From the NCBI GenBank assembly GCA_025024175.1, contig QCXZ01000041.1, positions 35,149,786 through 35,213,785 on the forward strand: a stretch of DNA of 64,000 nucleotides, written 5' to 3'. Below the pieces are notes generated by a model. It made no database searches. It was not told the origin of the DNA and saw only the letters and a program-made list of their open reading frames with translations. The stretch's first letter is position 1; each line of letters opens with the position of its first letter. Shown piece after piece: positions 1 to 64,000 of this stretch. Origin of the DNA: Rhyzopertha dominica (Eukaryota > Arthropoda > Insecta > Coleoptera > Bostrichidae). A program made the translations under genes and the position numbers.

Positions 1-420
1 GCCGCTTCCTCATCACTGCGTATCTCAATCTCCTCAAAATCTCTATACGAAATTCAGTGATGACAGTTTTACTCTTGGGNTGAACTTGCAATGAATTGTC
101 CCTTGTCAATAGANAGAAAAAACACTAACGTCACCTTCACGTTCGATCANGACATTAGAATTTTATTTGTTCGGGGATAGGGTGGTCCTTTGATTTTTAT
201 CTTTNTTCCAACATNGTACNCAAGTTTCATCGCCTGTGATTATGGTCTTTAATGAATTTGGATTGGCGCTCGTACAAGTAGGCGGTGCAAATTTTGAGGT
301 GTCCAAATGGAGGAACAACATTGATGTTTATTATTTCATCTAGCTGCCTGGACGTTTTATGACGATTTGCTTACACCAAATCACGCGTACAGTTGATTTA
401 ATTTGAAGGTCGTATATTGA
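1..420 (-). pseudogene. mariner transposase fragment, cut by window edge
   Basis: The reverse strand encodes TIITGDET at about 215-245, the signature around the first catalytic Asp of mariner (DD34D) transposases. It is followed, across frameshifts and N bases, by a stretch resembling the mariner FFD...V..EF and LRRLR..V..KR blocks near 1-115. The second catalytic Asp (HDN block) would lie beyond the left edge. Upstream of TGDET (245-420) the reading is too broken to align with confidence. Several Ns fall inside (80, 114, 150, 205, 215, 220), so some breaks may be sequencing artefacts. No inverted repeat or TA duplication is visible. It is a dead partial copy; the subfamily cannot be named and it is not obviously the same one as the element at 62-63 kb. 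Confidence 0.8.
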
Positions 421-628
421 CGTTGAAGGTCGCCCAATAGAATGTCTGTTCCCGTAAAAGCTCTGTGACTAGGGTTGCCAGGCCTCCTATTTTCAATATG
501 AGTCTCCTATATTTTTACACAATCTCATATCTCATATTAAGCAGTTAAAGATGATACAGTTCTCGTGTATTTTGAAAAACAATTGTTTCGATTTAAAATT
601 CTGCGAAGTGACATGGTATGTATAGGTA

Positions 629-1093
629 TTGCGCATGGCTGATAGGGTATTGCATTGCATTGGTTTGATTTTTCCGAAAATAATTTTTGTAGCGTTTTCA
701 CAAATAGAGGCTTGTATAAATAAAATACAAAATCAACGTCTTTGTGATTCAATTAATATAAACGAAATTTTCGATGAAAATAATATTTTAAATAAAATAT
801 ATAATTTATGCATTAAAGAAAGCGAGAAATGGGTGCATATTTTAGCAAAAAGTTCCGAATTGTCCAACATAGGTAGAATAATTGCTTTTTTACTCGGTAT
901 TCCTTGTACAACAGTATATCTTGAACGCATTTTCTCAATAATGTCAAATAAGTGGACAGAATCGAGAAATAAAGCTTACGCTCAAGTTATAAAAAGTGCA
1001 TTTTCCATAACGTTGAATTACAAGATGCTATTTACTGAATTTTACAATTATGTTTCGAATGGTGGTGATTTGCTAACTAAATGTCCTAGTTAG
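629..1093 (+). pseudogene. hAT transposase C-terminal dimerisation region
   Basis: An open frame of 154 codons whose second half reads FLLGIPCTTVYLERIFSIM followed by SNKWTESRNK and a final hydrophobic helix. This matches the hAT-family C-terminal dimerisation domain (consensus: a Pro, then ERxFS, then R at fixed spacing). The first half (residues 1-80) is not diagnostic but is consistent with the region before the dimerisation domain. The zinc finger and DDE core are absent upstream, so it is a 5'-truncated copy. The frame is open over its whole length, which suggests moderate age or domestication, but nothing around it looks like a host gene. AT-rich 3' sequence with AATAAA-like signals follows (about 1195-1220). 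No terminal inverted repeats were found. Confidence 0.8.
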
Positions 1094-2320
1094 GAGTAGT
1101 TACTACCCGAGTTACTGCCCATAAATATAGTTTATGTTCATTGTTGTTGTTTTTTAATCTATTTTCTTGTACCTATATGTAATAGGAGTTTGTAAATCCG
1201 TTGTTTAATAAATATATGACGTACATATTAAACAATCACATATGCTTTTGCTGCGTCTCATATATTATTAGCTAAGCTACAAGAATTGAACACTTCATAT
1301 ACATGTACCGAAAAAGCTCTGTAAATGTATGTGTTAAAAACACGTTGAATGTTTCCCGTTATTGCTTTCATAGACATATATTTTATTGTGGTTATAACAA
1401 AATGCAAGTAACATCATCTGTCTGGTTCATTCTGTCAGGGTATATTAGTTGTAGAACTATTACTAGTACCGTACGCAGTCATGGTAGCTTACTCGGTATT
1501 CGGAGGATTCTCCGTTATCATCGCTAATAAATGGACCTGCACAGGGTTTTAAGTGGCTACCACAGTAGTGGCTCACTTCGGTTTTACTTTATCTTAGTTC
1601 TCTGTGTATCATCTGGAATATATTATACAAATTATAGAGACTGTATCTAGTCTTATTGCTTTATTTGGGAAGTTGAATAGTAATGGTAATGACAATTAAA
1701 TTCGCAGTGGCGCCAAAAGCAAGAAGGTGTAATACGCATAACAGAAAGTAAGGAGTAGTTGCAGGAGCGATTAACACCTAATCATAGGTTTTCATCCTTT
1801 TAAGGAATTTGTCAAGAAAAACGAGGTTATTCTATAATGTTTTCCTTCTCAGCCAGCTAATCAAAGTTAACACTGCTTTTATTTGTGTTTATTTGTGTGC
1901 AACCTAGCTAAGCACGTACAAGTAATTAAGGCAGATTTTAGATGGTGAAGATTCATACCGCTGGTGCTTTTGGTACAATTACATAGCGGGAAATGTATTT
2001 TCAGCTTAAACCACACAGCTGGAGGTGCAACATAAACAACACTGTGTACTATAATTACTAAAGCAAGCGCTCTATTCGTATTATTTGCAGACCTTTGTTA
2101 GCGTCTCTTCATACAGCTAAGGATCCCGGACTGCATGCAGCAGTTTTAACTTGCCCGAAGTTCCGAGCAAGCCCTGAGAGCAAAACCGCACATTTTGCAT
2201 AATTCTAAAATTTCTCGTTTAAAACCAGACCGGCAGATAGATCCCTTCGTTTAACTTTCTAGGATGCATGCTAAATTGCCTTATCTAATAAAACAATGGC
2301 GGAAAAATACGATTGTGACG
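1094..2320. other. no recognised gene
   Basis: AT-rich DNA following the hAT fragment. There are short open frames without recognisable motifs. An isolated TGGCGCC at 1708-1714 follows a CA dinucleotide, as a primer-binding site would after an LTR, but no LTR start or partner could be found. Confidence 0.6.
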
Positions 2321-2329
2321 TTAAATTAG

Positions 2330-2640
2330 GCTAAAAACGTGTGACATATGCAAATGCCGTCCTATCTGCGAGCCACAGCGCACTCACACACGGGTTTTAA
2401 TGTAAAGTTTCGGACTATGTAAGTTATCTCTTTATCCATCACCGCTCTTATCGCCATTAATCATGGCTTACAATGGTCGGCCATGGAAGTGGCTCGCTCT
2501 GTTCGGTTTAGATATGCGAAACACGCGGATTAAAATGGTAACAGTCATTGCGAAAGCTTCCTCGGAAATGCTGCCTGAGCGGAACTATTTTCAACAAACG
2601 GCCTGGTAAAAAGACAGATTATTCCCATAATAACCGGGCG
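2330..2640. promoter_or_regulatory. candidate conserved noncoding / enhancer-like block
   Basis: A less AT-rich, non-repetitive block with clustered homeodomain- and POU-like words: ATATGCAAAT, GCCATTAATCA and GCGGATTAAAAT. There is no open frame of interest. The part from 2521 on is repeated at 6398-6508 in the same orientation with roughly 80% identity by eye. The call rests on composition and motif clustering only. Cross-species conservation cannot be seen from here. Confidence 0.25.
2521..2633 (+). repeat. dispersed direct repeat, copy 1 (partner 6398-6508)
   Basis: Shares an ordered series of blocks with 6398-6508: CACGCGGATTAAAAT, AACAGTCATT, TCCTCGGA, GCGGAACTA, then GTAAAAAGAC and GGATTATTTCCATAA-like ends. 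Identity is roughly 80% with small indels. There are no terminal repeats or target duplications. It could be a duplicated regulatory element or an old transposon remnant. Confidence 0.65.
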
Positions 2641-3960
2641 GTTAACCCCACAGGTCATTCACTATGTCTTTGAAAAATATTATTAGCATATTATTCATAA
2701 CACTTTTTGACTTAAGAAATAGGTTAAATACTCATCTATGCGTTAGAAAATTTAGATTAATTTCATACATAAAGAATCCAACCACACGTCGGTTTTTATT
2801 CTTCTGATAACATCTTGAGACAAATGACACAGATGGCGCTACTGTTGTTCCTAGTACGGCGTTATCGATGATTTTTTTTCTAAAGCCTTTTTCAGATTAC
2901 GGCGAAACAGCATATGTTCACGCAATATTTCCAATGCTGCAGTGTAATGTGTTCGAATGAGCGCAAAGTGAAACTGTTAGCGGAGAGCGATTTTTATTCA
3001 AATACAGTCCACTGTCACGTGTCACTCCGTAATCGGCTAACCCAGTGGAGAAGGGCGTGAGTTAATGAAACAAACAAAAAAATAGCATCGTTTCATAAAA
3101 TATATATAAGTGATAATAAAAATTTTATTTATAAAGAATAAAGGATTCAATGGGTACCAAGCAGTTCGTCAATATCGGAGCGTGCCGAAGGCGCGGAACT
3201 GGCACGTTCGCCAACGATTACTTTTTTTGTGGTTATTCAAGGAACAAAAGAAATACTAATACTTATTCAAAGACAAACATATATAATGGAGCAACGTATA
3301 AATACTGGAACCGTAAGTAACATTTACCCCATTTTAAATTATTTACAGCCACTACAACTAAATGATAAAGAACATCAACACTACATTTTTATTAAATTAT
3401 TCGCATATAAACCTCAATTAATAATGAGTTTAGGTGACAGCTAGGGCAATCGCTCTTGCAAAGGTTATGGAGTTTGGGAAGGAGACAATAATACTTAGGT
3501 CTTCCGCGCTAATTCCTCACAAAATGTGTAGGTACTGATAACTGGGAACGTAAAAATGTAAGTTAATCACCAAGACTGGTGTTAATTTCTGAATGAAACC
3601 AGGTATACTAGAATATAACTATATTAAACACTGTGTGTTGATCAAACAGCTCTCGGGCTCAAGCTATCTTGTTTATAACAACGATCTATAAACTGCGGTT
3701 TTCCTCAACGATGATGGAATTCCGGAAATGTGTAACATGAAGGCATTGAACTTCTCTAGCATTGCATCTTGCTTCAGCATATGTAAGATTCATGTCTGCG
3801 TTGTCATCAAACTTCAAACGTAAATGTGACAATTTCAATAGCTTATAAAACGCGTATGAAACAATTCATTGGGTGCGCTAAGTATCAAACTTAATTTTGT
3901 GTTACTCTATCTCATTTCAGTGTTATACCAGTTCCCCATAAATATGCTGACGATGGATGT
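2641..3960. other. no recognised gene
   Basis: AT-rich DNA. Open frames here are short and lack recognisable domains. Nothing else could be supported. Confidence 0.6.
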
Positions 3961-4029
3961 TTTTAGACTTAATGGCTTTAATACAAACCTTCCGATCATT
4001 TACTTTTTATTAAGTTAAAAAATCTAACA

Positions 4030-4310
4030 TTGTACGCACTTTTTGTGTTGGAAATATTGTGTCTTACAAAACAAGAACTGGGAAACTATGGGCAGCATTG
4101 TGATCGTCGCAAGCATGGTACCAGGAGAAATAAAAATTTATTAGATAAATGCAAAAATGTTGGTATCCCCTATTTTAACAGTCTTCCGTCACGTATACGC
4201 TCTTTGAATAACATGTCATTTAAAAAAGAGCTGAAGGCATTTCTCTTATCGAAACAGTACGGTAAAGAAGAGTTTTTCTCTGTTGTCCAGGATTTGCCTT
4301 AATTGTGTAG
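4030..4310 (+). pseudogene. LINE (Jockey/CR1 type) ORF2 C-terminal end
   Basis: The frame reads RRNKNLLDKCKNVGIPYFNS, then LPSRIRSLNN and FKKELKAFLLSKQYGKEEFF. This is the usual C-terminus of Jockey/CR1-superfamily ORF2 proteins: small basic stretch, G..YFN.LP, FK..LK.FLL, Y...EF. The stop at about 4300 is followed by a T-rich, GTATATG-containing tail typical of the 3' UTR. Reverse transcriptase and endonuclease are missing upstream, as expected from 5' truncation during target-primed reverse transcription. The exact 3' end and any target duplication could not be fixed. Confidence 0.75.
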
Positions 4311-4429
4311 ATATGTCTTAATACTTACTTGTACTATATGTGTATATGTTAAACGTTCAATTTTTTATCTTGACGTGTGTATAAACTGTATTGTTTGTAG
4401 CACTATTATTTTGCAATATTGTTAGATTT

Positions 4430-5510
4430 TGAGTAGTGAACAAAACATGCATTTTTTAAATGGAACTACCTACTTTTTAGGTCGGATTCTGATTATACAT
4501 CTAATTCTGAATAAAAAATTATTAAGATACATGAGCCCTAAAATTAAAGGTTTCGAAGACGTATTGGTAATCTAGTTATCGTGCTTACCCAATTGGTGGA
4601 TATATTTGAAAAATGTTTCAAATAAAAGTAGTAGCAGTCAAGGAGTATTCGTTAACCTAGTACAGCACATTTACACAGCGTAGCCAGATTTAGAGTATTG
4701 AAATAAACTTGCCTCTTTTTTAAATACAATCAGTTGGATGAGCACGATAATGGACCAACCATGCGTTCGGAGCTGTTAATTTTAAAGCAAATGCATTTCA
4801 ATAATTTTTTGCTCAGAATTTAACGTATAATTAGAATTCGGTGTAAAAAGTAGATAGGTAGTTCTATTTAAAAAAATGCAAGTTTGGTTCAGTACTCGAA
4901 AACTGGCAACGCTGTGTAGATGTGCTATACTGAGTTATCGAATACTCATTGGTTGCTACCACTTTTATTTAACCGTTAACCGATAATTTTAGAGCACATA
5001 TATCTTAATATTTTTTTAATTAGAATTAGATGTGTAATCAGAATCCGTCCTAAAAAGGAGGTGGTTCTAAATTAAAAAAAAAATGTTTGTTTCAGTACTC
5101 GAAATCTGGCAACGCTGGATAAAAGTGCTATATACTCCTCCTTGGTTGCTACAACTTTATTCGACACATAGGTATTCTCTAAAACTTTAAATAAGGCCGT
5201 CATCTAGGTGAGCACGATAACTGGACCACCCATGCGTATCTTGAAAATCATCAATTTTAAGACATGTATCTCTTTAAAATTTTTTGCTCAGAATTTGATT
5301 TGCGATCAGCATCCGGAATAAAAAGTGGGTAGATCTATTGAAAAAAAATGCAAGTTTGGTTCATTACTCGAAATCTGGCAACGTTGTGTAAATTTGCTAT
5401 ACCGGGTTATCGAGTACTCCTTGGTTGCTACAACGTTTATTTGAAACATTTTTCTCTAAAACTTTAAATAAAGCCGTTAATTGGGTGAGCACGATAACTG
5501 CACACCCTGT
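4430..5510. repeat. four-unit repeat, first unit inverted
   Basis: Three direct units share the anchor CTCGAA(A)TCTGGCAACG at about 4895, 5098 and 5367 (spacing about 203 and 269 bp). The same anchor appears reverse-complemented at about 4680-4700. Each unit also carries TTGGTTGCTAC, CTCTAAAACTTTAAATAA and GTGAGCACGATAACTG. The inverted unit gives the whole block facing ends: AGTTATCGTGCTTACCC near 4578 and GGGTGAGCACGATAACT near 5484. The right end reads ACACCCTGTATA, a common terminus of insect repeats. It looks like a nonautonomous element that gained internal copies of one arm. No coding capacity. Confidence 0.75.
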
Positions 5511-5519
5511 ATATTGGGT

Positions 5520-6090
5520 GTTGCAACCGTAAGCCACCGATCACAGGTTAATATTTAATATAATTCTTTAGTTACCATCGTTCATTTCCCTCCTAATCTC
5601 AATCCTAATTTTACTGATCACGAACGACACCCATGAAGCAAAATCGATTTTCTTGCACACTTGGGCATCATTGTGCATTTCCATCATAGTATTAATCCAG
5701 ATATGACATGCACCATTCTACTCAGCAAAAAGATCACGTTCAACGATACCTCATGTAGCACAATAGATTTTGCAACATTAACTACCATGTAGGTAGTCTT
5801 AATCCAAATCATCAGCATCAAAATTGCTTCAACGACATCCATAAAGAAAATTAAATTTGTGCACCATTAGCTGCCATAGTGCCGAGACCTCACTATCTTC
5901 AGCAGCATCGAGCACATAAGCACCCCCTTTAGTGGGATGCACTATAAATTGTAGGTTTATCTTGAAAAGTACACAAGATGCTATAAAATCCTAATGCATA
6001 ATTACGATACCATACCAAAAACTAGACAAAAAAGCTTAATTAATTCCAAGTGGTCCAAGCGCAGCAAGCTTTTGCAGTTTTATCAATAGC
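5520..6090. other. no recognised gene
   Basis: No open frame or repeat of note. Several CATCA/AGCAGCAT-rich words occur but form no clear array. Confidence 0.6.
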
Positions 6091-6097
6091 AAAATTT

Positions 6098-6166
6098 TTG
6101 CGAGAATTAGGGTGTGGATGACACCATGTCATCTAGTAGCAAAACGGTATCACCCACTCGTACGGG
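6098..6166 (+). repeat. retrozyme-body fragment without ribozyme
   Basis: The words TTGCGAGAATTA, GTTGATGACACCAT-like, CATC(T/C)AGT(A/G)GCAA and ACGGTATCA match, in order, the spacer between the hammerhead motifs at about 22692-22770. Identity is roughly 80%. No hammerhead core is present on either side, so this is a truncated or decayed copy. Confidence 0.6.
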
Positions 6167-6397
6167 TACAGACGGGTACGGACTGTGTTAAATGCAGTCA
6201 CTGCATCATTCAACAGTATCTTGTTGAGAAAAGGATATATACACTGTGGCCTGTTAATTTAAATATCCTTGCAATTAAATAGCATCCATATAATGTACCG
6301 TAAAACGAAATTATCAAGCCATCAATCTGAAACAGGTCGAATTCTTTCAAGCTATTTAAAACTGCAACTTCCCATTAGCGCAATAAGGCATAGCAAT

Positions 6398-6508
6398 CAC
6401 GCGGATTAAAATAGCAACAGTCATTTGCAAAGACATCCTCGGATATACTTGCTAAGCGGAACTAATTTCGGCAAACCGCCGAGTAAAAAGACGGATTATT
6501 TCCATAAA
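6398..6508 (+). repeat. dispersed direct repeat, copy 2 (partner 2521-2633)
   Basis: Same block order as copy 1, including the CACGCGGATTAAAAT core and the GTAAAAAGACGGATTATT end. The surrounding DNA is unrelated, so only this segment was duplicated. Confidence 0.65.
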
Positions 6509-6519
6509 ATGCTGGCATT

Positions 6520-7105
6520 TATGCTTTTATGGCTTACTTAAAAGCAATGTTCCTTTAGCATAAACGCCACGTCACGTTCCTAATAGATCAAATAATGACT
6601 CATGTGGATAGGGGCGGCTACTGCAAAGACCTACGAAACCAGCAGGCTATTTGTAGATTTCGACATCTAGAAAAAAGATCCAAACGGTTAGTTTAATGCA
6701 TTTATTTCCAGAGTGGCGTTATTGATCTGAGCTTACTGTTTTAATGAATAATGGTAGCTCAAATTTGTTTAGAAATTATACATGACTTAGGCCGTTCCAC
6801 TTTAGATCACTTGTACGCGGGCGTTCCTTTGTTTTTAATAAATATACATAATTCTAACTTCTTAACTTAAATAACTGACGCCTTCTTAATGTAAGCTAAG
6901 AATAAGCACGAGCTTAAGACACGTACGTTGTATGCGGTCTCTAGACCGCAAGTACTTACTTCTTCACTTGTTTGCACATTACAGAATGCTTCTTAAATTG
7001 TCACTTCTCATAATTGTAAAATGCTTTGGCTTAATTATATAAATGAGGTCAGTCCTACTCCATGCATAATAAGGAAATATTTGGACACAAAAAATGTAAT
7101 TACTT
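6520..7105. other. no recognised gene
   Basis: AT-rich DNA with no supported feature. Confidence 0.6.
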
Positions 7106-7114
7106 TATACTTAC

Positions 7115-7500
7115 CTATTTATTACAAGACGAAGTTCTTTTCCGTGTAGCAATTCCCACGTTCTTTCTTTGACGTGCTTCATTAAATTTTGTACATTACT
7201 GTCGCTGATAAGCTCCTCAAATTTTTTTCCAATTTTTCATATCTTCTTTTATTTTAGCAATTTTTGATTAACCATAGCCCTGCAACGCTCAAAATCGGAT
7301 TTGAGGTACTTTTCGTCATCAATCCCACATGTTGATTTTGTCAGTAACTGTGTGTTGTTGAGCTCGTTTTGGCAATTAAATACTGGTGCTCGTCATGATT
7401 AGGATATTTCTGCACTTTAGATGTGTTAGAAACCGTAACACTTCGCATGCACCGCTAAATGATGCCAGCCAATTTTCATTTCTAGCTTCTGACTGTGAGT
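7115..7500 (-). pseudogene. exon-like degenerate coding fragment with splice donor
   Basis: On the reverse strand a protein-like reading runs, in shifting frames, through SEARNENWLASFSGACEV (about 7500-7440), STCGIDDEKYLKSDFERCRA, KIKEDMKNWKKFEEL and SDSNVQNLMKHVKERTWELL, then HGKELRLVIN. It ends at a strong splice-donor consensus, GTAAGTATA, read at 7114-7106. At least two frameshifts sit in or near A-runs. The amino-acid composition is clearly protein-like, with charged helices and Trp, but I do not recognise the family. It is either a decayed exon of a duplicated gene or an exon of a transposon-encoded gene. The donor argues against a processed copy. Confidence 0.4.
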
Positions 7501-7509
7501 GCGTGTTAT

Positions 7510-7990
7510 TGTGTGAATCAGTAAAAGTGTAAAAGATTTATATTAGAGAGAAAATATAATAGTAATTGACAAACGATGTTTTAGTCTCTCAACTAAAAAG
7601 TAATCAATAAAAAGTATATAAAAAATATATATTTAAGAAGAATGCTTTTATGTTGGCGTCCTAAACAGTAGTAAATAAGAATATCCAGGAAATAATAAAA
7701 TAAAAATATTTTTTACAATTAAAAGCATTCTTGGGTGCTGGTCTTTTTTTTCAAAGTGTAACATAAATACCTATACTTTTTGCCTTATTGGAAGCACTTT
7801 AATTAATTGGGCAAGAAATGAGATGTCGTAATTGGAAAATTCAGGGAACTTCTGTAATACAAAGAAATAGATAACCGTTCAAAATGGTGTACGCTAATAA
7901 AATTGCTTCTGTTATTTACTAATAACCTTTTTCCCTGAATAGCTCGTAGCACAAACATTTCTTGTAAATTTACGTTCATTAAGAGGTATG
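7510..7990. other. no recognised gene
   Basis: AT-rich DNA between the exon-like fragment and the GC-rich TIR element. Nothing supported. Confidence 0.6.
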
Positions 7991-7992
7991 GC

Positions 7993-8942
7993 ATGGTCAC
8001 CTTTAAGAAGGCCGCGGCCGCATCAATTTGGCAACAGCGCTCGCAAGGTCCGCTCGGTTTAAATTGAATGGATTGATACTACTGTACTCCTTGCACTAGT
8101 GTAGTGTGTTCAGACCCAACATTTGGAATATAGATTTGGCTGTTACATACAAACAGCCGACAGAAATTTTGATATAATCGCTAATGAAGTTTTCGAGTCA
8201 GAACCAACACTGCAGATTAATAATAATAATAATATATATTTGCACTTAGACTTCATGCTTCGAGAATGTCTGTGAAGTACTACCAAAAGATCAATCATTG
8301 TTTCACTAGAAATAACTTAAGTACATAAAATTTATTTTTTAGCGTATGTGGTCGTCGTAATGCTCATATAATAGATCCTTTGTCTCAGTATTTTAGATGA
8401 TTAAAAATAAAGCAGACCTCGATATAACAAGTAAGTACAATTCAACATTTAGAGTTAAATTAATACTGCGATTTGTGTCAGAGTATGCACGCCATGACAT
8501 TTATCTGGTTTTCCGTAATGCACGAAGTGTTTGCCTTTGACTCTAAATGTTGTTCCTATTCAAGTTTTCGCGACAATTCCTTCTATGATATAAAATTCCA
8601 CTCTTCCTGTATAATTTTGCCGCTGGAAGTTTTTCTGATTTTCAAAAATTTACAGTCTCGATACTTCGAAATAACACTATATACCTCAATTTTATTTATC
8701 TCAGTTTCAAGTGAAATTGAAGCCAATATGGCAACGGATATGCATTTTCAAAACGGATGTCAGCTTTTACGAAATTTGAGGAATACTCTGAAAAAAAAAA
8801 TACCTCAAGAGCCCTATGAATAAAGTAGGTTTGACGTTATATATTTTAGGAGCGCGACTTTTGGAACCCGGCGAGTCGGCCTTATGCTACAACAAATGCG
8901 CTGTTGCCATTTACTACGGCCGCGGCCTTGTTAGAGGTGGCC
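7993..8942 (+). mobile_element. GC-rich-TIR DNA element, copy 1 (deleted)
   Basis: The ends are inverted repeats of about 48 bp. The left reads TGGTCACCT, then AAGGCCGCGGCCG, then TTGGCAACAGCGC. The right is the complement with a few changes. An inverted, longer relative lies at 51436-52995. The two align from end to end except for about 650 bp missing here between about 8320 and 8341. The alignable inside includes GTAGTGTGTTCAGACC and GTGGTCGTC(G/A)TAATGCTC. No intact protein remains: one frame of 116 codons at 8473-8823 is not kept in the partner. No clean target duplication was found. The TIR matches no superfamily I can name, so it is probably a nonautonomous DNA transposon. Confidence 0.75.
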
Positions 8943-8959
8943 GCGGATATGGTCTTCAT

Positions 8960-11900
8960 TATCTCACATACTAGTAGTCCTAGAGCTTCGAGGACAAAAA
9001 TTGCTTATCTAAGATGGTAAAACAACCGCTAGAAGGCGGTATTGCATCATCGCCTTATAAAGGTTGTGCATGAGGTTATTTCTGTAATAAAAATATGTTG
9101 TAATTATTACTTAGCTATTCAGACAACTCTTATCATTTGTGTACCAAACGCTTTTTTTAATCAAAATATGGCTTTCGACGAGGCATTATCTAAACATTTT
9201 AATTACATATCGACTGTCTTAAAATTATTAAACACAAGTTTTCATGTACTTTAAAGAAAAAAGAATGTAGATTAATCTGGTGAAAACAGTATAACATTAT
9301 AAGAAATATCATTATTTAGATAAAACATGAAGAAAACGCCAACATCTAACATTGCGTTTTGTAGAGATATACAAGATTATGTACCTTGTCTAATTAAATC
9401 GGTCAAAACAAACTCGAGTTATTTGCCATTCCGTATTTCTAATGTTTACATGGCCTGCACTCCTCCATTTGACATACGAGAATGATAATTAAATTTTAAC
9501 TACTGGATGCTTTTATTTTTTATTATGATAAAGATGGTACAAACATGATATTTGCAATTTGGACATACTGCAATGAAATTAATATGGTGAAATAAGGCAG
9601 GTTGCTTTGTACAAAAGCATTACTCTCGATTATTGAACATTGTTTGATATTCAGGGAAACATATTTCCCAAACATCGTTCTCCAGTGGGGTGTAATAATA
9701 GCTGTATCACTTCCATACCAGTGGAGTGAAGATGATTCACAGTTAACATGGACTTTAACGCAGGAAACCTAAAAAAAGAATTGACTACACCTATCAAGTA
9801 ACATGTATTATCTGTCACGACGGTTTCAACAAGTATAAGGTCTGTTTATATCCGTTGGTGCTATTAACCTGATACCGATGAAATANAATAACACACGCGA
9901 CAAATAGCAAATAAATACTTTAACTCGTGCTATTGTATAGACACAAGCCTTTGATTGCAGGATGTGTAACAGACAATTCGCAGATAAACGTCTACCTATT
10001 ATTTGCTTGTATATCACATGGAAACACTGTGTGCAGCCGGCTCCAAAATTAAAGTAACGTTTGCATATTAATACTGGGCTAAAACATTATTATAGACTCA
10101 ACTAATATTGCTCAGCTTTTTTATACTAGGCAGTAGAGATTCACAACGTCATTAGTATACATTTATAAATAATGCTCTAATTAACTTGGAGATAACAATT
10201 CAAAGCTACCTACCGTATTATTAATTTGGTTACCGACTGTAGATACCTAGGTTCTACTATTTAGAAATACATGCGCATAGTCATCCTGACTACCATTAGA
10301 AACGTGAAGTTAAAACGAATTGTTATTTTTATGGTAAAATAATAAAACTGCCATCCTTTCATAGAACAGTAATTGACAAGCACGAATAGTTACCAAATGC
10401 AATCTTGTCTTTGTGGTAAAACAACAAAGTCGTTTGCAGGTGTTTCACATGAACACATAGTTCAGATAAAGTGTGAAATGTCACAAAGGTATTGTATCAC
10501 TACATGGTCTTGCATATTTGAGAATCAACGCAACATTACAAAATACTTACCCGTATTGCGAAAGTACGTGTTTCGAATATTCATAAAGTCTTTAAAAATG
10601 TAGTGTTATTGCAAAGCTGCTCACTGCCTTCAGCTGCTTTTACACTGCTAAGCCAGAGTTTGGCTATGTTTACTAATATTGAAGACTCATTTAATTCCAA
10701 GTTTTTACGGTTTAGAAAAGCGATTTGGAACAGTGAGTTTGAATTTAAGGTCATAACTTACAAGTATAGCATAAAATTTTCTTCTCCAACTGTTAATTCT
10801 GCCCTCCCGATTCATAACCTGTCATCCCTGATACGTCTGATATTGTATTGGGTATTATCGACCAGGTGTTCCGCGCGCTACGCACTAATACTGAATGCTA
10901 ATGATGAACGTTTAGAAACCCTATTGTTGTAGAATAAGCGCTGTATTCATAGAGAGCTTACATTCTGCCCTTGTTTGTATGGCGTAAATACTGGTGTAGG
11001 CAGCGGACTGATTTTATGGGGTTCCTTTGAATTAGTGAGTGAAAATACCCATCAGATGCAACCAGGCCTGTTTCGTAGTATAAGGCAAATTATTGTAGCT
11101 GGATCTAGTTGTGTTTTAGAATAACACTATCGGTGTACTCCGCAGCTAAAGTCTGAACGCGTTAAGCTAGAGGGTTCGGACAAAATTTGTCCAAGGTCAT
11201 TGAAAAATGGATCATTTTGCAATTATTTGTTTTTCTCGAATCCAAGATGGCGTGCGCTATAAACTCGAAAATTTTGAATAGCAAGCAGCAGGCGCACAGG
11301 TATTTTGACTTTGAAATTTTTAAAATTGACTTGCCGATATTACGTAACATGTGTGATGACATCTTGGGTATTATTTGGTACTATTAAAAACTTTTAGTTA
11401 GTAGCATCGTGGATTTTAGAAAATAAACTTTTTAAGGAAGTCATTTTTCGACCGTCTTATCCCTATCTACTTAAACCATTTAAAATTACCCGTTCAGAAG
11501 TTAATATAGGGGGAGGCACTGCATATTAGTTTAGTGTTCCATAACAAATGATTTCAATCCTTTTCCTACCCCATCAATAATTGCGTAGGATTATTTATCT
11601 AAAGCTAACAAGACGGACTTTATGAATGTGGCGTTCGGATTACTGTACTGTTTAATTCAAGACAACCTTAATTATTTAGTTCTGCCTGTACACGTGTATA
11701 GAGAGTGAACATTGTCTATTTCATTCCACCGCAAAATATGTCTAAGGAACCGGAACTGTAGTTATTGTACAAAAAGGCTATGATGCTATTTCATACTTTG
11801 TCCATAAAAGATCAGTATGAATTATGTTTCCAGTACGAAAACTTGAACAATGACAGAAAGACTACTGTAGAAAAATAGATGGAGTATATAAAGCAAAAGG

Positions 11901-13975
11901 ATTTATTTAGTATATAAATATAGAAAAAACAGTGACAAAAAAAGCAATTATTTACGAGGTGCAGGTGATTTTGTCGTGACTATTGCAGACACTTTGTCTT
12001 ATTATTATGTTTTCAGACTAAATGTGCTTAATTTCACTCTATATACGATCTTAAAGGCCATGAAGGCTTATGTGGCTTATTGTATTGAATAATAAACAAG
12101 AGAATTTAAAAATCGTATCCTATTAGGCTTAAATTAAAAAAAGTATTGCTGTGCACATATGTTGAATTGAACTTAGGGATAAGTTCAATAACTCATACAA
12201 GTTCTTTGCATTGTAAGTTCTGTGTTAGTGGTTAGAGTCAAACCGAAGGCAACACTGTACTCTTTACAACTGAAAAAAAGCAATCCGAAAGGTCTAGCTG
12301 ACCACTACACCCGTATATTATAGTCACCAGCATGCCAAAGCGGCTATAAATTATTTCATAAGGACACGAGAGACATACAAAAGTAACTGCTGATCATTCG
12401 GTTAAAATGTCCAAATATACAAATTTGGGCTCGTAGAATACCTACATAAGTTGTTGATGTATGAGCAGTTGAGCTACAAACAATTAATATTAATATTGTA
12501 CGAACTGGGCTTCTTTAGGCAGAACAAGATTTATTTGTGTAGTATCTAGAATATTTTTTCATTTTTCTTCTTTGGAAATCAAAAAAGTTGTATCTGTTTT
12601 GCTGCTCTTGTTTCTACCGTATAAATAGAGAATACGTTTATGCAATGAAGATTTTTAAGTTTGACTACGAACACGAACCCCTTAGTTCAATTATAATTAA
12701 GGAATCAACCAATTTTTAATGTTATATCTCATTTAACAGTACACATTTTGAATTCTAACTGGTTATATTATGTTCTTCGAGACCGTCAAATAAGAAATCT
12801 TCAAACCAACCTGCCTGTCCCCTCTTTAAAGCAAACAAACATGTTCAACTATGCATGATACAAACGTTACACATGCGTTAGTTCTATTAGGAGTTAGAAT
12901 ATTAAAGGACTTTTCCGGGAAATTTCGGTTTCTTTAAGTGTATCTTTCTTCATTTAAGTAAACGACATCAACTTTCCATGATGTCGGATAATAATAATGC
13001 AAGGACCCGTATTTTTATCACATGTGCNTTAGTTCCTAGTGCTGATAGTAACTTCATCAACAAATATGTGTAAATACGAACATCCAGATAGGTGGAAGGT
13101 AGCTATTTTATATTTAAAGAGCTTTATCATACAGGAACCAAAAGTTTTGAGGTAAATGTCCTTGTACTGCAAGCTTAAAGTGTTAAATTGGTAAATTAAT
13201 CTGGTTAAGCCTACCCAATTATGCTAGAAAGTACTGAAAAATATTTTTTGTGATATAATATAATTTCGAATGGGTTAGACGTATGAAACGGATAAAGATA
13301 GATAGATGTTTCCGGCAGTATTCTATAGACCCGTTGCTATTAAATAATATAGCTGTTGGTATTATTTAGGAAGAGCAAAATCTTTGAGCGGACTTATTTG
13401 TCGAAAATTTACACTTTCTTCATCATGTATGACGAATTTTCGTTAAACATTCATAGAAGCATTATTTATGTTTAGCGTCTTGAATGTTGATGGGTTCTCT
13501 CATTTCACTCGGGTGCCAATTATTAATTGCCACGGCAAGCATCTTGGGATATAAAAATGATATGGTGCGGGCGTGTCAAGTTTTTATAAACATAACAGTT
13601 TATTGGTAATGATGCTTAAACTCCTATAATTCTAATGAAATTGCATGTAATTAATTAGCACGTACCTACTCGTACATGTATTGAGCTCTTTTGTATTCAG
13701 AGACTGATTATTAACATTCAGCGTAAGTAGAAATATTTGCGTCTTCTAGAATTGTGGTTAAGATTTAAAGTTTCAAAATTTTGTTTTACTAACATCTATG
13801 TGTTAGCTAATAATTGTAAAGTATTTTAAATTTATGTTACTCGAAGTACTGTAAAGCTTCGGTCCTAAGATCCGTGAAGTGGCCTCAATTTCTTCGTCTT
13901 TAAAGATTAAAGTGAGCTGAGCCACACTCTTTCGCTTGCTATTTCAATTATCACGCCAGCACAATATCGCGCCCT
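8960..13975. other. long stretch without recognised genes
   Basis: Five kilobases of AT-rich DNA. Frames of 60-110 codons occur (for example 10373-10603, 10603-10932 and 11187-11387 on the plus strand) but show no domain, signal or repeat that I recognise. Two of these would need a non-ATG start or overlap oppositely oriented frames. Single N bases occur at about 9885 and 13028. No tandem repeats or inverted termini were found. Confidence 0.55.
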
Positions 13976-13979
13976 TACA

Positions 13980-14330
13980 TTATTAATTACGGCAACCNNC
14001 CTCGCCTGTTCTACCTCCAAGAGCAATTACAATGGAATATTTGATGACAGAGTCGGTCCCAAAGTGATCCAATTCAGTGGAAGATGACGGGCTCCTGTCG
14101 GAGCGCACCGCATCTGGCCAGCCCCTAATTCGTTTAAAACTAACCCTAAAAGCTTTTACAATTGCCCATCCGCAGGTTTCGCCGTCTGTGTGCGGCGTAA
14201 ATAATTTCTCGTGCCGTTTAATGCATAACGGAATGGTAATAATTAAGCCAGTTAGATGAAATCGCGAAACTGTCCGAAATAGCAAACCTAGTTTCTGGTT
14301 GACTTTCTGACCTGGCGATGTACGCTTACG
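13980..14330. promoter_or_regulatory. candidate conserved noncoding / enhancer-like island
   Basis: A GC-richer island in AT-rich surroundings, with homeodomain-type words close together (GCGTAAATAATTT, TTTAATGCATAA, GGTAATAATTAAG) and no convincing coding frame. An open frame of 135 codons on the minus strand (13983-14390) contains an unknown base and no recognisable domain. I read it as chance openness in a GC-richer island. Confidence 0.3.
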
Positions 14331-14359
14331 TTGTTGTGGTCTGGGACCTGAACCGAAGC

Positions 14360-14520
14360 AATTTTTTGTTTCGCTTCGGTTTGGGTTCAAAATTTCTAGC
14401 GTGAATTGCTTTCGAGTTCGATTCAGGTTTGAAGACTCAACTATAATTGAGGTTTGCGTTTCGATTAAGGTAAATTATTTAGATTTTAGGTTCTGTTTCG
14501 GTTGTGGTTCAAAATTAATA
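14360..14520 (+). repeat. degenerate direct repeat
   Basis: TTTGTTTCGCTTCGGTTTGG then GTTCAAAATTT (about 14364-14395) recurs as TTCTGTTTCGGTTGTGGTTC then AAAATTAA (about 14490-14518). Between them lie further TTCGATTCAGG/TTTCGATTAAGG echoes. It is an imperfect short-period repeat of unknown origin. Confidence 0.5.
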
Positions 14521-14639
14521 AAACAGCATTTTATTTACATGTTTTTAGTTAAAGGTAAGGTAGGTCCACGGACAATTAAAAAAAATAAAATAATAAAAGT
14601 AGGTACAGTTACAATTCTGAATGTTTTCCCTTGCGTCAC

Positions 14640-14720
14640 ATGGGCGTACCGAAGCTGGGCCAAGGGGGGGGGGGGCAGCTGCACCCCTTCCTGGACCTGG
14701 GTTGCCAACTCTGGGCACTT
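14640..14720. repeat. G12 tract with hairpin
   Basis: A run of 12 G at about 14664-14675 is followed by CAGCTGCACCCC, able to pair back on the G run through the CAGCTG palindrome. The segment TGGGCGTACCGAAGCTGGG to CCTGGACCTGGG has the look of a repeat terminus, but no partner exists in the window. Confidence 0.4.
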
Positions 14721-14759
14721 CCAATTCCCCATACATTTAGCTGACTAATTATGGGTGTA

Positions 14760-16080
14760 CACCTAAAAATTATCTTATTTACAAAATTGTAAATACAGTA
14801 AAATTTATAGGCAAGTATTTCACAATTTTCATCCAGAACTCATATTTGACCCTTGCAAATGACCTTCTCTAATAAGTCGTTGTCAAATGGTTTCCAACCT
14901 TAATTGATGCATGTGCGTTTTGAAGCTGTAACTGCAACATTCTTGTTGTTACGAATCATTGTCTTGGTCAGGATGAGTCATAACACGATTTCTGCTCAGT
15001 TCAGCTCTTCTACCTTTTCCTATAAAGATTGTTCAACTAACTACTGTTATATGGAATCACATCAGAATCTGTCATATATTCGGTGATAACTCTTAACTTT
15101 TGTACCAAATTTCTAAATTCACATTACATTTTAACAATTAATACAAAAAAAATATAATTTAAAAATTTAATATAAGTTTTAAGAATCCAGTGAAAGCATT
15201 ATCAGCACGAATTAAAACCCGGTGTGTTGTTAAAAATGCAATTAAATATATTTCAGTTCATTTAAATGAAGCTTAATTTGGTTAAAATATTAAGTAGTCG
15301 GTTAATTTTTGAGAGAAATGCACTGACGACCTAAGAAGATTGGCTTGACGCATAATGCTGTGGCATTTGTCATTCTGAGTTTTAATAATGTTAGTTATTC
15401 ATCGCGTCTTTTTCCCTGGGGATAAAAATTACTACAATTGTATCTTTAGTACCTATACAAGTGAACTTCCAACTTATATTTCTAAAACTTCTGGTGTGCG
15501 AAGTTGAAACTGTACTAAAAGCGCATCGGTTAATGCATTAGTCTTTGATATGTGTTAGTTCTGAATCAGAAATCGTGCTCCTATTAGTAAAACTTTTAAG
15601 GTGAAATTTATGGTCCTCTGGTACTTCGTATGATATCATTATACATTATGTGGATCACGAATCTTTATTCTCCCAAATAAAATGTATCAACTCATATTTT
15701 GTTAAACGCGAGAGCGATGCAACTGAATGCGCCTCAACTAACTGAGTTCATTCATAACGGAATTAGTAATAAAGGGGCTTTGTATGATCAAAGTACATAG
15801 AAAACATATAAATAATTTGGGTCTTTATTTCACAGAAGAAGTTTTAAGTCACCTTGCAGAAAATCCACTAAGATTATTCATGGAATATATACTTTATTAA
15901 TTACCTAAGTACCTATATCTTATAAGCATTTATTATTTATATTTATATCGAATTATACTCTACAGGACGTTCCTACTTTGCCCCTCCCTAGACCAAAAGC
16001 TGGGTAAGCCCATGAGGTCAGCATAGCGTAGGATGAATATATGATATATTCAACATATGCAGGTAAGGTAAAGTAATATG
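14760..16080. other. no recognised gene
   Basis: AT-rich DNA. Nothing supported. Confidence 0.6.
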
Positions 16081-16105
16081 TCTGAGATATATTATATATC
16101 TCAGA
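16081..16105. repeat. 25-bp perfect palindrome
   Basis: TCTGAGATATAT and its exact complement surround a single central base. A further TCTCAGA follows at about 16107. Such AT-rich palindromes arise by chance but may also be a hairpin or a recognition site. Confidence 0.7.
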
Positions 16106-16269
16106 GTCTCAGACTATACGCTCGGCGTATGTTAACTTTCCTTGACAATAGATTAGTTCATACGGTACTAGTGTACTATGCCATGACGGTCAATGACGCA
16201 AGGATACACATTCAAGCAGGTATAATTATTCACTATCCTTGATATATTTGAGTTCTCTTTCAAAGTTGG

Positions 16270-16860
16270 CTTTCGATTAAAAAAATTCAATTATATATTA
16301 AGAATATTGCAGTTTTTAATGGGTACTCTAGTAAAACAGTAAATTCACTTAGGAAGATACGGCAAAGAAAACAGATCAGATCTTCACTACGTACTGTAGA
16401 ATATAAATTTTTCAAAATTCCCTTTAAATTTGGGCGTATCAAATGATTAGAAAGCATCCTAAAAATTTTTCGCTTAAAACTGGCTGCAAATAATACTACC
16501 ACATATTCTTTAGAAAATCCAAAGGATAAAGTGGATGAAAAAGACAAAGCGGTTATATATAAAATACAATGTAGTAGCTGTAATCTTAAATATATTGGGC
16601 AAAACAGGCATTCCGTAGGAGTTCGATTTCAACAGCATTTAGCTCATTTCAGGTTTGGGAGGTTTGATAGGTCAAGTTTCGTCCAACATATTAAAGATAC
16701 ATCTCACCCCATAACTTAAGAAAAATTAAAACTAGTTAAACAAGTTTCTAACAACATGCAACTAAACGCGTTTGAAAGCATCTTTATCCAAAGGAACAAA
16801 GACACTTTAACGAATTCAGATTTAGGCCCGATTCCAAGAACGGCGTTGATGGAACTAATT
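16270..16860 (+). pseudogene. Penelope-like element, GIY-YIG endonuclease part
   Basis: Residues read VIYKIQCSSCNLKYIGQNRH (about 16549-16609), then VRFQQH and a downstream His. This is the GIY-YIG endonuclease domain that ends Penelope-like reverse transcriptases. Upstream (16330-16530) the reading FKIPFKFGRI, LESILKIFRLKLA, SLENPKDKV fits the linker before that domain. Downstream, after one stop (about 16718), LKLVKQVSN, LNAFESIFIQRNKDTLTN and DLGPIP fit the usual C-terminal tail. The reverse-transcriptase core is absent. Stops and a frameshift make it dead. Another Penelope fragment lies on the minus strand at 45.8-46.9 kb, covering a different part of the protein. Confidence 0.85.
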
Positions 16861-17003
16861 AGATAACGAATAAACTCAAGCGTAAAATTCAAATAATATA
16901 AATAATGAGGTTTTTGTTGACCTTACTCCACTTTCGCTGAAGACCTGGGCGAAGAAAACATCCACCGGTTAATCCACCCAGACATTCAAGAAGTCCTTCA
17001 CTC

Positions 17004-17025
17004 TTAGCTTAGCTTAGCTTAGCTT
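17004..17025 (+). repeat. short TTAGC pentamer tract
   Basis: Four and a half copies of TTAGC. It differs by one base from the insect telomere unit TTAGG but is too short for inference. Confidence 0.8.
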
Positions 17026-17376
17026 CCAAAATACATATTAAAGCTCTCTAAAGTATTGTGGTTGGTTACAAAAAAAACACACACGAAGTTCTTATTTGAT
17101 CCACTTTTTACTGGTTACTATATTTTAACCACCTTCCATTAAGGCAGCTTGGCTTCAAAATCACATTATTCAAGTTGCCGCTGCTTTACAATCATGATGG
17201 ATTGCCCGATACGATATTCTTTTTTTTACTGTGGTTGTTACACTGTTTGTCGTTTGCAAGAGCAAGTAACGCGCTATCCACGTTAAGTGGATGGCTCTTA
17301 TAATATAAGATCTAATCTTTGGGTACCATTAAATGAGGTATGTTTTTTCGTTTTTGACATAGTCGATTTCCATCCA

Positions 17377-18113
17377 GCCGACACCATATATTTTTTATTT
17401 ACTCTCATTTGTTCGACCAATTAGTCGTAGTGGTAAACCATTATGGCGTCATCTGGTTGTAGCTTCAAACTATTGTCGCAGTAAAAGTATTTTCACGTTA
17501 AGAAAATAGTATGAAGGGCGAGTAAATAACAATAAATGCTTATCACATATACCTATTTTAAACAGTTAATTTGATATAATTATATAAATATTAACGTTAT
17601 TTTCAAAGCGGAATAATTCCCGAGTAAGAAAGGCTCTTGCAGTTGCGTAGTCGCATGACGTCATTAATTTCTCTATTTCAGCAATGGTGTTTTAAGGCTC
17701 AATATATTATATGTATAATAATCAGTCCTCATACGCAGTTGCAGCCGACACCATATATTTTTTATTTACTCTCATTTGGTCGACCAATCAGTTGTAGTAG
17801 TAAACCAATACGCCGTCATCTGGTTGTAGGTTCAAACTATTGTCGCAGTAAAAATATTTTCACGTTAAGAGAATAGTATGAAGGGCTAGTAAATAGCCTT
17901 AAATGCTTATCACAAATACCTATTTTAAACAGTTAATTTCATGTAATTATATAAATATTAACGTTTTTTTTTTCAAAGCGGAATAATTCCCGAGAAAGAA
18001 AGGCTCTTGCAGTTGCGTAGTCGTATGACGTCATTAATTTCTCTATTTCAACAATGATGTTTTAAGGGTCAATATATTATATATATAATAATCAGTCCTC
18101 ATGCGCAGTTGCA
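17377..18113 (+). repeat. tandem duplication, 367- and 370-bp units
   Basis: Unit 1 (17377-17743) and unit 2 (17744-18113) start at the same word, GCCGACACCATATATTTTTT, and abut with no spacer. Identity by eye is a little over 90%, with small changes such as a longer T run in unit 2. Both carry TGACGTCATTAATTTC and AAGCGGAATAATTCCCGAG. No coding frame is shared. The unit size is satellite-like, but only two copies are present. Confidence 0.9.
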
Positions 18114-18119
18114 TATAAA

Positions 18120-21080
18120 TAAAATGCAGAAGACGCAATACGATACTCAAAGAAAATGTGAAATTAGGTTCTATAATCGTTAAAAATGAGAATAAGTCTT
18201 AACACTTTATGAGTCAGATTAGTTTTCCAAACTAATTTAAAAGACTTGATTTGTATAGTTTTGTAGTGGAGGTATTTTTTTTCATGTTTGGTATATTGGC
18301 AAATCCACAGTTTTGTAGCAGGTTGCGGGACTAGAGTTGGCGTTGGGAGGAATTCCCGCAACGCAGCAACGTGGTCATCATCCTAACCACTACAGTAAGA
18401 TTAGTCGAAATTTCGATTTGAGTGCAAGCGAACCACCCTCGATAATTTCTAAGAGAGACAAAGTAGGGTATGATGTTAAAACAGCTCGATTCTATTTCTC
18501 AGGAAGGCATCTTGTGAAGTATCAGTGGAAGCTATCAGAACAACCCTCTATCCTAGCGCCTCTCACCCTTAATTTTTGACTGCAGATGAGATGTTGAGTC
18601 ATCATTTTCACGGTCTTCAAAGCCTTTCGGAGAAACGTTAGAAAAAAGGCGATCATTTTTTTTTTTCAGGGAATGGTATATCATTTCTACACGATAATTT
18701 TCCGTTTCCTTAAGTTTGTACCGGTGGGTTGTACAGAGAAGAAGCCTCAGTTAACTTTCAGACCTTGTTTATTGTGGTTGCCAGCTTGACACAAGATTAT
18801 GCACAATTAAATACTTAAAAAATAATTACTTAATCGCTTACCTTAACACCAGGCAGAGGTAAGATAGAATAAATTATAATAAATAAAATAAATTTTGACT
18901 CAAAGGAACTCATGTAAAGCGCCAACCAATAACGAAACTACTGCTTCAAGTTCAAAATTAGACAATTTATATTACTAGAAAACAGAAATATAACGAGACC
19001 TCTATTGCGTTAAAGACAACTTAACATTTTTTACCGTGTTTTTTATTCATACCTTTTTCACACCGTATAGATTATTTGCATTGCATCGCCAGTTTAAACG
19101 TTGTAATTGATTACTACCCAGCCGTGAAAGTTTCGGAGCACGTTACTTCCCTAGAAAATATTTTATTTTTCCGGAAGATATCTTCAGTTTCTGGAGTCAG
19201 CATATCATTAGTCTTAAGCATTCTAGACAAAAATGCAAGCATTTTAAATGCGATTAAACGTTTGCTTGGTAGTTTGTGGAAACCTCGTTGAAAATAAATA
19301 TATTTCTTGTTTTTCCTACACATTTTCAAAAAGGACTGACGCATAGCGTAAAGTTATAGTTTTCAGCTGGGTATGTGGTACTTTTCGAATTTAAAATTCT
19401 CTAAATTTACTTGCCTTTATTTTATTCTATTCTGAATATCAAATGTTTCACAGGTTTTCGTGATAAATATCTGCCGAATGTCTCTTTTAGAGGCAGTCGT
19501 CATAATATTTATACTTAGTGTGTGTATGTGCTTCTGTTAGCTCCATATGGGTGAGGTTTGTCACCAAGCATTAAATATTTGTTGGCTCAAAATTGTTAAA
19601 TTAATGCGTTTGAGACATTTACAGTGTTTCTCTACAGGCTCGAGATTTTTGTATTGCCTACTGAAAGTAGTACCATTGTGATAAAATTGGTTTTTTTTTA
19701 ATTGATCTATCATAATTTTGGCTAGTAGGCAGATTGACCGGCTTACTGCGTAATAATTCTGTTTAGGTTGTACTCGGTTCCATTATTTTTAAATCATTTA
19801 GCTCCTACCAGAATATAATTAAGTGGCAGGTTAGTCATTCAATTCTCGCATCTCAGTCACATGCTCTCATGTCGCTGGTTTGATATATAAACACGTGTGT
19901 TTTCGTCGCTTTCCACCTTCTGCTTTTTTACACAGCCTTTTCCACGGTACATGCCCTTTTAAGTTTTCTTTTGTTGTTGACAATCCTTTGACGAAGCCCT
20001 TATTTTCACCATTACATCCACAGCAAGTAATATTTTCGCAAATAATTGCGCCTACCGTACCTCCAATAATGCTGTGCTGCAGATTTCCATCCGATCATAT
20101 TAATGAAGTTAAATGATTAATTAGAATCCCTTTGTAATGTCTGCTGAAAGGAGGGATAATAAAACTCGGAATTGGAATTTTAAGAAGGGCTTAGATTTAT
20201 TGTTAAGCGCTTCTGATGCTGCGATGTGAAGTAGATGTAATTCAATTAATTATGGAATTAATGAATATTTATCTCGAGGAGATCTCTTTGAAAGGTGTTC
20301 GATTGAAATTTCGCACTACTGAGCGCATAGCTAAATTAATTTTCTTTAATCTAAGACAGAATTTAGAGAGGAAAGGTTTTAAAGAATTCTTACACCAAGT
20401 AAGTTCCAAAAGTTAATTGCGTTTTATTAGCATTTGCGCTTTTACACAGTATTACACATAAAACCTGAAAAACACGCTATTTTTATAATCTCCCGGTTTG
20501 TTTTGCGATAAAGACTCTCGATATATTTACTATACCTTCAACTGCTTCAATGCAGTCTGTTCGAAGTTACTCAACTTATACAAATACACATTGTTATTTG
20601 CATTCAGGTGCATTTACTGTAGAGATATAGATTTTATTTGTAACGAATACTACGTGTGCAATTCCAGCATAATCTTGCATCCGCGATAATTTTGCAAAAC
20701 AAAACTAGATTGAGGTTGAATTCCAGATAAAACAACTCCAGTTGTAGTAGTTATGCTGATAATAACATCGCTGTTGCGAAGCGTAATTGTAGATCCTTTG
20801 TCCATATGAAAAAATTGATAATCGTTATTATACGAGCAGATTAAACAACTATATTATGGTTGGATCTATTTTGTAGATTTTTGGAATATGAAGTAGACAC
20901 GAATCAGGAATTAGGTATTATCACTTTTTTTGAAAATTACGTAAAATAAATCTTGAAGTGCATATATATCGTACGCCATTTAAAAAAAAAACAAGAAAAT
21001 GTTTGTAGGTAGAGAATTTTAGGTCTGAAATTCGAATCTTAGGACTCACAGCCAAAACGCTTCTATCCAAGGTTACTCAA
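18120..21080. other. no recognised gene
   Basis: AT-rich DNA with short open frames only, none with recognisable domains. The frame at 20216-20416 overlaps a GTAAGT at 20400, but there is no matching acceptor or protein similarity I can see. Confidence 0.55.
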
Positions 21081-21083
21081 CTC

Positions 21084-21954
21084 GTGACGTCAAGTGTCAT
21101 GTAAACATTACTGAGGAGCGTGCTGTTAAATGGTGTAGTATCAGTCTTGTATTGGAAAAGCTTTTGTGTGGTGTTTATTGAAAGGACGGTACAAAAGGTC
21201 GCACCAAAAAGTGATTTATGTAGTTTTACAAGCATCTATTATGTATGGAAAACAAAACAAGTGTTGTATTGCACATGGTTATAAAAGTACTTCAGTTAGT
21301 AAATTAGTAATGTGGTTTGTTTTTCTCTTGTGAAGATCATCTTAATTCTTACTGTAAGTTTTATTATTTTTTGGGGTTATAAGTGTTTACCATTCAGTTT
21401 CCATTTTGTTTTAGCTTGAAGAGGATATGAAAAATTATATGCGTTTTAAATTAATAGAGGGAAATGTTATAATAAAGAACGACGTTGTTCCTCATATATT
21501 ATACTGTTAGCCAGACCAGAAACGAGCCGCAAGAGCCCCGAAAATAAATNGTNATTTATATTTATTCTTACCTCTAAAACGAATGTCAAATTTAGGGTAC
21601 ATTTTTTATTCTTACACTTTTATGTTTACAAATAGTATGATTCCAACAACCCACTGTGATCAAATTATCAATGCTTTGTTAATTTGATAAAAAGTTCACT
21701 TATGCTGTTGCTTTTACGTTCCTCATCTCCGCCGCGTTGAACCGCTTTTCGCCGTACACAAATTCCATAAAAATGAACATGGGTTCAGAAGTCATAACTC
21801 ATAAGTATTTCACTTTTTCTTGGCGTATTTTAATTCGCTTGTCACAAAATGAAGGCAAACAACAAACTGATAAATTGACGGGCTGAGGCTGACGCATGAC
21901 TCGCTGACCCCATATGCAAACAAGCGGCCATTTACAAGACACCTGACGTCACGG
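21084..21954 (+). mobile_element. THAP/P-like DNA element, copy 1
   Basis: The ends are inverted repeats: left GTGACGTCAAGTGTCATGTA and right the complement of GTGACGTCAGGTGTCTTGTA. Inside lies a decayed THAP-domain gene in the same layout as copy 2 (59033-61291). KCCIAHGYKSTSVS is the first Cys pair region and SCEDHLN the CxxH end. An intron follows with GTAAGT donor near 21353 and TTTTAG acceptor at 21414. Then LEEDMKNYMRFKLIEGN to DVVPHI is the typical continuation after the THAP finger. The middle of the THAP domain is deleted. An enzyme core is absent, so the element is nonautonomous. Near the right end CATATGCAAA is shared with copy 2. No target duplication was identified. Confidence 0.75.
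21240..21510 (+). pseudogene. THAP-domain gene remnant in copy 1
   Basis: THAP domains are C2CH zinc fingers that bind DNA, and P-type transposases carry one at the N-terminus. Here the first CxxC becomes CCIAHG, so a zinc ligand is lost. The central W/AVP region is missing. The CxxH pair remains (CEDH, about 21337-21348). Exon 2 starts at 21415. The segment ends where the reading becomes ILYC and stops. Not functional. Confidence 0.7.
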
Positions 21955-21959
21955 CCAAT

Positions 21960-22400
21960 ATGTTCGCGTTTTGGCGGTCCCTTTAAATATTCACATTTTT
22001 AATATTAAAAATACACCTTACGATCCATTTTTTCGAATTTATAAGCTGCCGCAGCTGTTTTGTGGATTAGATGCTACCTATTAATATGCAATTTAATAAA
22101 ATATAAATACATGGCAAATACCCAATTGAGTCGTAAGCTTTTTGGTAATCTATCCCTGCTACTGCTATGTTTCTGCTTTCTATTTGTGCTCGTTTTGTTA
22201 TCGCTCTATTTATTATAAGTTCTTCCTTGCAACATTTAGCATCTTTTGTGCACCCTTTCTGTTCTTCGTGTTCGATATATTGATGTGTTATGTTTAGTTA
22301 TTTTTTCGGGTACAGTTTTTGTGATTATTTTATATATGTATTTAGACATGTGATTGGTCTATAGTTTTTGGGTTTATGTGTGTTTTCATTTCCATGTTGC
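21960..22400. other. no recognised gene
   Basis: T-rich DNA between the THAP element and the hammerhead repeats. Nothing supported. Confidence 0.6.
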
Positions 22401-22415
22401 CTGCGTCAAAACAAT

Positions 22416-22457
22416 CTGTGGACAGCTGCTTCGGCTTATAAAGCCTCCTCAACACAG
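22416..22457 (-). ncRNA. hammerhead ribozyme motif H1 (type I, core mutated)
   Basis: Read on the minus strand: stem I CTGTG (22457-22453), core TTGAGGA (expected CTGANGA, so C3 is T), stem II GGCTTTATAAGCC (5 bp, 3-nt loop), core GAA, stem III GCAGCTGT, C17, then CACAG pairing with CTGTG. Predicted cleavage lies between 22421 and 22420. The C3 change breaks the C3-G8 core pair and should abolish or strongly lower activity. The near-palindromic stem III suggests a dimeric active form. Confidence 0.7.
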
Positions 22458-22580
22458 CTATAGTCCCAACTCAGACACCACGGCATCTATCTGGCTTGCC
22501 TTATATAGATCTAGTGGCAATACGGTATCATTCGTACGTACAAAATTACGTCTATGCCATGTCGGTTCCGTCAATACAAT

Positions 22581-22622
22581 CTGTGGACAGCTGTTTAGGC
22601 TTATAAAGCCTCCTCAGCACAG
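22581..22622 (-). ncRNA. hammerhead ribozyme motif H2 (type I, G12 mutated)
   Basis: Read on the minus strand: stem I CTGTG, core CTGAGGA (fits CUGANGA), stem II GGCTTTATAAGCC, core TAA (expected GAA), stem III ACAGCTGT, C17, then CACAG. Cleavage would be between 22586 and 22585, exactly 165 nt from the H1 site. G12 is the general base of the reaction. Its change to U should inactivate this copy although all stems are perfect. Confidence 0.75.
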
Positions 22623-22901
22623 CTATAGTCCCAACGCAGACAACACGGCATAGATCTGGCTTCCCTTATATACGCCAAGGCAGGCGATGTGTTTGCGAGA
22701 ATTACAGTGTTGATGACACCATGCCATCCAGTGGCAATACAGCATCATCCAGTCGTCTCCGTGGAGAACTAATCTGAACCGCAGCCCACTATGTTGTGGG
22801 CGTTTAAAAGCCGGCAGACGTTCCTTGACGACGATTTCTGCAAAAGATGAAGTTCTAAAGCATAATAATAAAAAAATTACGTCTGTGTCATGTCGTTGGG
22901 A

Positions 22902-22943
22902 CTATGCTGATGAGGCATTATAAGCTGAAACAGCTGTCCACAG
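22902..22943 (+). ncRNA. hammerhead ribozyme motif H3 (intact core)
   Basis: On the plus strand: stem I CTATG, core CTGATGA, stem II GGCATTATAAGCT, core GAA, stem III ACAGCTGT, C17, then CACAG. All invariant core bases are present (C3 U4 G5 A6 G8 A9, G12 A13 A14, A15.1-U16.1). Predicted cleavage is between 22938 and 22939. Weak points: one A-C mismatch in stem I (6 bp shorter than in H1/H2), one A-A mismatch and a closing G-U in stem II. The 8-nt stem III strand is a perfect palindrome, fitting cleavage as a dimer. Confidence 0.75.
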
Positions 22944-23081
22944 ATTGTTTTGTTGTATTTTTTGTTTGTTTGATACATATGTTGCCGATCACCCTTCGAA
23001 CTGCATTACAGGTATCTGCATAAATATACGGATTTCTGTAGCAGTATGTGGATTTCAAGGTCTACGTTGATCATTTGCAGA

Positions 23082-24040
23082 TTACCGATTTTCTCCTGCA
23101 GCACCTAGTATAATGGGCACAATTTTGGCTTCATCTAAACTCCACATCTGAATAATTTCGTCTCGCAAAGGTAAGTATTTATTAATTTTTTCGTTGTTGG
23201 TTCTAGCGATGTTTTCAGGGAGAGTCACAGCAAAATCCACAACAAAGGCACATTTCTTTTTCTTGAAAAAAAGTACCATATCCGGTATATTATTTGGAAT
23301 TGGTCTGTCGGCAGCTATTTGTCGGTTCCAGTAGAGTCGAACCTCATCAGTCTCGCACACGGGGGGAGGCTGGTATTCATAATGCGGCACTTTGGGAGCC
23401 AAGATTGTACATCCCGCTATAATGGGCTCTACATACTCTTCTTTTATGCCACACATTGTACATTTACTGGGTACCTACCTCTCTATGACCAAGTATTCTG
23501 TTTTTGTAGGCTTGATGGCAACCACTTGGTCCTGAGTGGCCGCAATGAAGCCTTCTGTTTCGGCAAACAAGTTTTCATGCCGAAGGTACGCTATCGACGC
23601 AACACTATCTATGCATTCGCTCTCGATGGTAACTAAGTATTTTCCGTGTAGAGCCTTACCCCTCCACTTCTGGAGTTGCTGCTCAGGCGTTGGTACGGCA
23701 TCATTGGGCTTGTAGGATATCCGCAAGCCTCAGCGGTGTAGCTTTATGGTCTATGTTGATTATCGCTCGCTTTCCTGACCTTTTATGGGAAAATATCTTC
23801 TTAGATTATGCACTTGTTTGTAATTCTTAGCCTTTAAGTCCGGTATACCCCTGCCTCCAAATCGGCGCGGCAGGTGGAATCACCGACGATTGTGGGTGAT
23901 GCGCGTGATGTTATTGAAACAGCTTCCTGATATTCCTATTTAGTTCCTCCAGTTCCATGTCAGTCCACTTGATGATGCCAAAACTGTACGATATGGCGGG
24001 TGCTGCCCAATTGAGTTCTTAATAAAGCATAGGAAAAAAT
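23082..24040 (-). pseudogene. LINE with restriction-like endonuclease, ORF C-terminal part
   Basis: Reverse-strand reading, from 24040 down: SFGIIKWTDMELEELNRNI, then GGRGIPDLKAKNYKQVHNLR, then KWRGKALHGKY, ETEGFIAATQDQ, a Cys/His segment (CGIKEEYVEP...GCTILAP), LYWNR and NIPDMVLF, ending MWSLDEAKIVPIILGAAG. This is the C-terminal region of non-LTR retrotransposons of the R2/R4/Dong kind. The PD and following D (D codons at 23282-23280 and 23237-23235) are 14 residues apart, matching the PDX12-14D endonuclease motif. Frameshifts separate at least three blocks, and the reverse transcriptase lies outside or is lost. A premature stop joins the 23475-23726 block to the next. Dead copy, 3' end facing the hammerhead repeats. 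Confidence 0.85.
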
Positions 24041-25325
24041 AAAAACTCGTAGAAAATCGAACGTTAGTGAACAGGGTTCCAATTATAAACTATTTTCAGT
24101 TACCACAACATCGTTTTCTCATCACATGACAATTTAGGGTAAGGAAAATGGATTTCAAATCTTCAAACCGTAGTGCTGTAAGTCCTGATTGTACGGTATG
24201 TTTTGAGCGATTTTAAAGTATTACGGCTCATTGGAAAATATCCTTTAATATACCTTGAATATGATTCGGAGGAACTTTAGATAATTTTTCTATAATTGTG
24301 ATCTTATAGTGCAACTACCTTCATATTTGCCGGATCAATTCTTGTTCACACGGGTACTCGTTTTAAACCATTTCGTATATTACACTTGTAAGATAAGTTT
24401 GCCCAACATTTATGCTCCTCGTTCCTTCTACTGCTGTATTCCACGTCGTATCTCCTGTCGCTCCGGAGCTCGTATCACGCCGATATCTAGAGGGTTAGTA
24501 CTTTTGCATAAAGAATGCGTTACCCCACAAGAGGCGCTACAAAAGTTAATAATGGACAGGGCTACAGCGCAATAACACAGTTCCCTTACCTTACATCCGC
24601 CGTGATGTGGAGAGACCTTTTTATATATCCTATCAGCAGGGACCCTGTGGCCTAGTTTCCCTTTCTAGAGAATGAAATGAAAAATATCTAAAGCGGTGTT
24701 CTCAAGGTAAGTTCTGAGATACGCTGGTTTAAAAATCGTATAATAGAGATTGTATCTGTATCGACGTGAAATCAAACTTGCTATTCTTGTTAATTGACAG
24801 ATTTACTGCAATATAAAAAACAATCAGCAAGGTTAGTGTACGTAATATTTCAAGATATATGATATCGCTATCTAAAACTTTTATAAAAATCATTATTTAT
24901 TGCACTACACGTGCATATTATACTAAGCCCATTTTATTATAAAATAGAGCTTTAGGTCGTAATATGCTTCTTACAACTCTCGTTATGTAATTTACTATAA
25001 CACAACACAAAACAAAGACACCGCAACAGAACACAAAATAAAAACACCGTAGCATCAGTTGTTAGCGTCGTTGCTTAATATGACATTTTGACATTGACAG
25101 AATGACATGAACACCCAAATACTGACACTGCGTATTATGCTGCGCAGCTGCGCGCCTACGAATTAATTAGAATTTTTCTAAATGAAACAATATTTTATTC
25201 CACATGCCTGTTCTCTGTTTCATATTCCATATTTTATAGAGGGCGGTGGATTAGGCAGCGTTTTCGATGAAGGCTCCCAGGTGGCTTGACTTTTTGCGAC
25301 ACTTCCAACAATTATCGTTATATTT
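24041..25325. other. no recognised gene
   Basis: AT-rich DNA. An A/C-rich stretch at 24995-25050 (repeated ACACAACAC/AACACC words) is low-complexity. Nothing else supported. Confidence 0.6.
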
Positions 25326-25329
25326 CAAC

Positions 25330-25490
25330 CAATTTACACAAAACCTTAACACTTATACACTTAACCTTCCTCATTAATCACTATCTATTGGTGAAAACCG
25401 CATGAAAATCCGTTCAGTAGTTTTTGAGTTTATCGGGAACAGACAGACGCGGCAGAGGACTTTTTATAATATATATTGATTATAAATGCA
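25330..25490 (+). repeat. 3'-tail-like insect repeat (RTE-type LINE or SINE end)
   Basis: The words ACCTTCCTCATTAATCAC, AACCGCATGAAAATCCGTT and GACAGACGCGGCAGAGGACT, ending in TTTTTATAATATATATTGAT, follow the order seen in a very common insect 3' tail that I associate with RTE-like LINEs and their nonautonomous derivatives. The assignment is from memory of the pattern. No coding part is present. Confidence 0.5.
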
Positions 25491-25499
25491 TTCTCCCTA

Positions 25500-26246
25500 G
25501 CCGAAGTTGTTACCTACCTACTTCTATGGTTCTACGGTTGTCTCAGTAGGTATTTCAATCATATGTTGAAGTTATAACTTATAATTTTTTAACTGATAAT
25601 TGTTACTTTAATTTAAGTTGCATCCGCTATTCTAATTTTCGCGGACTATTGTTCTTTAAATCATCATTGCAATTATTGTCTATTTGCATGTCGCCATTTA
25701 CTTTTTACGTCGGTCTATTTGTATGTCGACATCGTTGGTCGCTCGCCGTCACCACTTGCTTGCGTGATATACCTTATGTGACAACTGATCTTCTGAGTAA
25801 AATTATCGGGTCAAAATTTCACCCGGCTCAGAACGATCTACTCCTATTGCTAAATAGTATTGCTCCCACTGGCACCGCTAGATGGCTTTGGCTATCACTA
25901 GTATGCACAGAACGTACCTCAAAACGAGGTTATACGTGCTCACATCAAAATGCTACAATAATTAATTTTAGCTTCCCAGAGAGGTATGTGTACTAGTAAA
26001 AAAATAATCTAAACTGATTTACTATCAGGAAAACTTGGACTTTTTGTCTAGCAAAATTTTATATCAAACCCTATTTCAATATTAGGTTATTATAAGGTTC
26101 CATAATGCCACTTATACGTATAATGTTGACCTTTTAGCATTCTGAACATACCAATACTTGCAACTAAACATGCCATTTGGCAACACTTATATTTACCTCA
26201 TGTTAGAATATGACGTTATAAAACCAATAATTTATCTCACTGATTC
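25500..26246. other. no recognised gene
   Basis: Flank of the terminal-repeat element. One plus-strand frame of 115 codons (25649-25996) carries no recognisable domain. Confidence 0.55.
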
Positions 26247-26250
26247 ATCC

Positions 26251-27289
26251 TGAAAAACATAGAAACACTAGTGCGGGAATATCCAATAAAAACTTACATT
26301 ATCGCCGCCTTCATCCGTGGGTCATAACAATGCGGTCACTCTGGTGGACAGACAAGGCGGTTTCACATATGCGCGGGAGATGCAAAAACAAAACATAAGT
26401 TACTCATCCGTTAAACTCAAACAGATACATTTAAGACTCACAGAGGGGTTTTCACCCCAGGGCCTCATCCTTGTCCTGTCTATGGCTTCATCCCTGAGAT
26501 TACATCATTAGTCAATGGTGGTTATGAATACCTTGTTAGTTTTCTTTCTTCAACAACTAGCTAGTGTCAACCTGAAATAGTAGAGGCTTCCCCGAACACT
26601 CACCCTACGGCCTATAGGGTCGCATTCCAATAGCCCGGATCGGGGGCACCTAATAAGGCTACCCTCTCCACCAGAACTATGTCATTCGAGCAGCCCGCAT
26701 TACCCCCCGGAATGCAAGTCACCCACTCGAAGGAACCACGGCTGTTAACCGGGCACTCTGCGCTAGGGGTTTAAAACTGCCTGAGGCACATCATGGCCAA
26801 AGACCTTACTCTCACTGCCTGAGGCACATCATGGCCAAAGACCTTACTCTCACTGCCTGAGGCACATTATGGCCAAAGACCTTACTCTCACTGCCTGAGG
26901 CACATCATGGCCAAAGACCTCGCTCTCACTGCCTGAGGCACATCATGGCCAAAGACCTCGCTCTCACTGCCTGAGGCACATCATGGCCAAAGACCTCGCT
27001 CTCACTGCCTGAGGCACATCATGGCCAAAGACCTCGCTCTCTCAGAGCCAAAATCAAGAACATTTCTCTCTCTGTCAAAAATGACACATCAATACTCATT
27101 GCCTACTTTTGCATCTCCTCGCGACGCTGATATTTCTCTCCAAAACAATTAATCGCACGCATACGCATTCGCTTAGATTTTAGTATTTATCTTATTAGCA
27201 GCGATTCTAAACATAGCAAGAAGTTAATAAACGTACAAAAACACCTTTTATTTTAATATTAACGCAGATACAAAAATTGACATTTAACA
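26251..27289. repeat. left terminal repeat (LTR-like)
   Basis: It contains a 64-codon plus-strand frame near the start, shared with the right copy but with no known domain. A C-rich central part follows, then seven 38-bp units (26776-27041), then an AT-rich end with AATAAA near 27228. Against the right copy there are single-base changes near 26341, 26606, 26632 and 27254, plus one in the last minisatellite unit. Confidence 0.85.
26776..27041 (+). repeat. 38-bp minisatellite, 7 units
   Basis: The unit is ACTGCCTGAGGCACATCATG followed by GCCAAAGACCTTACTCTC. Units 1-3 end TTACTCTC, units 4-7 end CGCTCTC. Unit 3 has CATTATGG. The first half holds the near-palindrome GCCTGAGGC. Confidence 0.95.
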
Positions 27290-27780
27290 TTCGGCCAACC
27301 TAATATGGTCGTGTCCTCGCGACATAATTATTCGATATGTCTACTTGATTCGGATAAATTAGACAATGGCACTTCATTTGAGCCACTGTTCTCATCGGTA
27401 GTATCTGATCTAATAAATAGATTTGATAATAATAAATAGATTTTATTAAAAAAGAGCAGATACTCAGAGTAATACATGATCAATAAAGGCAAAGTCTAGC
27501 AGAAGCTATTCTACTTAATCTTTAGAGTAAACTCAACTATTTATATTAGTTAGGACAGCAAAAAAATAGAATCAATAATAAACAAAATAGAGCACAAGTT
27601 CAAAAGCGATATTAAACAACCTATTAGTTGAATATTAGTTGAATAGCAGTCAACGAACCTCATTGAGTCCGAATGAGCTAAGGAAGTCATGGTTATCATG
27701 TAATCTGACGATCGGAAAAATAACTGTCTTAGTTTAAATTTAAATTTGTTAATATTCAGTTTTATTTAAACTCGCTTGCA
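27290..27780. other. inner left segment of the terminal-repeat element
   Basis: AT-rich DNA between the left terminal repeat and the LINE. A plus-strand reading with stops contains NGTSFEPLFSSVVSDLINRF, which looks protein-like but is unassigned. No primer-binding site starting TGG adjoins the repeat. Confidence 0.4.
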
Positions 27781-27789
27781 AGGGTGAGC

Positions 27790-28380
27790 CTTACAGCCTT
27801 ACCGCCTTACGGCCTTACAGCGTTGTATGTGAAGCAGCGAACAAACATAACAGAGCGATGGCGAGGCAACAAATATTTAGCTTTATTTCTGTATCACATG
27901 AGTGAAAAACTTAGACCTCAAATTTTCACATGCATGAGAAGAAAATGGAAGAAACAACTCAAATGAAGATTCCAGCTGAAATCCATGCGTAGCCAGTTCA
28001 AAGAGTTAATTCTGTAAGATACATGGTCCCCAAGCCAAATACCAAGCGACAGCATGCATTCTAAACACTCTGAATCCTGTCTCTATCAACCGAATCCAAA
28101 CAGGGGCCATATAAAAAATTGCAATAATTAAAGGGCGAGAACCAGTGAATCACATAATTGCCTTTTCAAATTAACGGTAAAAAAATGTCTACAAGCATAA
28201 AATAACTTAAGGTTAAAAATGATTTTTGTATTAACTTAGTTACATGCAGCTTAAACCGGATCTGAGTGTCCATAATGAGATCAAAGTATGATCAACAAAA
28301 TTTAATCTTGTACCATCTATATAAACATTGAAATATTATTTAAGAAATTTCGGACTACTTTTATTACCAAAGACAAACAG
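27790..28380 (-). pseudogene. LINE ORF2 C-terminal domain remnant
   Basis: Minus-strand blocks in order: DGTRLNFVDHTLISLW (about 28330-28275), ACRHFFTVNLKRQLCDSLVL and NYCNFLYGPCLDSVDRDRIQ (about 28190-28080, in two frames), QNACCR..VFGL, YRINSLNWL (about 28030-27990), then KYLLPRHR. These fit the region after the reverse transcriptase in Jockey/CR1 proteins (FNYCD..YGP.L, INELNWL). Many stops and frameshifts. Confidence 0.7.
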
Positions 28381-29148
28381 CTACGACTTAGACAAATTCA
28401 ATTGAAGGTCATGTTCAGCAGACAATTTTCTTAATTTTTCAAGTTCTTTGTTCAGAATTTTGTCAGCCCTTGCGAAATCATGCTTATCGAAACTAAAATA
28501 CAACTGTGTATAGTCGGCGTAAGTTATTATTCTACAATGACGAACTGTGTTCACTATACCCGATGTATATATTATGAAAGGCAGAGATCCAAATATGGAG
28601 CTTTGCAGAAAATCAGAACTAACTGATAATTCAGAGGAGACACTATATTTATTTTACCACTTGGGTTCTATCGCTCAAGTAAGATCTAATAAACTGTACC
28701 GACAAACTGCTGAAACAGTAAGACTTTAGTTTGGCACATAACAGACCATGATTAATAGTATCGAACGCTTTTGAAAAAAATCGAGCAAAATCAAAGCACT
28801 GAGTAAACCTTTTTCATATGCTGACATGAGATCATTAATGACTGAAGCTAGTGCAGTAGGAGCGCTTCGACCGCGTCTGAATCCACACTGAGCATCTGAA
28901 TGATTTTCCAACAAAAGACAGTCAGATATCTGTTCGTAGACTAGAGATTCAAACAGTTTTGAAGCTGCAGGTAAGATGCTAATCAAACGTAAATCCGACA
29001 AGTTTTCAGGGTTAGACTTTTTAAGTAGAGGTATTGCGATGACTTTCTTCCACATTGCAGGGAAATAAGCTTTGTCGATACAACAATAATTGAAGACATG
29101 TAATAGGTATAAATCAATAATGGGAATATATAAGCGCAACATTTTCAA
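28381..29148 (-). pseudogene. LINE reverse transcriptase remnant
   Basis: Blocks run FPAMWKKVIAIPLLKKSNPE, LRLISILPAASKLFESLVYE, GFRRGRSAPTAL and ALILLDFFQK (finger and palm), then FGSLPFIIYTSGI and ITYADYTQLYFSFDKHDFA, then LSAEHDLQLNLSKS before an in-frame TAG at 28383-28381. The catalytic box of this family is (F/Y)ADD. Here it is YADY (28521-28510), so the second Asp is lost. The A motif keeps its first Asp (LLDF). Confidence 0.85.
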
Positions 29149-29428
29149 CGAGATGTTGTCTTTGCCACAATTATCTTTTTTGCGTTAGAGTGTGCGGTGT
29201 ACCACTTCTAAGGTAACCATTCTCCAGGAACATTCTTGTAGGGATGGGAATCGAGCATTCTCATAATATTGCATTCTATGATTAGAGCTGATATTATTTA
29301 ATTGTAAAAAACTGTGAAAAATATGCATTAATGGAATTGCTATTAGATAGGTTAGAAGGTAATTCAGATCAGACTTTGATAGTACCACTGTTTAATTTGC
29401 GCAGAGCCGACCAAATAGTGTGTATATC

Positions 29429-29966
29429 TCAACTAGAAGCAACTGGACCTATGTAATGACTTTTTTCCGTCCTAACAGAGTTTACAATCAAGTTCCTCAA
29501 CCTCTTGTATACAGCAAAATTTTCAGGAAGTTTACTTACTTTGTATTTACGTAAGGATGCACCACGTTCTTTCATGAGACATTTCAGTTCTGGGCAACAC
29601 CACATTGCCTTGGACTTTGTTACCCTAAACGTTACTTCTGGAGCATGCCGATCAAAGAGAGAAATACTTAGGGTGTTGAGATTTTCAAGTTTCTTATCAA
29701 TATTGGTTTCACGTATCACATCAGTCCATTCAATAGATTCCAAACTTTCTCGAAACTCACTGACATCAAAGCGTCTGAAAGACTTATGAGTAACATTTGG
29801 GCTCACATTTAATCTTAGGTGCACTAAATTCACAATAAACCAATCTGTGGTCAGAAATATCGTCACAGTTCTTCGTACCGTATCTTGTAACATTCAGAGA
29901 ATGGAATACGAATAAAGGATCAATCAGCAAGCTTGAGTTACCAGTCACTCTATTCGGTTCATCCAA
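29429..29966 (-). pseudogene. LINE endonuclease end and linker
   Basis: Minus strand: RVTGNSSLLIDPLFV then DISDHRLVYCEF (SDH at about 29853-29842, the terminal catalytic His motif of APE-type endonucleases). After a frameshift, TLSISLFDRHAPEVTFRVTK, WCCPELKCLMKERGA and YKRLRNLIVNSVR follow. That last series is the linker typical of Jockey/CR1 between endonuclease and reverse transcriptase. Confidence 0.8.
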
Positions 29967-30039
29967 GACTTACACCAAGTTGTATGCCTCCAAACATGCA
30001 CACACAGGGTTAGAAATATTTAGGAAATTAATGTTGAAA

Positions 30040-30470
30040 TCACCCAGACAGACAAATTAATCATACATACCGCAAACAAAACCAAATATATTATCAAGGG
30101 TTTCAACAAAATTGCCCAAGCTGGAGTTAGGCGGACTATAGCATACGCCGAATGCATAATTTACAGTCCCTACGCGGATGCTAAAAAAAAAACAGTCAAT
30201 AAAGGAATTAATCTCAAAATCGAACTCTATTAACGAGTTACAAAAAGTCGACTTGATATATGCCGCCACTTCGACCCTCAGCACGATGCGTATAACGAAG
30301 ATTGTAACCAGGTATTGCTAAAATAGATAGATCTACATTATTAGATAATCATCTCTCGCTAACCATAAAAACATCATAGTTTGCCCTTTAAACTAAATTG
30401 ATAAAATCTTGAAAATGTACTAAGAGCGATCTTACATTAAGATGTGCAACCTTTATAAAAATTATAAGCT
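30040..30470 (-). pseudogene. LINE endonuclease N-terminal part
   Basis: Minus strand: VAHLNVRSLLVHFQDF (about 30455-30405), YDVF.VSE, then GRSGG and VAAYIKS across a frameshift (about 30280-30245), then FGVCYSPPNSSLGNF (about 30155-30110). These are the N-x-R-S-L, E, GGG(V)A.Y and YRPP motifs of APE-type endonucleases. Confidence 0.8.
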
Positions 30471-30689
30471 AAACTGATACAGGATATCTATTACATCTAA
30501 ATGAGAACAAATACAACCTGACTTAATTAAACTAAATTGTATTGAAGTCTGTTTAATTGTTAAATTAAGGAAAAGCAAAATTAATACTTAAAAACCAACG
30601 GTAGCTCTCGGAAAAGCATTACATTTTAAGCTAGCAACAAATCTGCACCACACATAATAAAAAGATAACGTTGCCAATTAACTGCTACC

Positions 30690-30970
30690 GATAGATACTG
30701 TTCTGTATATTGACTATATCGTCAAGAGAATTTACATAGTATTTACGACCATTTACTATTACTTTGACATAACCCTGGTAAGTTCATACTTTACAAGCAC
30801 CAAATTCAGAGCTACAGAGTTTTAGTAATTCTAGGCGCTTCCTCGTGAGATCTTATGATCTTATGGAAATATTGGTTCCTCTCAACAACTTCTTGTTGCG
30901 GAATATGAGCTGCCTATCCTGAGCAGAATCTGGCGATTCTAGGTCGATCTTTTCCAGTATTCAAACTTAC
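30690..30970 (-). pseudogene. LINE ORF1 C-terminal remnant
   Basis: Minus strand: LEKIDLESPDSAQDRQLIFR, then NKKLLRGTNISIR, a frameshift, LTRKRLELLKLCSSEFGACK and YVKVIVNGRKYYVNSLDDI. This is the C-terminal region of Jockey/CR1 ORF1 proteins (RDRQ.VF.NKK.L.G..IS, LT..R..L, VNGKKY.V.S.DDI). Confidence 0.7.
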
Positions 30971-31221
30971 CACCCGATGACAGTCATCTATGGCCTTAGA
31001 ACACAAATTTGAATTANATAAACTGGGCACTTTGAACACAAATAACCGGAGCATCGCTGGATCACGTCTACTCCCTGCGCATTACCTTATGTATTTGGTT
31101 GATTCTCATCGCAAGGTTTCAGATCAACAGCGCTTCAAGGGCTTGATAATTACTCGATCGGGCAACTGCCTATATGATGTTATCATAGGATGTTATTAAA
31201 CATCAAGAAATGAAGGAAAAT

Positions 31222-31250
31222 GATAGTGATGATGATGATGTTGATGATGG
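31222..31250 (+). repeat. GAT/GAT-rich microsatellite
   Basis: GTGATGATGATGATG followed by TTGATGATG inside the terminal-repeat element. Confidence 0.8.
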
Positions 31251-31406
31251 GTACCCATATGTGCATGAACATGAAGAATACGCAAAACATGTATGATAGA
31301 GGTATTAGACCTACCAATAATCGCACCGAAACAAAAGAGAACCAGTTAAGGCCAAGAACTTTGCTAAATAAACGTCTTTTGCACAAAAACTGTCAGCCGC
31401 CGCTTA

Positions 31407-31620
31407 ACCACTAATTATAATTACGACAAACAATAATTTGTAAAACCACTGCGCTGCGATAAAACGTGCTTAAAATTTTTGAATTCATCTCACCGAATCG
31501 GTGAGCCGATTGTTTGACCACCAATTATAATTACGACAAACTATAATTTGTCAAACCACTGCGCTGCGATAAAACGTGATTAAACTTTTTGAATTCATCT
31601 CACCGATTGTTTGACCCCAC
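31407..31620 (+). repeat. 111-bp-period tandem duplication at inner edge
   Basis: Two copies (31407-31500 and 31518-31611) share CCAC(T/C)AATTATAATTACGA, CCACTGCGCTGCGATAAAAC and TTGAATTCATCTCACCGA. The sequence CACCGA...TCGGTGAG at the junction is an inverted repeat, and CCGATTGTTTGACC follows both copies' ends. It lies directly before the right terminal repeat. Confidence 0.85.
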
Positions 31621-31627
31621 ACCTGAA

Positions 31628-32590
31628 TGAAAAACATAGAAACACTAGTGCGGGAATATCCAATAAAAACTTACATTATCGCCGCCTTCATCCGTGGGTC
31701 ATAACAATGCGGTCACTCCGGTGGACAGACAAGGCGGTTTCACATATGCGCGGGAGATGCAAAAACAAAACATAAGTTACTCATCCGTTAAACTCAAACA
31801 GATACATTTAAGACTCACAGAGGGGTTTTCACCCCAGGGCCTCATCCTTGTCCTGTCTATGGCTTCATCCCTGAGATTACATCATTAGTCAATGGTGGTT
31901 ATGAATACCTTGTTAGTTTTCTTTCTTCAACAACTAGCTAGTGTCAACCTGAAATAGTAGAGGCTTCCCCGAACACTCACCCTAAGGCCTATAGGGTCGC
32001 ATTCCAATAACCCGGATCGGGGGCACCTAATAAGGCTACCCTCTCCACCAGAACTATGTCATTCGAGCAGCCCGCATTACCCCCCGGAATGCAAGTCACC
32101 CACTCGAAGGAACCACGGCTGTTAACCGGGCACTCTGCGCTAGGGGTTTAAAACTGCCTGAGGCACATCATGGCCAAAGACCTTACTCTCACTGCCTGAG
32201 GCACATTATGGCCAAAGACCTTACTCTCACTGCCTGAGGCACATCATGGCCAAAGACCTCGCTCTCACTGCCTGAGGCACATCATGGCCAAAGACCTCGC
32301 TCTCATTGCCTGAGGCACATCATGGCCAAAGACCTCGCTCTCTCAGAGCCAAAATCAAGAACATTTCTCTCTCTGTCAAAAATGACACATCAATACTCAT
32401 TGCCTACTTTTGCATCTCCTCGCGACGCTGATATTTCTCTCCAAAACAATTAATCGCACGCATACGCATTCGCTTAGATTTTAGTATTTATCTTATTAGC
32501 AGCGATTCTAAACATAGCAAGAAGTTAATAAACGTACAAAAACACCTTTTATTTCAATATTAACGCAGATACAAAAATTGACATTTAACA
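31628..32590. repeat. right terminal repeat (LTR-like)
   Basis: Same as the left terminal repeat but with five minisatellite units instead of seven. Outer flank is ATCC (32591-32594). The inner flank reads CCCCACACCTGAA, which is not purine-rich. Confidence 0.85.
32153..32342 (+). repeat. 38-bp minisatellite, 5 units
   Basis: The units match those of the left terminal repeat, with units 1-2 ending TTACTCTC and 3-5 CGCTCTC. The last unit begins ATTGCC rather than ACTGCC. Two units fewer than the left copy. Confidence 0.95.
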
Positions 32591-32759
32591 ATCCTAAGGC
32601 CATTTTTACCTGCATTACACATTAGAAATCTTTATTTCACCTCCTATCAAAACTTTAATAAATCATGGATCTTAACCGAACTCACATCTGTCAGTGACTT
32701 CATTTAAACCATTAATCGTAGGTACGAAACAGATAGTACATTCCGACCTAAAAGTTAAT

Positions 32760-33110
32760 GTCTACCCCTTGTAATCGAGTCCCTTAAGCATATCGGTGTT
32801 GGTGGAAGGCCTCTGAAATATTCATGCGGCATATTAAAATATGCTTAGTGACCGCTTAAAATTTCATTATATTTTGTAATTTTAAATTCTGTTGCGGACT
32901 CCGCATACTCTAAGCGAGGCTGTCCTAAGCCATTTGAATTGGTTTCATTAAGGTGTAGTTACATTTTCAACGTAAATGGCTTTGCCCGAGGAGGATACTG
33001 CTTTACTAATTATTCGAAAACATCGATTGCATATTTAAATTGCCGCCCGGCCCTCGAGACCATGAAGGGGTATGGGATGATTAATTTAGGGTGTAAGCTT
33101 CACTTCTTTA
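32760..33110. promoter_or_regulatory. candidate conserved noncoding block
   Basis: Non-repetitive DNA with GC-richer pieces and AT-rich factor-like words (ATTCATGCGGCATATTAAAA, ACTAATTATTCGAAAACATC, GGATGATTAATTTAGGG). No coding frame. Weak call from composition only. Confidence 0.2.
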
Positions 33111-33261
33111 TTATATAAATAACAAAAAATGGTTATCGAATCTTTGCATACTTCGTTTTTTATGTTACGGTGGGTTGTCTGATCTCCTGTTGCATCCGTA
33201 ATTAATGCTATTTCTTTTTTAATGACGATTTCTGCTGTTAATACCTATACACTTCTTACAT

Positions 33262-34030
33262 TTTACTTCCACATCCAACAGATTGGAAGTATTGTATCGC
33301 GAAAAAAATTTTCAAAATTTTTTATTTACTCATTCGCTTTAAAATGGTCGAAAAGTAAAAAAATTGAGCAAAAAGAATTTCTTGTCTGTGTGTCTGTGTC
33401 TGTGGTTTTATTTGTGGACACGATAACTTTCGAAAGACGAATTTGGCAAACGTATAAATCTCAACTACCCAAAGAAACCTATTGTTTGTGGGGTAAGTAG
33501 GGTATCGGGAAGGGGGTGAAATTGGGGGGTAACTACTTCTTTTTGCAAATTTTTATTTTTTTTTCATTTTAGTGTGTGATTAGTACTATAACTGCGAGTA
33601 TTATTCGCCCTTCTAAATTTTCGATGCAGTAAATTGTTTAGAAGATACTGGCAAAAAAAGCGTCACTTAAAGAAAACGGTTTCTCGTAAATATCTCCGAA
33701 TATATTTAATATATTCAAAAAATGAAAATACCATCAGATAGGAAATAAAATTTCTCACACAAAGTGTCTTAGAAAATTTATCCAAAATGCACTCTTGTAT
33801 TTTTTTTGTTAAGTTAATACTTTACGAGTTATTTGGAAAAAAAAAACATATTTTAAAAATGTATGTATTTTTGCTAATGCCACGAGGATTGTTGTCTTAG
33901 AAAAAATGTGTAGAGGGAAAAAATGCTCAAAACCTATTACTAATGGTTTAGTATGAGAAATAAAAACGTAAATGTTATTTTGACAATTGGAAGTAGAAGT
34001 ATATTGATTCAATTTGCAGCGGTTTTTATC
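33262..34030 (+). repeat. dispersed repeat family X, copy 1
   Basis: Starts ACTTCCACATCCAAC (33265), carries a GTCTGTGTGTCTGTG tract, CGATAACTTTCGAAAGAC, AAATCTCAACTACCCAAAG, GGTATCGGGAAGGGGG and ATACCATCAGATAGGAAATA. It ends near TTGGAAGTAGAAGT and TCAATTTGCAGCGGTTTTT. The terminal word is the complement of the start, giving a short TIR. Direct orientation relative to the copy at 39110-39970, clearly alignable over the length, but about 90 bp shorter. It holds no conserved frame. Confidence 0.85.
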
Positions 34031-35490
34031 CAGATTCGGGGTGTTTTGATTCCAAATAGTAGCACCATTTAGACAAACTCGAAGCTTAACGTTGTCAAAA
34101 TCAAAAATCCATACTCAGTTTGCTCTTATACTCTTACTACCCCTATATTCCCGCATCAGACAAACTTACTGTCCTTAACAAAAAATATAAGTGTATGCGG
34201 AGATACTGCATAATAAATTGCAACAATACTACTGTAACACTTATACCGCAAAAACTAGAGATGGTCAAGATCAATTATATTCAGAATCAATAATAGCATT
34301 AATCGAATCAAATGCATTTTACATTTTTAGTTAATCCCATCTACACGGCAGTTCCTTAGATATGGACTGCTACCAATATCTTCAAGCCAATTTTTTCCAA
34401 ATTTAATTGTCTCCCGATCCGAGACTTTCGGGTCAAGAGCTTCTAACACTATATATGTCGCTAAAATTGTCAAGTTTAATGAGTAATTATTTCATACTCG
34501 TAGGTGAGTTACTTATTATGGGTAACTCCACAAACTATCACGAACTTTTGCGTCTTTCTCCGGTAAGTTTACCTTTGCCTTCAGCCTTATGGGAAAGTTA
34601 ATTTAATAAGTCCCTTTTTTAATTTCAAATAACTTAAAATTATCGCCTCTTTCTATTAAAGAGGATGTAAAAGGAGATCGTGTTTGGTTATTGCGTTCGA
34701 TAAATGGTGATGTATTTGAACAGCTTAATTTTATTTTACGCCTTCGCAGTCTAGTCAGTCGAGATTATATTTATATGCAAACTCTAAATTTGTATGCAAT
34801 ATTTAGAAAGTGTCTGTGTAACACTTGTAATTTTTATAGTTTGATCTGCTTCAACCGTGCACGTTATTTGTATTCAGTACACAACATTTTGGTTACCGAC
34901 TCCCGATCTGCATAAGTTTGTATCTTGAGGTTGTTGCTTGTATCGTAATTTTCATTGCAAGCAGTATAGCACAGCACAGACGTAATAAAATAAGTAACTT
35001 AAGCGATAACCTCATCTCCATAGCTTTTGGTGCAAATGCAATTTATTGTGCCTCCTAATTCTGTATCTATTTTTGCAGTGTTCAGTTTTTTAGATAAAAT
35101 TTGTATGTTGTATAGATTATATTTTCTTGTTGAATTGTTTCACTTGCTTTTGCAGTTTTTTATAAAAAGGTATAAAGGTCGTATTTTATAATATATTTTC
35201 AAGATGGAAGCGATTCACATTAATCAATTCACGACATTCAGTGATTTAACTGAATTTTGTACTAAGAATATTTGATCGACAAATACAACTGTGAGTGATG
35301 TTTATTTATTCATCGTTATGATCCTTCAAGTCATCGCGTCTCATTCATGTATAGTCGATGTAAATTGTCGGGAAATTATCGATAACGAATTATATTCCCA
35401 CTCTTAGCTTCTTATTAGAATAGCCGATCAGAACTATAGCTAATGATTTCAGTGCACACAGAAGGGAAAATGCAGTTCATTTAGCTGCTG
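34030..35490. other. no recognised gene
   Basis: AT-rich DNA, nothing supported. Confidence 0.6.
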
Positions 35491-35499
35491 ACCAAGGAA

Positions 35500-36520
35500 A
35501 GCTGACAACTCTGTTCAAGGCCTTAGACACCATTAATCATGGAATCCACATTTCTATTGACACTAGAATGCATATGGAGGTTGTGACCTTTTTTACTAAC
35601 TACCTTATCAATAAGTATCAAGTTGTTATATGTTATGAAAGCGTACTGGGAGCTTTGCGTGTCTGTAGAGGTGTTCGGCAGGGATCCATTCTGTTTACTT
35701 CTGTTTACTATTTATACTGCTGAATTTAAATGACACTCAAATTTATCTTTATTATTTTCCTGATGCAATATCACAAGCAGCTACAGCCATAAACTTTGGT
35801 TTGCATAATCTTGCTAAAATATCTTTAGATCATCACCTTAATCTAAATCCGAGCAAGACCGTCGCAATTATTTTTGGAATAAAACCGGATAGAGCAAGAG
35901 TAAATCATGTAAATATTCCAAAAGTATGTGTAAATATCGAAGACGTTACTTAAAACTGAAGGAAAAAATTTAGGACTTTTGATGCTGATTTGAGAGTTAG
36001 TGATTATGTGTCAAAATGTTTGCAAGAAGCTTATTTGGACTTGAAAATGATGTACCGGCATAGATATGATTGATAAGGGGCAACAAGTTTAGTTTGCAAC
36101 AGCTTAATATAAGTCATTTTAATTTCTGTGATTGATTATATGGTCCATGTCTGGTTCAATTTGATGTTAGGCGTGTACCGGCGGATACGTTCTTGCGAAA
36201 GATTCGTTTCTGGATTGCGTAAGTACGGCAGAGTTAGTTGCGTTTTGAATGAACTTAAGTGGCTGAGCATGTGTAACAACATGCACATTCTATAAAATAA
36301 TTCACTAGAAGACCTTCAAATTTGTTTGTGCTGTAAAATACGATAACGCAGTGATGTGCATGCTATTGGCGTCTGGTTTAAATCAGCGCTTACGCCACCA
36401 ATACACCATACGGCATTATATAATATACATAAGGTTTTCAGTAACTTACCTGCTGACGTTCTGTGCTATTCACTTTATAAATTTGGATGCCGCATCCGTC
36501 GCCTCATATTCTATTCTCAG
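35500..36520 (+). pseudogene. Jockey/CR1-type LINE ORF2 remnant (reverse transcriptase to C-terminus)
   Basis: Plus-strand blocks in order: KALDTINHGI, FFTNYLINKYQVVI, CRGVRQGSI (about 35500-35690). After a deletion across the catalytic ADD box come NDTQIYLYYF, SLDHHLNLNPSKTVAIIFG, NLGL, DLRVSDYVSKCLQEAYLDL, then FCD.LYGPCLVQFD and NELKWLSM (to about 36280). A tail reading HHTALYNIHKVFSNLPADV follows. These match the palm, thumb and C-terminal blocks of Jockey/CR1 reverse transcriptases. Several frameshifts and stops. It belongs to the same superfamily as the minus-strand LINE at 28-31 kb but is a separate, older insertion. Confidence 0.85.
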
Positions 36521-36529
36521 CTGTAGATT

Positions 36530-37930
36530 TCCTATAGATTTTTTCTCTCTCGTGTTGTATTCATTGTTGCTACCTTTTTTTTCGTTGTCGTCGACCGTGT
36601 TCTTATCGTCTTCGCATTAATGCTATTTTGCTTACAAGCATTGTGCAGTCTTCTGCTTAAAATTTTGGATATTCAGACTCATTACGTTAAGTTTAACGGT
36701 TTGGGGAAAGAACGGTTTTAACACAGAACTTCGCCGTTTCCACTTATTACTTAAAATCTCAATTTTTATTTTATAATTGAGTATTTATAGATTTGTAAAT
36801 TATTTATAATAATTATGAAAATTTTGCTTCTACTGTAAAATGAAGTAGATTACAAACCATTTAAATAATCAGGATGTTCACGTGGTCAGTTCTTGTGACT
36901 AGATGATGACGTACGCAAACGACGACTAAAAATTACATTGTCATAGTGAGCTTTGTGGGCATTGGAAATGGGAGGTTATTTTTGCTTTCGAAACATAATC
37001 GTGCTTTTTAGCAATATTCCCAACTAAAGTTTCTTTAGCATGCTTTTATGCTCAAAATACGACACAACGTAACGATCTAATGATTGAATATTTCAAACTG
37101 TCACTGTACACAACTCGAGCGATTTGTGTGCTGTCAGTTGAAAACAAGCATTTTCACTTGACTAGTAAGGGAAGAGAAAACAATGTTTTTATTTTAAAGT
37201 TACCTAATAAAAATTAAAAATAAAAGCAATTTCCCTATACTTTGTGCTATTAAAAAAAATTATGTATTCAGTTCAATGATAAATATAGTTTAAAAGTACA
37301 AGTATGCGAGATAAGAAAAAATTTATCAAAACCCATATGCATAGATGTTGCCTCTGTAATCCACCTGTCACAAATCAATGACAACAGCTCAAAAAAGTTG
37401 TTTGGAAACGCCTACAACCATAAGCTATCATTTAGCAAAAACCCAAGGTCAATATGGTGCTTAGCAACCTAGATCTCACTATCCATGGATGGAAGAGCAT
37501 ATAAACGCTGTTATCACCTCTGGTAGGTTGCGCTAAAATTGGAAAACGGAACAAAAAAAGGAGAAATTTTTAACTGTTTGGAGGTCATTTAAACTAGAAG
37601 CAAAAAACGAACTGAACAAAATAGAGGTTTTTACAAAAGGGATCTAGTTAATTTGGGTGGAAGGACCACAAAATTTTACTTAGAACTATGTTTTTCGGAC
37701 TCATAGATACAGAGGAAGAAGATACGTAAATGGCACTGGTCTACTACACATCTATTCTTATACGAAAACTTATTTAATAACGCCCCAACCGCCTTTTCCA
37801 GTACCTTCGTTGCAGAAATTAATTAAATAATAAGAATATAATTAAAAGCAATTCCTGAGTTTACTAAAGCAATTATAGTTATAATGATCACAGCTTTCCA
37901 AGCTTTCACTTTATTATGACAGCTAGTTCA
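36530..37930. other. mostly unassigned; weak repeat at 37340-37530
   Basis: 37385-37430 (AAAAAAGTTGTTTGGAAACG, CCTACAACCATAAGCTATCAT) and 37523-37545 (GGTAGGTTGCGCTAAAATT) resemble 42355-42395 and 42495-42515 in the same order. This suggests two very old copies of one repeat. The rest shows nothing. Confidence 0.4.
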
Positions 37931-37946
37931 AGCGACGACCCCACAG

Positions 37947-38584
37947 CACTGATCTCTAAATAACTGGATGTCGCTTAGATACCAAAATACATGTAAATTG
38001 TTTGTGATAGATTTAAGCCACTTTAGCGCCTAGCCGCTGGTCCTTGTACTAAAATTATGACAAAGGTTCGCTTTTGCGATAAGTATGACGTTAATGATTG
38101 ACGGTTAAAATCGTGAACCTTTATAGTCCGCATTAACATTATACATTATACACCTTTCACAGTAAGAAGCAAAGCACGTGATGTTCGTTTTTGTTACTGA
38201 ATGGCATATTCGGCACCCACGGCGATTATATAACTTAAGTATGGCGCATTGCGAATTTTGTAAAAAAAGATCTACTACATCGAAGCACCTCTTATTCCAC
38301 TTGTAAGTGTTTCTTATCTTTATAGTAATTGTGTGCAGCCAATACAACTCATCACCTGTCTGCAGATTTCCAAAAGATGATCGTTGTAGTGTTTGAGTGA
38401 GAAACATGCGCCGTACAAACTGGATATTACGTTTACTCATAACCATATAGTTAAGGATCTAACCTAAAATTTGGATGCGCCGTTAAATTGATAGTACGAG
38501 TACCAGCGGCATGGTGGCGCACGAGTTTCTACTTATCACAGTTTTGAATGACTTACGCGACATCCTGTTATTTAGAGATCAGTG
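37947..38584. mobile_element. 638-bp TIR element
   Basis: Inverted ends start CACTGATCTCTAAATAAC and agree at 29 of the first 31 bases or so. Weaker similarity continues to about 105 bp (shared GCCGCTGGT...CTTGTACT). The 8 bases outside are CCCCACAG (left) and CCCCTTAG (right), possibly a worn 8-bp target duplication. The minus strand has a 113-codon frame (38105-38446) with a Cys-rich end (CRICHSV...CFASYCERC) that resembles a zinc-binding tail, but I cannot assign it. Probably a nonautonomous DNA transposon, hAT-like if the 8-bp duplication is real. Confidence 0.7.
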
Positions 38585-38589
38585 CCCCT

Positions 38590-39108
38590 TAGCATTGCCT
38601 GCGGGACGCGGGACAAGAGGGTCCAGAGTTAAAATGCATAAAATTGTGAAACACGCACAGGAAGGCGTGAATTAAATGGTCCATGCATGTAATCAGCAAT
38701 ATTAAAATTCAGTGGTATCGTTCCTTGATTATTCGGATTCCACTAACAATTAAAAAATATATTTATTTCTCTGGCCACTACTCACGTCGCTACCCTAACT
38801 TTACATCTTACGTTACGAGGTATCGTCTCAAACTAGATGGAAGTTAAACAGTGATTTTCTAACCATAGCGAGAATCATAAGGGTAACCGTGATTTAAGAC
38901 AGTCATAGTGATCACTACAATTTTGTAGTAAGTTGGATGTAATAAAACTTTGTACTACATATTTTGAGCTCCACCAACACATCCGAGTTTTTGTCATCTA
39001 TTTGGAAATTAGGACTTGGGTCAATCACCTGCTGTTGGCCAAAGGAGCAATAATTATTTTAGATACAAGCTTTTAAACTAAATTGATATTACTTAGGAAG
39101 AAACCATT
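38590..39108. other. no recognised gene
   Basis: Nothing supported. Confidence 0.6.
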
Positions 39109-39109
39109 A

Positions 39110-39970
39110 ATTACTTCCACATCCAACGAATGGCATTGTATCGCGAAAAAAATTTTCAAAAATTTTGATTTGCTCATTCGCTTTAAAATGGTCGAAAACG
39201 CAAAAAAAACAAAATTTGAGCAAAAAAATTTCTTGTCTGTCTGTGTGTCTGTGTGTCTGTGGTTTTGTTTGTATACACGATAACTTTCGAAAGACTTAAT
39301 ATATGAACTTGAAATTTGGCAAACATATAAATCTCAACTACCCAAAGCGACCTATTGTTTGTGGGTAAGTAGGATATCGGGAAGGGGGCGAAATTGGGGG
39401 GGTAACTACCCTTTTTGCAAATTTTATTTTTTTTATATTTTTTTCGTTTTAGTATGTGATTAGTACTATAACTGCGAGTATTATTCGCTCTTATAAATTT
39501 TCGGTGCAGCAAACTATTTAGAAGATATTAGCAAAAAAGCGTCACTTTTTTTCTTAAATATATCCAAATATATTTAATATATTCAAAAAATGAAAATACC
39601 ATCAGATAGGAAATAAAATTTCTCACAAAAAGCGTCTCAGAAAATTTATTTAAAATTTTGACATTTTCGAAATATTTGCAAAAAAAACTTATTTTGGTCC
39701 CTGCTCGTACGATTTTTTTAAATTTTGGTATTATATAGAAAATCAAATTTCTGATCAGAAAGCACTGTTGTAATTTTTTTGTCAAGTTAATAATTTTCGA
39801 GTTATTTGCAATACCAATTTTAAAATTTATATATTAAAAAAATGTGTTGAGAGACAAAATGCTCAAAATCTGATTACTAATCGTACAGTATAATAAATAA
39901 AAACGTAAATGTCGTTTTGACAATTGGATGTGGAAGTATTGAATCAATTTGCAGCGGTTTTTTTTCCGGT
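39110..39970 (+). repeat. dispersed repeat family X, copy 2
   Basis: Starts ACTTCCACATCCAAC (39113) and ends TTGGATGTGGAAGT (39924-39937), the exact complement over the first 14 bases, followed by ATTGAATCAATTTGCAGCGG shared with copy 1. It contains the same TCTGTGTGTCTGTGG tract and TATCGGGAAGGGGG. An extra stretch near 39650-39750 (TTTTGACATTTTCGAAATAT) is absent from copy 1. Confidence 0.85.
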
Positions 39971-40007
39971 TTTCATCATGTTATAAAATTAAGAAACTAA
40001 TTTAGAA

Positions 40008-40588
40008 TTATCGGCACTAAAACACTAAATATTTGTAGATTTTTAGTAATTTATTTGTCACATTGACACGTTTCACTAACACTGTAGTTTCAACAGATAA
40101 ATTCTAATCTGCAAAGGCTTGTGAATACACTATTTATACAAATTTGTTTACAGCCTAATATATTTTACAACACTAAATTCTTCCAGTCTGAACTATTACA
40201 TTTTTAAGACGTCCCTTTTATTATATTGGATCTTCTTTTAGCCATTTTCTATTGCCTTGCTGTATTCATGTGGTTATTGGACTGCTGTTATTGTTCGTTG
40301 TTAATTTGGATACAGTAAAGAAAAATAATATGGCTAAAAGAGGAGAAGAAGATACAATGCAATAAAATGGACGTCTTAAATAGATAATAGTTTAGAGTGG
40401 ATTCCACCATCATAAAATTTTAATGTTATAAAGTACATTAGGCTGTAAACGAATTTGTATAAATAGTGGTTTCACAAACCTTTGCAGTTAAGAGTATATC
40501 TGATGAAGCTACAGTGTTAGTCAAGCGCGTCTTAATAAAAAAGAAATTATTGAAAGTCTACAAATATTCAGTGTTTTTATACCGTTAA
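40008..40588. mobile_element. 580-bp foldback element
   Basis: The left arm (40008-40258) and right arm (40322-40588) are inverted copies at roughly 80% identity, separated by about 60 bp. Shared words include CACTAAATATTTGTAGA, CTAACACTGTAG, CACTATTTATACAAATT, TTTACAGCCTAAT and TTAAGACGTCC. The arms reach almost to the centre, so transcripts would form a long hairpin. No coding potential. Flanks are AATTA-rich on both sides but a target duplication cannot be fixed. Confidence 0.85.
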
Positions 40589-40679
40589 TTATGGACGATT
40601 TTCTTCAAGTGAAAGTTACATCAGTCCAAATACTAATCTAGAATGTTAACGACTAAGAGCTCTTAATTTATTTATCGTT

Positions 40680-41330
40680 CCATAACCTTTCGGAACTCGC
40701 TCCTCTTTAAAATCTGCCCGCCCCATCTTCCTCCCGCTTTTTCACGGAAAATCCCGCTCCATACATACACGCGAGTAGTTGGTAACCCCATTGGCAACTC
40801 TAGTTCAAGGTTACATTGCACATCTTGTAATGTTCATGTTTTGCAACACACAAAATTACATTGACAAGAAACTGCAACCTAAGAAGCTATCTTTTGAAAG
40901 AAGATCGTGCTCCCTGGAATCACGCTTATTTAGTTCATACACATAACGCCACTGGTCAAACAAGACGAAAAGAAGTTTCTTTGCTTTACCACCCACATTG
41001 GCTCCAACGTCATGGTCCGACAGTAATCAGCTGGTAATAGGATTTTAATATGAGAATTAAACAAATTTTTTGCTCCTTTTAACACTGCATCGGCGTCCGT
41101 TAGAGCGGAACACAATTAACAGATTAAAAAGAGGTACAGTATGAGATTTAACTTTGAATTAGTCCCGTATGCAGGCGGTTGGACCGCGGTCGCAACGAGA
41201 TGCGGCCTGAAATATGCGGCGCGTTTAAATACACATACATTTCTGTGAATTTCGCCATCCGTTAAGCGCATTTAGCTTTATCCGTTCAGGTTTTACAGGA
41301 ACCGTTTGTTTTTTCCAATATCATCGGTAT
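40680..41330. promoter_or_regulatory. candidate conserved noncoding block
   Basis: GC-richer, non-repetitive sequence (for example GCAGGCGGTTGGACCGCGGT near 41172 and CGTTAAGCGCATTTAGC near 41265) without a plausible coding frame. Weak, composition-based call. Confidence 0.2.
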
Positions 41331-41339
41331 AATAAACAC

Positions 41340-42780
41340 GGCAGCTATGTATACCGGATGTAGATACTTTTATTATAGGTGGATTATCAAAAATCTACGT
41401 TTGTCACCATATAACTATCCTAAAAATATTTAAATGAGTACCGTAAATTTAGGCTGCTTTACCACCACGGGCCTGCTCGGCGACGACTTCTTTTCATTTT
41501 GTGATAATGTGCGGCATAAGAGATGTACTCAACGAATATTTGGATAAACCAAGAAAAGTCCGAATGTAAAATAAAAAACTGTCTTGTATCAGATTTTATT
41601 GACTCTTTTATTAAAATATAGCTCAGTATGAAAACGGCTTGGTTTCGGTTGGCAATTACAATTTTTTTTCAGACGTAAAGGCTTTTAAATTAAACCACTA
41701 CGACGAGACCAATATTACGGACGCACCAATTTTCTAAGATAATTGAACGTGATCCTATCGGGAAAAATGTGCAAGCAGTGCAAGTGGCTGGTTTTTGAAT
41801 ACATTTTTTATTATTATTTTTTAATTTATATTCATTTGATGAAGCCAGTCGTTCTTGTAGCCGCATTTGGACCTGTTAGGAAAAATTCGAAGGAGATTTT
41901 AGACCTGCGGGCTAATATACAGGTAGCATCCCAGAATAACAATTGCCACGGCTGTTTAGCAAATTATGAAACTGGATCAATGTCACTATAAGTCAAAGCT
42001 TAAAACCTGATTTCAGAGCTGCTTATTTTTTCCCTAACAAACCATACGAAGTTTAAAAGCGCATTTCTGGTAAACCAAAGTAGATAATGAAGAGTGAAGT
42101 TGCTCCAAGGATATTGAGGGGTGTTGGGAGGACAGAAACGTAAACGAAGCAAAAATAGTTAGCAATACCTACTAACCTACATACATGGGTGTTGCCAGCG
42201 CAACTCATCGGTCACAAATCGGTATCAATATACTTTAGGTGCCATGGTTTATGCCCTTCATAGCTAACGGCATCCTCGAAGGAACGTGTCGAATTTTGTA
42301 TAAAAAAACGAGCATTTTGACCCCAGGGGCAGCAACGTGGTGACCTTATCTGAAAAAAAGTTGTTTAGGCACGCCTACAGACTATGAGCTACCATCTACA
42401 TCTACATACACTCGATGTCAATCCGACGCTTAGGAGCCAAGATCATACCATTAACTGACTGACGCCAAATTAAGCGCATCGGCATTCCCACTGATTGGTT
42501 TGCACTAAAATTTGAACTTGGATCAGATGCCAGTAAAAAGAACTCAGAAACTAGGCGACTCTTCTGGCGTTGACGACGGAACTTTCACTTCTGTAAAAGT
42601 ACATTAAATTTCTTTGCAAACTATCCCCACCTCGAAGAATCAACAGACAAAGAAAAAGAAAATTTTGTCAATAACAATAGTACCAAAGTGACGATAAAGA
42701 TTTCATATTAGAATAGATTTTGTCAAATAAATGCACTTTTATATTTAAAATCTGACTACCAAGGAATATATTTTTAAAAC
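41340..42780. other. no recognised gene
   Basis: Holds one weak old repeat segment (42355-42520, partner near 37385-37545). Otherwise nothing supported. Confidence 0.5.
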
Positions 42781-42784
42781 GCTT

Positions 42785-42925
42785 TTATAGGAATTGTGCG
42801 GGATAACTTGTAATATTTTTAAGATGCTGTTCTGGTAGCCCTATGGGGTTGTAGCTGCTGCTTTCCCCGTTCCCGTTGGCGGACTGGGCTATCACCACCT
42901 CTTCCTTGTTGGTTGCACTCCCCAT
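42785..42925 (-). pseudogene. gag N-terminal fragment
   Basis: ATG at 42925-42923 opens a 46-codon frame beginning MGSATNKEEVVIAQSANG, ending at TAA 42787-42785. The start resembles gag of insect gypsy-group elements. Truncated, so no capsid or nucleocapsid part remains. Confidence 0.55.
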
Positions 42926-43005
42926 AGTCTGATTGCAGTATTTAACGGTCGTGAGCTTCCGGTTGGGTTGCGTTAACAGCTGGGCTGCGCGTTGTTCTCG
43001 AGTCG

Positions 43006-43172
43006 GTGGTCACCAGTTGTGGTAGTCCACCGTCCACGTCGGGTTGCAGTGAGTCTTCGTCCATCAGAGGATTGCAGGTTCTTCTCGGGTTCACCAGTTA
43101 TGATAGTCCATCGTCCACGTCAGGTTGCAGCGAGTCTTCGTCCATCGGAAGATTGCGAGTTCTTTCACCAGT
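43006..43172 (-). repeat. leader with triplicated primer-site-like motif
   Basis: ACTGGTGA occurs at 43172-43165, 43098-43091 and 43017-43010 on the minus strand. The 74-81-bp units between share CTGCAATC, GATGGACGAAGACTC and CTGCAACC(T/C)GACGTGG. Only the first lies directly after the LTR. Confidence 0.8.
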
Positions 43173-43499
43173 TGTAGGGTGTGGGTCCAACAGGCAGGGA
43201 GGTTTGATGAAAAGATCAAGTTATGGTACACACGGTTTATTGTAGGTTACATCGGTGTATTTATAACAGAGGATACTTACTGAATAACTTAGGTCTAATT
43301 ATATTTCAATATTTATATGGCTAATTCCTGCCATCGGTCTACTTTCCTATTTACTATTTAGATCTATACAGTGGATTATTTACTATCACCAGTGCACTCG
43401 TATAAACACGGATATGCAAGCTCAGCTTATGTCGCGTAATTGCTGACACACTTGAGAATGTTTTATTCCGGTTTACCTTGTGATAACTAGGTCCCCACA
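43173..43499 (-). repeat. 5' LTR, about 327 bp
   Basis: Starts TGTGGGGACC and ends CCCACACCCTACA. It has TATAAATA (43265-43258) and AATAAA (43241-43236) about 20 bp further on, a plausible promoter and polyadenylation arrangement. Without a second LTR the start is inferred from the TG and could be further upstream. Confidence 0.55.
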
Positions 43500-45490
43500 G
43501 CCCCAAGTAAGGGGCTTCTTGGTCACCCCAAAAAATACGCATGCAAATTAGAAAGAAATCTACTACTAACTGTCAAACCTTTTCCTAACTTTCCCTAATC
43601 TCCAGCAGGGCTGGCTACGCAGGGTTGCTACGATAATACCACCAGCACCTCGTTTTAGTTCGAAAATGTGGTTTAGCGTAGCCAAAATTAGGGTCGTGCA
43701 GTTCCGAAAAAGAAACACAAATATAGATAAATGAGCGCCAGGTGGATGCTACACTGTCAGAATTCTAATATCTTACCACCACTTACGTCACTTAAATCAA
43801 CAAATGTAAGCGATCCCACAATAAAAGACAATGTTTCCCAGAAAACACAATAAGATATTTCATGTAACGAAGTCAGTGTGGAATAATGGAAATATAAATA
43901 ACAGTTAGCAAGTTATAACCTCAAAATAAAGTATCAACTTATTATGTCGACAAATAATCAACTGAATCCAACAGAGTTAATTACGCAAGGAAACAAATTA
44001 TTGACAGAAGGGTAATGTTCACCTGAAGGCGATCGATGATTACAATGAATTTAAATTGGCATACTAAGAAAACAAGTTTAACTGAAAATATTTTATGATC
44101 AATAAAATGAATTAATTTCGGTTAGGTCAATCAATTAAAAAAAAAAGAGAAAAGACAGAATATTACAAGTGCCTTAATAATCAACATCAAATTAAAAAGA
44201 GATCAGATATCCAATAATACAATCCATAAACACAAGTAAATAAATATGGGTGCTCCCACGAGCCAATAAAAATGAACAACTCACGAGCTGCGTTAACGCG
44301 GAATACAATAAGCTGGGGAACGCGTTCTGGTCAGCGCAGAAAATACCGGATGGCGCGCTACCGCATATCGGCTAACCCAAATGTTGGGGTTAATCGAAAG
44401 TCGAGCCAACGCCAGAGATACCCGTAACCAAAGTTTTCCTAGATGTACTGCCGATCGCAGCAAATGCAGCTGAATCTGCAATGAAGTGATTAAATTACCA
44501 GTTACTTTACCGCTATGATAAAAGGAAACAACCAACTGGCTGGACCACAACCAAGACTAGCATCAGATACAAACGAATCCAATTTTACAAAGGAAAACTA
44601 CGTGCTCTTGACTTAACAAGTTACACAATCCAAAAACCAAAATGGGTCGACAGACGATACGCTTTACGGGGGTTGCAGCACAAATTACTAATCTGACCTC
44701 TTATAGATCTCACGAGGCTGATGAACAATCCCAAAATTTCACCCAGCACCCAGGTGCATATATGTCCATTCATATCACCCAACATGGCAACACAGCATCA
44801 GCCAAGAATGTTATGCAGCTCACAAACTTCAAGAAAATACGATTTCAGCACGTGCTCGTCAGCTCCTTCCAAAAGTTGGCCCAGAATAACCTTAATTTTT
44901 ATGGTCTATCTATGGTCCAACAGTGACGGTGTGTAGATCCAAGTGACCGTTACCTGTTAAAATCTAAACTATACTAGGCATGGCTAGAAATTTCCTCAAA
45001 ATTCACAAGATTGCCACAAACCAAGCTCGTTTCCTGTTGCGACCACCATACGAAGTCAAATTACTTTTGGAATTGTACCGTCTGAGAATCAGAGCTGATA
45101 CGAAAATATCAACGGAGCCCATGCGTAACGTGATATTTACACGTTAGAAAAGATTGCTGGGTGTTAAATCGGAGCTATACGATGGATGGTGTCGTTCTGT
45201 AAAACCGCAACTTCTGGTGATGTCTTCAACTATACCAGCTCCGTGAACTCTGCAATTATCGTGCAACGGCAATTTCTTTGTTTGTAGGAATTTCGAACGT
45301 TTCCCATCTACGGCCAGTTTAATTAAGTTTATGCTTCTGCATTAACTGCACCGCTTCTTGGAATATACTGTGCAATATATTGTGTCCCAAAAGGTTGTTG
45401 CCATCACTTTTTTGTGTCTTAACCTTTTTGACTAAGAGGTGCACTGCATGTATCCTATTTTGGTAAGCGGGACCCAGCGATAAACCCATG
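43500..45490. other. unassigned
   Basis: A plus-strand ATG at 43944 opens STNNQLNPTELITQGNKLL and, after a stop and frameshift, NVHLKAIDDYNEFKLAY. It looks protein-like but I do not recognise it. 44290-44930 has several 80-95-codon frames in both strands without domains. No repeats. Confidence 0.4.
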
Positions 45491-45799
45491 CCTAATTCCA
45501 GTTACAATTTTCTAGAAAAAGTCGCTATCATCTTGTAAAGCTGGCAAATTACCTGCCACAATTTATTTAATTGCCTCTCTCTCTTCCAGTATAAGCAATA
45601 ATCTGTAACCAACACATCTTTCACCTGAAGACAATTCCTCGTTAATAACGGAAAACTNGAACCGTCTGTGTAAGCACCAACTTGCTGAATATTTTCTGCA
45701 GTTCCTGTTTCAAGTGGTTGACCAGATTCCTGTTTCAAGTCTTATCTCTAATGAAACTTTTTAAAACAACTTGGGGCTTCTTGCTCATACACGGTCAGG

Positions 45800-46870
45800 T
45801 CAGGTCAGGTGATGTCATTTCGCACCATGATGTCGGAGTCTTTTAAGCGGATGTTTTTGTGATTTCAATTAAGTGTTTGGAGTTGCATATATGGTGTTCA
45901 GACCTTCCTACGTGTTGTTTTAACAGAATTGTCAAGTGCTTTGCTAGCTGATAAGTTGGTGACACGATGGCACTTGCAATAGGTCGCAATGTATTTTTAA
46001 AAGCCCATAAAGACGAAGTGGTCGGCTGTCGGATGGTTGTAGTCGTTTAATTCGCTGCTGCTCCCAATTGGACTCGTTCAATAATTGGATCATATTCTTC
46101 TCCATTGTAGAGGTTGGGTTCCGTGGTAACATCTTGTAGGTGTCGGTCGTTAATAAACTTTTGATTTTCTCCTCATACTCGGCTGCGTCTAGAACAACTG
46201 TGGCATTTCCCTTGTTCTCTGGTAGTACGATTATATCCGGGTTGGTTCTCAGTTCACATAGTGGTGTCCTTTCTTCTCTAGTAATATCGCATTTTGGTTT
46301 CTTGGCTTTACGCAATACTCTGCAGACTTCCTGGTATAACTCTTCTGCATCTGTAGGGCTTAGTTCTAGCAAGGATCCTTCAACATTGCCAATTATCTCC
46401 TCCTTTGGAATCGTATGGGGCGTAATGGCAAAGTTGTTTCCTTTTGTGAGGACAGCCACAGAAACTTCCGGTACAGTTGCCTTACTATATTTGACGATAA
46501 TTTTCTGTGTCAATTGTCTGCGATTGTGTCTATTGGCTGTATTCATTTCCAAATTGCTGAATTTACGGATTTGTCGTATCGTTGTAATCATATGTTCATT
46601 CTCTGCCGCCTGGGCTGTCATAGCGTCAATCTTCTCTCACCAGCCGTTGTCCACGATTGATCCCAGATGTAGCTGAACGTTGTAAGGTTTCCGCGATGTA
46701 CAATCTAGTCCTTTGTGAGTAATTTGTTTATGCAGAAGAGCTTGGCATGCCCTGTCATAGATCCTCACCACTGAGAATGTCGTCAGCGACGTACAATGAA
46801 ACGTTTGCATATAATCGATTCCATGGGCCATGGCAGAAGACATTTGGACATAAATCTTTTGTTCCATGCT
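45800..46870 (-). pseudogene. Penelope-like element, N-terminal and reverse-transcriptase start
   Basis: A 225-codon minus-strand frame (46621-45944) contains FAITPHTIPKEEII, EVCRVLRKAKKPK, NPDIIVLPENKGNATVVLD, YKMLPRNPTSTMEK and RIKRLQPSDSRPLRLYGLLK IH. These are the conserved blocks at the start of Penelope reverse transcriptases (LP.DKGN..V, KRL.PSD..PPRLYGLPKIH). In the next frame TYQLAKHLTILLKQHVG, EHHICNS and then IRLKDSDIMV follow down to about 45810, after which similarity stops before the YADD-type box. Upstream, 46860-46640 has RIYDRACQALLHKQI. Catalytic motifs are absent, so the copy is dead. The open first frame suggests it is younger than the plus-strand Penelope piece at 16 kb. 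Confidence 0.85.
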
Positions 46871-46879
46871 TAGGTAGAT

Positions 46880-49820
46880 TTCTTTCTAAATTGCCTACGT
46901 ACTTTTTTGATAAAAATTCTTTTTTAATATTTATTCCAGCCTTGGATATCAGGAAGTTACGAATATATAATGCACACTTGCATAAAATATGTAAAAAAAT
47001 GTCCAAGTAGCACCGGTATAAGCTACCGATTATCAATAAAACAAAATATATAGTAACGTGTCTTTGCAGGAATGGAACTGAAAATATAATAAATCAATTA
47101 TGTAAACTGGCCCTAGAAACATCACCAAAACATACACCAGGTATTGGTCGTGAGAGAAAAATGAAGCGGGAAAAAAGAACCATAGCGTATAACCGATAAA
47201 AACCGCATTTAGGGTGTTGTTTATTCAAATTGAGCTTATATACTAATGCATATAGAATAATTTATGACTTCCACCTGTAAATAGTACTTTACAGCCTAAT
47301 TGCGTAAGCGAACTGGAACATTCACTGTCAATGTGTCATGTAAAGAAACTCCTGAAATATTCAAAGCAACTATATATTTGGATTATTAATGCCTGATCCA
47401 ATTGCAGCAGCCACTGACTACAAACTGCCAGTCGAGGACATGCCTATCCTAGAAGACATGTAAATCGATATCGCTCCTTTGTGACGAAGGGAATGGCGCT
47501 GAAGGCTGAAAAGGATTGTATCGCTGAACTGTACACACACGTGTCGCCCTGCAAGTGCTTCGTGTGTTTCCAAACTGCTTTTGCCGTAATGAAACTTAAT
47601 GTATCCCGAAGGCAGGGGGCAGAAAGATACAGCGTTTTCGGAGTTCAAAAGTAACTCATTGTGCCTATTAAGATGTATCAGATTCCAGGTTGATGTATAT
47701 CTTAGGATTATGGAAGCCACAAACTTGATATGAATTTTATTTGGAAACTATATTTATAACACGGAATGCCAGGCCTAAATAGATTCTTGTTTGATATCGG
47801 GGCGCTACAGTTTGGGGTTTGATAAACAATTAAAAAGCATTGCTTGTATTAAATTAGCATCTTTCATATTCCACAATGACTAAATATAATTGGACATTTT
47901 AAAAAGAGTTGGTATTTTATTTATTTTTCTAAGTGATGATCAATCCTTATAATTTTCAAATGTGTTATTATAAGAGTATTCTGTTCCTTTTAAAAGTTAC
48001 TTTTTATGCCTTTTGTTTTCACATTTATACCAAATTAACTGTAACCAAATACCTGTCGATTCATGGTAATACTGATGACTTTATAATCATCTTGTCGTAT
48101 CTCACTTCAGCTTTTCTTATAAAAATGCGCATCAATATGCATCTGTTTTTAATAGTTTATGTATTCCAAAGCAATAGGTATATAATCAAAACTATGACGC
48201 TTAGTATTCCACATGCCTAACAGTTTATCATATAGCTCCGCCATTTACCTGTAGAGACACTAAATTGAACAACCATCTTTACATCTTTAATCAACATATT
48301 CTTTTGAACTGTATTAACTTATTGTTTATGGCATTTACGTTTTAAAACAAATCAAGCATTTAAATTGTTGTTTTATCAGTTGTATAACTGCCTAAGGTAA
48401 GAAAGAAAGGTAAGAAATGTTGTGGCAGCCTTAAGATGAACTCCTGTGGGAAGCTTGTTACACGAAGTTTACCTGCCTACTGCCTACTATTAACAGTAAT
48501 AATATTTTACTGGCCATCAGTGCTCAACTGACCCTATGTAGATGCTGGGATCGGTACTCAGTTGAACCTATATTCTAAGCTCTCTAGATTTAGAAAGGAC
48601 ATTAAGTGGAAAAATCTACATGCTACGGACGTCAAACTAAAGCTCACATGACTTTCTTACCTCCGGTGGTCGAGGGTCTGCGAAATCAACCAATCTGAAC
48701 ACACCTAACTGGTGATCAGTATGGACGCCAGATTTGTCTTCTGAAGTATGAGAAACGAAATAAAAACAACGCTCTTGTCCTTCATAAATGGATACCCACA
48801 AGAAGAATAAGACTCTTTTATATGGCCAGTGGGAAAATGCGCCTTCGGCAAAGAAAACTTTAAATTAAATACAATAGGTAACACTAACTGTTGAAAGAAG
48901 ATTATCCCTGCTAAAAAAATGCTAAATTGCATTAATATGGGAAGAGATAAAGTGACACTATTATAATTTTAAAAAGAGCTGCTATGATGAGCATCTTCAA
49001 GTTCAACGTTCAGGATAAAGTTACTTGTACAAGACACATATGTACACAGACAGAATGTACATTCTTGGTCAAAGAAAACCGTTTACGATTTTTTGGTACC
49101 ACTATACTCGTTTGCTGCACCAGCAGATTACGCCGATGTGAATGGAAATTTTGGCTGGTTCTCATATTGGTGAGGGACAGAATCAGATGAAGGCGGTATG
49201 AAAACAAACCAAAATTACTCATTTGGTAGTAAACCATCCACAGGCCTTCCATGTTCTGTAACGCACAGCTTGAACTGCGTCTTGTAGGGCTGATGTAACG
49301 CTGCAGTTGCGGATTCCTTTAAATAATAATACTTTATTTGCTATACATGCAGTAAGATCTCCAAAATCCAGGGCGTTTTTGTTTTCTCGGGTTTTTGTTG
49401 GCTTTTCTTCTTAACGAGTCTTCCAAAGACTCATTCAAAAGGAATCTTTTACTGCAATACGCAGAGAACTGGAGTAATAAACGCCAACTTTGGAATTATC
49501 CACCACCTCTCCTAAAATCTTCTACCCTTCGAACCCAGGAAAGGACTAACTCTGTATTAACGTCAGATTTACTGATTTTGTCTGATTGTGCTGACGGCAC
49601 CACGTTGCCAGTTTGCTTGGCAAATTTGTGGGAAGAATGTTGCTTTATTTTAGCCGCTCCCTTTATTTATTTTTATTAAGTTCTTATGCTTATACCTAAC
49701 TGCATCGACATGCATTTTAAATACTTTATTCTTTTTGTTTTCTTAGCACTGGAGATTGTAAATAAAATTCTGAGTGGAAAATCTATGTCCTATCAGTAAC
49801 TGGGCTTGTAAATAATATCT
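46880..49820. other. no recognised gene
   Basis: AT-rich DNA with frames up to 100 codons in both strands (for example 47418-47720 minus, 47933-48220 plus), none with recognisable domains or repeats. Confidence 0.55.
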
Positions 49821-49828
49821 GAACATCT

Positions 49829-50105
49829 AATGTAATAGCCACGTTTGGGTACTGCACAATGTAAAACGTTGCCCCTCNNGCAGGAGCTAGCCCTCCTAGC
49901 ACAATGTAAGTAACAAGGTAAATTATTCAGTAGTCATTCTAATATATTNCTGTGTTACAGTTATTAATGTGTACCTATTTTATGTTACTTGTTTTACATA
50001 TTCGTATGTTAATAAATAATTGTTTAGAACCTAAGTCGTATCTCTCCTGCCTTCGCCCCTAGTTCTCTGTTTCAGGTTTCCTCAGGTGATCTCTAGCTCA
50101 ACGGC
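49829..50105 (+). repeat. possible LTR remnant
   Basis: Begins TGTAATAGCCACGTTTGGG, contains TTAATAAATAATTG and a C-rich TCTCTCCTGCCTTCGCCCC, and ends CTCA followed by ACGGCGCACAACCC, which resembles the TGGCGC-type primer site of LTR elements. There is no partner in the window and Ns interrupt it (49878-49879, 49949). Confidence 0.3.
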
Positions 50106-50109
50106 GCAC

Positions 50110-50480
50110 AACCCAAGATCGAGGGTTGTGACATTATAATTAATACCTTTGTGTTAAATATTTTTTTTATAATAGATTATTATACAAGCGTGTGCTAGAT
50201 GAAGAATATCTGATCATTGGTTAATACTATGCTTATATTGAAACCAGCTGGGAAGGTTCTGCGCCAGCTATTCGAGATCTCATATTTCTCTGTTCCCCTA
50301 ATCATTTGCCAGTACATACACTAGTTGCTGTTTTAATACACACTGCTCATTAGCGGTTAGTATTAGTAATGATCCTTTATTCTACCGCAACCCTGTGTAT
50401 TTTGAACTTTGGCCATCAGAATTCCTCATGTTTCGAACTGTAAATTATTATCTGTATCTAACCGCGGTGTGTCGAACTCG
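50110..50480. other. no recognised gene
   Basis: Nothing supported. Confidence 0.6.
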
Positions 50481-50489
50481 TGTAACGAC

Positions 50490-50940
50490 CCCGATTTTAC
50501 AACTTCGATCCGGAATTATGGCGACGTGTCAACGGCGGTGTGAAAACTGAAACGTAATATAGTAGACGTCATACAAAATTCAAGAAATAATAAAACCACT
50601 TCGGCGATGCTGAAAAGGTGCTCGAGAGTTCACGTCAAACTTTGCCGGCAATACACGGCCGCGTATTTCATCACACCTCGTTCTGAAAGCGTGTCGCACA
50701 TAATTGAACGAGAATAGATTGTCAGTGGAATAAGTGAAAAGATACGCGCGAATTTTCGCGCGGCGGGAAATAACAAAAAGAAAATAGATAGAATGATTGA
50801 CGTAAAAGTCGTTTAAGCGAGACACATTTATAGACATGGTATTGAATATATAGTGCATCAGCGAGCGAAATAAACTATGGTTAAGCGAATGAACATTCCA
50901 GAAGTTAACCAGCAAGGAGAACACCGATGAGTAGCACACA
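50490..50940. promoter_or_regulatory. CpG-richer island, candidate regulatory
   Basis: CpG is frequent (AACTTCGATCCGGAATTATG, GGCGACGTGTCAACGGCGG, GATACGCGCGAATTTTCGCG CG) against AT-rich surroundings. GCGCGAATTTTCGCGC (50749-50764) is a perfect 16-base palindrome. A 119-codon minus frame covers the island but has no domain. Could be a promoter, enhancer or first exon of an unseen gene. Confidence 0.3.
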
Positions 50941-51435
50941 TTAGCCTTTTATTATATTATATACGTATAATCAGCGGTATTTGAAAAAGGATTAAATTTT
51001 TGAACAGCATAATAAATAAAGTGACAACTGAGAATTTGCTTTTTACCCAATTAACGTTATACAGTCCTTAACAAAAGCCTCTCAGCGACAGCGAATTCTT
51101 TGTTTTTTTATGGTAATAAAGATTTGAATGCATTTCTATCCTTGTAATAATAAACGACATAAAACTTGGTCCTTCAGTACCAGTTTTCCTTTTTTGCATG
51201 CCAGTTTAAAGTACCAGTTAGAAAAGGTCAATATCATAATATCAGTTTTATTATAATTTTCAAACATGGTGAAGCTCATGCACTGAAACTGATTGAAATC
51301 CTGATGACTATGGAGATTGACAACGTTCACACCAAGATGTTTATGTTAATAACGTTCATCCAGAAATATGCCCTAGCATCCAACTACAAAATAAAACTGA
51401 AAACTAATTCAAAACAATATCTACATGGCCCTGAT

Positions 51436-52995
51436 ATGGCCACCTCTAATAAGGCCGCTGCCGTAGTAACTGGCAACAGCGCATTTGTTGTAGCGTAAGG
51501 CCCTATTGGTAGGGCATTTGAGGTATTTTTTCCAGAATCTTCCTCAAATTTCTTAAATGTGACACCCGTTTTGAAAATGCAGATCAATTGCCATATTCGC
51601 CTCAAATTCGCTTGAAACGGAACGTAATAAAATTGAGGTAGGTAGTGTTTTTCGAGAAATTCTGGTACTATATGCATATTTTTGAAAAATCAAAAGAATT
51701 TCCAGTGGAAAAGTTATGCAGGAAGCGTGAAATTTTATATTATTGAAGGAATTGTCGCGACAACTTGAATAGGAACAAAATTACGAGTAAAGGCGAGCAC
51801 CCAGGTAAATGTCATGGCGTGCAAACTTTGCCACGAATGGCAGTATTAATTTAACTGCAACTGATGTGCTTATTACATTGAGATATGCTTTATTTTTAAT
51901 AAATCATCTAACATAATACTGAAACAAATGGTTTATTTTACGAGCATTATGACGACCACATGCGTTACAAAAGAAATTGTGTGTACTTACATTATTTATA
52001 CTGAAACAATTTATTTGGTATATACTTAAATATAAAATATAACTCTGCAGTAACAAGAAGTAAACTTGATACCTATTCCAAAACAGTTTAGTAAGAACTC
52101 CTGAGATGTTAAGACATATCTAACAAGAGAAAAGGTACCTAAAGGTACCTATACCTATATTTACATAATTACATTTTTTATTCAAACGCACCTTAAAATA
52201 CCAACAGTTACTAACCATTGACACGAGACATTTTATTGTTCATTTTACATCATTATTGCATAAGTAGCAATATATTACGGATCTCAAAAAAGAAAGTATG
52301 ATTCGTTCACTTAAAAAATAACTTTTTTTGTAGGTACTTGCCGACATAATCAATTTCTTAATTTTTTTAGATATTCACCTTTGCATCACGCACACTACGT
52401 GTTTCACAAGTTCGACAACTAATTTAGATGCCACAGAAACTCCACCGTTTATTAAATTGTAATAAGGATCTGGTCAATGATCATTATTTTTTATTCATTT
52501 CAATTTAATGAATTCGTTAAATGCATTCAAAATCAATTAAGTTTTCGTCCAAGTTTGAATGCAACAGAATTTCTAGTATAAAATATAGGTAGGTAGGTAG
52601 GTACGTCTAGGTAGTTGTAGTTCAAATATCACAAAAATACCAGCTGCAGTATCTTCTGGTATATTTGATAAAACTATGATTTGTTTTTGGTAGTGCTTCA
52701 CAGACTTTCTCGAAACACGAAGTAACGAGTAGTAAATTTCCGCACTGAATAGACTGTAATGCAAATATACTTTTTTTCCCCGCAGTTTTGGTTCTAACTC
52801 TAAAACTTGATTAGCGATTATATCAAAATTTTTGCCAACCATTTACCTGTAACAGACAAATCTAGATTCCAAGTTATCGGTCTGAACACACTACACTAGT
52901 GCAAGGAGTACATCATGTATCAATCCATTGTCCGTTCAATTTAAACAAAATCGGCCTTGCGGGCGCTGTTGCCTAATTGATGTGGCCGCGGCGTT
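51436..52995 (-). mobile_element. GC-rich-TIR DNA element, copy 2 (longer)
   Basis: Inverted relative of 7993-8942. The left end ATGGCCACCTCTAAT and AAGGCCGCTGCCG is a terminal repeat. The right end has GGCGCTGTTGCC and GTGGCCGCGGC. Both terminal segments and both inner blocks align with copy 1. It holds an extra 650 bp or so (about 51975-52660). A minus-strand frame of 89 codons (52842-52573) reads NFDIIANQVLELEPKLRG and AEIYYSLLRVSRKSVKHYQK. The first half aligns with copy 1, where it is broken. It might be part of a lost transposase, but I do not recognise it. Confidence 0.75.
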
Positions 52996-52999
52996 GCCA

Positions 53000-55480
53000 A
53001 ATCCTTCACGGATTGACTGCGAATGTTTGAAATGTTCGCGATTCGGAGTGGCTTTTGATTTAGGGTAAAGTATAATTGTAATGAAAGTAACGTTGGGTTA
53101 GTTGGTTTTTATTTTGAAACCAGTACCATGCAAAAGATTTTATAAAAGGATCATTTGCCGAAGGTGGTAACTAACACGATCCATGAACAAATACTAAATA
53201 ATAAATAACTGACCATCCAAATCACGAAAATACCACGCTGATGTTTCACGCAAATGTTTCAGATTGAAATTAGAAACATTATAACTACCGACCAGTGTTG
53301 TTTACGTAGTTGGATGTTACTCTGAAATTTGAAAATCACGCCTGTCCTTTTAGTTCAGCGTAGTGCAATGTACAGTTAACAAGCCATCGCAATAGTAATT
53401 TAAAACACCGCCTGACGTGTGTTAAGATACTTTGAATACATTTTTACTTGCAGTCTCAGATAACAAGGCTAAGTTTCTAGAGGTTCTCGATTAAATGGCA
53501 ACATCGAGTAAGCTTCTAATCTAAACAGTATCTAAGCAAAGAGCATCACGCGGGTTTAAAATAATACGAACTTTTCCCATTTTTTAAACATATAAGCCGG
53601 CCGAGTTCGAAGAAAAGAAATAGTATGAGCCATCTAATTTTTACTGCACTTTAAGAAACAAAAATGAAAAAATATATGCAACAAACCCATTTTACATTTC
53701 ACAAAATGGCTATGCGACACATTTACTATAATGTTCGCCTGTATATGGATAACATTCTTCCACGTCGGTGGAACTATGAATGCTCTGCTAGATCGCATGT
53801 TTTAAGTTAATTGGATTTGTTATTTTGGGGTCGTTTAAAAGGTTAGGTGTACAAAGAAAATCCACGTTTACAAGTACTGGCAAGATTTATTTAAGTAAAT
53901 AAAGTATTACATGCATTAAATTTGTTGTCTAATTATTAAAAATCAGTAGCACCTGAAACTTCTTTATGATGTTTTTAGCCTTTTATTTTAAACACGATTT
54001 TTCACATTTAAAATGCTATAAATTATATAAAATAAATACCAGCTCAATATCAGGAATAAAAAGAGCAATACAGATCGGCAAAAAAATAACGCTTTCATAG
54101 AAGTGCATTGACATACAAAAAGAATAATTGCCAAAATAAGTTTTATTGACCGCATTTTTAATTTCATATTTACAGCAATTAGCCTTTTATTTTATATTTT
54201 TCACTACCCTATAGATTTATAGAATTAAATATTATCCTAAATATTAACCCGCCAGATTCTTCAAGTACTTACCTGATTCTTATAATACGTATATTATTAT
54301 AATTACATATTACTTCATCGCCCTCCGGGATGTGCAGACACAGGCCAAATTTTTTGCTCTGTGCGATTTTTTATATTTCAGCTTTTCTATTTTATCATAT
54401 CGCATTGGCCGTGCAACAGAAACAATGAAAATTGTGCGAAACACTGTTCTGTCAAACTTCTGAAGGGAATTAAAGGATTAGGATCTGCTGCACTACTGCC
54501 CTGGTTATAGTGAAGGATATGACCAGTTAGTACCTATTTAAACATTCGGTCATACAATTCGGCACCCGTGGCTATAGTATTGGTTAATTTCAATATACCT
54601 CACCATAAGCGGTTTGCCGCGTTATCAGCGTCCAGGACTTACGCACAGGAATATTTAATGATGGGATCCTAGTTTATTTTTCACAAAATTCTAATTTTGT
54701 TAGCATTGTTGATATGCAACATAGACGGCCATAGTCTGGGGCAAAATTGTAGGAGATTTTATTTTTCAACAAACATGTCTATAGGGTAACAATTTAATCT
54801 TTTTAATCAAATTCGTTCTCGGAATTGTTAGATATTCTTTTCCATGTTGAACAACGGCTGAATATATGGAGGCGAAGCTTAAACTGCTGTTTTCTAGTGT
54901 TTATGCATGTCACTTACCTATAAAATACGTTTGAAGATTTCTTACCTATGTTTTTCATTATGTGTGAGTAATCATTTTAGGTTATTCATTCCCTCTGTTG
55001 ATAAATGGTGGATACGGATGACTAACTTACCTGTTCCATATGATTGCCAGAGAAAACTGTGACTCATTTCAAGTCTTCCCTGCTGCATCCACCTACCTAT
55101 GTTATGGTGATTCATAGCATTCGTTGCTTGGTTCTGTTATAAATTGGGCTCTTCTGTGACACCGATATCGTTACTTAGATATTCACAAAATGTGTCAGGA
55201 ATGATCGAGAAATATATTGACTGCTTGTAGGAAAGAATCATGATACTATGACTAATATTAGTTTTAGCACAATTGGAAAAATGCATTTCGTTAATTAGAT
55301 GTTGCAGTCAAATTAGACAAGTACAATATTTTGTTATACAGGTATACAATAACGTACTGTTGCATGCTATAGTGTTCATGTATTTAGAGGGTACCTCATT
55401 GTATGTTACCTAGTAAGTGGAGACAATATGGCTGCGGCTGCAGTAGTGTGTTGAAGTGGGATTCACCATTTGTGAAGGTA
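53000..55480. other. no recognised gene
   Basis: AT-rich DNA, nothing supported beyond short frames. Confidence 0.6.
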
Positions 55481-55639
55481 GGTCCAAATGTCAAATTGTG
55501 AATTTCAACAGTGTAAGTATATAACTTCTTTCCAGTTTTTTGGAGACAACATGGCCACAATACTATACAGGAATATACAGGGTGTCCCGCATTATATGAG
55601 CAACCTCTCGGAAACTGAAAACTGGTGTAAAAATAACAC

Positions 55640-57245
55640 TATTTTACAGTATAACCCTTGTGTATACATATTATAGTGTGCTCACCTACATTGCAAAAAA
55701 CGGACAGATTTTGGGGGCGAAATGCGAGTGTTTCTGGGGGCAGACATTTGGTGGCGCTGTAACGAATTTGTAAAATAGAAGTAATTGACGTTACCGGCAT
55801 TTTGAGTATCCCTCATGTCCCCTACTTTAAAACCGTTCCTTTGCCGATGTTGCCAAGTGATGCTATAGTTACGCGAGTGCATAATACGAGTTCCAATTAT
55901 AAATAGTATATCCATATAAATTTGTATTATAATACGTATTAAAAGCAAAATCTTATGTCTTATGCAGCCATACTGTCTTAGGCAGTCATACCGTCTTACA
56001 AATATTTTTTTTAGTTCGTATAATGAACGTGTAATCTCCGTAAATGTTCGTGTACTTGTATGCAATATACAAACTGCCAACATAGCTTTCTAAGAGTAAC
56101 GCCTACGCCTATCGCAGGATATCCCATTAAAAGATGAACTCGGTTTTTTATAAATGCTTGGATTGTTATTCCTCGTACGATTCATTGACTACCTATTTAT
56201 AAGTACTTTGTCTAACAGGCAAAGAAATCAGATCATTGAATATTACGTTTACTGTCCCGCAGCAGTTCAAATCTCATATGTTTTATTATAACCAGACGGT
56301 CCGTGCGATAATACTTCGAAAAACAGTCGAACAAGCAATAAAACAGTCTTGCAAGCCTTGACAAACGAGACTCCCGAAGATAGGTCGTGTGAGGGTAGGT
56401 CAGGCTACAATGTTTGTTATTTCATCGACTATGTAGTAAATGAGATACGGTTTCGGACACCTAATGTAACATAATAAGAGATGTCCGGTGATAACTTTAA
56501 CAGGAACAATAGGAACTTATGTCCAAAAACTTGAAGATAATTAGGTAAAGAGACAAATAATAAGAATAAATGGATCTGTTGTTAATGTTTTATAACTAAA
56601 TACGTCTTTAAATTCTATTTCCAGATTAAATTTTCGCAAGACCAATAATATATAAATGCCAGCATTTCAATTAATATACAGATAGATAGTAATCTTCAAT
56701 ACATTCAATACAAATTAAATTTAAAAAATCCCTTAAAATTAAAAAGCTATGCTTTACCAAAAATTCATAAACTACGAAATAAATATCAGAATAGGTATAG
56801 TCGCAAATGTAAACGCTCCTACCTAATTAGCCAAATAAACAAAATTCGTCTATAAATTGCCAGCGATCTTTGTATGAAACAGTTTTTTAATATACAGATT
56901 TTATTATTAGCCATTGCGTATCGGAACTTTGCAGTTTGCATGCCATGATGTGCAGAATCGCGAAAGTCGAAAAGTTGTTTGATCCCCGCGTTCCCTCGCT
57001 CGCGCTCCATGGTCCTGGTCGTGTAATGCAAACGTTTGATGGAATGGGTACAGTCTGATATTCCCCTTTAACGAAATTCAAAGCTCCGATTTACCGCATT
57101 TAATACCATGTAGCAGTTCCGATGTTTACCGCTGCGTACCGCCACCATACAGAGATAAATTAGCAAAATAGGTGTCCGCGATAAATCCCATAAGGTGAGC
57201 ACACTATAATATGTATACACAAGGTATAATTTTGAAATATCGCCC
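55640..57245. repeat. inverted pair of a 45-bp terminus, 1.5 kb apart
   Basis: TTGTGTATACATATTATAGT then GTGCTCACCT at 55661-55690 recurs reverse-complemented at 57195-57225. Similarity continues weakly outward (TATAACCC / TATACC). Just left, 55573-55585 reads ACAGGGTGTCCCG, a frequent insect repeat terminus. The two ends face away from each other, so they may be the ends of two separate insertions or of one element around 55690-57195. Confidence 0.6.
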
Positions 57246-57370
57246 GCCTACTGAGATATTCATTCTTGAACACGGAAGAAGAGTAACAGTTTTTCAAAAA
57301 TATCTCATAGACTGTGATATAATTTCATGGTTATTATTACATTTCAAGTAAAAGCCGTTAAATAAATGTT

Positions 57371-57386
57371 TCGGGGGGGGGGGGGG
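57371..57386 (+). repeat. G14 homopolymer
   Basis: Fourteen consecutive G after TTTC, a probable assembly-error site or repeat terminus. Confidence 0.9.
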
Positions 57387-57562
57387 CAACCCTCCACATT
57401 TTACCCTTAAGCAGAGCAGTATAGCATTATTTCGTTTGCAATACTATAATAGCAGGCTGAAGTTATAAAAACCGTAAACCGTGCGAGATTAAAAATCAGT
57501 CGGTTCTGTACTATTGGCAAATACTCAAATCGGGATGCGGCCCTGGATATCAACACAGACCA

Positions 57563-58012
57563 TTGACTAATAACAAAAAGAGCGCGATACAGCAGTTAAC
57601 CGACACTAAGCAAATGTTGACATTACCTGCCGTATCCTGCGGCATGCTCGATCCGCCGCTAAATATTTGTAAACTTTTTGTCCTCTATTTCCTGCGGAGC
57701 ATTTTCAGTTTTAATTTGCATAAAGGAGAAGAGAGATATTATCGGCCGCACGGAAGCGAATGTAAATTATGGACGCGCGGCATAAAAAACTTTTTGAGGA
57801 TGCAGCACCTCGAGGGTGTACATAATAAAAATTTCAAGGCTCGATGGAAGGGTGATGGAGCTGTCACATTTTCCTCGAGACCTGGGAATTTCGGGGTTTG
57901 TAGGGTAACACATCGTGCTATACTAATATGCGGCTTGGCGTTTTGTCAATGCGAAAGTTCGCCTGCACGTAGCAAAATCACTAAAAGTTTGGACTTGTTG
58001 AATTGGAGGTAA
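57563..58012 (+). CDS. 149-codon open frame ending at a splice-donor consensus (uncertain exon)
   Basis: The longest open plus-strand frame near this end. It runs from an ATG-proximal start to TTGAATTGGAG|GTAAGT (donor GT at 58010-58011), then reads into a stop. The DNA is GC-richer than its neighbours. The peptide has no signal, membrane or domain pattern that I recognise (SCGMLDPPLNICKLF, KGEERYYRPHGSE, GAVTFSSRPGNFGVCRVTHR). It contains factor-like words (TAATTTGCATAA at 57712, GCATAAAAAAC at 57780), so it may equally be an enhancer or noncoding exon. Exon status is unproven. Confidence 0.25.
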   Translation: MTNNKKSAIQQLTDTKQMLTLPAVSCGMLDPPLNICKLFVLYFLRSIFSFNLHKGEERYYRPHGSECKLWTRGIKNFLRMQHLEGVHNKNFKARWKGDGAVTFSSRPGNFGVCRVTHRAILICGLAFCQCESSPARSKITKSLDLLNWR

Positions 58013-58069
58013 GTCTGCTGGTTTTATTCGTAATTTTAACCTATCGTTTCAGTTCAACAAATCTCATTT

Positions 58070-59030
58070 GACGGGCGAAAAGTAACTTAAAAGTCTCGGC
58101 GCCCGTTAAAAAATAATAACGCCTGCCGACTGTTAAGGAAAACTCGATTAAGGATTTAAAAAAAAATATTTTCACATAAACATCCATTTACTCCAGTGAA
58201 TGTCAGAATTGAACTCACCACTACCTATGATTATTTCAAACTTGTGGTCGAACTTGTAAATACCTATTGTGGTTGTTGCTGCCTTCACACAGTTTTGAAA
58301 CTGCCGTTTCGAAATTTTCATTTTCTTGGCAACAGTCTTCTCCATGTAAATTCCGACCACTGCAGACGATTACCAACTTCCAAGTTCTTTCACTGACGAC
58401 ATACGAAACGAGCTTCCTGTTTATTTAATTCAGCGATTCGCAGTAGATTCGCCAACATCCAAGATCATAACAAAACCAGAAAAATGCAGCTATCTTTAAA
58501 ATAGTAGTAATTGCATAGAAACAAAACAAGAAAATATAATATGCACTAATTTAACGCGCAGTCCTTGGCGAAACATTGTTTATAAATAAAATGAAAGGCC
58601 TTGATTATTTCTAGACATATCTGGATACTCTTTTGAGGAAGCGAAAGCTTCGAGACAGTTCTGTAAGTTAACTATGAAATTTTGTGCAGTCACTGAGTGC
58701 TTTTATTTCATCTATGTAAAAATTAGGTGCTGATGAAACCCCGATTTATTGAAAATTGTAAGATGTCCCGATCTCAATAATGGATTTTTTGTGGAGGGCA
58801 GATTTGTTCCTGTATTATGCCGCTGCCCAGTTCTTACGTAAAAAAAGACAAGCTTTGGCTTAATTTCATAGCATGTTTATCTGGTGCTGCCCCTTACAAT
58901 AGGGCTTTCTCGTATGGTAAAATGAAAGTATGTGTATATGGTAATGTTAAAAATATAAAAATGAACAACTCATGCAAAAAGCCCTGTAAAATTCAAATGC
59001 TAGAAACTCGTGCTTTGACAGCCGTGAGCA
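58070..59030. other. no recognised gene
   Basis: Nothing supported. Confidence 0.6.
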
Positions 59031-59059
59031 TCTGACGTCACGTCGCGTGTCGTTTAGAG

Positions 59060-60278
59060 CAGTGGCGGCTCGTGACAAATTCTATTGGGTCAGCAGTAAA
59101 AACATTGGTCCACTCTAGTTGGTCACTATTATTTATTTATAAATTAGTAAATAATATTGTATATACTCGTAGTTGTTGTTGCTTATTACTTGCTACTTCT
59201 GTAAATTTTCATATCGCCGCACGTTAAAAAGGTAGTTCATTTGGTAACAAATAGCCTAATCTGGCAACTAGCTTCATAATTTCAACGTCAAACGTGCACC
59301 TGTACTGCACCGGAGAGAAGAAGCCGATATATGTTGAGTCCAATCCGAAGATGTATTCGGAAGTCCGGCAGACAGCATTAAGCGGTTATATGGGTATTGG
59401 CGCTTACTTATTGTGTTATTTTCTTTTTGTGTGAAATTCTTCAATGATTTCAGATTGACTAAATTTATAACATGTATTTAATTAATTCTGTTAAATGTTT
59501 GAAGGTATCTGCTTAAAATTGTTTATTTAAGAGGATAGCTCATACAATAATCTTGGGAAAATGAAAAATTTCGTAGAACATTCGGGTAGTTTTTCGTGAT
59601 TTCAGTATTGAACTATATATATAACTGTTGTTCAATGTACATGTCAAAATTGATTTTCGGAATCCGCCGATTATGAATGTCGGGCCTCCTTTATTAACTT
59701 CAATAAAAACATATATACGTAAAATTAAATTATGATTATAACAAAACTGTAAGCATGTAAAGGGTGTTAATCAGATAATTTGTAATACTCAGTAGAAAAC
59801 AGAACTATAATTGGTTGATTAAAAAAAACTTGAAATAATTGAAATAAATGATGAAGTCCGTTTTAACGTTTTATGTTGTGTGCCAGACTCAAGCATTGCT
59901 GAGTCTCGATTTTCGCCTCAGGATTCAATATGCGCGCAGGGTTGCGTCTTTGTTCAGCTCATAGGAAAACGATGCTATTGCTTCCTCATACGATGCGGTC
60001 TGCCGACCCAGCGCTTGGATCACGGGCTTGGATGAAAAACACATACACGGCCCAGCCACGGTTGCCGAGTAGCGTAAATTTTTCGGGATAATCCGTAAAA
60101 ATGTGATTTTGGCTAATTATTAATTTGATGATAATGTAAAAAAATACGCTCCAACTGTTTCAAGATATCTGAACATAATAAAACAAAATATACATAAAAA
60201 TACGAAAAAAAATAATTTCTTCGATCAAAATTCTGGGTCGGCAGCGCCGACCCTGCTGACCCGGACGAGCCGCCACTG
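59060..60278. mobile_element. nonautonomous hAT element with 8-bp target duplication
   Basis: The ends are perfect 14-bp inverted repeats, CAGTGGCGGCTCGT. GTTTAGAG directly flanks both sides (59052-59059 and 60279-60286). CA-starting ends with an 8-bp duplication of nTnnnnAn type define hAT. The 1.2-kb interior has no transposase. GGGTCAGCAG recurs near both ends as a subterminal repeat. The clean duplication shows a fairly recent insertion. Confidence 0.93.
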
Positions 60279-60424
60279 GTTTAGAGGGGACTGTTAGCTG
60301 TAATGAGAGATTTATTGAAGCCTTACGGTATTGTTTGGTGGCTTACGTAGGTAAAATCAAAACTTACACGTCTGATTGCCCTGGTCAATTGTAGTGCATG
60401 TGAACAGCACGTGTACAGACCACA

Positions 60425-60960
60425 AAATAAGCGGTGTTTTGTGCCTTATTGCAAAAGCTGATCGATAAGTACACCAAACAAAATTTTTGCGCGGGTGCCG
60501 AGGAACAATTTAAAGCGTACAAAGCTATGATTTAAAGGAGCTAGACGTGACATGCTCAAATCAAAAAGTGATTTATTTTTCTGCTACGAAGACCATTTTA
60601 ATGTTGGGAATTAGCTTTTAACTAAAAAATGCTTATATCGTTTATTTTCATTATTTAGCTGGAAGAAGACATGAAAAATTATACAAGTTATAAACTGATG
60701 GGTCAAAACATGAATATTAATGAAGCGCTCGTTGTTCCACACATTTTTTTGTCAATCAGCCTTTAGATTTAGATGCTCCTTCAACCAGTAAGTTTCACTT
60801 TATCAGTGACATTTTATGCCTCCAGGGTAAACATTATTAGTACAGTTCCTTACCTTTCCTTCTAAACTTAAATATTTTTAACTACCGCTCAGGTGCAGGA
60901 AGTAGTGGAAGTGATCGAAAAAGAATTCGAACTTCCTTCAAAAGAATGCGCTTGAAACTC
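60425..60960 (+). pseudogene. THAP-domain gene remnant, three exons
   Basis: Exon 1 reads CFVPYCKS, ISTPNKIFARVPRNNLKRTK and KSKSDLFFCYEDHFN: the C2CH zinc ligands (C..C at 60435-60452, CxxH at about 60582-60593) are kept, but stops break the centre. Donor after 60602, acceptor TTTAG at 60654-60658. Exon 2 reads LEEDMKNYTSYKLMG and VVPHI, frameshifts, then LDLDAPST before GTAAGT (60788). Exon 3 starts after CTCAG (about 60889) with GAGSSGSDRKRIR. The gene model matches copy 1 at 21.2-21.5 kb. THAP fingers bind DNA. Here it is the N-terminal part of a P-type transposase or a THAP-only gene. Confidence 0.75.
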
Positions 60961-61299
60961 GCAGCAAACACATACTTGCAATTTAACTGTCACTGTGCAG
61001 CATTCAGCAGTATCTCCACTTCTACGAGTAGGTCCCCATATCCTTAAGGAGAAAACACAAGTTCATTCGCACCCAGTACTAGTACAGCTGAACTAAACCG
61101 TTTGCCATGTTTTATGTATTCCAATACCATAAACATATCTACAGCGGACAGATTATATCAAGAAGCTCCGCAAACCCTTCTTTTGGCCACATAAACCTTT
61201 ACTAAACTAAACCACAATTCACAAGTACTTTATTTGCAATAAACCAGTACATATGCAAAGTTGTCGCCATCTTGGTATGCGAAGTGACGTCATGACCAA

Positions 61300-61978
61300 T
61301 GAACGGAAGTTCCGGTTACTCATTAAATCTTACCATTTACCTGCAAATAGCCTGTTATGCTTATTATATGTTGCCCAGTTTACTAAGATGATTATATTAG
61401 TGTCGGTACTATCACCAAATTGCCATGTATTTCACTTAAATGGAATTTAAGGCAACTGCCCAATTGAGCATTGAGGTAATTGACTGAACTAGTGCATAGA
61501 ATGAGCACAGTCGAACCAGAAATGACATAGTGTTGCTTTCAGCGACTAATCTTGATTCTGTCTATGACAAAACCTTACGTGGTGAAAGGCGTAATCTTAA
61601 GTTTTAGGTGGGAAGATACGTGCACCGTACCTTTGGAGTAACGATGTGAGGTCCTTTGCTTGTGTAACCTGACTCCTTTTGGTTTTCCATAACATGACCG
61701 TCCAAGTACTGGACCATGGGTGTTACCTTACCTCAGGGCCTTCTTTAATCGGCATTTTGGAGAAGGCAATGTAGCCACTATTACTTTAGACTACTTGGGA
61801 CAAAACAATGTCAGTTTGTAGCCTTAGCCATGGATCTTTCACTCATCGAACAAATCAGGAACGTTATACATAAAAGATTACAAATTTAAAAGCTGCATAC
61901 AGCATCGTGGACGTCCACCCATTATTATTCTTTTAGATTCTTGCTGTCCAATTCACGTTTTAATTAATTACTTACTAC
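61300..61978. other. no recognised gene
   Basis: Nothing supported. Confidence 0.6.
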
Positions 61979-63273
61979 TACGATCAAATATAACATTGAA
62001 CTTTTAAATAACACGCAATAATTCAGTTTATGCTTCAATATTATTTATTTTGTCTCTTTCAAAATAGTCCCCGTCGGATGTAATACACATACGCCAACGT
62101 TTTTTTCAGTCCTTATAACACTTTTCATACCCCTCTTTTGGTATCATCTTCAGCTCTCACTTCGAATTCTCTTTTATGGCTTCGGTCGTTTCAAAATGCT
62201 TTCCGCGAAATGGTAATTTGTTTTTTTGGGAAGAGGAAGTCACATAGTGCCATATCTGGTTAATAAGGAGCTTGCAGAATGACGTGTAGGTTGTTTTTGA
62301 TTAAATAATCGCGTGTTAAGTGAGCCGCGTGAATCGGTGAATTATCATGGTGCAAAAACCATGTTTTGTTTGTCCAAATTCATGCCGTAATAGACGAATT
62401 TTCGCTCTCAAATTCTGTAAAACTTACTCATATCATGCACATTAGCTGTTTGACGAGTCAGAAGGAATTCTCAATGCACAACATCTTGATAATCGAAGAA
62501 AACAATCAACATTATCTTGATTTTTGAGGGACGAGGTTTTTGGGTTCGGCTCATCTTTTGCGCGCCCCTCCGATGATCGTTGTGCAGTTTCGACGTCATA
62601 TTTACAGACCCACGTCTCATCACCAGTTATGATGCGTTGATGTCGGTATCACTCATAGCAACAAGCATTTCTTTAGAGACAGACTTGCAGTGCACTTTTT
62701 GATAAAAAATTAGCACTCCTGGAATGAGTCGCGCCGAGACACGTCTCATGTCTAAAATATCATGTAAAATGGTTTCCTTTGATCCAAATGATAGTCCCAT
62801 CAGCTGTCTCTCTAGTAGTCACACGACGATTTTCGAGCTCCATTTCCTTCACTTTTTCAATACTTCCTTCGTTAGTCGATGTTTGTGGACGGCGTTTATG
62901 AGGCAAATCTTCAGCCTCTGTACGACCATTTTTGAACAATTTATACCAATTATACGCAGAGGCTTGCGACATATGAGAATCCGGATAAGCCTTCTGTAAC
63001 ATTTTGAGCGCGCCAGCACACGATATTTCGCTTGAAACACAAAATTTAAGGCAGATTCTTTGGTATACAGAATGTTATATGACAAAAATCGAAAAACACA
63101 CTTACCTAAGATTGGCTATTTATAATCTTGTTTCGAAAACTTTTATGTGACCGATCGTGTTGACACTTTACACGGAAGCGTGTGACAGTGCTACCAACCT
63201 TACGCAAGAATAATTTTGACAAAACATGGTGCGCGGTTCGTTTAAATTAAAAATTCTAGGTTATATTTGATCA
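61979..63273 (-). mobile_element. complete-length mariner element, inactive
   Basis: The ends share GATCAAATATAAC and a further (C/T)TTTTAA stretch as inverted repeats of about 29 bp (61982 on, 63272 back). TA precedes the left end at 61979-61980. The right TA is not preserved. The 1.3-kb size is normal for mariner. The interior encodes a broken transposase on the minus strand. It is unlikely to be mobilised from its own product. Confidence 0.85.
62000..63085 (-). pseudogene. mariner transposase, frameshifted
   Basis: From the N-terminus (about 63060): SAGALKMLQKAYPDSHMS-like helix-turn-helix (clear from MLQKAYPDSHMSQASAYNWY), then DLPHKRRPQTS and VTTRE, RRVSARLIPGVL, ITGDETW (62630-62610, first Asp), VETAQRSSEG, then HHDNSPIH (second Asp codon 62346-62344) and PY*PDMALCDFLFP (third Asp codon 62241-62239). 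The spacing of 34 residues between the last two Asp fits DD34D. The Ser of the usual PYSPD is a stop, and at least two frameshifts separate the domains. All three catalytic Asp survive. Confidence 0.9.
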
Positions 63274-64000
63274 GAACTGTACTTTGCACTTTACGCCAAA
63301 AGTTTATTCTTATACTTATATTTAGATCGCCTCAAGAATCCCAAGAAGAAAATCAGTTAACTCAAAGTTTATTGTTATAAGCCTTCATCACGAGAAACAG
63401 CCGAGAGTTAATTAACAGCCCAGGGATACGCATTATTTGATCGTTTATGAGCGCTCACAGCTTCATGGCTGCTATACCGGATCTGCATCCTTTGAAACGC
63501 CATAAAAACACAAACGTTCTGTAGGTTACCGAGCAGCAGCGTAAGCAAACACGGGACGTGTTTAAGGATAGCGGAAGTTTGTTGAATGTTTACACATCAT
63601 TTGTGTGGTTTAGTGCGCTTAATGTTGCTCTTACATGCAGTGAACATGGTTTAACGAGGTGCGGTGTGCTCGTGGAACCTTTATTAGGCTGAAGAGCACA
63701 TAGGAAAACAGGTGTGGGGATATTTACGTTGATTAGAAATTTGGGACGAGGTGCGGTACATAAGGCGAAACAGATCCTGAGCTTTACGGTTTATGTTTCC
63801 AGGACCCACCGGTGACGTCAAAGATGTACAATGTAATCACAATAATTATGCATAAAATATAAACTCGTTCTTTGTAGCAAAGATAATTTGGTGCAATGCT
63901 TTCACTTTTGCCTCTGTTTATCAGTAAATAATTCTTCCTCAATAAACTATATATAACATTCAATGTCATGTGCATACGAAGTCTGCCTTATGTCCACAAC
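63274..64000. other. unassigned; possible regulatory DNA
   Basis: Non-repetitive DNA with words such as AAAGTTTATTGTTATAAGCC (63366) and CGCCATAAAAACACAAACG (63500). No gene seen up to the window end. Confidence 0.4.

Follow-up and report, generated by a model that had tools for sequence, protein, structure and literature searches.

The closest described systems are the non-LTR retrozymes of animals and the Penelope-like elements (PLEs) found with them. As described in the main-text portions of the papers cited here, animal non-LTR retrozymes are tandem non-coding units of 170-400 nt with type I hammerhead ribozymes and low G+C, present in many copies in genomes that also harbour PLEs (Cervera and de la Pena 2020, PMC7229834). 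The copies published there are direct tandems, and the same source describes hammerhead repeats of newt and axolotl with units of about 330-350 nt and a very short stem III, which in one axolotl group has two pairs and a tetraloop cap. PLEs were proposed as the movers of animal retrozymes on the basis of shared features and co-existence (PMC7229834, PMC7761336), and the proposal has been restated (PMC8969392). The purified Anolis PLE protein is reported to cut and extend both target strands, to favour AT-rich DNA and to begin reverse transcription at two internal sites, with the genomic tail lying between them (PMC11167929). Rotifer PLEs are reported with head-to-head pLTRs, duplications of 8-10 nt and an optional 31-bp tail at one of the inverted pLTRs, and the authors of that work preferred self-priming on an antisense template (PMC3846280).

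To set against these systems we analyzed a repeat in a 64,000-nt stretch of the Rhyzopertha dominica genome (C41:35149786-35213785), here called the window. A sequence-only reading had proposed three hammerhead motifs, two in tandem on the minus strand at a spacing of 165 nt and one inverted; repeat comparison and a family covariance model found all three at 22392-22952 (Table 1). The minus-strand copies at 22392-22507 and 22557-22672 are direct repeats with 89% identity, and the inverted match, at 22902-22952, is 51 nt long. The insertion is a decayed copy of a retrozyme family, non-autonomous and non-coding, with a unit of 323 nt. RNAs of 165 nt from this copy and about 220 nt from an undeleted monomer had been predicted; the undeleted unit is 323 nt (median, n = 30), and the 165-nt spacing is a deletion product, because one unit lost the two segments given in Table 1. 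The left end of the insertion lies near monomer position 29 and the right end near position 14, so placed that both tails look truncated versions of the T46-side end described below. A target duplication was sought in the flanks of the insertion and no clear one was found.

Table 1. Coordinates of the retrozyme insertion, the Penelope-like fragment and the family B sites (window positions unless a locus is named; m, position in the 323-nt monomer).
Feature	Position	Strand	Basis
Whole retrozyme insertion: two minus-strand units and an inverted plus-strand fragment	22392..22952	.	repeat comparison, family model
Outer tail, m1-29	22392..22420	-	mapping to monomer
Hammerhead 1 core (C3 to U, A15.1 to G); predicted cleavage site between 22421 and 22420	22421..22452	-	
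Remainder of deleted unit; about m41-157 and m182-237 missing	22421..22545	-	
Start of next unit, m1-40, reaching the T46 region (L048:3332-3371)	22546..22585	-	
Hammerhead 2 core (G12 to U); predicted cleavage site between 22586 and 22585	22586..22617	-	
Near-complete unit, m22-323 (L048:3372-3681)	22586..22895	-	mapping to monomer
Inverted arm with hammerhead 3; predicted cleavage site between 22938 and 22939	22894..22952	+	
Decayed Penelope-like reverse transcriptase fragment, outside the retrozyme	45843..46636	-	
Family B sites	L018:3546-3661, L019:74-205, L038:3951-4082, L042:915-1047		

Several other features were seen in the window. About 130 bp from the retrozyme lies a 130-aa open frame (23082-23474, minus strand) that by eye resembles the C-terminal end of a retrotransposon protein. 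Two separate minisatellites (26776-27041 and 32153-32342) have a common 38-nt unit. A hAT transposase dimerisation domain match at 626-1093 (plus strand, E = 2.5e-4) falls just below the Pfam cut-off, and a reverse transcriptase fragment at 28726-29184 (minus strand), LINE-like by eye, also matches below the cut-off (RVT_1, E = 8e-5).

The covariance model was made from 56 family sequences that included both minus-strand units of the window, and it gave these units 145.8 bits (22540-22669) and 120.8 bits (22375-22504). The inverted site (22894-22955, plus strand), which lies outside the training alignment, scored 44.2 bits. None of the three hammerheads passed a strict type I scan. The two minus-strand cores carry the substitutions listed in Table 1, labelled by the usual hammerhead numbering. 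The inverted hammerhead has intact core letters, one mismatched pair in each of stems I and II, and a 6-nt gap adjoining stem I. Its stem II (GGCAUUAUAAGCU) also differs from that of the other two sites (GGCUUUAUAAGCC), contrary to the claim of a single stem II in all three. Activity of the window copy is doubtful. An Rfam search, the check named in the sequence-only reading, returned no match in the whole window at the gathering threshold and none in region 22000-23300 at E up to 1. The predicted hit was thus missing; this silence does not refute a hammerhead, because better-kept family copies also fell under the Rfam cut-off (26.6 bits versus 48.5 for RF00008), and Rfam was dropped as a deciding test since its sensitivity to family copies was too low.

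To define the family, here called family A, the 479-Mb genome was searched with two queries. With the window copy, the best 40 of 1446 first-look candidates were scored and 40 regions taken; with a tandem copy, the best 40 of 1634 were scored and 20 regions taken. One region (L076) that only extends another and has no match inside was left out, giving a total of 59 loci including the window's own, which are top scorers and not a random draw. Family A is a dispersed retrozyme-like repeat with one to three units per fetched locus. Its 30 complete units have a range of 294-331 nt around the median of 323 nt and a mean G+C of 46.6% (range 44.2-48.8%), and neighbouring same-strand units lie 299-331 nt apart, the window copy being the exception. 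An attempt to explain the unit as an old duplication of two halves was rejected, as the similarity between them was no higher than in shuffles. The unit length and the G+C fit the ranges of animal non-LTR retrozymes (about 170-400 nt and below 50%). The type I core CUGANGA..GAAA..UH is present in 23 family A hammerheads that passed the strict scan across 40 fetched regions, and is absent in intact form from the three in the window; the existence of a retrozyme family in this genome, as had been proposed, was borne out in this respect. Family A has a stem III of two pairs, as in the one axolotl group, and resembles the newt and axolotl repeats in unit length and short stem III; its likeness to known retrozymes is one of described features.

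The copies have decayed, with a divergence of 5.8% from the majority sequence (83 segments, first 40 loci). The core bases are kept among genome copies, as the sequence-only reading required, with an identity of 0.949 in 12 core columns compared with 0.943 in 90 other columns (52 family A sequences). This near-equality indicates plain decay after insertion and no selection on each copy, and within-family conservation of the core was rejected as a sign of function because there was no excess. For the same reason, changes between families were used as evidence for the fold. A sibling hammerhead retrozyme family (family B; Table 1) first surfaced in the flanks of family A loci; it has a unit of about 353 nt and the same long stem I in different letters, and it gave 3910 first-look candidates, more than family A. 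Alignment A1 holds 52 family A and 4 family B sequences, obtained from 76 near-full matches by removing 7 opposite-strand echoes and 14 others and adding L018 by hand. Across both families, 92.8% of cells were paired compared with 21-44% in slid controls, and changes on both sides of a pair occurred in 28 cells compared with 5.7 in shuffled and 6-15 in slid controls. Pairs with such changes numbered 10 of 31, above the shuffles (4.9) and not above the slid controls (5-13), and most of the cells changed on both sides divide family B from family A. The predicted stem I consists of five pairs, an internal loop and 19 pairs. In circular folding predictions, at least 12 of the stem I pairs form in 28 of the 30 complete units.

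The inverted hammerhead of the window is no local accident. All 37 neighbouring inversions in the 59 loci are head-to-head and none is tail-to-tail, and this recurrence points to the insertion mechanism. Of 96 3'-type outer ends, 73 fall inside two zones at monomer positions 33-54 and 207-220, which cover 36 of the 323 positions and define two end points: T46, which lies 46 nt past the cleavage site and shortly after the end of the predicted stem I, and T217. Many T46 ends were mapped to m40 because the reference copy diverges just beyond that position. In every locus with both ends in the zones (23 of 23), one T46 end was paired with one T217 end, and no like pairs were seen; the expected share of mixed pairs under independence is 0.48, and the probability of 23 of 23 under random pairing is 6e-8. 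The zones were set after the first 40 loci, and the 19 later loci, found with the other query, contributed 6 of the 23 mixed pairs and no like pair. One further locus (L073), mixed by eye, is split by an insertion and was excluded from the count. In the other 36 loci, T46 was accompanied by a 5'-type end in 14 and by a different 3' end in 6, T217 by a 5'-type end in 3 and by a different 3' end in 4, and neither end lay in a zone in 9. Round the unit, T46 and T217 lie 152 or 171 nt apart, and circular folds would place them in a common loop in 12 of 30 related copies, compared with 5% of random equidistant pairs. Family B shows the same orientation, with all 13 inverted clusters listed head-to-head by eye. 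Its end pairs, also by eye, were mixed in four clusters, probably mixed in one, alike in three and ambiguous in five, and L043 resembles one more like pair; pairing of one T46 with one T217 was therefore rejected as a general law, since family B violates it.

The two arms of a locus appear to come from one RNA. In the first 40 loci, derived letters were shared at 0.0082 per site between inverted arms and at 0.0082 between tandem units, compared with 0.0030 between different loci (Fisher 8e-10, from non-independent pairs). The inner joints were variable: in 26 joints from these loci the plus arm begins at 25 distinct positions, the two with an equal start carry different filler, and some joints have filler while others overlap. 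These locus-shared variants and differing joints indicate that a single RNA source gave rise to the inversions at the time of insertion. Target duplications were clear in a minority of loci. The longest common string of the two flanks reached at least 9 nt in 5 of 23 loci (span 9-13 nt) compared with 1 of 506 cross-locus controls, and at least 7 nt in 11 of 23 compared with 17 of 506; animal retrozymes have duplications of more than 4 bp when these are present. The first 10 bases beyond the mapped ends were 72-79% A+T compared with 64% in the loci, the T46 value being inflated because several alignments stop a few bases short, and A+T was 68-69% at 20-40 bases outside the ends. No poly(A) tail was present at the 54 outer ends listed.

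This arrangement sets family A apart from animal retrozymes as published, which are direct tandem copies (PMC7229834). The main-text portions of PMC7229834 make no mention of retrozyme pairs that lie head-to-head and have two fixed 3' ends, and the arrangement is so far undescribed for retrozymes in the main texts of the literature searched. It is matched by PLEs, whose described features include head-to-head copies, two alternative 3' ends, short duplications and a type I hammerhead (PMC11167929, PMC3846280). PLEs differ in coding for a reverse transcriptase and a GIY-YIG endonuclease, an open frame for which the family A unit is too short, and in having ends about 31 nt apart.

We also examined the PLEs of this genome. 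The part of the window PLE fragment at 45944-46636 matches the PLE protein from locus L052 with 40% identity across 210 aa, and that protein carries an RVT_1 domain (2.4e-16); the part at 45843-45943 was assigned by eye only. Pfam, NCBIfam and PDB sequence searches with the fragment yielded nothing useful, and the sole find of a protein search was a distant relative (36% over 70%) with Pfam and PDB matches that look like chance. Among the best 150 of 1493 candidates found with the fragment, seven close pairs were head-to-head and none tail-to-tail (by eye). One family, PLE-1, has copies about 99% alike along most of their length (L077-L081), three of them with 810-aa open frames. Its protein matches RVT_1 (E = 8e-11), with no GIY-YIG domain reported by Pfam, and the named proteins closest to it come from a ladybird (46%) and from Anolis carolinensis (45% identity over 96%). 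PLE-1 copies have two alternative ends, one close to the start codon (-8 to 0) and one 28-39 nt into the open frame; of 20 end windows, 17 could be assigned (12 to the first site, 5 to the second) and 3 had no match. In the three head-to-head PLE-1 copies with both ends seen (L077, L078, and L100 with L101), the two ends were always of different kinds. In L078, two head-to-head copies 99.6% alike form a 4.5-kb near-perfect palindrome (L078:1613-6155) with a 10-nt target duplication, GTGTCAACAA; the likeness of its arms suggests recent PLE activity, and PLEs in this genome have apparently been active recently. A second PLE family (L102, L103, L105-L107) has an apparent minimal PLE hammerhead over the start codon and ends at +132 in four of six windows, at +101 in one and at +89 in one, including ends 31 nt apart; five of the six windows run into TA repeats. 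A T46 profile ranked the first PLE-1 site 3-10 of 2642 and a T217 profile ranked the second 5-10, with crosswise ranks of 820-1363 and 162-258. In the second PLE family, T217 ranked one site 9 of 2847, and the other three comparisons gave 47-288. A block test of the start sites gave fractions of 0.056 and 0.039, and 0.37 and 0.93 crosswise. These comparisons are no more than suggestive of a likeness between T46 and T217 and the start sites of PLE-1.

Our main reading is that a PLE-type enzyme copies retrozyme RNA starting at both edges of a single break, giving a head-to-head insertion, and we put its probability at roughly two in three. The type I hammerhead would split read-through RNA at GUC^CACAG, and the resulting 323-nt pieces would be circularised. 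A PLE enzyme would then cut both target strands and extend both 3' ends on the retrozyme RNA. Synthesis would begin at T46, just beyond the long stem I, for one target end and at T217 for the opposite one. Each cDNA would grow towards the 5' direction of the RNA, sometimes for more than one round, until the two met mid-insertion. The resulting insertion would be head-to-head, its two outer ends fixed and its inner joint variable, and a short duplication of the target would flank it. A more specific version, which we hold only tentatively and with somewhat less than even confidence, is that animal retrozymes are satellites of PLEs, one RNA circle being copied simultaneously from both break edges by a dimer of the PLE enzyme, each subunit at its own fixed site (T46 or T217), with the two sites mimicking the PLE's own pair of start sites. 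By analogy with the rotifer elements, self-priming on an antisense template may possibly apply to retrozymes too.

A different enzyme is the best of the alternatives, and an unlikely one. LINE machinery could mobilise the element, with the inversions arising by twin priming of the L1 type, where the second target end serves as a primer at an internal site of the RNA being copied. Twin priming likewise yields inverted 5' segments from one RNA, and the window holds the LINE-like fragment described above; against this, both outer ends prefer fixed 3' positions and the ends listed carry no poly(A) tail. Head-to-head pLTRs and 8-10 nt duplications are moreover reported for rotifer PLEs (PMC3846280), and the PLEs of this genome are alike. 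The repeats might instead be solo pLTRs of an autonomous PLE, with no separate retrozyme, which we consider improbable. PLEs do bear type I hammerheads and head-to-head pLTRs, as the apparent minimal hammerhead at the start codon of one resident family illustrates. However, family A units adjoin directly at about 323 nt. PLE loci L049-L056 showed no real similarity to queries from retrozyme families A and B (best E = 0.74), and a search of L052 and L077-L081 with the family model gave nothing at E up to 0.01. The family A hammerhead also has a stem III of two pairs, said to be missing from the minimal PLE form (PMC7761336).

It is very improbable that this is a satellite-like repeat which owes its spread to recombination or to a DNA foldback mode, with the hammerhead as a passenger. 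Hammerheads are known in repeats named satellite DNA (PMC7229834) and the decay within the family looks neutral, but the family lies scattered in short copies, of one to three units in the fetched loci; the copies end at preferred points, their inner joints differ and some have target duplications. A chance match to the hammerhead pattern, for which the lack of an Rfam match in the window could be cited, is already contradicted by 60 shuffled versions of the window (first-order Markov), none of which gave a strict-scan match, and by the compensatory changes between families.

As evidence for the copying of retrozyme RNA by a PLE-type enzyme, the marks that a copying enzyme leaves in the outer ends and at the mirror-image joint are of a type other than co-occurrence. 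The arrangement names two start sites and candidate PLEs in the same genome, and the kind of assay it points to has been published for a different PLE. The arrangement also offers a simple test for other genomes, namely whether their retrozyme copies lie head-to-head with fixed ends or not.
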